Program-made: the position numbers and the translations under genes
The notes under the pieces: generated by a model
The model's database searches: none
What the model was told of the DNA's origin: nothing
The model's input: the letters and a program-made list of their open reading frames with translations, nothing else
Assembly (NCBI GenBank): GCA_004144865.1
Contig: SEAY01000027.1
Span: 1-35,450, forward strand
DNA length: 35,450 nucleotides
Origin: Comamonadaceae bacterium
GTDB lineage: Bacteria > Pseudomonadota > Gammaproteobacteria > Burkholderiales > Burkholderiaceae_C
Direction of reading: 5' to 3'
In this document: in pieces, positions 1 to 35,450 of the stretch
How positions within the stretch are numbered: position 1 is the first letter of the stretch
Layout: each line of letters opens with the position of its first letter

Positions 1-15
1 ACGGAGAAAACGAAG

Positions 16-1482
<1,467 letters not shown>

Positions 1483-1563
1483 AGCCACAGGTTCGCGCGG
1501 CCAGCCATCCGGGGGAGCGCTGCTCTGCAGCAAAGGACCTATCATCCTTTCCTTTGGCTTCCC

Positions 1564-1581
1564 GCCGGCAGCGATGCCGGC
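1564..1581 (+). promoter_or_regulatory. Perfect GNRA-capped hairpin just before mlaF
   Basis: GCCGGCA and TGCCGGC form a 7-bp perfect stem around a GCGA tetraloop, 11 bases before the mlaF ATG. No good Shine-Dalgarno sequence lies between the hairpin and the start. A TATCAT -10-like box lies at 1540-1545, so the hairpin could sit at the 5' end of the mla transcript. A role in translation is inference; GC-rich palindromes also arise by chance in such a genome. Confidence 0.4.
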
Positions 1582-1592
1582 CTGACCCCCGG

Positions 1593-2408
1593 ATGACGGA
1601 CCCGGACACCAGCGCGCTGGTCGAATGCCGCAACCTGAGCTTCGGCTACGACCAGCGGCGCATCCTCGATGACCTCACGTTCACCGTGCCTCGCGGCAAG
1701 GTGACGGCGCTCATGGGCGCCTCGGGCGGCGGCAAGACCACCGTGCTGCGCCTGATAGGCGGGCAGGTGAAGCCGCAGTCCGGCGAACTGCTGTTCGACG
1801 GCGAAAGCATCCCCGCGCTCGATCGCGAGGGGCTCTACGGGATCCGCCGGCGCATGGGCATGCTGTTCCAGTTCGGCGCGCTGTTCACGGACCTCTCGGT
1901 GTTCGACAACGTGGCCTTCCCGCTGCGCGAGCACTCCGGCCTGCCCGAGAACCTGGTTCGCGACATCGTGCTGATGAAGCTCAACGCCGTGGGCTTGCGT
2001 GGTGCGCGCGACCTGATGCCCAGCCAGGTGTCCGGCGGCATGGCGCGCCGCGTCGCCCTGGCCCGCGCCATCGCGCTCGACCCCGACCTGATCATGTACG
2101 ACGAGCCGTTCGCCGGCCTGGACCCGATTTCGCTCGGCACCGCCGCGCAATTGATCCGGCGCCTGAACGACACGCTGGGCATCACCAGCATCGTGGTGTC
2201 GCACGACCTCGAAGAAACCTTCCGCATCGCCGACCACGTGATCATCCTGGCCAACGGGCGCATCGCCGAGCAGGGCACGCCCGAGCAGGTGCGCCACTCC
2301 ACCGATCCGCTGGTGCACCAATTCGTGCACGCGCTGCCGGAAGGCCCGGTGCATTTCCACTATCCCGGCCCGAGCGTGGCCGAGGACTTCAGCGGAGGCC
2401 TGCAATGA
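1593..2408 (+). CDS. mlaF: Phospholipid ABC transporter ATP-binding protein MlaF
   Basis: This is the ATPase of the Mla system, which moves phospholipids between the inner membrane and the periplasmic carrier to keep outer-membrane lipid asymmetry. The 271-residue protein has Walker A GASGGGKTT (residues 42-50), the signature VSGGMARR, Walker B LIMYDEPFAGLDP and the switch histidine in VSHD. The ATG at 1593 gives the expected N-terminus; an upstream in-frame TTG at 1554 would add a basic stretch unlike the family. The stop overlaps the mlaE start as ATGA, indicating translational coupling. The start lacks a strong ribosome site and is preceded by a hairpin. Confidence 0.95.
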   Translation: MTDPDTSALVECRNLSFGYDQRRILDDLTFTVPRGKVTALMGASGGGKTTVLRLIGGQVKPQSGELLFDGESIPALDREGLYGIRRRMGMLFQFGALFTDLSVFDNVAFPLREHSGLPENLVRDIVLMKLNAVGLRGARDLMPSQVSGGMARRVALARAIALDPDLIMYDEPFAGLDPISLGTAAQLIRRLNDTLGITSIVVSHDLEETFRIADHVIILANGRIAEQGTPEQVRHSTDPLVHQFVHALPEGPVHFHYPGPSVAEDFSGGLQ

Positions 2409-3187
2409 GCTGGTGGAAACCGGCCGACGTCGGCTTCGCGGTGCGCTCCGGCCTGGGCGACATCGGGCACGCGGCGCGGCTGCTCGTGCGCCTGCTCGCG
2501 CTGCTGGCTCCCACTTTCGCCCGGGGCCGGCTTCTGCGTGACCAGATCCATTTCCTGGGCAACTACTCGCTCGCCATCATCGGCGTGTCGGGCCTGTTCG
2601 TCGGCTTCGTGCTGGCGCTCCAGGGCTACTACATCCTCCAGCGCTACGGATCGTCGGAGGCGCTGGGCCTGATGGTGGCGCTCAGCCTGGTGCGCGAGCT
2701 GGGGCCGGTCGTCACCGCGCTGCTCTTCGCGGGCCGCGCCGGTACCTCGCTGACGGCCGAGATCGGCCTGATGAAGGCGGGCGAGCAGCTCTCTGCCATG
2801 GAGATGATGGCGGTCGATCCCGTGCAGCGTATCCTGGCCCCGCGGTTCTGGGCCGGCGTGATCGTGATGCCGCTGCTCGCCTCGGTGTTCAGCGCCGTGG
2901 GCATCCTCGGCGGCTGGGTCGTCGGCGTGATGATGATCGGCGTGGACCCCGGCGCTTTCTGGAGCCAGATGCAGGGCGGCGTCGACGTCTTCCAGGACGT
3001 GGGCAACGGATTCGTCAAGAGCCTGGTGTTCGGCGTGGCCGTCACCTTCATCGCGGTGCTGCAGGGCTTCGAGGCGAAGCCGACGCCCGAGGGCGTCTCG
3101 CGCGCCACCACGCGCACGGTCGTGATGGCTTCGCTGGCGGTGCTCGGCCTGGACTTCGTCCTCACCGCGATGATGTTCAGCATCTAA
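2405..3187 (+). CDS. mlaE: Phospholipid ABC transporter permease MlaE
   Basis: This is the inner-membrane permease of the Mla complex (MlaE/DUF140 family), which forms the lipid path together with MlaF and MlaD. The 260-residue length matches the family. Several hydrophobic helices are visible, with the conserved central segment around ALSLVRELGPVVTALLFAGRAG followed by the E-I-G-L-M-K-A-G-EQ motif that contacts the ATPase. The last helix ends in DFVLTAMMFSI. The start overlaps the mlaF stop and mlaD follows after 14 bases, so all three are read as one operon. Confidence 0.95.
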   Translation: MSWWKPADVGFAVRSGLGDIGHAARLLVRLLALLAPTFARGRLLRDQIHFLGNYSLAIIGVSGLFVGFVLALQGYYILQRYGSSEALGLMVALSLVRELGPVVTALLFAGRAGTSLTAEIGLMKAGEQLSAMEMMAVDPVQRILAPRFWAGVIVMPLLASVFSAVGILGGWVVGVMMIGVDPGAFWSQMQGGVDVFQDVGNGFVKSLVFGVAVTFIAVLQGFEAKPTPEGVSRATTRTVVMASLAVLGLDFVLTAMMFSI

Positions 3188-3201
3188 GGGAAAGAGTAGT
3201 C

Positions 3202-3684
3202 ATGGAGCGAAACAAGAACGACGTCTGGGTGGGCCTCTTCGTCCTCATCGGTGGCGCGGCGCTGGTGTTCCTCGCGCTGCAGGCCGCGAACCTGCTGACG
3301 CTGAGCTTCCAGCCCACCTACCAGGTGGCCGCCAAGTTCGACAACATCGGCGGGCTGAAGCCCCGCGCGGCCGTGAAGAGCTCCGGCGTCGTGGTGGGCC
3401 GCGTGGAATCCATCACGTTCGACGACAAATCATTCCGGGCACATGTCACGCTCGAGATGGAAAACCGTTACCAGTTCCCCAAGGACAGCTCCCTCAAGAT
3501 CCTGACGAGCGGGCTGCTGGGCGAGCAGTACATCGGAGTCGAGGCCGGCGCTGACGACAAATCCCTCGCGCCCGGGGATACGATCACCAGCACGCAATCC
3601 GCGGTGGTGCTCGAGAACCTGATCGGCCAGTTCCTTTACAACAAGGCAGCGGAAGGCCCGGCTGCCGGGGCGCAGAAGAAATGA
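3202..3684 (+). CDS. mlaD: Outer membrane lipid asymmetry protein MlaD (MCE domain)
   Basis: MlaD is the membrane-anchored MCE-domain protein that forms the hexameric lipid channel on top of MlaFE. The 160-residue product has one N-terminal membrane helix (about residues 9-30, VGLFVLIGGAALVFLALQ). An MCE domain follows (about 38-118), with the typical FDNIGGLKPRAAVKSSGVVVGRV and the pore-loop region SSLKILTSGLLGEQYIGVE. A GGGAAAGAG-type ribosome site precedes the ATG. The stop overlaps the mlaA start (ATGA). Confidence 0.95.
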   Translation: MERNKNDVWVGLFVLIGGAALVFLALQAANLLTLSFQPTYQVAAKFDNIGGLKPRAAVKSSGVVVGRVESITFDDKSFRAHVTLEMENRYQFPKDSSLKILTSGLLGEQYIGVEAGADDKSLAPGDTITSTQSAVVLENLIGQFLYNKAAEGPAAGAQKK

Positions 3685-4496
3685 AATTTGCCATGCCGAA
3701 GGCGCCGCGTGCGGTCGCCGCAACGCTGCTGGCGCTGTCGCTGGCAGCGCTGCAGGGGTGCGCCACCACGCAGACCGCGCGCAACCCGCGCGATCCGTGG
3801 GAGCCGTTCAACCGGCAGGTGACGGAGTTCAACGACGACGTCGACCGCGTGGTGCTCAAGCCCTCCGCGACCTGGTACCGCGAGAAGGTGCCGCCGCTGG
3901 TGCGCACCGGCGTGGCCAACTTCTTCGGCAACCTCTCCGATGCCTGGTCCGCCGTCAATTCGCTGCTGCAGTTCCGGCTGCAGGAGGCGGAGGAGAACTT
4001 CGCGCGCTTCCACGTCAACACGATGTTCGGCGTGTTCGGCATCTTCGACGTGGCCAGCGACCTCAACATCGAGCGCCACCGCGAGGACTTCGGCCAGACC
4101 CTGGGCCGCTGGGGCGTGCCTGCGGGCCCTTACGTGGTGCTACCGCTGTTCGGGCCCTCGACGCTGCGCGATGCGGTGGCGATGCCCGTGGACGGCCGCT
4201 TCGACCTCGTGCGCCAGATCGACCCCACCGGCACCCGCACCGCGCTGTACACCCTGCGCGTCGTCGACAAGCGTTCCAACCTCCTGCGCGTGAGCAACGT
4301 GCTGGAAGAAGCGGCGCTGGACCGGTATTCCTTCACGCGTGATGCCTACCTCCAGCGGCGCCGCGCCGAAGTCAGGCAAGCCCCGGAGAGCAGCGAAGTC
4401 CCGCCGCCGCTTCCGGACGACGTGCGGTACGACCTCGACCTGCCGCCGGCACCGGCCGCGCCGGCCGGACAACCCGCGCCCGCCCCCGGCCGATGA
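3681..4496 (+). CDS. mlaA: Phospholipid-binding lipoprotein MlaA (VacJ)
   Basis: MlaA is the outer-membrane lipoprotein that, with a porin, extracts misplaced phospholipids from the outer leaflet and hands them to MlaC. The 271-residue protein begins with a lipoprotein signal (about residues 1-26) and a lipobox LQGC with the lipidated cysteine at 27. A VacJ domain follows: DPWEPFNRQVTEFND near 35, NFFGNLSDAWSAVNSLLQ, and EDFGQTLGRWGVPAGPYVVLPLFGPSTLRD. The C-terminal 40 residues are proline- and alanine-rich and probably disordered. In E. coli mlaA is unlinked to mlaFEDCB; here it lies between mlaD and mlaC and is coupled to mlaD by an ATGA overlap. Confidence 0.95.
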   Translation: MKFAMPKAPRAVAATLLALSLAALQGCATTQTARNPRDPWEPFNRQVTEFNDDVDRVVLKPSATWYREKVPPLVRTGVANFFGNLSDAWSAVNSLLQFRLQEAEENFARFHVNTMFGVFGIFDVASDLNIERHREDFGQTLGRWGVPAGPYVVLPLFGPSTLRDAVAMPVDGRFDLVRQIDPTGTRTALYTLRVVDKRSNLLRVSNVLEEAALDRYSFTRDAYLQRRRAEVRQAPESSEVPPPLPDDVRYDLDLPPAPAAPAGQPAPAPGR

Positions 4497-4601
4497 CTGG
4501 TTGCATGCTGTTGCGCGCATTCCGCGCCACGGCCGAACCCGGCGGCGCCGTTGGGTTCCAATCGAGAGGAATCCGGGCCCGGCCCGGCACAAAGGATGCA
4601 G

Positions 4602-5249
4602 ATGAAGAGACGTAACCTGGTTCAACTGGCTGCCGCCGTGTTGGCCTCCACCCTCATGGCCGGCGTGATGCCGCTGGCGCATGCCCAGGAAGCCCCGGAC
4701 GCGATGATCAAGCGCCTGTCCGACGAGGTGCTGGCCGAGATCCGCAGCGATGCGGCCATCCAGGCGGGCGACATCGACAAGGTGATGGCCCTGGTGGACC
4801 GCAAGGTCATGCCCAACGTGAACTTCCAGCGCATGACGGCCTCCGCAGTGGGCCCGGCCTGGCGCCAGGCCACGCCGGAGCAGCGCCAGCGCTTGCAGCA
4901 GGAATTCAAGACGCTGCTGGTGCGCACCTATTCCGGCGCGCTGTCGCAGGTGTCGAACGAGCAGGTGCAGATGAAGCCGCTGCGCGCCGCGCCCACCGAC
5001 ACCGACGTGGTGGTGCGCAGCGAGATCCGCGGCCGCGGGGACCCGATCCAGCTCGAATACCGGATGGAGAAGGCCGACAGCGGCTGGAAGATCTACAACC
5101 TGAACGTGCTGGGCGTGTGGCTGGTGGAAACCTACCGCAGCCAGTTCGCGCAGGAAGTCAACGCCAAGGGCATCGACGGACTGATCGCGAGCCTGGCCGA
5201 GCGCAACAAGACCAACGCCGGCAACGGCAATGGCGTGCGCAAGGGCTGA
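4602..5249 (+). CDS. mlaC: Periplasmic phospholipid-binding protein MlaC
   Basis: MlaC is the soluble carrier that shuttles phospholipids between MlaA and the MlaFEDB complex. I chose the ATG at 4602 because AAGGA lies 5 bases upstream and translation then begins directly with a signal peptide (MKRRNLVQLAAAVLAS... cleaved after AHA, about residue 27). An in-frame ATG at 4596 is a close alternative. The mature part shows the family pattern VMPNVNFQRMTASAVGPAWRQ, then FKTLLVRTYSGAL and a C-terminal GWKIYNLNVLGVWLVETYRSQF. The product is 215 residues. A 105-base spacer with no recognised signal separates it from mlaA. Confidence 0.94.
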   Translation: MKRRNLVQLAAAVLASTLMAGVMPLAHAQEAPDAMIKRLSDEVLAEIRSDAAIQAGDIDKVMALVDRKVMPNVNFQRMTASAVGPAWRQATPEQRQRLQQEFKTLLVRTYSGALSQVSNEQVQMKPLRAAPTDTDVVVRSEIRGRGDPIQLEYRMEKADSGWKIYNLNVLGVWLVETYRSQFAQEVNAKGIDGLIASLAERNKTNAGNGNGVRKG

Positions 5250-5254
5250 GCGCG

Positions 5255-5527
5255 GTGCTGGTACTCCCGCAGCAGCTCACGCACGCCGAGGCGCCGGCCT
5301 GCTGCCGCATGCTGGCGCAGGCGCTGCGCTCGGAGGCCGGCACGCAGGCCGTGGCCGATGCTTCCGCGCTGGATCGCTTCGACAGTTCCGCGCTCGCCGT
5401 GCTGCTGGAGTGCCGGCGCGAGGCGCTGGCCCTGGGCAAGACTTTCGCGGTCAGCCAGTTGCCGGCGCGCCTGCGGGAGCTGGCCACGCTCTATGGCGTG
5501 GCCGACCTGCTTCCCGCCGCGGCGTAG
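5255..5527 (+). CDS. mlaB: STAS-domain protein MlaB
   Basis: MlaB is the small cytoplasmic STAS protein that binds MlaF and is needed for activity of the lipid transporter. The 90-residue reading uses a GTG at 5255, with AAGGG 9 bases upstream and only 5 bases after the mlaC stop. The core DASALDRFDSSALAVLLECRREAL carries the D-S-S loop typical of STAS domains, and the C-terminal helix ends RELATLYGVADLLPAA. Its position directly after mlaC matches the E. coli order. The non-ATG start is inferred; no ATG exists in a sensible place. Confidence 0.88.
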   Translation: MLVLPQQLTHAEAPACCRMLAQALRSEAGTQAVADASALDRFDSSALAVLLECRREALALGKTFAVSQLPARLRELATLYGVADLLPAAA

Positions 5528-5568
5528 GTCTTCCCGGGGCCCGGCCGGCCCGGCCGGGGGTGCCCCCG

Positions 5569-5574
5569 TAAAAT
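5569..5574 (+). promoter_or_regulatory. Candidate -10 box for the ABC-2 pair
   Basis: TAAAAT (5 of 6 match to TATAAT) lies 12 bases before the ATG of the next gene and follows a GC-rich palindromic stretch (5535-5566) that could end the mla transcript. No convincing -35 box is visible. If used, the transcript would start about 6 bases before the ATG and be nearly leaderless. Confidence 0.3.
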
Positions 5575-5586
5575 GGCGGGCTCCCC

Positions 5587-6507
5587 ATGCCTGCCATCTC
5601 CTTCCAGTCCGTCTCCAAGACCTACAGCACGCCCCGCGGCCAGTTCCAGGCCCTCGACGGGGTCACCTTCGACATCGAGGAAGGGGAGTTCTTCGGGCTC
5701 CTCGGCCCCAACGGCGCGGGCAAGACCACCCTCATCAGCGTGCTGGCCGGACTGGTGCGCGCGAGCTCGGGCCGCGTGCTGGTGCACGGGCACGACGTGC
5801 AGAAGGACTATGCGCAGGCGCGCCGCCAGCTCGGCGTGGTGCCGCAGGAACTGGTGTTCGATCCCTTCTTCTCGGTGCGGGAAGCGCTGCGCATCCAGTC
5901 CGGCTATTTCGGCGTGAAGAACAACGACGCCTGGATCGACGAACTGCTGGAGAACCTGGGCCTGGCCGACAAGGCGCAGTCGAACATGCGCCAGCTTTCG
6001 GGCGGCATGAAGCGCCGCGTGCTGGTGGCGCAGGCGCTGGTGCACCGGCCGCCGGTGATCGTTCTGGACGAGCCCACCGCGGGGGTGGACGTGGAACTGC
6101 GCCAGACCCTGTGGCAGTTCATCGCCCGGCTGAACCGGCAGGGACATTCGGTGCTGCTCACCACCCACTACCTGGAAGAAGCGGAGGCGCTTTGCAGCCG
6201 CATCGCCATGCTGAAGGCGGGGCGCGTGGTCGCGCTGGAGCGCACGAGCGAGCTGCTGAAGGCCGCTTCGAGCAACGTGCTGCGCTTCAAGCTCGATGGT
6301 GACCTGCCGCGCGAATTCGAGGGCAAGGCGCGCGTCACCGGCCGCATCGTGCAGCTGCCCGCGCACGACGCGCACGAGATCGAGCAGCACCTGGCCGTGA
6401 TCCGGCAGGCGGGGCTGCGGGTGGAGGACGTCGAGATCCGCAAGGCCGACCTCGAGGACGTGTTCATCGACGTGATGGCGGCCGGCGGGCGGGAGGTTGC
6501 CGCATGA
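5587..6507 (+). CDS. ABC-2 type transporter, ATP-binding subunit (YadG-like)
   Basis: This is the cytoplasmic ATPase of a two-gene exporter. The 306-residue protein has Walker [10 protein letters not shown] (residues 40-48), a Q-loop at [12 protein letters not shown], the signature [15 protein letters not shown], Walker [15 protein letters not shown] and the switch TTHYLEE. After about residue 220 there is a C-terminal extension of the kind found in YadG/CcmA-type ATPases. It overlaps the permease start by 4 bases (ATGA). The substrate is unknown. In E. coli this slot is empty (mlaB is followed by ibaG). Confidence 0.93.
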
Positions 6508-7259
6508 CCGGCTGGCAAACGCTCCTGTACAAGGAAGTGCTGCGCTTCTGGAAGGTGAGCTTCCAGACCGTCGCCGCGCCCGTGCTCACCGCGCTGCTGT
6601 ACCTGCTGATCTTCGGCCACGTGCTGGCGGACCACGTGAAGGTCTACGACACCATCAGCTACACGGCCTTCCTGGTGCCGGGCCTGGTGATGATGAGCGT
6701 GCTGCAGAACGCCTTCGCCAACAGCTCCTCGTCGCTGATCCAGAGCAAGATCATGGGCAGCCTGGTGTTCGTGCTGCTCACGCCGCTGTCGCACTGGAGC
6801 TGGTTCATCGCCTACGTCGGGTCCTCCGTGGCACGCGGGCTGTGCGTGGGGCTGGGCGTCTTCATCGTGACGGCCCTGTTCACGCAGGTCTCGTTCGCGG
6901 CGCCGCTGTGGATCCTGGTGTTCGCCGTGCTCGGCGCGGGCATGCTGGGCGCGCTGGGGCTGATCGCCGGCCTGTGGGCCGAGAAGTTCGACCAGATGGC
7001 GGCCTTCCAGAATTTCGTGATCATGCCGATGACCTTCCTGTCCGGCGTGTTCTATTCGATCCATTCGCTGCCGGCGTTCTGGCAGCGCGTCAGCCACCTC
7101 AACCCGTTCTTCTACATGATCGACGGTTTCCGCTACGGCTTCTTCGGCGTCAGCGACGTCTCGCCGTGGATGAGCCTCGCGATCGTGGGCAGTGCCATGC
7201 TGGTGGTGAGCGGCATCGCCGTGCACCTGCTGCGCATCGGTTACAAGATCCGCGGGTAA
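6504..7259 (+). CDS. ABC-2 type transporter permease (YadH-like)
   Basis: This is the integral-membrane partner of the preceding ATPase. The 251-residue protein has about six hydrophobic helices. It carries typical ABC-2 permease features: an N-terminal amphipathic stretch (TLLYKEVLRFWKVSFQTVAAP), then FLVPGLVMMSVLQNAFANSSSSLIQSKIMGS, and near the end MPMTFLSGVFYSIHSLPAFWQRVSHLNPFFYMIDGFRYGFFG. The last motif is characteristic of the YadH/NodJ family. No substrate can be read from sequence. Confidence 0.92.
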   Translation: MTGWQTLLYKEVLRFWKVSFQTVAAPVLTALLYLLIFGHVLADHVKVYDTISYTAFLVPGLVMMSVLQNAFANSSSSLIQSKIMGSLVFVLLTPLSHWSWFIAYVGSSVARGLCVGLGVFIVTALFTQVSFAAPLWILVFAVLGAGMLGALGLIAGLWAEKFDQMAAFQNFVIMPMTFLSGVFYSIHSLPAFWQRVSHLNPFFYMIDGFRYGFFGVSDVSPWMSLAIVGSAMLVVSGIAVHLLRIGYKIRG

Positions 7260-7270
7260 GCTCCCTTTCC

Positions 7271-7513
7271 ATGACCGCCGACGAACTGCGCTCCCTCATC
7301 GCCTCCGGGCTGCCCTGCGACCACATCGAGGTGGAGGGTGACGGCCGCCACTGGCAGGCGGTGATCGTGTCAGCCGAGTTCGCCGGTTTGCGTGCGATCC
7401 AGCGGCACCAGCGCGTGTACCGCACGCTGGGTGCGAGAATGCATAACGACGAGGTACACGCCTTGTCGATGAAGACATTCACGCCCGAAGAATGGGCGGC
7501 ACTTCCACACTGA
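7271..7513 (+). CDS. ibaG: BolA/IbaG family protein
   Basis: This small (80-residue) BolA-fold protein is of the IbaG (YrbA) type, thought to work with monothiol glutaredoxins in iron-sulfur cluster handling and linked to acid stress. The family core [38 protein letters not shown] contains the invariant histidines, and the C-terminus reads [15 protein letters not shown]. It lies between the transporter genes and murA, as ibaG does in E. coli (mlaB-ibaG-murA). Only 11 bases separate it from the permease stop. Confidence 0.92.
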
Positions 7514-7518
7514 GGCCC

Positions 7519-8780
<1,262 letters not shown>

Positions 8781-8784
<4 letters not shown>

Positions 8785-9449
8785 GTTCTGCGGGACGACC
8801 CGCCATCACGCTGGCCCTGTCGAAAGGGCGCATCTTCGAGGAGACCCTGCCGCTGCTGGCGGCCGCGGGGATTTCCGTGCTGGAAGACCCCGAGAAGTCG
8901 CGCAAGCTGATCCTGCCGACCAGCAACCCGGACCTCCAGGTGGTGCTGGTGCGCGCCAGCGACGTGCCCACCTACGTGCAGTACGGCGGGGCGGACCTCG
9001 GCGTGACCGGGCTGGACACCCTCATCGAGCACGGCGGCCAGGGCCTGTACCAGCCGCTCGACCTGCAGATCGCGAAGTGCCGCGTGAGCGTGGCCGTGCG
9101 CTCGGATTTCGACTACGCGTCGGCCGTGCGGCAGGGCGCGCGCCTGAAGGTGGCCACCAAGTACGTGGGCATCGCGCGCGAGTTCTTCGCGGCCAAGGGC
9201 GTGCACGTGGACCTGATCAAGCTGTACGGCAGCATGGAACTTGCGCCCCTCACCGGCCTGGCCGACGCCATCGTGGACCTGGTGTCCACCGGCGGCACGC
9301 TGAAGGCGAACAACCTGGTGGAAGTGGAGCGCATCATGGACATCAGCTCGCGGCTGGTAGTCAACCAGGCCGCGCTCAAGCTCAAGCAGGAACCCATCCG
9401 CCACCTCATCGACGTTTTCCAGCGGACCGTCACCGCGCGATCCCAATGA
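8781..9449 (+). CDS. hisG: ATP phosphoribosyltransferase, short form
   Basis: HisG condenses ATP with PRPP in the first step of histidine synthesis. The product is 222 residues, the short form that lacks the C-terminal regulatory domain and needs the HisZ subunit, which is not in this window. Family motifs are [16 protein letters not shown] at the N-terminus, [15 protein letters not shown], and the PRPP-binding segment [18 protein letters not shown] near the end. The start overlaps the murA stop and the stop overlaps the hisD start. Confidence 0.96.
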
Positions 9450-10762
9450 CCTTCACTGCCCGACCCCTGCGCCTCGCGACCACCGAGAGCGGCTTCGATG
9501 CCGCCCTGGCGGCGCGGCTGCATTGGTCGGCGGACACGGACAAGGCGGTGGAGCAGGCGGTCGAGGGCATCCTGGCCGACGTGCAGGCGCGCGGCGACGC
9601 CGCGGTGCTGGAGTACACCCGGCGCTTCGACATGCAAGCGGCGTCCATGGGCGAACTGGAGTTGAAGCCCGCGGAGCTCAAGGCCGCCTTCGACAGCCTG
9701 CCCTCGAAGCAGCGCGAGGCCCTGGAGTCCGCCGCCCAGCGCGTGCGCAGCTACCACGTGGCGCAGCGCAAGGCGTCCGGCGAGAGCTGGAGCTACCGCG
9801 AGGCCGACGGCACCCTCCTGGGCCAGAAAGTCACGCCGCTCGACCGCGTGGGCATCTACGTGCCGGGCGGCAAGGCGGCCTATCCGTCGTCGGTGCTGAT
9901 GAACGCGATTCCCGCGCACGTGGCCGGCGTCGGCGAGATCATCATGGTGGTGCCCACCCCGCGCGGCGAGAAGAACCCGCTGGTGCTGGCCGCCGCGCAC
10001 GTGGCCGGCGTCACGCGCGCCTTCACCATCGGCGGCGCGCAGGCCGTGGCCGCGCTGGCCTACGGCACGGCGACCGTGCCGCGCGTCGACAAGATCACCG
10101 GCCCCGGCAACGCCTACGTCGCCAGCGCCAAGCGGCGCGTCTTCGGCCAGGTCGGCATCGACATGATCGCCGGACCGAGCGAGATCCTGGTGCTGGCCGA
10201 CGGCAGCACGCCCGCGGACTGGGTGGCGATGGACCTGTTTTCGCAGGCGGAGCACGACGAGCTCGCCCAGAGCATCCTGCTGTCGCCCGACGCGAAGTAC
10301 ATCGAGGCCGTGCAGGCCGCCATCGACCGCCTGCTGCCGGAGCTGCCGCGCGCGGAGATCATCGCCAAGTCCCTCAACGGGCGCGGCGCGCTGATCCACA
10401 CCCGCAGCATGGAAGAAGCCTGCGAGATCAGCAACCGCATCGCCCCCGAGCACCTGGAAATCGCCAGCGCCGACCCGCACCGCTGGGAGCCGCTGCTGCG
10501 GCATGCCGGCGCGATCTTCCTGGGCGCGTACACCAGCGAATCGCTGGGCGACTACTGCGCGGGGCCCAACCACGTGCTGCCCACCAGCACGACCGCGCGC
10601 TTCTCCAGCCCGCTCGGGGTCTACGACTTCCAGAAGCGCAGCAGCCTGATCGAAGTGAGCGAGGCGGGCGCGCAGTCCCTGGGCGTGGTCGCGGCCGAAT
10701 TGGCCTACGGCGAAGGGCTGCATGCGCATGCCCGCGCGGCGGAGCTGCGGCTCAAGCGGTAG
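9446..10762 (+). CDS. hisD: Histidinol dehydrogenase
   Basis: HisD carries out the last two steps of histidine synthesis, oxidising histidinol to histidine with two NAD+. The 438-residue protein has the family motifs [50 protein letters not shown], and the zinc/active-site region FSQAEHDE with the later APEHLEI. The ATG at 9446 is in a 4-base overlap with hisG. Length and motifs are intact. Confidence 0.97.
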
Positions 10763-10817
10763 TATCGGGTTGCGGCCCCGGCTGCCGCACCCCCTTTCCT
10801 TTTCCCATTTCCATGCC

Positions 10818-10832
10818 GTCCGCCTTGCGGAC
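10818..10832 (+). promoter_or_regulatory. Hairpin just upstream of hisC start
   Basis: GTCCGC and GCGGAC form a 6-bp perfect stem with a CTT loop, ending 9 bases before the hisC ATG. The 79-base hisD-hisC spacer is pyrimidine-rich and has no Shine-Dalgarno sequence near the ATG. The hairpin may affect hisC initiation; this is inference. Confidence 0.3.
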
Positions 10833-10841
10833 CCGCCTTCC

Positions 10842-11918
10842 ATGAGCGCCACCCTGGACCGACTGATCGCCACCCGCATCCGGCAGGACGTGCAATCCAT
10901 GCACGCGTACGCGATCCAGGACGCGCGCGGCATGGTCAAGCTGGATGCGATGGAGAATCCGCATCGGCTGCCGCCCGCGCTGCAGCGGGAGCTGGGCGAG
11001 CGCCTGGCCGCCGTGGCGCTGAACCGCTATCCCGGCGAGCGCATCGCCGACCTGCACGGCGCCCTGGCGCGCCACGCCCGGCTGCCGGCGGGCTTCGGCC
11101 TGATGCTGGGCAACGGCTCCGACGAACTGATCGCGTTGCTGGCGCTCGCCTGCGACGTGCCCGGCGCCACCATCCTCGCGCCGCTGCCCGGCTTCGTGAT
11201 GTACGCCATGAGCGCGCAGCTGCAGGGGTTGCAGTTCGTGGGGGTGGACCTCACGCCGGATTTCGAGCTCGACGAGCGTGCGATGCTCGACGCGATCGCG
11301 AAGCACCAGCCGGCCATCGTCTACCTCGCCTACCCGAACAACCCGACGGCCAACCTCTGGGACGACGCGACGATCGAGAAGATCGTCCAGGCGGCGCCGG
11401 GGCTCGTGGTCATCGACGAGGCCTACCAGCCGTTCTCCAGCCGCAGCTACCTGGACCGGATCACGCGGCACGAGCACGTGCTCCTGATGCGCACCCTGAG
11501 CAAGTTCGGCCTGGCCGGCGTGCGCATCGGCTACATGATGGGGCCGGCGGCGCTGGTCGCCGAGGTCGACAAGGTGCGCCCGCCGTACAACATCAGCGTG
11601 CTGAACGCCGAAGCCGCCCTGTTCGCCCTGGAGCACGAGGACGTGTTCGCCGCCCAGGCCGCGGAGCTGAAGCGGGAGCGCGAGCGCCTGCAGGAGGCCC
11701 TGAAGGGCATGGGCCTGAAGGCCTGGCCCAGCGACGCCAACATGATCCTGGTGCGGGTGCCCGATGCGGCGCGCAGCTTCGAGGGCATGAAGGCGCGCAA
11801 GGTCCTCGTCAAGAACGTTTCTAGAATGCACCCATTGCTGGCCGGCTGCCTGCGCCTGACCGTCGGGACGCCCGACGAGAACACGCAGATGCTCGCCGCC
11901 CTGCAAGCGACCCTATGA
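10842..11918 (+). CDS. hisC: Histidinol-phosphate aminotransferase
   Basis: HisC is the PLP enzyme that transfers an amino group from glutamate to imidazole-acetol phosphate. The 358-residue protein has YPNNPT near 164, DEAY at 192-195, and the PLP lysine at 221 in [10 protein letters not shown], followed by the phosphate-binding arginine in GVRIGY. I chose the ATG at 10842 (MSATLDRLI) because it gives the usual N-terminus. It is the only his gene here besides hisA and hisI with a real spacer in front of it. The stop overlaps hisB (ATGA). Confidence 0.95.
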
Positions 11919-12502
11919 GAACCTCGGAAGTCACCCGCAACACGGCGGAAACCCAGATCACCGTCCGCGTCAACCTCGATGGCACGGGCCAGGCGAAGCT
12001 CGCCACCGGCATCGGCTTCTTCGACCACATGCTGGACCAGATCGCCCGCCATGGCCTGATCGACCTCGAGATCGATGCCAAGGGCGACCTCCACATCGAC
12101 GGGCACCACACGGTGGAGGACGTCGGCATCACGCTGGGCCAGGCCGTCTACAAGGCCGTGGGCGACAAGAAGGGCATCCGCCGCTACGGCCACGCCTACG
12201 TGCCGCTCGACGAGGCGCTGTCGCGCGTGGTGGTCGACTTCTCCGGCCGGCCCGGCCTGATCATGAACGTGCCGTTCAAGAGCGGCATGATCGGCAGCTT
12301 CGACACCCAGCTCACGCACGAGTTCTTCCAGGGCTTCTGCAACCACGCCTTCGTGACGCTGCACGTGGACAACCTGCGCGGCGAGAACGCGCACCACCAG
12401 TGCGAGACGGTGTTCAAGGCGTTCGCGCGGGCGCTGCGCTCCGCGCTGGAGCTCGATCCCCGCAGCGTCGGCACCATCCCCTCGACCAAGGGATCGCTTT
12501 GA
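11915..12502 (+). CDS. hisB: Imidazoleglycerol-phosphate dehydratase
   Basis: HisB removes water from imidazoleglycerol phosphate in the histidine pathway. The 195-residue product is the dehydratase domain only; the N-terminal phosphatase fused to it in enterics is absent, so histidinol phosphatase must be encoded elsewhere. Metal-binding histidine motifs are [24 protein letters not shown] and [13 protein letters not shown] preceded by NAHH. It overlaps both hisC and hisH by 4 bases. Confidence 0.97.
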
Positions 12503-13149
12503 CGCGAACGGTTGCGGTCGTCGACTACGGGATGGGCAACCTGCGCTCCGTGTCGCAGGCGGTCCTGCACGTCGCCGCGAATGACAGCGGCGTGCGCGCC
12601 ATCGTCACCTCGCGCCCCGAAGAAGTGCGCGCGGCCGAGCGCGTGGTGCTGCCCGGGCAGGGCGCCATGCCGGACTGCATGCGCGAGCTGCGCGAGTCCG
12701 GCCTGCTCGAATCGGTGCTGGAAGCCGCCGCCACCAAGCCGCTGTTCGGCGTGTGCGTGGGCATGCAGATGCTGCTGGATCGCAGCGAGGAAGGCCCCAC
12801 CGACGGCCTGGGCCTGATCCACGGCGAGGTGGTGCGCTTCCGCCTCGAGGGGCAGCTGCAGCCGGATGGCAGCCGCTACAAGGTGCCGCAAATGGGCTGG
12901 AACCGCGTCCACCAGGCGCGGCCCCACGCCATGTGGGCCGGAATCCCGGACGAGAGCTGGTTCTATTTCGTCCACAGCTTCTATGCCAGGCCGTCGGACC
13001 CCCGCCACAGTGTTGGGGAATCCGAGTACGGCGTTCGCTTTACCTGTGCAGTGGCTCGCGATAATATTTTTGCGACCCAGTTCCACCCCGAGAAAAGCGC
13101 CGACCAGGGGCTCTCCCTCTATCGCAACTTCCTGCACTGGACACCCTGA
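12499..13149 (+). CDS. hisH: Imidazole glycerol phosphate synthase, glutaminase subunit
   Basis: HisH hydrolyses glutamine and channels ammonia to HisF. I place the start at a TTG (12499) that overlaps the hisB stop as TTGA. It gives [16 protein letters not shown], the family N-terminus, and no ATG or GTG lies in a suitable place. The 216-residue protein has the class I glutaminase triad: Cys86 in FGVCVGMQ, and His196 and Glu198 in TQFHPEKS. The [10 protein letters not shown] segment is the usual oxyanion-region sequence. Confidence 0.94.
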
Positions 13150-13197
13150 CCGCACAGGAAGCGGTCCCTCCCCCGACTCCAGTCGCTTGCCAACACC

Positions 13198-13944
13198 ATG
13201 CTCCTGATTCCCGCCATCGACCTGAAAGACGGCCACTGCGTTCGCCTGAAGCAGGGCGACATGGACCAGGCCACCACCTTCAGCGAGGACCCCGCCGCGA
13301 TGGCGCGGACCTGGCTGCAGCGCGGTGCCCGCCGGCTCCACCTGGTCGACCTCAATGGCGCCTTCGCCGGCAAGCCGCAGAACTTCGCGGCGGTGCGCTC
13401 CATCCTCAAGGCCGTCGGCGACGACATCCCGGTGCAGCTGGGTGGCGGCATCCGCGACCTCGACACGATCGAGAAGTACATCGACGGCGGCCTGCGCTAC
13501 GTGATCATCGGCACCGCTGCCGTCAAGAATCCCGGCTTCCTGCGGGACGCCTGCACCGCCTTCGGCGGCCACATCATCGTGGGCCTCGACGCCAAGGACG
13601 GCAAGGTCGCCACCGACGGCTGGAGCAAGCTCACCGGCCACGAGGTGGTCGACCTCGCCCGCAAGTTCGAGGACTGGGGCGTCGAGTCGATCATCTACAC
13701 CGACATCGGGCGCGACGGCATGCTCACCGGCATCAACGTGGAGGCCACGGTGAAGCTCGCGCAGTCCCTCAGCATCCCCGTGATCGCGTCGGGCGGCCTG
13801 TCGTCCATCAAGGACATCGAGGCCCTGTGCGCCGTGGAGGACGAGGGCGTCGAGGGCGTGATTTGCGGCCGCGCGATCTACTCCGGCGACCTCGACTTCA
13901 CGAAGGCGCAGGAACGCGCCGACGAACTCAACGGAACTTCCTGA
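13198..13944 (+). CDS. hisA: ProFAR isomerase HisA
   Basis: This is 1-(5-phosphoribosyl)-5-[(5-phosphoribosylamino)methylideneamino]imidazole-4-carboxamide isomerase, a beta/alpha barrel in the histidine pathway. At 248 residues it matches the family. The catalytic aspartates are visible in [20 protein letters not shown] (first strand) and [18 protein letters not shown] (second half). Phosphate-binding loops occur at QLGGGIRD and ASGGLSS. It follows hisH after 48 bases and is 1 base from the hisF start codon. Confidence 0.97.
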
Positions 13945-13945
13945 C

Positions 13946-14725
<780 letters not shown>

Positions 14726-14728
14726 CCC

Positions 14729-14808
14729 GTCGTCCCCGCGCAGGCGGGGACCCAGGGCATCCGCCCCCGGCTCCACGCCCTGGATTCCCGCCTCCGCGGG
14801 AATGGCGG
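14729..14808. repeat. Dispersed inverted-repeat element between hisF and hisI
   Basis: The spacer holds two hairpins, CCCCGC-GCA-GGCGGGG style at about 14733-14749 and TTCCCGC-CTCC-GCGGGAA at about 14785-14802. They lie inside a longer dyad in which CCCAGGGC (14750-14758) faces GCCCTGG (14777-14783). This resembles the small mobile-type palindromic repeats (guanine-run / GGGAATGRCG ends) scattered through many proteobacterial genomes. It contains no gene. It interrupts the otherwise tightly packed his operon and could be an RNA-stability or processing site. Confidence 0.6.
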
Positions 14809-14839
14809 GGAGTCTGCGGGTATGGGGGAGAATACCGCC

Positions 14840-15229
14840 ATGGATTGGCTGTCGGAAGTGAAATGGGACGCCCAGGGGCTCGTCCCGGTGATCGCCCAGG
14901 AGGCGTCCACCGGCGACGTGCTCATGTTCGCCTGGATGGACCGCGAGGCGCTCGCGAAGACCGCCGAGACCGGGCGCGCGGTGTATTTCAGCCGCTCGCG
15001 CGGCAAGCTGTGGTTCAAGGGCGAGGCGTCCGGCCACGTGCAGCAGGTGCACGAGATCCGCATGGATTGCGACAGCGACGTGCTGCTCCTCAAGGTCACC
15101 CAGCATGGGCATGATCCGTCCATCGCGTGCCACACCGGCCGCCACAGCTGCTTCTTCCATCTTTACCGCGACGGCGCCTGGCAGGTGGTGGAACCTGTCT
15201 TGAAAGACCCCGCGCGCATCTACAAGTAG
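14840..15229 (+). CDS. hisI: Phosphoribosyl-AMP cyclohydrolase
   Basis: HisI opens the adenine ring of PR-AMP in the third step of histidine synthesis. The 129-residue protein is the cyclohydrolase alone, not fused to HisE. Zinc and magnesium ligands are in [11 protein letters not shown] and [11 protein letters not shown], and [14 protein letters not shown] is the usual N-terminal motif. I chose ATG 14840 over ATG 14822 because GGGGGAG lies 9 bases upstream of it and [10 protein letters not shown] fits the family. Confidence 0.95.
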
Positions 15230-15234
15230 CGACC

Positions 15235-15603
15235 ATGACCGCCCCCGACCCGCTGGCCCGCTTGGCCGACGTCATCGAAAGCCGCAAGCCCGCCCGCGGC
15301 GGCAATCCCGAGGCGAGCTACGTCGCGCGGCTGCTGCACAAGGGCCCGGACGCCTTCCTCAAGAAGATCGGCGAGGAGGCGACCGAGGTCGTGATGGCCG
15401 CCAAGGACGCCGACCACGGCGGCGACCGCTCGAAGATCGTCGGCGAGGTGGCCGACCTGTGGTTCCACTGCATGATCGCGCTCGCGCACTACGGCCTCAG
15501 GCCGGCGGACGTGGTCGCGGAGCTCCAGCGCCGCGAGGGTTTGAGCGGCCTGGAGGAGAAGGCGCTGCGCAAGGCGCGCGAGCGCGATGGCAGCGGCGAG
15601 TAA
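15235..15603 (+). CDS. hisE: Phosphoribosyl-ATP pyrophosphatase
   Basis: HisE removes pyrophosphate from PR-ATP, the second step of the pathway. The 122-residue all-alpha MazG-like protein contains [16 protein letters not shown] and the acidic metal-binding [18 protein letters not shown]. It begins 5 bases after the hisI stop. Functionally it precedes HisI, and in many bacteria the two are fused; here they are separate. Confidence 0.95.
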
Positions 15604-15622
15604 CCTGCACAGGAGAAGCGCG

Positions 15623-15982
15623 ATGTCCGAGACCGACTACGCCACCCTCGAGGACAAGACCCCCGCCGACCGCACGACGATGCACGTGCTGTACGGGCTG
15701 CACACGGTGGCGCCGTTCACCATGTGGTTCCTCTCCGTCATCGCCGTCATCGTCAACTACGTGAAGCGCTCCGACGAGAGCGATCCGCTGTACGCCCGCC
15801 ACCACAGCTACATGATCCGCACCTTCTGGTGGGCCATCCTGTGGCTGCTGGTCACGTCGCCGCTGTTCCTGCTGTTCGTCTTCCCGGGCTTCATCGCCTG
15901 GTTCCTGGTCGGCGCGTGGTACGTTTACCGCTACCTGCGCGGCTGGCTGCGCTTCAACGACAACCAGATCCCCCCGACATGA
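15623..15982 (+). CDS. Small integral membrane protein, DUF4870-like
   Basis: This 119-residue protein has a clear AGGAG ribosome site 7 bases before its ATG. Two to three hydrophobic helices are visible (about residues 25-45, 66-83 and 84-102). A histidine-containing loop RHHSYMIRTFWWAILW lies between them, and the pattern resembles DUF4870/Tic20-like proteins. The function is unknown. It is read with the following HIT gene (ATGA overlap) and probably with hisE (19-base gap). Confidence 0.8.
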   Translation: MSETDYATLEDKTPADRTTMHVLYGLHTVAPFTMWFLSVIAVIVNYVKRSDESDPLYARHHSYMIRTFWWAILWLLVTSPLFLLFVFPGFIAWFLVGAWYVYRYLRGWLRFNDNQIPPT

Positions 15983-16341
15983 GCTCACGCGACCCGGACT
16001 GCATCTTCTGCAAGATCGCCGACGGCACGATTCCCTCGAAGAAGGTGTACGAGGACGAGGAGATCCTCGCCTTCCACGACATCCACCCCTGGGCGCCAGT
16101 GCATTTCCTGCTGGTGCCCAAGCAGCACATCACCTCCATGGCCCACGTGGAGGAGGCGCACGCGCCCATGCTCGGCAAGCTCATGAGCCTGGTCCCGAAG
16201 CTGGCGAAGCAGGAGGGCTGCCGGCCGTACCCGCAAGGCGGCTTCCGGGTGGTGATCAACACCGGCGACGACGGCGGGCAGGAAGTCCCGCACCTCCACG
16301 TCCACGTGATCGGCGGCCCGCGGCCCTGGCTCAAGGGCTGA
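15979..16341 (+). CDS. Histidine triad (HIT) nucleotide-binding protein
   Basis: This HINT-type purine nucleotide hydrolase is 120 residues long. The zinc-side N-terminus DCIFCKIADGTIPSKKVYED is typical, the nucleotide site follows in FHDIHPWAPVHFLLVPKQHI, and the catalytic HLHVHVIGG lies close to the C-terminus. It is the usual neighbour between hisE and tatA in Burkholderiales. It overlaps the upstream membrane-protein gene by 4 bases. Confidence 0.94.
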   Translation: MSSRDPDCIFCKIADGTIPSKKVYEDEEILAFHDIHPWAPVHFLLVPKQHITSMAHVEEAHAPMLGKLMSLVPKLAKQEGCRPYPQGGFRVVINTGDDGGQEVPHLHVHVIGGPRPWLKG

Positions 16342-16352
16342 CCCTTACCCCA

Positions 16353-16374
16353 CTGCGAAGGATGAACTTCGCAG
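16353..16374 (+). terminator. Perfect 8-bp hairpin between the HIT gene and tatA
   Basis: CTGCGAAG and CTTCGCAG pair perfectly around a GATGAA loop. No T-run follows, so it is not a classical intrinsic terminator on either strand; it may stabilise the 3' end of the his transcript or attenuate. A TAGAAT -10-like box follows at 16381-16386. Confidence 0.4.
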
Positions 16375-16380
16375 CCCGAC

Positions 16381-16386
16381 TAGAAT
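16381..16386 (+). promoter_or_regulatory. Candidate -10 box for tatABC
   Basis: TAGAAT matches 5 of 6 bases of the sigma-70 -10 consensus. It lies 26 bases before the tatA ATG and just after the hairpin at 16353-16374. No good -35 element is present at 16-18 bases, so confidence is limited. Confidence 0.35.
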
Positions 16387-16412
16387 CCGAGCCGTAGTTA
16401 CAGGAGAAATCC

Positions 16413-16667
16413 ATGGGTTCCTTTTCCATTTGGCACTGGCTGGTCGTGCTGCTGATCGTGGTGCTCGTCTTCGGCACCAAGAAGCTGAAGAACATGGGCT
16501 CCGACCTGGGCGGCGCCGTCAAGGGCTTCAAGGACGGCATGAAGGACGGCAGCCAGCCGGACACGCCGGTTCCCCCCGCCAGCCAGGTCACCGCTTCGCA
16601 GGGCCCGTCCGCCACGCCCGCGGCCGACAAGACCACCATCGACGTCGAAGCGCGCAACAAGTCCTGA
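16413..16667 (+). CDS. tatA: Twin-arginine translocase subunit TatA
   Basis: TatA forms the protein-conducting assembly of the Tat pathway that exports folded proteins. The 84-residue product has a short N-terminal helix ([15 protein letters not shown]), the hinge [14 protein letters not shown] and an amphipathic helix ([14 protein letters not shown]), then a polar tail. An AGGAG ribosome site lies 7 bases upstream. The likely client Rieske protein is encoded in the same window. Confidence 0.96.
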
Positions 16668-16676
16668 TCGCCCCCA

Positions 16677-17126
16677 GTGATCGACATCGGCCTCACCAAG
16701 ATGGCGCTGATCGGCGTCGTCGCCCTGGTCTTCATCGGGCCGGAGAAGCTGCCGCGCGTGGCGCGGACGGTGGGCACGCTGCTGGGCAAGGCGCAGCGCT
16801 ACGTCAATGACGTCAAGGCCGAAGTCAACCGCTCCATGGAGCTCGACGAGCTCAAGAAGATGAAGGACACGGTCGAGAGCGCGGCCCGCGACGTCGAGAA
16901 CTCGGTCTCCACCGCCGCCTCCGATTTCGAGAAGGACTGGCAGCAGGCCACCTCGCAGGCGCTGGCGGAACCCCCTTACTTTCCCGAGTACAAGAACCCG
17001 AAGAAGAAGTGGCGCCTGAAGCAGGGCGCCATGCCGCACTGGTACAAGGCGCGCAACGGCGTGCGCACCCGCGCGCTGTCGGGCGCCGCGCGTGTGGCAA
17101 AGTACCGGCCGCGCAAGTTCAACTGA
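16677..17126 (+). CDS. tatB: Twin-arginine translocase subunit TatB
   Basis: TatB works with TatC to recognise twin-arginine signals. The 149-residue protein starts at a GTG ([31 protein letters not shown]). It has the conserved Glu/Pro hinge in GPEKLPRVA and a long amphipathic, partly coiled helix to about residue 95. The C-terminal third is basic and longer than needed for TatB function. It begins 9 bases after tatA. Confidence 0.95.
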
Positions 17127-17164
17127 AGACGGCAGCCGGCAGCCGCGCCGGCCCCCGTTCCCCT

Positions 17165-17959
17165 ATGTCCACAACTCCGAACGACCAGGAAGACGAACTG
17201 GCCGGCACCGAGCAGCCCTTCGTATCGCACCTGATCGAGCTGCGCGACCGCCTGATCAAGGCCACCATCGCCGTGGCGGTGGTGTCCGCGGTGCTGGCCA
17301 TCTGGCCGGGGCCGGCGGCGCTCTACGACATCCTGGCCGCGCCGCTGGTGGCGCACCTGCCCAAGGGCGCGACGCTGATCGCGACCTCCGTGATCTCGCC
17401 CTTCATCGTGCCGCTGAAGATCCTGCTGATGGCGGCCTTCCTGATAGCGCTGCCGGTCGTCCTGTGGCAGGTGTGGGCCTTCGTGGCCCCGGGCCTGTAT
17501 TCGCACGAGAAGAAGCTGGTGATGCCGCTGGTCGTTTCCAGCACCATCCTGTTCTTCATCGGGGTGGCGTTCTGCTACTTCTTCGTGTTCGGGCAGGTGT
17601 TCTCGTTCATCCAGAGCTTCGCGCCCAAGAGCATCACCGCGGCCCCGGACATCGAGGCCTACCTGAGCTTCGTGCTCACGATGTTCATCGCCTTCGGCGC
17701 GGCCTTCGAGGTGCCGATCGTGGTGATCGTGCTGGCGCGCATGGGCATCGTGAGCATCGACAAGCTCAAGGAATTCCGCGGTTACTTCATCGTGCTGGCG
17801 TTCATCATCGCCGCCGTGATCACGCCGCCCGACGTGGTGTCGCAGCTGGCGCTGGCCATCCCGATGGTGCTGCTCTACGAGGTGGGCATCTGGGCGGCGC
17901 AGCTGTTCATCAAGCACACCAAGGCGCCGGACGAAAGCGGCGAAGCCGCCAAACCCTGA
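17165..17959 (+). CDS. tatC: Twin-arginine translocase subunit TatC
   Basis: TatC is the six-helix membrane receptor of the Tat pathway. The 264-residue protein has the N-terminal family signature HLIELRDRLIKA and the periplasmic/TM2 segment WQVWAFVAPGLYSHEKK. Later segments are FGAAFEVPIVVIVLARMGIVS and AVITPPDVVSQLALAIPMVLLYE. I chose the ATG at 17165 because the in-frame reading upstream is out of family. It converges on the protease gene with 9 bases between the stops. Confidence 0.97.
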   Translation: MSTTPNDQEDELAGTEQPFVSHLIELRDRLIKATIAVAVVSAVLAIWPGPAALYDILAAPLVAHLPKGATLIATSVISPFIVPLKILLMAAFLIALPVVLWQVWAFVAPGLYSHEKKLVMPLVVSSTILFFIGVAFCYFFVFGQVFSFIQSFAPKSITAAPDIEAYLSFVLTMFIAFGAAFEVPIVVIVLARMGIVSIDKLKEFRGYFIVLAFIIAAVITPPDVVSQLALAIPMVLLYEVGIWAAQLFIKHTKAPDESGEAAKP

Positions 17960-17968
17960 TCGGGGCGC

Positions 17969-19141
17969 TCAGCGCGCGGGCAGCCCCGGCACCGCCTGGC
18001 CCTGCTGCTGGCGTGGCTTGGGCCGGCGGCCCGGCGTCACGCTCACGTCCAGCGCCTCCTCCCGCCGCTGCAGCTTGAACCGCGTGGCGGCGCCCGGCTT
18101 CAGCGATGCCACGGCGGTGAGCAGCTCGGAGACGTTCGCGATGTCCTTGCCGCCCACCTGGACCACCACGTCGCCCGGCCGGATGCCCGCCTGCGCGGCC
18201 GGCCCGTTCTGCAGCACGCCGGTGATCAGCACACCCTCGCGGGCTTTCACCCCGAAGGTCTCCATCAGCTCCGGCGAAAGGTCCGCCGGCTCCACGCCGA
18301 TCCAGCCGCGGGTGACCACCCCGTCCTTGACGATGCCTTCCAGCACCAGCTTGGCCGTCGACACGGGGATCGCGAAACCGATGCCCATGCTGCCGCCGGA
18401 GCGGGAGTAGATGGCCGTGTTGATGCCCATCAGGTTGCCGTGGACGTCCACCAGCGCCCCGCCCGAGTTGCCCGGGTTGATGGCGGCATCGGTCTGGATG
18501 AAGTTCTCGAAGGTGTTGATGCCCAGCTGGTTGCGGCCGAGCGCGCTCACGATGCCGCTGGTGACCGTCTGGCCCACGCCGAAGGGATTGCCGATGGCGA
18601 GGACCTGGTCGCCCACCTGCAGGGCGTCGGAGTTGCCCAGCGTGATCACCGGCAGGCGCCCGATGCTGATCTTCAGGATCGCGAGGTCGGTTTCCGGGTC
18701 CGTGCCGATGATCTTCGCGCGGGTCTTGCGGCTGTCGTTGAGCGCCACCTCGATTTCGGTGGCGCCCTCCACCACGTGGTTGTTGGTGAGGATGTAGCCG
18801 TCCGCGCTGATGATCACGCCGCTGCCCAGCCCCGTCTGCGGGATGGCGCCCTGGTCGCCGAAGAAGAAGCGGAACCACGGATCGCTGGCCGAGGGCCGCT
18901 CGCCGGCCTTGAGCGTGTTGATGCTCACCACGGCGGCCGAGGCCTTCTGGGCGGCCAGCCGGAAGCTGCCGGCGGGCGGCGGCGCGTTGGCCTGCGTGGG
19001 CGCCTCGGTGAGCGCCACGCCCGTGGACGCGCTGGTCACGGGCCGCTGGCTCAACCACTCCGGCTTGAGCGTCAGCACCACGAAATAGACCGCCAGCAGC
19101 ACGGTGGCGGCCTGGGAAAAAACCAGCCAGTAGCGTCGCAT
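17969..19141 (-). CDS. HtrA/DegS-like membrane-anchored serine protease
   Basis: This trypsin-fold HtrA-family protease is 390 residues long with a single N-terminal membrane helix (about residues 4-25) and no cleavable signal, as in DegS. The triad is complete: His122 in TNNHVVEG, Asp152 in DPETDLAIL and Ser226 in NPGNSGGAL. One PDZ domain follows (about 280-375, with GVLITGVLQNGPAAQAGIRPGDVVV). The single PDZ and the anchor suggest a regulatory site-1-type role in envelope stress, but no sigma-E or RseA gene is nearby. The ATG at 19141 is chosen for its MRRYWLVFSQAA membrane start; it has no clear ribosome site. Confidence 0.93.
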   Translation of the reverse strand: MRRYWLVFSQAATVLLAVYFVVLTLKPEWLSQRPVTSASTGVALTEAPTQANAPPPAGSFRLAAQKASAAVVSINTLKAGERPSASDPWFRFFFGDQGAIPQTGLGSGVIISADGYILTNNHVVEGATEIEVALNDSRKTRAKIIGTDPETDLAILKISIGRLPVITLGNSDALQVGDQVLAIGNPFGVGQTVTSGIVSALGRNQLGINTFENFIQTDAAINPGNSGGALVDVHGNLMGINTAIYSRSGGSMGIGFAIPVSTAKLVLEGIVKDGVVTRGWIGVEPADLSPELMETFGVKAREGVLITGVLQNGPAAQAGIRPGDVVVQVGGKDIANVSELLTAVASLKPGAATRFKLQRREEALDVSVTPGRRPKPRQQQGQAVPGLPAR

Positions 19142-19148
19142 GTTCTTG

Positions 19149-19167
19149 ACTTGGGGAAAACCCAAGT
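19149..19167 (-). promoter_or_regulatory. Inverted repeat in the leader of the HtrA-like gene
   Basis: ACTTGGG and CCCAAGT pair perfectly over 7 bp with a 5-base loop, 7 bases upstream of the protease ATG. It covers the position where a ribosome-binding site is expected. It could be an operator or a translational hairpin. Confidence 0.4.
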
Positions 19168-19193
19168 GTATGCCCCCGCCGGGCCAGGCGGGC

Positions 19194-20462
19194 TCAGGGT
19201 GAAGCGCGCGCCAGCTGCACCCCTTGCGGCGCAGGGGCGTAGGGGCCCTGGGGGCGGAAGTCGACCTGTTCCACGGGCACCGGCTCGCCGCTCGCGGGAT
19301 CGGCGATGGCCGCGCGGAAGCGCATCGCGCGAGCCGCCTCGGCCAGGCGCTGGGCGGCGTCCAGCACGTCTTCCACCTCCGCATGGCGCGGCCGCAGGTG
19401 CACGATGCCCACGCCGATGTCCAGCCGCACCTGCATGGGTTCGCCGTCGCGGCCGGTCACCTCCACCGGCCGCCGCAGGCTGGCCGCGAGCCGCAGCCCC
19501 AGCGCGCGCAACCAGGGAGCCGCCGGGATGGTCTCCACCAGGCCGACGAAGCAGTGGTCCCAGTAGCGGCCCACGGGATTGACCACGCCCAGCTGGCGCT
19601 GCATGCGGGTGGCGACGGCCATCCAGGCCTCGTTCAGGGCCGCGGTGCCGGCCAGCGCCGTCACCCGGCCGGTGTCGAACACCGTCACGGCCACCACGGC
19701 GCCTTCGCGCCGCGTGCGGCCGCGGCGCTTTTGCGAAGCCACCATCCTGTGCACCAGGGCGGCGCTGCTGTGCACCTTGGTCACCGGGTCCACGGCGGGC
19801 ACGCTGCCGCGTTCGCGGGTGCGCCATTCGTGGCGCTCGCGCCGCCACAGCACCGCGCCGGTGACGCCGTTGCTGAGGGCGGCGCACAGGGCGATGGCAG
19901 CATGCCCCGCCCAGCTCCACTGCCCCAGGCGCATGGCGATGGCGTACAGGCCTGCGATGGCGGGCAGGGTGAGCAGGCAACCGGCCGCCATCAGCAGCGC
20001 CAGCCGGTCGCCGATGATCCAGGCGCGGAACACGAGCCAGCAGGTGAGGGCGCTGCCCGCCAGCGAGAGCGCGGCGGCGGCCGGCAGGCGCAGCTCGGGC
20101 GGCAGCGCCAGCGCCGCCGCCCCGAGCAGCGGCAGGGCGAGCGCCGACAGGCGCAGCATGGCGGCCATCAGGCGGTCGCGGTGGCCGGCGCCGAGCCACC
20201 CGTGGATCCACAGGTTGGACAGGCCCACGCAGAGCGGGCCGGCCAGCACCTGCAGGACCTGCAGCCGGCCCGCGCCGGGATGCGCGACCTGCCGCAGCAC
20301 GCCACTGAGCACCAGCACCAGCAGGAACACGCTGGCGTGATAGCTCACGGCGCGCAGCTGCGACACGCTGGGGCGTGCCAGCAGGTCGCCCGTGCGCGCG
20401 ACCGCCACCGCGGCCACCGCCCCCAGGGCCATGCTCCACATGGTCAGCGTCTGCGCGTTCAT
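19194..20462 (-). CDS. Membrane protein with degenerate GGDEF domain
   Basis: This 422-residue protein has an N-terminal membrane region with about six hydrophobic helices (residues 8-205), followed by a domain laid out like GGDEF. DPVTKVHSSAALVHRM (225-240) matches the usual DPLTGLPNRR-type opening, and AVVAVTVFDTGRV resembles the second strand. The active-site loop reads RYWDHCF (299-305) where RYGGDEF is expected, so cyclase activity is very unlikely. It may be a receptor or a structural remnant. AAGGAG lies about 6 bases before its ATG. It precedes the protease gene by 52 bases and may be co-transcribed. Confidence 0.75.
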   Translation of the reverse strand: MNAQTLTMWSMALGAVAAVAVARTGDLLARPSVSQLRAVSYHASVFLLVLVLSGVLRQVAHPGAGRLQVLQVLAGPLCVGLSNLWIHGWLGAGHRDRLMAAMLRLSALALPLLGAAALALPPELRLPAAAALSLAGSALTCWLVFRAWIIGDRLALLMAAGCLLTLPAIAGLYAIAMRLGQWSWAGHAAIALCAALSNGVTGAVLWRRERHEWRTRERGSVPAVDPVTKVHSSAALVHRMVASQKRRGRTRREGAVVAVTVFDTGRVTALAGTAALNEAWMAVATRMQRQLGVVNPVGRYWDHCFVGLVETIPAAPWLRALGLRLAASLRRPVEVTGRDGEPMQVRLDIGVGIVHLRPRHAEVEDVLDAAQRLAEAARAMRFRAAIADPASGEPVPVEQVDFRPQGPYAPAPQGVQLARASP

Positions 20463-20550
20463 CCCGGCTCCTTGGAAGCCGCGGAATGTTCCGTCCGGGC
20501 GGGCCCGGCCTGCCGTAGCAGAATGAGGCCTGATCCTGTGCCCTATTCCC

Positions 20551-21309
20551 ATGAGCCCACGGCAAGACCTGCTGACCGCCTTCGACGACCTGCTCGCGCC
20601 CGAGCGCTTCAAGGACTACGGGCCCAACGGCCTGCAGGTGGAGGGCCGCGACACCGTGCGCAAGATCGTGTCCGGCGTGACGGCCAGCCGCGCGCTGATC
20701 GAGGCGGCTGCAGCGCGCGGCGCCGACGCGATCTTCGTGCACCACGGGTTGTTCTGGCGCGGCCAGGACGGCCGGGTCACCGGCTGGATGAAGCAGCGCC
20801 TGGCGCTCCTGCTCGCCCATGACATCAACCTGTTCGCCTACCACCTGCCGCTCGACGCCCATCCGGAGCTGGGCAACAACGCGCAGCTGGGCCGGCAGCT
20901 CGGCCTGCTTGCCGATGGCCGCTTCGGCGAGCAGGACCTCGGCTTCATCGGTGCGCGCGCCGATGGCGACGCGTTCGCCGACAGCGACGCGCTCGCAGCC
21001 CACGTGCGCGCGGCGCTGGGCCGGTCCGTGACCTGCGTGGCGGGCGCGACGGGGCCGCTGCGCCGCATCGCCTGGTGCACGGGTGGGGCCCAGTCGTACT
21101 TCGAGGCGGCCATCGCGGCCGGCGCGCAGGCCTTCCTGACCGGCGAGATCTCGGAGCCGCAGGCGCACTACGCGCGTGAATGCGGCGTGACCTTCCTCGC
21201 CTGCGGCCACCACGCCACCGAACGCTATGGGGCGCCCGCGGTGGCGGCCCACGTGGCCGCTGCGTTGGGGCTGGAGCACGAGTTCATCGACGTGGACAAC
21301 CCCGCATGA
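20551..21309 (+). CDS. Nif3-like dinuclear metal centre protein
   Basis: This 252-residue Nif3/YbgI family protein has the metal-binding signatures FVHHGLFWRGQ near residue 67, LPLDAH near 104, and the C-terminal CGHHATERYG. Its biochemical role is unresolved in the family (metal-dependent hydrolase or metal chaperone). It is divergent from the GGDEF-like gene across an 88-base spacer and overlaps pdxA by 4 bases, implying co-transcription. Confidence 0.93.
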   Translation: MSPRQDLLTAFDDLLAPERFKDYGPNGLQVEGRDTVRKIVSGVTASRALIEAAAARGADAIFVHHGLFWRGQDGRVTGWMKQRLALLLAHDINLFAYHLPLDAHPELGNNAQLGRQLGLLADGRFGEQDLGFIGARADGDAFADSDALAAHVRAALGRSVTCVAGATGPLRRIAWCTGGAQSYFEAAIAAGAQAFLTGEISEPQAHYARECGVTFLACGHHATERYGAPAVAAHVAAALGLEHEFIDVDNPA

Positions 21310-22346
21310 GCGCCGCGCCTGGGGGACGTCTCTTGAGGCCGATCGCGATCACGATGGGCGATCCTGCCGGGATCGGGCCGGAGATCGTCGCCAAGGCGTT
21401 CGCACAGGCGCCGGACCTGGTGGCGGGCTGCTTCGTCGTCGGCGATGTCGCGTGCATGCGGCGCGGCGCGGCGGCGGTGGCCGGCACGCGGCCGCCGCTG
21501 GCGACGGCGCGCATCCAGGCGCCGGAGGAAGCGTTCGACGTGCCGCCGCGATGCATCCCCGTGCTGCAGGTGGGCGACGCCGGTGCCGCACCGCCGGCGA
21601 TCGGCGTGGCGAGCGCCCAGGGCGGCCGCATGGCCGCCGACGCCGTGCTGTGGGCAACGCGGGCCGCCCTGCGCGGCGAAGTCGCGGCGATCGTGACCGC
21701 GCCGCTGCACAAGGAAGCGCTGGCCGCCGCCGGCCTGCCCTACCCGGGCCATACCGAACTGCTGCAGGCCGAGGCCGCCGCCCATGCCGGCGTGCCGGTC
21801 TCGCAGATGCCGGTGCGGATGATGCTGGCCAACGACGAATTGCGCACCGTGCTGGTCAGCATCCACGTGGCGCTGCGCGAGGCGCTGGACGCCGTCACCT
21901 TGCCCCAGGTGCTGGAGACGGTGCGCATCACGGACCGCTCGCTCACCGCCTTGCTGGGGCGCCGGCCGCGCATCGCCGTGGCCGGCCTCAACCCGCACGC
22001 GGGGGAGGGCGGCCTGTTCGGGCGCGAGGAGATCGAGACCATCGCCCCAGCCATTGAGACGGCGCGCGCCGAAGGCATGGCCGCCAGCGGTCCCTACGCG
22101 CCGGACACCGTCTTCATGCGCGCGCGCCGCGGCGAGTTCGACGCGGTGGTGGCGATGTACCACGACCAGGGGCTGATCCCGGTGAAGTACCTGGGGGTCG
22201 AGAAGGGCGTCAACGTGACCCTGGGGCTGCCGCTGGTGCGCACCAGCCCCGACCACGGGACGGCGTTCGACATCGCCGGCACCGGCCGCGCGGACGCCTC
22301 CAGCCTGCTGGCGGCCGTGAACATGGCGCGAGAGCTTTCTTCGTAG
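21306..22346 (+). CDS. pdxA: 4-hydroxythreonine-4-phosphate dehydrogenase
   Basis: PdxA oxidises 4-phosphohydroxythreonine in the DXP-dependent vitamin B6 pathway. The 346-residue protein has the family opening ITMGDPAGIGPEIVAKAF and TAPLHKEAL in the middle. Metal-binding histidines lie in PGHTELL, in the LNPHAGEGGLFG segment and in MYHDQGLIPVKYLG. It starts inside the Nif3-like stop codon. PLP from this pathway is the cofactor of HisC and of the CqsA-like enzyme in the window. Confidence 0.97.
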   Translation: MSAAPGGRLLRPIAITMGDPAGIGPEIVAKAFAQAPDLVAGCFVVGDVACMRRGAAAVAGTRPPLATARIQAPEEAFDVPPRCIPVLQVGDAGAAPPAIGVASAQGGRMAADAVLWATRAALRGEVAAIVTAPLHKEALAAAGLPYPGHTELLQAEAAAHAGVPVSQMPVRMMLANDELRTVLVSIHVALREALDAVTLPQVLETVRITDRSLTALLGRRPRIAVAGLNPHAGEGGLFGREEIETIAPAIETARAEGMAASGPYAPDTVFMRARRGEFDAVVAMYHDQGLIPVKYLGVEKGVNVTLGLPLVRTSPDHGTAFDIAGTGRADASSLLAAVNMARELSS

Positions 22347-22347
22347 G

Positions 22348-22372
22348 CTGGGTTCGGCGAAGCCGACCCCAG
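22348..22372. terminator. Stem-loop between convergent pdxA and mscL
   Basis: CTGGGTTCGGC and GCCGACCCCAG pair over 11 positions with one mismatch around a GAA loop, filling almost the whole 28-base gap between the two stop codons. It probably serves as a bidirectional 3' hairpin. The sequence type (TAGGCTGGGTTCGGCGAAGC) also resembles a short repeat scattered between genes in many bacteria. Confidence 0.55.
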
Positions 22373-22374
22373 CG

Positions 22375-22812
22375 TCACGCGCGCTTCAGGCTGTCGCGGA
22401 TCTCCCGCAACAGCATCACGTCTTCCGGCGGCGGCGCGGGTTCCGCCGCGGCGGCCGGCGCTTGATGGCGGCGCAGGCGGTTGACCTGCTTGACCATCAG
22501 GAAGATCACGAAGGCCAGGATCAGGAAGTTGACGGCCACCGTGAGGAAGTTGCCCCAGGCGAGCACCGGCACGCCGGCCTTCTTCAGCGCGTCGAGGGTC
22601 ATGGCGGTGCCGGCTGGGGGTTCTGCGAGCACCCAGAACATGCTGGAGAAGTCCAGCTTGCCGACGATGCGGCCTATCAGCGGCATCACGACGTCGTTCA
22701 CCAGCGAGTCGACGATCTTGGCGAAGGCCGCGCCGATGATGACGCCCACCGCCAGGTCGACCACGTTGCCCTTGACCGCGAACTCGCGGAATTCGTGCAG
22801 CAGCTTTGCCAT
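22375..22812 (-). CDS. mscL: Large-conductance mechanosensitive channel
   Basis: MscL is the pressure-release channel opened by membrane tension. The 145-residue protein has the conserved first helix [24 protein letters not shown], a periplasmic loop, the second helix (about [18 protein letters not shown]) and a C-terminal helix [10 protein letters not shown] chose ATG 22812 rather than 22818, because GGAG then lies 8 bases upstream instead of 2. A proline/alanine-rich linker precedes the C-terminal helix. Confidence 0.95.
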
Positions 22813-22887
22813 GCGCATCTCTCCTCTCCGGTTGGGACGCGCGCGAGTATGCGCCAGCCACGCCCCCCTGGATTTCGCCAGACACGA

Positions 22888-22904
22888 CCCGCTACAATCG
22901 CGGG
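22888..22904 (+). promoter_or_regulatory. Candidate -10 box for petABC inside a small dyad
   Basis: TACAAT (22893-22898, 5 of 6 to consensus) is flanked by CCCGC and GCGGG, a perfect 5-bp inverted repeat. It lies 41 bases upstream of the petA ATG. The -35 region is weak (TTTCGC-like). Confidence 0.4.
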
Positions 22905-22938
22905 TTGACCCTAAACAGCAGAGATCCTTGAGGACCCC

Positions 22939-23535
22939 ATGAGCAACTCCACGGTCGACGCCAGCAAACGGACATGGCTCATCGCCTCCGGTTGCGCCGG
23001 CGCGGTGGGCGCAGGCTTCGTTGCCGTCCCCTTCGTCAGCAGCTTCCAGCCCTCCGAACGCGCCAAGGCCGCCGGCGCTCCTGTCGAAGTCGACATCTCC
23101 GCGCTGCGGCCCGGCGAGAAGATGACGGTCGAATGGCGTGGCAAGCCGGTGTGGATCATGCGCCGCACGCCCGAGCAGGTCGCCGCGCTGCCCAAGCTGG
23201 ACGCCCAGCTGGCCGACCCGAAGTCCGAGCGCACGGCGTACCCGACGCCCGAGTACGCCAAGAACGAGGCCCGCTCGATCAAGCCGGAATACTTCGTCGC
23301 CGTGGGCATCTGCTCGCACCTGGGCTGCTCGCCCACCGACAAGCTGGCCGCCGGCCCGCAGCCCTCGCTGCCCGACGACTGGCAGGGCGGCTTCCTGTGC
23401 CCCTGCCACGGCTCGACCTTCGACCTGGCCGGCCGCGTCTACAAGAACAAGCCCGCCCCCGACAACCTGGAAGTGCCCCCGCACATGTACCTGTCGGACA
23501 CGCGCCTTCTGATCGGCGAAGACAAGAAGGCCTGA
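22939..23535 (+). CDS. petA: Ubiquinol-cytochrome c reductase, Rieske iron-sulfur subunit
   Basis: This is the Rieske 2Fe-2S subunit of the bc1 complex, passing electrons from ubiquinol to cytochrome c1. The 198-residue protein has both cluster-binding loops, CSHLGC and CPCHGS. The N-terminus is a Tat-type anchor, [20 protein letters not shown], in which the twin-arginine pair reads Lys-Arg. GAGG lies about 6 bases before the ATG. It leads the petABC operon. Confidence 0.97.
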
Positions 23536-23542
23536 GGGACCC

Positions 23543-24955
23543 ATGGCTGAATTCAAGGAAATCTCCCCGAACGCCAGCGCCGGCGCCAAGCTGAACAACT
23601 GGCTGAACAACCGCTTCCCGACGGCCTACGACGCGTACCGCGTCCACATGTCGGAGTACTACGCGCCGAAGAACTTCAACGCCTGGTACTTCTTCGGCTC
23701 GCTGGCGCTGCTGGTGCTGGTGATCCAGATCGTCACCGGCATCTTCCTGGTGATGCACTACAAGCCGGACGCGGCCACGGCCTTCGCCTCGGTCGAGTAC
23801 ATCATGCGCGACGTGCCGTGGGGCTGGCTCATTCGCTACATGCACTCCACCGGCGCCTCGGCGTTCTTCGTGGTGGTGTACCTGCACATGTTCAAGGCGC
23901 TGATGTACGGCAGCTACCGCAAGCCGCGCGAGCTGGTGTGGATCTTCGGCTGCACCATCTTCCTGATGCTGATGGCCGAGGCCTTCTTCGGCTACCTGCT
24001 GCCCTGGGGCCAGATGTCCTACTGGGGCGCGCAGGTGATCGTGAACCTGTTCGCCGCCGTGCCCTTCATCGGCCCCGACCTCGCCCTGCTGATCCGCGGC
24101 GACTACGTGGTGTCCGACGCGACGCTCAACCGCTTCTTCAGCTTCCACGTGATCGCGATCCCGCTGGTGCTGATCGGCCTGGTGGTGGCGCACCTGTTCG
24201 CCCTGCACGACGTGGGTTCGAACAACCCCGACGGCGTCGAGATCAAGGGCCCGAACGCCCCGAATGACGCGAACGGCAAGCCGGTCGACGGCATCCCGTT
24301 CCACCCCTACTACACCGTGCACGACATGGTGGGCGTGGGCGTGTTCCTGATGGTGTTCAGCGCGATCATCTTCTTCGCGCCGGAACTGGGCGGCTACTTC
24401 CTGGAGTACAACAACTTCATCCCGGCCGACCCGCTGAAGACGCCGCCGCACATCGCGCCGGTCTGGTACTTCACGCCGTTCTACTCGATGCTGCGCGCCA
24501 CCACCGACGTGATGGTGAACGTGTTCGTCGTGGTCGTGGCGCTGGCCGCCATCTTCGCCGTGCTGCGCATGCGCCTGTCGACGATGGCCAAGGGCGCGGT
24601 GATCGTGGCCGCGCTGGTCGCCATCCTGCTGCTGAAGGTCTTCGACGCCAAGTTCTGGGGCGTGGTGATCATGGGCGTTTCCGTGATCATCCTGTTCTTC
24701 CTGCCCTGGCTCGACCGCAGCCCCGTGAAGTCCATCCGCTACCGTCCGGGCTGGCACAAGTGGGTCTACGCGATCTTCGTGGTGTGGTTCTTCGTCCTCG
24801 GCTACCTGGGCATCCAGGCGCCCTCCGACGTGAAGACCCTCGTGGCCCAGGTCGGCACGCTGTACTACTTCGGCTTCTTCCTGCTGATGCCGTGGTGGAG
24901 CCGCCTCGGCGAGTTCAAGCCGGTGCCCGAGCGCATCACCTTCGCCGCCCACTGA
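23543..24955 (+). CDS. petB: Cytochrome b of the bc1 complex
   Basis: This is the di-heme membrane subunit holding both quinone sites. The 470-residue protein has at least eight hydrophobic helices. Heme-ligand histidines are in the second helix (RYMHSTGAS and [10 protein letters not shown]) and fourth helix ([11 protein letters not shown] and [10 protein letters not shown]). PEW-type quinol-site context appears in [11 protein letters not shown]. The C-terminal part is longer than in mitochondrial forms (about 380 residues), as is common in Betaproteobacteria. The spacing to petA is 7 bases. Confidence 0.96.
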
Positions 24956-24971
24956 CGAAGGAGTGCAAAGA

Positions 24972-25727
24972 ATGAAAAAACTCATCTCCATCGTGCTGCT
25001 TGCCCTGGGCATCGCCTCCGGCGCCCAGGCCGCCGAAGGCGGGATCCACTGGGACAAGGCGCCCGACCGCACCAACGACCTGCCGGCGCTGCAGAACGGC
25101 GCCAAGCTGTTCGTCAACTACTGCCTCAACTGCCACTCGGCCGCGTTCATGCGCTTCAACCGGCTGGCGGACATCGGCATCTCCGAGCAGCAGATCAAGG
25201 ACAACCTGCTGGTGGGCACCGACAAGGTGGGCGACATCATGCGCTCCGCCATGGACGCCAAGGAAGCCAAGGAGTGGTTCGGCGCGCAGCCGCCCGACCT
25301 GACGCTGATCGCGCGTTCGCGCTCCGGCGCGGGAGGCAGCGGCGCCGACTACCTGTACACCTACCTGCGCACGTACTACCGCGACGCCACCAAGCCGACC
25401 GGCTGGAACAACCTGGCCTTCCCCAGCGTGGGCATGCCGCACGCGCTGTGGGAACTGCAGGGCGACCGCGAGCCGCAGTTCGACAAGGTGCAGAGCCACG
25501 GCCACGAGGTCGAGGTCTTCAAGGGCTGGAAGCAGGTGTCGCCCGGCACCATGACGCCGCTGCAGTACGACGAAGCCGTGGGCGACCTGGTCGGATTCCT
25601 GCAGTGGATGGGCGAGCCCGCCCAGAACCAGCGCATCCGCATCGGTGCCTGGGTGCTGCTGTTCCTCGGCGTGCTGACGGTCATCGTCTGGCGCCTGAAC
25701 GCGGCCTTCTGGAAAGACGTGAAGTAA
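24972..25727 (+). CDS. petC: Cytochrome c1
   Basis: This is the heme c subunit of the bc1 complex. The 251-residue protein begins with a Sec signal peptide (MKKLISIVLLALGIASGAQA), then the heme site NYCLNCHS and the later methionine region FPSVGMPHALWELQG. It ends with a C-terminal membrane anchor (about residues 222-242, IGAWVLLFLGVLTVIVWRL). I chose ATG 24972, with AAGGAG 8 bases upstream, over an in-frame GTG at 24963. Confidence 0.96.
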   Translation: MKKLISIVLLALGIASGAQAAEGGIHWDKAPDRTNDLPALQNGAKLFVNYCLNCHSAAFMRFNRLADIGISEQQIKDNLLVGTDKVGDIMRSAMDAKEAKEWFGAQPPDLTLIARSRSGAGGSGADYLYTYLRTYYRDATKPTGWNNLAFPSVGMPHALWELQGDREPQFDKVQSHGHEVEVFKGWKQVSPGTMTPLQYDEAVGDLVGFLQWMGEPAQNQRIRIGAWVLLFLGVLTVIVWRLNAAFWKDVK

Positions 25728-25777
25728 CGAGGTGGGAACGCGGCCGGCCCGGTGCCGGACCCGCGTCCACCGATGTA

Positions 25778-25808
25778 GAGTGGGCCGCATCGCGGTTCCA
25801 CTCTTTTT
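25778..25808 (+). terminator. Intrinsic terminator after petABC
   Basis: GAGTGG pairs with CCACTC, and an inner CCGC pairs with GCGG around an ATC loop. A TTTTT run follows directly, and a second TTTTT lies two bases further on. This is the clearest rho-independent terminator in the window. It ends only 8 bases before the sspA ribosome site. Confidence 0.75.
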
Positions 25809-25829
25809 GGTTTTTAAAGGACATTCCAA

Positions 25830-26441
25830 ATGATGGTGCTGTACTCGGGAACGACCTGCCCCTTCTCCCATCGCTGCCGGTTCGTGCTGTTCGAAAAGGG
25901 CATGGACTTCGAGATCCGCGACGTGGATCTCTACAACAAGCCGGAAGACATCAACGTCATGAACCCGTACGGCCAGGTGCCCATCCTGGTCGAGCGTGAT
26001 CTCATCCTGTACGAGTCGAACATCATCAACGAGTACATCGACGAGCGCTTCCCGCACCCGCAGCTGATGCCCGGCGACCCGGTCGACCGCGCGCGCGTGC
26101 GCCTGTTCCTGCTCAATTTCGAGAAGGAGCTGTTCGTGCACGTCTCGACGCTGGAGTCGCGCGCTTCCAAGGGCAACGAGAAGGCGCTGGAGAAGGCGCG
26201 TTCGCACATCCGCGACCGCCTGACGCAGCTCGCCCCGGTGTTCCTGAAGAACAAGTACATGCTGGGCGAGAACTTCTCGATGCTGGACGTGGCCATCGCG
26301 CCGCTGCTCTGGCGCCTGGACTACTACGGCATCGAGCTGTCGAAGAACGCCGCGCCGCTGCTGAAGTACGCCGAGCGCATCTTCTCCCGCCCCGCCTACA
26401 TCGAGGCGCTGACGCCTTCCGAAAAGGTGATGCGCAAGTAA
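25830..26441 (+). CDS. sspA: Stringent starvation protein A (GST-like)
   Basis: SspA is an RNA-polymerase-associated regulator with a glutathione-S-transferase fold. The 203-residue protein has the thioredoxin-like N-terminus MVLYSGTTCPFSHRCRFVLFEKG and the SspA pattern EIRDVDLYNKPEDINVMNPYGQVPILVERDLILYESNIINEY. An alpha-helical C-terminal domain follows, with LGENFSMLDVAIAPLLWRLDYY. AAAGGA lies 8 bases before the ATG. It sits immediately downstream of a terminator hairpin, so it should have its own promoter or depend on read-through; TAGAGT at 25776-25781 is a possible -10 box. Confidence 0.95.
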   Translation: MMVLYSGTTCPFSHRCRFVLFEKGMDFEIRDVDLYNKPEDINVMNPYGQVPILVERDLILYESNIINEYIDERFPHPQLMPGDPVDRARVRLFLLNFEKELFVHVSTLESRASKGNEKALEKARSHIRDRLTQLAPVFLKNKYMLGENFSMLDVAIAPLLWRLDYYGIELSKNAAPLLKYAERIFSRPAYIEALTPSEKVMRK

Positions 26442-26446
26442 ATGCT

Positions 26447-26535
26447 GGCCCCCACGCTTGCCGCCTTCGGCTTCGGCGCTGCCCCCCGAGGGGGCGTCGG
26501 CCGCCTTGGGGCGGCCCGGCGGCGACCGAAGCGTT
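26447..26535. repeat. GC-rich palindromic intergenic repeat between sspA and sspB
   Basis: The 125-base spacer contains two strong hairpins: GCCCCC/GGGGGC at 26481-26495 and CCGCC-TTGG-GGCGG at 26501-26514. They are preceded by CCCCACGCTTGCCG. From memory, this CCCCCGAGGGGGC ... CCTTGGGGCGGCCCGGCGG layout is a dispersed repeat common in Comamonadaceae genomes. There is no coding content. It probably separates or processes the sspA and sspB transcripts. Confidence 0.6.
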
Positions 26536-26566
26536 AAGCTCGGGGCTTCCGCAGTACCGCCGCAGC

Positions 26567-27064
26567 ATGAACGCGCTCGAATCCACGTCCACCCGCCCGT
26601 ACCTGATCCGGGCCCTGTACGAATGGTGCACCGACAACGGCTTCACGCCGTACGTGGCGGTGCTCGTGGACGATTCGGTGCAGGTGCCGCGCGAGTACGT
26701 GAAGAACGGCGAGATCGTGCTGAACATCAGCTACGACGCGACCAGCTCGCTCAAGCTCGGCAACGACTTCATCGAGTTCAAGGCTCGTTTCGCGGGCAGC
26801 GCGCGCGAGATCATGGTGCCCGTCGATCGGGTGATCGCGATCTACGCGCGCGAGAACGGGCAGGGCATGGCCTTTCCCGTACCGGTCACCGGATCCGCGG
26901 AAGACGCGAAGCAGCCTTCGCCCTTGTCCAAGGTGCCCGCCGCTCCCGCGGAGGAGGCCCGCATCGTGCAGCTGGTGACCGACGAGAACGGCAAGCCGCC
27001 GGAGCACGAGCCGCCCAAGCCACCGGGCGGCGGCCCGCGGCCGGCGCTCAAGCGCGTCAAGTAG
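26567..27064 (+). CDS. sspB: ClpXP protease specificity-enhancing factor SspB
   Basis: SspB delivers ssrA-tagged proteins to ClpXP. The 165-residue protein has the substrate-binding domain (about residues 1-110, RPYLIRALYEWCTDNGFTPY and VPREYVKNGEIVLNISYDAT). A flexible proline-rich linker follows, then the C-terminal ClpX-docking module RPALKRVK. Its pairing with sspA is typical of Beta- and Gammaproteobacteria, but a 125-base repeat-containing spacer separates them here. Confidence 0.95.
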   Translation: MNALESTSTRPYLIRALYEWCTDNGFTPYVAVLVDDSVQVPREYVKNGEIVLNISYDATSSLKLGNDFIEFKARFAGSAREIMVPVDRVIAIYARENGQGMAFPVPVTGSAEDAKQPSPLSKVPAAPAEEARIVQLVTDENGKPPEHEPPKPPGGGPRPALKRVK

Positions 27065-27070
27065 GCCGGA

Positions 27071-27100
27071 TTCACTCCGGACTTCTTCATCTGCTCTAAT
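27071..27100 (+). promoter_or_regulatory. Candidate promoter for tRNA-Thr
   Basis: TTCACT (27071-27076, 4 of 6) and TCTAAT (27095-27100, 5 of 6) are separated by 18 bases. The predicted start near 27107 coincides with a hairpin at 27108-27127 (8 bp with two or three G-T pairs, capped by a cUUCGg tetraloop), which would form the 5' leader of the tRNA precursor or the 3' end of sspB mRNA. Confidence 0.4.
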
Positions 27101-27139
27101 TCCACGCGAAGGCGCTTCGGCGTCTTTCGAGTGACCCGT

Positions 27140-27215
27140 GCCGGTTTAGCTCAGTTGGTAGAGCAACCGCCTTGTAAGCGGTAGGTCGTCCGTTCGATTC
27201 GGACAACCGGCACCA
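27140..27215 (+). tRNA. tRNA-Thr, anticodon TGT
   Basis: The cloverleaf can be drawn completely. The acceptor stem is GCCGGTT/AACCGGC, the D stem GCTC/GAGC, and the anticodon stem ACCGC/GCGGT with loop CTTGTAA (anticodon TGT). The T stem is GTCCG/CGGAC with loop TTCGATT. Discriminator A is followed by an encoded CCA at 27213-27215. It reads ACA and, by wobble, other threonine codons. Confidence 0.97.
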
Positions 27216-27280
27216 TCCCCATGACGAGCGGCCGGCTTTCGACAGCCGGTGTCAACCGCCGGGATGGGCGGACCCCCGCG

Positions 27281-27589
27281 TTACCTCTGGAGGCTTCCAA
27301 CCCGCAAGCGGATCGCGGTAACCTCCCAACCACGACTGCTGAGCTTCTGTTGCAGGAGTGGCAACAACTGTCGAAGCTTCGCAGCCGCCGCGTTGCTGTC
27401 CACCAGCAAGCACCAGGTGGTCCCTTCGATGGGCCCTGGCCGGATGGACGCACGCAGGGGTGCAGGGATGGACGACTCGATCGCCCGCAGCCTCTCGCCG
27501 GACTCGCGCGCCAGTTGCGCCAGCCGGGCGAGCGTCGGCGACTCCTCCGCAGCCTGGTGCAGGCTGACCGGTTGGTGGCGGCGGTTCAT
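27281..27589 (-). CDS. DUF721 (DciA-like) protein
   Basis: This 102-residue protein resembles DUF721, the DciA family that loads the replicative helicase in bacteria lacking DnaC. The N-terminal half is helical (SPTLARLAQLARESGERLRAIESSIP) and the core LRASIRPGPIEGTTWCLLVDSNAAAAKLRQLLPLLQQKL has the family pattern of a small KH-like domain. The ATG at 27589 follows from family length. It is divergent from the M23 peptidase across only 36 bases, so the two promoters must overlap or lie in each other's genes. The same neighbourhood (DUF721 / M23 / secA) is usual in Burkholderiales. Confidence 0.85.
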   Translation of the reverse strand: MNRRHQPVSLHQAAEESPTLARLAQLARESGERLRAIESSIPAPLRASIRPGPIEGTTWCLLVDSNAAAAKLRQLLPLLQQKLSSRGWEVTAIRLRVGSLQR

Positions 27590-27625
27590 GCGGTCGGGGG
27601 AAGAGAACGACGAGGGGGAAGAAGA

Positions 27626-28633
27626 ATGCAGTTCATTATCACGGATGGCTGGGGGGCCCGCAGCCGCGCGATCCACCTGAGCGGCGCCCGCCTGGTGCTG
27701 GCCATGTGCGCGGCTTCGGTCGTGCTGATGCTGGTCGCGGCAGTCCTCTACCACTGGGTGATCCTCAAGGGCGCGCGCGAGCGCTGGCCCGTGGTGGGCA
27801 CGGTGGTGCGCTTCGTCGTGCAGGACGAATTCGAGCAGCGTGACCGCTTCATGCGCGAAAACCTCGACGCGATGGCCCGCCGCCTGGGCGAGATCCAGGC
27901 CAAGATGGTGCAGCTCGAGGCGCTGGGCGACCGCGTGTCCGGCCTGGCCGGCGTGAACCCCAATGACCTGAAGGTCGCGGACGCCCGCGGCGGCGCGCTG
28001 GTCCGCGGGGGCTCGTTGACGGTGGAGGAACTGCAAGCGACCCTGAACGACCTGGAGCAGCTGACCGGCGAACGCACGGACCTGCTCACGGTGATGGAAT
28101 CGCGCCTGTTCGACCAGCGCGTCAAGAAGATGATGCAGCCCACGCAGCATCCGCTGAACTCCGGCCAGGCCGGCTCCAATTTCGGCTGGCGCATCGACCC
28201 GTTCACGGGGCAGAAGGCGCTGCACACCGGGCTGGACTTCCAGGCCGACACCGGCACGTCGATCTACGCCGCCGCGGGGGGCGTGGTGGTCGCCTCCGAA
28301 CACCACTTCGCCTACGGCAACATGATCGAGATCGATCATGGCAACGACCTGATCACCCGCTACGCCCACGCATCGAAGCTGCTGGTGAAGAAGGGCGACC
28401 TGGTCAAGCGCGGGCAGCAGGTGGCGCTGGTCGGGACGACCGGGCGCTCCACGGGGCCGCACCTGCACTTCGAGGTGCTGGTCCAGGGTGTCCCGCAGGA
28501 CCCGCAGAAGTTCCTGGCCGCCGGCCGCAATGCGCAGCCCCTGAAGCCCCCGGCGGTTGCGGCCCGTACCGCGGTGGCCCAGCCCGCCGCGCAGCAGCAA
28601 GTCGCCTCCGTCACGATGCGCGCGGGCCGCTAA
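27626..28633 (+). CDS. M23 family (LytM-type) metallopeptidase
   Basis: This 335-residue envelope peptidase has one N-terminal membrane helix (about residues 22-46), a coiled-coil-like region (about 65-175) and a C-terminal LytM domain. Zinc ligands are visible in HTGLDF and in HLHFEVLVQG, so it looks catalytically competent, likely cutting peptidoglycan cross-links. The tail after about residue 300 is alanine/proline-rich. A GGGGAAGAAGA ribosome site precedes ATG 27626. Upstream in-frame codons belong to the antisense dciA-like region. Confidence 0.92.
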   Translation: MQFIITDGWGARSRAIHLSGARLVLAMCAASVVLMLVAAVLYHWVILKGARERWPVVGTVVRFVVQDEFEQRDRFMRENLDAMARRLGEIQAKMVQLEALGDRVSGLAGVNPNDLKVADARGGALVRGGSLTVEELQATLNDLEQLTGERTDLLTVMESRLFDQRVKKMMQPTQHPLNSGQAGSNFGWRIDPFTGQKALHTGLDFQADTGTSIYAAAGGVVVASEHHFAYGNMIEIDHGNDLITRYAHASKLLVKKGDLVKRGQQVALVGTTGRSTGPHLHFEVLVQGVPQDPQKFLAAGRNAQPLKPPAVAARTAVAQPAAQQQVASVTMRAGR

Positions 28634-28641
28634 GCCCGCGC
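28620..28641 (+). terminator. 8-bp GC hairpin spanning the M23 peptidase stop codon
   Basis: GCGCGGGC and GCCCGCGC pair perfectly around CGCTAA, which contains the stop codon. No T-run follows, so termination is uncertain; it may stabilise the mRNA end. Confidence 0.35.
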
Positions 28642-28691
28642 TCCCCGCGGCCGGCGCCCGGCCGCCGTCCCATCCCCGGCTCCCGCACAGG

Positions 28692-28746
28692 TAAAATCGG
28701 CAGCTTTGGCCGCCGTGGCGGCGCCTTGGAAAAGGCGCGTGGCGGC
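28692..28746 (+). promoter_or_regulatory. secA -10 box and bistable leader
   Basis: TAAAAT (28692-28697) is a good -10 candidate without a clear -35. Just downstream, GCCGCC (28709-28714) can pair with either of two identical GTGGCGGC copies (28715-28722 and 28739-28746). The second pairing encloses a 7-bp stem GCGCCTT/AAGGCGC with a GGAA loop (28721-28738). The two folds exclude each other. The 195-base M23-secA spacer holds no gene and no secM-like ORF that I can recognise. Confidence 0.4.
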
Positions 28747-28828
28747 TCCACTTGATCCTGCTGAACAACAAAAGGACTGCGCTGTCCGGTTCCGCCCCCG
28801 TGCGGACCGTGACGACAACCGCGCCCCC

Positions 28829-31609
<2,781 letters not shown>

Positions 31610-31657
31610 GCAGGGCCTTAGGGTGCGAGCTTAACCATCGACAACGCTCTGTAAGCA

Positions 31658-31698
31658 ACCCCTGTCAGAAATGACAGGGGTGAGGCCGCATGAGCGGC
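31658..31698 (+). promoter_or_regulatory. Two tandem hairpins in the leader of the autoinducer synthase gene
   Basis: ACCCCTGTCA and TGACAGGGGT form a perfect 10-bp stem with a GAAA tetraloop (31658-31681). GCCGC-ATGA-GCGGC (31685-31698) follows three bases later. The synthase start is 47 bases further on and has a GAGGAG ribosome site (31731-31736), itself next to a CTCA/TGAG dyad (31721-31733 region). The first stem may end secA transcription, though no T-run follows, or act as a cis-regulatory RNA or operator. Confidence 0.5.
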
Positions 31699-31745
31699 GG
31701 ACTTTCTCTTCAATGGGCGACTCAAGCAATGAGGAGTAGTTGTCC

Positions 31746-32999
31746 ATGGAAGTCGTTGAGAACCACACACCCGCCGCCGTCCGTAGCGCCCCGGGCGCCG
31801 AACCCGGCTTGTCGCCCCACCTGCGCGAACGCATCGAGACGCAGTTCCGCCAGCGGTGGGAGCAGGACTGGAAGCGCCGGTTCGTCACCCACGGCGTGAC
31901 GCCCGGGCCGGACGCCGTCCGGCTCGACGGCAACGACTACCTGTCCGTGACGGGCCGGCCGGAAATCGTGCAGGCCCAGCTGGATGCCCTGCGGTGCAAT
32001 CGCGAGTTCGTCGTGCAGTCCGGGGTGTTCCAGCTCGACGGCAGCCCGACCTCCCGTTTCGAAGCCGCGCTGGCCGCCTTCGTGGGCAAGGAGGGTGCGC
32101 TGCTGTGCCAGTCCGGCTACACGGCGAACCTCGGCCTGATCCAGGTGATCGCCGACCCCCAGACGCCCGTCTACGTGGACAGCCTGGCCCACATGTCGCT
32201 GTGGGAGGGCGTGCGGGCCGCCGAAGCGCCGGCGCATTCCTTCCGCCACAACGATCCGGACCACCTGGACCGCATGATCCGCCGCCAGGGGGGCGGCGGG
32301 CTCGTGATCGTCGATTCCGTCTACAGCACCACCGGCGCCCTGTGCCCGCTGGAGGCGATGGTGGAAGTGGCGGAGCGGCACGGCTGCATGATCCTGGTGG
32401 ACGAATCCCATTCGCTCGGCACGCACGGACCCGAAGGCCGCGGCCTGTGCGCCGAACTGGGCCTGACGCATCGCGTGCACTTCATCACGGCCAGCCTGGC
32501 CAAGGCCTTCGCCGGGCGTGCCGGCTTCTTCACCCTGCCCGACGAGCTGCGGCCCTACCTCATGTGCCACAGCTATCCGAGCATCTTCAGTTCCTGCCTG
32601 TTGCCGCACGAGATCGCCGGCCTGGCCGCCACGCTCGAAGTCGTGCGCCACAGCGATGAGGCGCGCCGCAAGCTGCGGGCCAACACCGTGCGGCTGCGGA
32701 CCTCGCTCGGCGCGCTGGGCTATCCGATCCAGCACGGCAGCGAGCAGATCCTTTCGCTGGAAGCCGGCCCGGAAGTCGACACCCTGGCGTTGCGCGATGC
32801 GATCGAGGCCCGCGGCATCTTCGGCGCCGTTTTCTGCGCGCCGGCGACCAGCCGCAACCGGTCCATGGTGCGCCTCACGTTGAACGCGTCGCTCACCGAC
32901 GCCGAGATGTCGCACCTGGAGGCCGTGGCGGCCGAACTGGCGCCGCGGTTCAAGCCCTGGGACTGGCCCATCGCGCGCCGCCTGAAGGGCCGCGAGTAG
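31746..32999 (+). CDS. cqsA: CqsA-type alpha-hydroxyketone autoinducer synthase
   Basis: This is a PLP-dependent acyltransferase of the alpha-oxoamine synthase family, specifically the CqsA/LqsA/JqsA branch that joins an acyl-CoA with an amino-acid-derived unit to make CAI-1/LAI-1-like signals. The 417-residue protein carries HMSLWEGVR and HNDPDHLDRMI, then VIVDSVYSTTGALCPL, VDESHSLGTHGPEGRG (PLP-binding Asp/His region) and HFITASLAKAFAGRAGFF, with the PLP lysine at about 253. As I recall the Vibrio CqsA sequence, these blocks match it much more closely than BioF, Kbl or ALAS. ATG 31746 has GAGGAG 9 bases upstream; a TTG at 31740 is less likely. It converges with the regulator gene (14 bases between the stops). 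Confidence 0.92.
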   Translation: MEVVENHTPAAVRSAPGAEPGLSPHLRERIETQFRQRWEQDWKRRFVTHGVTPGPDAVRLDGNDYLSVTGRPEIVQAQLDALRCNREFVVQSGVFQLDGSPTSRFEAALAAFVGKEGALLCQSGYTANLGLIQVIADPQTPVYVDSLAHMSLWEGVRAAEAPAHSFRHNDPDHLDRMIRRQGGGGLVIVDSVYSTTGALCPLEAMVEVAERHGCMILVDESHSLGTHGPEGRGLCAELGLTHRVHFITASLAKAFAGRAGFFTLPDELRPYLMCHSYPSIFSSCLLPHEIAGLAATLEVVRHSDEARRKLRANTVRLRTSLGALGYPIQHGSEQILSLEAGPEVDTLALRDAIEARGIFGAVFCAPATSRNRSMVRLTLNASLTDAEMSHLEAVAAELAPRFKPWDWPIARRLKGRE

Positions 33000-33013
33000 G
33001 CAGGCGCGCCGCC

Positions 33014-33991
33014 TTAGTCCTGCACGTGCCGCTTGGGCTGGCGCGCCAGCCAGCGGTTGTAGCTGTTGTCGGGGTCGGGGCCGGCGGGCGCCTCGACCGG
33101 GAACAGCGCGCCCAGCAGCGTCCCGTTCTCGCCGATGGGGATCGCGTCGACCAGCGCCGGCGGGTGCGTGGAGGCCAGCGCCTGGCGCAGCTCGATGTCG
33201 GCCAGCTTCGTGCCGGCGCGGATCGCCTCCACCGCCGCCGCGGGCACGCCCGCGACCGTGGCCAGCTCCGCCAGCGCATGCAGGCCCTGCGGCGTCTCCA
33301 GCTGCAGCCAGCCGATCGCGCCGTTGGCGTCCATCCCCAGCACGCCGAAGGGAGCGCCGATCACCACGTGCTCCACCCAGTGCCTGGCGGAGTACGCCGC
33401 CAGCCAGCTGTCCACGCCCGGGGCGCGCAGCAGGGCGCTTTGTTCCGGCGTGAGGGTGGAGCGCCAGATCTGCGCGTGGCGCGCGTGCGCCGTGAACAGC
33501 AGCCGGTCCACCGCCTCGATCAGGCGGCGCGAGATGTCCTGCGTCTGCTTGGGGATGAACTGGTCGATCAGGCCGCGGTTGAAGGCACGCACGGCGACCT
33601 GTTCGTCGGCCTGGCCGGTGAGCAGCACGCGCGAGCCGGGCCAGTCCGCCAGTTCGGCGAGGGCCTGCAGGCCGTCCATCCCGGGCATGGAGAAGTCGAC
33701 GACGCACACCCGCGAGAGCGCGTAGCGCTCCGTATAGCGCGACCAGTAGGCCAGGATCTGCGGGATCAGCGGCTTGCCTTCGCGCCACAACCCGATCAGC
33801 TGCTGCTGGTTCCAGGCATCGGCTTCCCAGAACGGCGGCTCCTGCAGCAGGTGGGCGATGCAGTCGGACGGGCGCAGGAACAGCTTCACGTGCCAGTGCC
33901 GCGGAAGCACCAGCGCCAGCATCTCCAGGTAGTCGGGATCGTCGTCCAGGAAGACGACGGTGCCGGGGCGGTGGAAGAGGGGGAAGGTCAT
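33014..33991 (-). CDS. Response regulator with receiver insertion and unknown output domain (LqsR/JqsR-like)
   Basis: This 325-residue response regulator belongs to the quorum-sensing locus. The receiver is recognisable: acidic residues D16-D18 in VVFLDDDPD, phosphoacceptor Asp99 in VCVVDFSMPGMDGLQ, Thr125 in VLLTGQ and Lys148 in FIPKQT. Asp99 lies about 45 residues later than usual because of an insertion (about 45-92) rich in Trp and Gln. Residues 170-325 form a separate domain with no visible helix-turn-helix, HD-GYP, GGDEF or EAL motif. It starts 27 bases after the kinase stop with no clear ribosome site. LqsR/JqsR identity is inferred from context and architecture. Confidence 0.8.
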   Translation of the reverse strand: MTFPLFHRPGTVVFLDDDPDYLEMLALVLPRHWHVKLFLRPSDCIAHLLQEPPFWEADAWNQQQLIGLWREGKPLIPQILAYWSRYTERYALSRVCVVDFSMPGMDGLQALAELADWPGSRVLLTGQADEQVAVRAFNRGLIDQFIPKQTQDISRRLIEAVDRLLFTAHARHAQIWRSTLTPEQSALLRAPGVDSWLAAYSARHWVEHVVIGAPFGVLGMDANGAIGWLQLETPQGLHALAELATVAGVPAAAVEAIRAGTKLADIELRQALASTHPPALVDAIPIGENGTLLGALFPVEAPAGPDPDNSYNRWLARQPKRHVQD

Positions 33992-34018
33992 GTCGTGCGG
34001 CGCGCCGGTCGCATTGTG

Positions 34019-35347
34019 CTACGCGGCCGGCAGGTCGATGGTGAAAACGGCGCCCTGGTGCGGGGCCGACTTCACCCGGATGGTGCCGTGGGCGGCATGG
34101 ACGACCCGCTGGCAGAACGCCAGCCCCAGGCCGTGCCCGGTGCCGCGGTCGGTGGAGAAGAACGGCTGGAAGATGCGCTTGCGCAGGTCGGCGTCCATCC
34201 CCACGCCGTTGTCGGTGAAGGCGATGCGTCCGCGCTGCCCCAGCGAGCCGATCTCGATCAGCAGGTCGCCGGGCTGCGGCGCCGAGGAGGCGGCGGCCAG
34301 CGAGCGCAGGGCGTTCTTGGTCAGGTTGTCCACCACCTGCGCGAAGAGGTCGCGCGAGCCGGTGAAATGGAAGTCGTTGTGCACGCGCACCAGCACCGCC
34401 TGCTTCTCGCGGCTGCTGCGGAACGGGTATTCGGCCAGGGCCGAGCGCACCAGTTCGGCCGCCGACACGCGTTCGGCGTGGCCGCCCAGGCGCATCAGCC
34501 GCGCATTGGTGATCTGCATGTCGATCTGGTGGTTCATGTTGCGCACCAGGTGCGCCAGGCGCAGCCCGAGCTGCTGCAGGCGTTCGCCGTTGTCGCCCCC
34601 GACCTGCGGCGCCTCGTTGCGCACCGCTTCGGCGATCAGCTGCATCGTTGCAAGAGGCGTGCGCAGTTCGTGCGCCATGATCCCCATGGTGCCCAGCGTG
34701 TGATTGAGCTGCTCGCGCCGCAGGTTGGACGAGGACAGGCCGAGCACCAGGCCCATGAACCAGCTGAACGCGAGCACCACGGTGTTGGTCGCGGCCTGCT
34801 CGAATCCGATCGGCGGCGAGGGCGGGCCGAAGGCCTCGAACAGCAGCCAGGCCACCACCAGCCCGCTGGTGGACCCCAGCGTGGCCAGGCGCCAGTCGGT
34901 CAGGTGGTAGTAGATCAGGAGCATCGCGCCCACGCTGGCCAGCCAGACCGCGTTGCCGCTGTTCGCGAAGTACATCCAGAAGAAGAACAGCGGCAGCGTC
35001 ACCCAGAAGATGAGCGAGAAGGTGAGGGCGGCCGCGCGGGTGGGCGGCGACGCGCTGATCCCGGGCAGGACGAGCAGGCCCAGCCCGGCCACGGCCATCA
35101 GCACCCGCAGCACCAGGTTCTCGTAGGGCTGCGGCAGCCACAGGGCCCACATCAGCCAGAAGACCGGGTGGCCGACCATCGTGGACACGCCCAGCGCGCG
35201 GATGCGCCACTGGGACGGATGGAGGATGGGCTCCACCAAGGGCTGCACCACCTCGGTGGAGGTCCACTGCCGCAGCCGCTGCTTCATGGCGATGAGCAGC
35301 GCGCGCGGAGGCGGGGAATAGGCAGCCCGGTGCAGGTCCTCGTTCAT
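34019..35347 (-). CDS. CqsS/LqsS-type membrane sensor histidine kinase
   Basis: This is the likely receptor of the alpha-hydroxyketone signal. The 442-residue protein has six hydrophobic helices (about 55-71, 78-98, 105-126, 132-148, 153-173, 186-207) and a cytoplasmic kinase core. The H-box is MAHELRTPLATM with His226, followed by the N-box NLTKNALRSL, DNGVGM, FQPFFS and GTGHGLGLAF. The first sensor helices contain PQPYENLVLR, nearly the PQSYENLGLR that I recall in Vibrio CqsS. Unlike CqsS there is no fused receiver; the regulator is the next gene. ATG 35347 is preferred; an in-frame GTG at 35398 would add 17 residues. Confidence 0.88.
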   Translation of the reverse strand: MNEDLHRAAYSPPPRALLIAMKQRLRQWTSTEVVQPLVEPILHPSQWRIRALGVSTMVGHPVFWLMWALWLPQPYENLVLRVLMAVAGLGLLVLPGISASPPTRAAALTFSLIFWVTLPLFFFWMYFANSGNAVWLASVGAMLLIYYHLTDWRLATLGSTSGLVVAWLLFEAFGPPSPPIGFEQAATNTVVLAFSWFMGLVLGLSSSNLRREQLNHTLGTMGIMAHELRTPLATMQLIAEAVRNEAPQVGGDNGERLQQLGLRLAHLVRNMNHQIDMQITNARLMRLGGHAERVSAAELVRSALAEYPFRSSREKQAVLVRVHNDFHFTGSRDLFAQVVDNLTKNALRSLAAASSAPQPGDLLIEIGSLGQRGRIAFTDNGVGMDADLRKRIFQPFFSTDRGTGHGLGLAFCQRVVHAAHGTIRVKSAPHQGAVFTIDLPAA

Positions 35348-35450
35348 GAGCGTGGGTCCGAAGGTGATATTGTCACAGCCCGGCGGTGTGCCATTCACGA
35401 TTGCGCATGGGGATCCCTGTTAACTTTGACAGTGTCAGCCTGGATGGCAT
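35348..35450. promoter_or_regulatory. Upstream region of the sensor kinase gene with TGTCA/TGACA dyads
   Basis: This stretch to the window edge has no gene that I can support. It holds GTGATATTGTCAC (35364-35376, a GTGA/TCAC dyad), and TGACAGTGTCA (35427-35437), a perfect palindrome around a central G. TTGACA at 35426-35431 could be the -35 of a rightward gene outside the window. These may be regulator-binding sites for the divergent transcripts. Confidence 0.35.

What the first reader, a model, noticed from the sequence alone, without database searches (positions are those of the whole stretch)
31610..35450. Complete alpha-hydroxyketone quorum-sensing module (synthase, sensor kinase, response regulator) in a Comamonadaceae-like genome
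Seen: a PLP enzyme with the CqsA-branch blocks HMSLWEGVR, VDSVYSTTG and DESHSLGTHGPEG, convergent with a six-TM kinase bearing PQPYENLVLR and a separate response regulator. Known: CqsA/CqsS (Vibrio), LqsA/LqsS/LqsR (Legionella) and JqsA/JqsS/JqsR (Janthinobacterium) use hydroxyketone signals. Inference: this bacterium makes and senses its own long-chain hydroxyketone. The system is compact and self-contained, next to secA on an otherwise housekeeping chromosome, and I know of no characterised example in this family. The kinase lacks the fused receiver of Vibrio CqsS, so signalling would run directly from kinase to the adjacent regulator without a phosphotransfer protein.
Basis: partly seen in the sequence, partly recalled or inferred. 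Interest (0 to 1): 0.85.

Follow-up and report, generated by a model that had tools for sequence, protein, structure and literature searches.

The report
Hydroxyketone signalling cassette with LuxR partner
A soil bacterium carries genes that look set to make and sense a fatty ketone signal, and right beside them, missed because the sequence piece ends there, a fourth conserved gene for a DNA-binding regulator; several related species lack the signal-making gene but keep this regulator pair.

Summary
The window ends in a Ramlibacter-like CqsA/LqsA-type synthase, an LqsR-type response regulator and a six-helix LqsS/CqsS-type kinase. As a system this is known, and published lists already include Polaromonas. 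(1) A fourth gene: the contig breaks 44 bases into a divergent LuxR-family gene, continued on another contig of the same genome. It sits in the same place in 73 of 74 named Comamonadaceae loci with room, a candidate DNA-binding output for a regulator family whose output is unknown. (2) The genes do not always travel together: of 37 same-genus genomes 35 have the regulator and 23 the synthase, one as a fragment; one secA-coaX site shows full, synthase-less, kinase-less and empty states. (3) At this site, 3 of 4 kinases from genomes without a synthase have lost the head-group Phe (V. cholerae F162); it is aromatic in 83 of 83 kinases examined from genomes with a synthase. Signal chemistry, phosphotransfer and the LuxR link are inferred. 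I call it a new variant of a known kind.

The parts
31746..32999 (+). CqsA/LqsA/JqsA-type PLP-dependent autoinducer synthase (417 aa; an upstream TTG at 31740 is the alternative start). The Schiff-base lysine is K253 in this numbering.
33014..33991 (-). LqsR-type response regulator (325 aa): atypical receiver with an insertion, plus the LqsR output domain. D16, D17, D99, T125 and K148 are present.
34019..35347 (-). LqsS/CqsS-type sensor histidine kinase, six N-terminal transmembrane helices, no receiver (442 aa; a GTG at 35398 is the alternative start). Phospho-acceptor H226.
35348..35406 (.). 59-base intergenic region shared by the divergent kinase and LuxR-family genes
35368..35378 (+). Conserved TATTGTCNCRG element, preceded by TGA (looks like an extended -10 for the LuxR-family gene; function inferred)
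   Evidence: 1 match in the window, 0.01 expected; TATTGTCNCR in 42 of 86 distinct intergenic regions; rate in single-base shuffles 0.0008
35407..35450 (+). 5' end of a divergent LuxR-family (GerE HTH) gene, cut by the contig end. The rest is on contig C143 of the same genome (L166:7830-8498 -, 222 aa).
   Evidence: (exact 119-base end overlap)
28706..31609 (+). secA, the left neighbour of the cassette site in the same-genus genomes (two of which match contigs named Caenimonas); not part of the system

Best explanation
This is an alpha-hydroxyketone quorum-sensing cassette of the Cqs/Lqs/Jqs kind, in a four-gene form found in many Comamonadaceae. The synthase joins an acyl-CoA to an amino-acid-derived co-substrate (S-adenosylmethionine by analogy with CqsA), giving an aminoketone that is converted to a hydroxyketone. 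The six-helix kinase reads the signal in the membrane and phosphorylates or dephosphorylates D99 of the adjacent LqsR-type regulator directly. That regulator has no recognisable DNA-binding domain. Its most likely route to transcription is the LuxR-family protein encoded divergently next to it, through contact or shared control. The regulator-LuxR pair is the conserved core; synthase and kinase are an input that several species have lost. Shown here: gene identities, fold of the regulator, conserved catalytic and sensor residues, gene order, co-occurrence, patchy synthase and kinase. Inferred: product, direction of ligand control, phosphotransfer, loss rather than gain, and the regulator-LuxR link.
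Against: No experiment bears on this locus. Residues 1-123 of the LuxR-type protein match no Pfam family and no PDB sequence, so a regulator-LuxR contact is a guess from gene linkage. The gene is missing at one Polaromonas locus (L127) and at two family plasmid loci with regulator but no synthase (L034, L035), and was found at 0 of 8 regulator-bearing loci outside the family (L036, L058-L060, L170, L171, L179, L180; L060 has an HTH-only match downstream of its regulator, L036 a different LuxR-type neighbour). 6 of 13 family genomes with a regulator but no synthase also lack it. JqsA/LqsA systems are described without it. The JAI-1 promoter motif of Janthinobacterium is absent from the window. 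The Fisher p-values ignore shared ancestry.
Confidence: 0.72

Rival explanations
1. An ordinary three-gene Lqs/Jqs system; the LuxR-family gene is a neighbour that happened to be fixed early in Comamonadaceae and has its own job.
For: Only the three genes are described for Janthinobacterium in the passages read (PMC3566124, PMC5080296). The LuxR-type gene was found at 0 of 8 regulator-bearing loci outside the family and not at two family plasmid loci.
Against: The linkage survives absence of both synthase and kinase and different chromosomal sites: 73 of 74 named loci, although only 28 of the 80 lie beside secA. In family genomes without synthase the two genes sit 70-178 bases apart, divergent, in 6 of 7. 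Where the regulator is absent from the secA-coaX site (G005, G007), the LuxR-type gene is absent from it too.
Confidence: 0.3
2. The LuxR-family protein, not the LqsR-type regulator, is a second receptor that binds the hydroxyketone or another acyl signal directly, as LuxR solos bind acyl-homoserine lactones.
For: Two LuxR-type proteins near other LqsR-type regulators do carry a Pfam autoinducer-binding domain: L036 (next gene) and L185 (about 1.2 kb away).
Against: 0 of 36 members of this family match that domain at E 0.01. The gene persists in genomes without synthase.
Confidence: 0.15
3. Synthase-less species keep a decaying relic; loss of the sensor Phe is relaxed selection and has no function.
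For: The Phe is replaced by Cys, Ser and Cys in separate lineages. A fifth, distant kinase (G005, elsewhere in its genome) has Ile there and its match is split over two ORFs. The four at the site average 1.25 changes at conserved positions against 0.23 in linked kinases.
Against: The four kinases at the site have no stops in their matches and keep H226, W135 and L202; they differ at only 1-2 of 77 positions conserved in synthase-linked kinases (highest linked value 3). All 12 regulators of no-synthase genomes at the site keep the receiver residues.
Confidence: 0.35
4. The PLP enzyme is a BioF/Kbl/serine-palmitoyltransferase-like enzyme of primary metabolism.
For: Same fold superfamily; scores of about 163-220 bits against those families.
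Against: Those scores are far below the curated cut-offs; the tree separates it; linked to kinase and regulator in 75 of 76 and 78 of 79 named loci with room.
Confidence: 0.02

Closest known systems
Jqs system of Janthinobacterium sp. HH01 (JqsA/JqsS/JqsR)
   Same: Three adjacent genes of the same families, including an LqsR-type regulator; Burkholderiales; deletion of jqsA changes violacein (PMC3566124, passages and section 22).
   Different: No LuxR-family fourth gene is mentioned in the passages read. Its TTGAN6/7TCAA promoter motif (PMC5080296, passages) is absent from the window.
Lqs system of Legionella pneumophila (LqsA/LqsS/LqsR)
   Same: Kinase without receiver, separate LqsR; full-length fold match to the LqsR structure 6sy9; LqsS too has small or aliphatic residues (T175/L176) at the tail-length gate, where this kinase has Leu.
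   Different: hdeD lies between lqsS and lqsR there. LqsS has Ser at the W104 position, where this kinase has Trp. No LuxR-type partner gene is described in the passages read.
Cqs system of Vibrio (CqsA/CqsS)
   Same: Homologous synthase (45% to V. campbellii) and homologous sensor; synthase and kinase convergent.
   Different: CqsS is a hybrid kinase feeding LuxU/LuxO; here there is no receiver on the kinase and an LqsR-type regulator instead.
LuxR solos
   Same: GerE-type HTH at the C-terminus (36 of 36), no LuxI gene beside it.
   Different: No detectable autoinducer-binding domain (0 of 36), which the survey PMC4338825 gives as part of the definition (abstract in listing); fixed divergent linkage to an LqsR-type regulator.

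Membership tests
CqsA/LqsA/JqsA autoinducer synthase | Curated family score over cut-off | tested here: met
   NF005526, 548.6 bits against 428
CqsA/LqsA/JqsA autoinducer synthase | PLP-binding lysine (CqsA K236) | tested here: met
   K253 aligned in the 3hqt alignment; lysine role from PMC3376566 section 10
CqsA/LqsA/JqsA autoinducer synthase | Branches with Vibrio CqsA, apart from BioF/Kbl/HemA | tested here: met
   45-row tree, 41 synthases apart from 4 outgroups, 100/99; outgroups have long branches and two are partial
CqsA/LqsA/JqsA autoinducer synthase | Makes aminoketones/hydroxyketones | not testable with these tools
   Needs an assay or mass spectrometry
LqsS/CqsS sensor kinase | Six transmembrane helices homologous to the CqsS sensor | tested here: met
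   Model helices; 30% over residues 69-166 of the 459-aa form against V. campbellii CqsS, 5e-11
LqsS/CqsS sensor kinase | Ligand residues W104, S107, F162 | tested here: met
   W135, S138, F194
LqsS/CqsS sensor kinase | Binds a hydroxyketone | not testable with these tools
   Needs a ligand assay
CqsS proper (hybrid kinase) | Fused receiver domain | tested here: not met
   Only HisKA and HATPase_c; so LqsS-like in architecture
LqsR response regulator | Full-length LqsR fold including the output domain | tested here: met
LqsR response regulator | Phosphorylatable Asp and receiver residues | tested here: met
   D99, T125, K148, D16, D17 invariant in the 43 rows of A2
LqsR response regulator | Phosphorylated by the neighbouring kinase | not testable with these tools
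   Needs purified proteins
LuxR-type acyl-homoserine-lactone receptor | GerE HTH | tested here: met
   2.9e-17; 36 of 36 members
LuxR-type acyl-homoserine-lactone receptor | Autoinducer-binding domain PF03472 | tested here: inconclusive
   No match at E 0.01 in 36 members; remote homology not excluded

The most novel reading that the evidence does not exclude
The LqsR-type regulator and its divergent LuxR-family partner form an older regulatory pair, a phosphorylation-controlled transcription switch. The hydroxyketone synthase and kinase are a swappable input to it. Species that lost the synthase but kept the kinase have independently changed the head-group gate of the receptor and now listen to other species' ketone signals.
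Probability: 0.25. Interest if true: 0.75.

Novelty: new variant of a known kind. Interest (0 to 1): 0.47.

Why it matters
The C-terminal part of LqsR has no known output function according to PMC3376566 (a 2012 review, passage), so how hydroxyketone signalling reaches transcription is open where such a regulator is used. A conserved LuxR-family gene beside the regulator gives a concrete, testable candidate in soil bacteria. The genus also offers natural producers, possible listeners and synthase-less regulator carriers at one chromosomal site, a ready comparative set for the evolution of signal loss and receptor change.

Tried and rejected
BioF/Kbl/ALAS identity of the synthase: rejected. A Vibrio-style phosphorelay from this kinase: rejected for lack of a receiver; a distinct hybrid kinase with two receivers and an Hpt exists elsewhere in the genome (L165) but lacks the ligand residues. 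Fold search of the kinase model hit mostly cytoplasmic kinase cores in the 50 rows shown, so it says nothing on the sensor. Below the first row the VIA list covers mainly the receiver. Paper searches: 'alpha-hydroxyketone + Burkholderiales + synthase' gave 0; 'hydroxyketone/LuxR/Comamonadaceae' (15 of 50 rows seen), a six-term search (15 of 41), 'Ramlibacter + quorum sensing' (20 of 50), and (10 of 14; 8 of 8): no row whose title or abstract start described a LuxR-family partner of a CqsA-type locus. The Ramlibacter passages concern homoserine lactone and a reference title. The library holds open-licence papers only, so this is not proof of novelty. Simple promoter and terminator scans of 31590-35450: none. 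The script mis-set its anchor for L192 and L195; searches show the LuxR-type gene there next to the regulator. The genome searches scored only the best 10, 7 and 6 first-look candidates per genome, so some matches may be missed.
Full report
What is there. The window is contig C49 of a 243-contig assembly. The nearest named relatives are Ramlibacter genomes, so this is a Comamonadaceae organism.

Synthase. It passes the curated cut-off of NCBIfam NF005526 (548.6 against 428 bits) and fails those of BioF, Kbl, ALAS and serine palmitoyltransferase. CqsA structures (CAI-1 autoinducer synthase) are the best PDB matches (3e-97), with the PLP lysine aligned (K253). In a 45-row tree the 41 synthases, the window's included, lie apart from four BioF/Kbl/HemA outgroups with support 100/99 (the outgroups are long-branched and two are partial; the Tistrella synthase in the set had no convincing kinase match in its locus). 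At phylum level 16 of 398 genomes, the own genome included, carry the family.

Kinase. Pfam shows HisKA and HATPase_c only. The model has six N-terminal helices, the sixth continuous with the dimerisation helix (mean pLDDT 83, pTM 0.58). The sensor matches that of V. campbellii CqsS (30%, 5e-11 against a small ORF set). In that protein Phe falls at position 175, the number that PMC3285556 gives for V. harveyi (passages), and it lies 24 residues before the phospho-histidine, as C170 does before H194 in V. cholerae. On this register W104, S107, F162 and C170 map to W135, S138, F194 and L202 (roles from PMC3376566, passages). W and S at the head-group site suggest Vibrio-like head-group recognition; the aliphatic tail gate resembles LqsS. 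This is inference, and tail length cannot be read off it.

A fourth gene. Contig C143 of the same genome ends with an exact 119-base overlap with the window's right end. There a LuxR-family protein (GerE HTH, 2.9e-17) is encoded divergently from the kinase. Its ATG is at window 35407, 59 bases from the kinase ATG. The link is supported by relatives in which the same arrangement lies on one contig. In the 80 named loci (the best 80 of 581 confirmed stretches, itself a capped list; many are the same genomes as G handles), 74 have an anchor gene and at least 900 bases of room, and 73 carry this gene divergent and adjacent; the exception is L127, where coaX follows instead. Polaromonas and Hydrogenophaga loci keep it although they do not lie beside secA. 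It was found at 0 of 8 regulator-bearing loci outside the family, not at two regulator-bearing plasmid loci of the family (L034, L035), and in 0 of 24 genomes of other families (E 1e-15). The intergenic region holds a TATTGTCNCR element in 42 of 86 distinct examples (single-base shuffles 0.0008); ATTGTC alone is in 68 of 86.

Do the genes travel together? In 299 family genomes the synthase is in 31, the regulator in 42, the LuxR-type gene in 36. Synthase and regulator co-occur in 29 (the two exceptions, G538 and G570, are distant synthases). Regulator and LuxR-type gene co-occur in 35; the one LuxR-type match without a regulator is a partial match in an incomplete genome (G718). One genome with synthase and regulator (G460, on different contigs) has no LuxR-type match. 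Thirteen genomes have a regulator but no synthase; seven of these have the LuxR-type gene, six of them directly divergent at 70-178 bases. Fisher p-values (1.7e-37 for regulator-LuxR) ignore ancestry.

One site, several states. In 37 same-genus genomes (own included; two match contigs named Caenimonas) the secA-coaX site shows: full set in 22, synthase fragment at a contig end in 1 (G019), kinase + regulator without synthase in 4 (G010, G023, G026, G035), regulator + LuxR without either in 6, regulator + LuxR with two other kinases inserted in 2 (G020, G036), no cassette in 2 (G005, G007). Limits: in G018 the parts lie on two contigs and the synthase match holds one stop; in G027 the contig begins too late to show secA; in G010 it ends before the LuxR position; G005 has a more distant regulator elsewhere. 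On a SecA tree of 36 of these genomes (G027 left out) the full state needs 9 changes, regulator-only 3 and kinase + regulator 3; 49 of 500 label shuffles were as low for the full state, so it is hardly clustered (single gene, five rows under half filled, no outgroup: the two that I meant to add had no secA in their loci). I read this as repeated loss of synthase and kinase with the regulator pair kept; repeated gain is not excluded.

Receptor gate after synthase loss. The ligand residues were taken from the literature before the synthase-less kinases were examined. F194 is Phe or Tyr in 81 of 81 distinct synthase-linked kinases (79 F, 2 Y), and Phe in two further copies whose strains have a synthase elsewhere (JS666 plasmid, G003 second copy). 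In the four kinases at the site in genomes without synthase it is C (G023), F (G026), S (G035) and C (G010) (Fisher 3.8e-5 for 83 of 83 against 1 of 4, ancestry ignored). A fifth, distant kinase of G005, elsewhere in that genome and with its match split over two ORFs, has I; with it the count is 4 of 5 lost. The four at the site have no stops in their matches and otherwise keep the conserved positions (1-2 changes of 77, against a mean of 0.23 and a maximum of 3 in the linked set that defined them). This fits retuning or relaxed constraint. The sample is small and one of six literature sites showed it.

Known or new. PMC3376566 (passages; [quoted passage not shown] The PMC3566124 Figure 7 legend (section 22) lists P. 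naphthalenivorans and R. tataouinensis synthases (the latter's genus name, Ramlibacter, is recalled). The three-gene core is therefore a new member of a known kind. I found no description of the LuxR-family partner in the searches named under Tried and rejected. JqsA work reports a promoter motif TTGAN6/7TCAA (PMC5080296, passages), absent from this window.

Verdict.

Noticed in passing
L034 (Polaromonas sp. JS666 plasmid 1, NC_007949.1) 6626-8987: Kinase and regulator of this type without a synthase nearby, beside brxC and other BREX-like genes on a conjugative plasmid, with a 147-aa HTH gene divergent to the kinase that the LuxR-type profile does not match.
   Followed up: partly
L035 (Rhodoferax ferrireducens T118 plasmid) and L036 (Massilia violaceinigra plasmid): LqsR-type regulators on plasmids without synthase or annotated kinase beside them. 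In Massilia the next gene is a DUF4902 + autoinducer-binding + GerE protein.
   Followed up: partly
L165 (G000:C135) 3988-7662: Second, hybrid kinase of the same genome (835 aa, two receivers, Hpt) with weak similarity to the kinase but without the ligand residues, next to a receiver-kinase. Similar kinases lie between regulator and secA in G020 and G036.
   Followed up: partly
L185, L186 and L197: Other LqsR-type regulators or related kinases with LuxR-family genes nearby: in G005 one with a full autoinducer-binding domain (L185) and one beside the distant kinase (L186), in G003 one lying between two regulators.
   Followed up: partly
L060 2669-2959: A GerE-type HTH match just downstream of an LqsR-type regulator in a genome of another family (G043); only the HTH part matches.
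   Followed up: no
L101 7001-8218: A Comamonadaceae synthase with neither kinase nor regulator matched in its 14-kb locus, 5.7 kb of it downstream.
   Followed up: no
G538 and G570: Two family genomes with a more distant synthase (39% and 48%) and no LqsR-type regulator match.
   Followed up: no
window 32990-33020: Synthase and regulator are convergent with 14 bases between stops; in many relatives the stops overlap by 4 bases or more, which could allow antisense effects.
   Followed up: no
Plasmid search list: LqsR-like regulators (about 22% identity) on four Legionella plasmid records; seen only as a listing.
   Followed up: no
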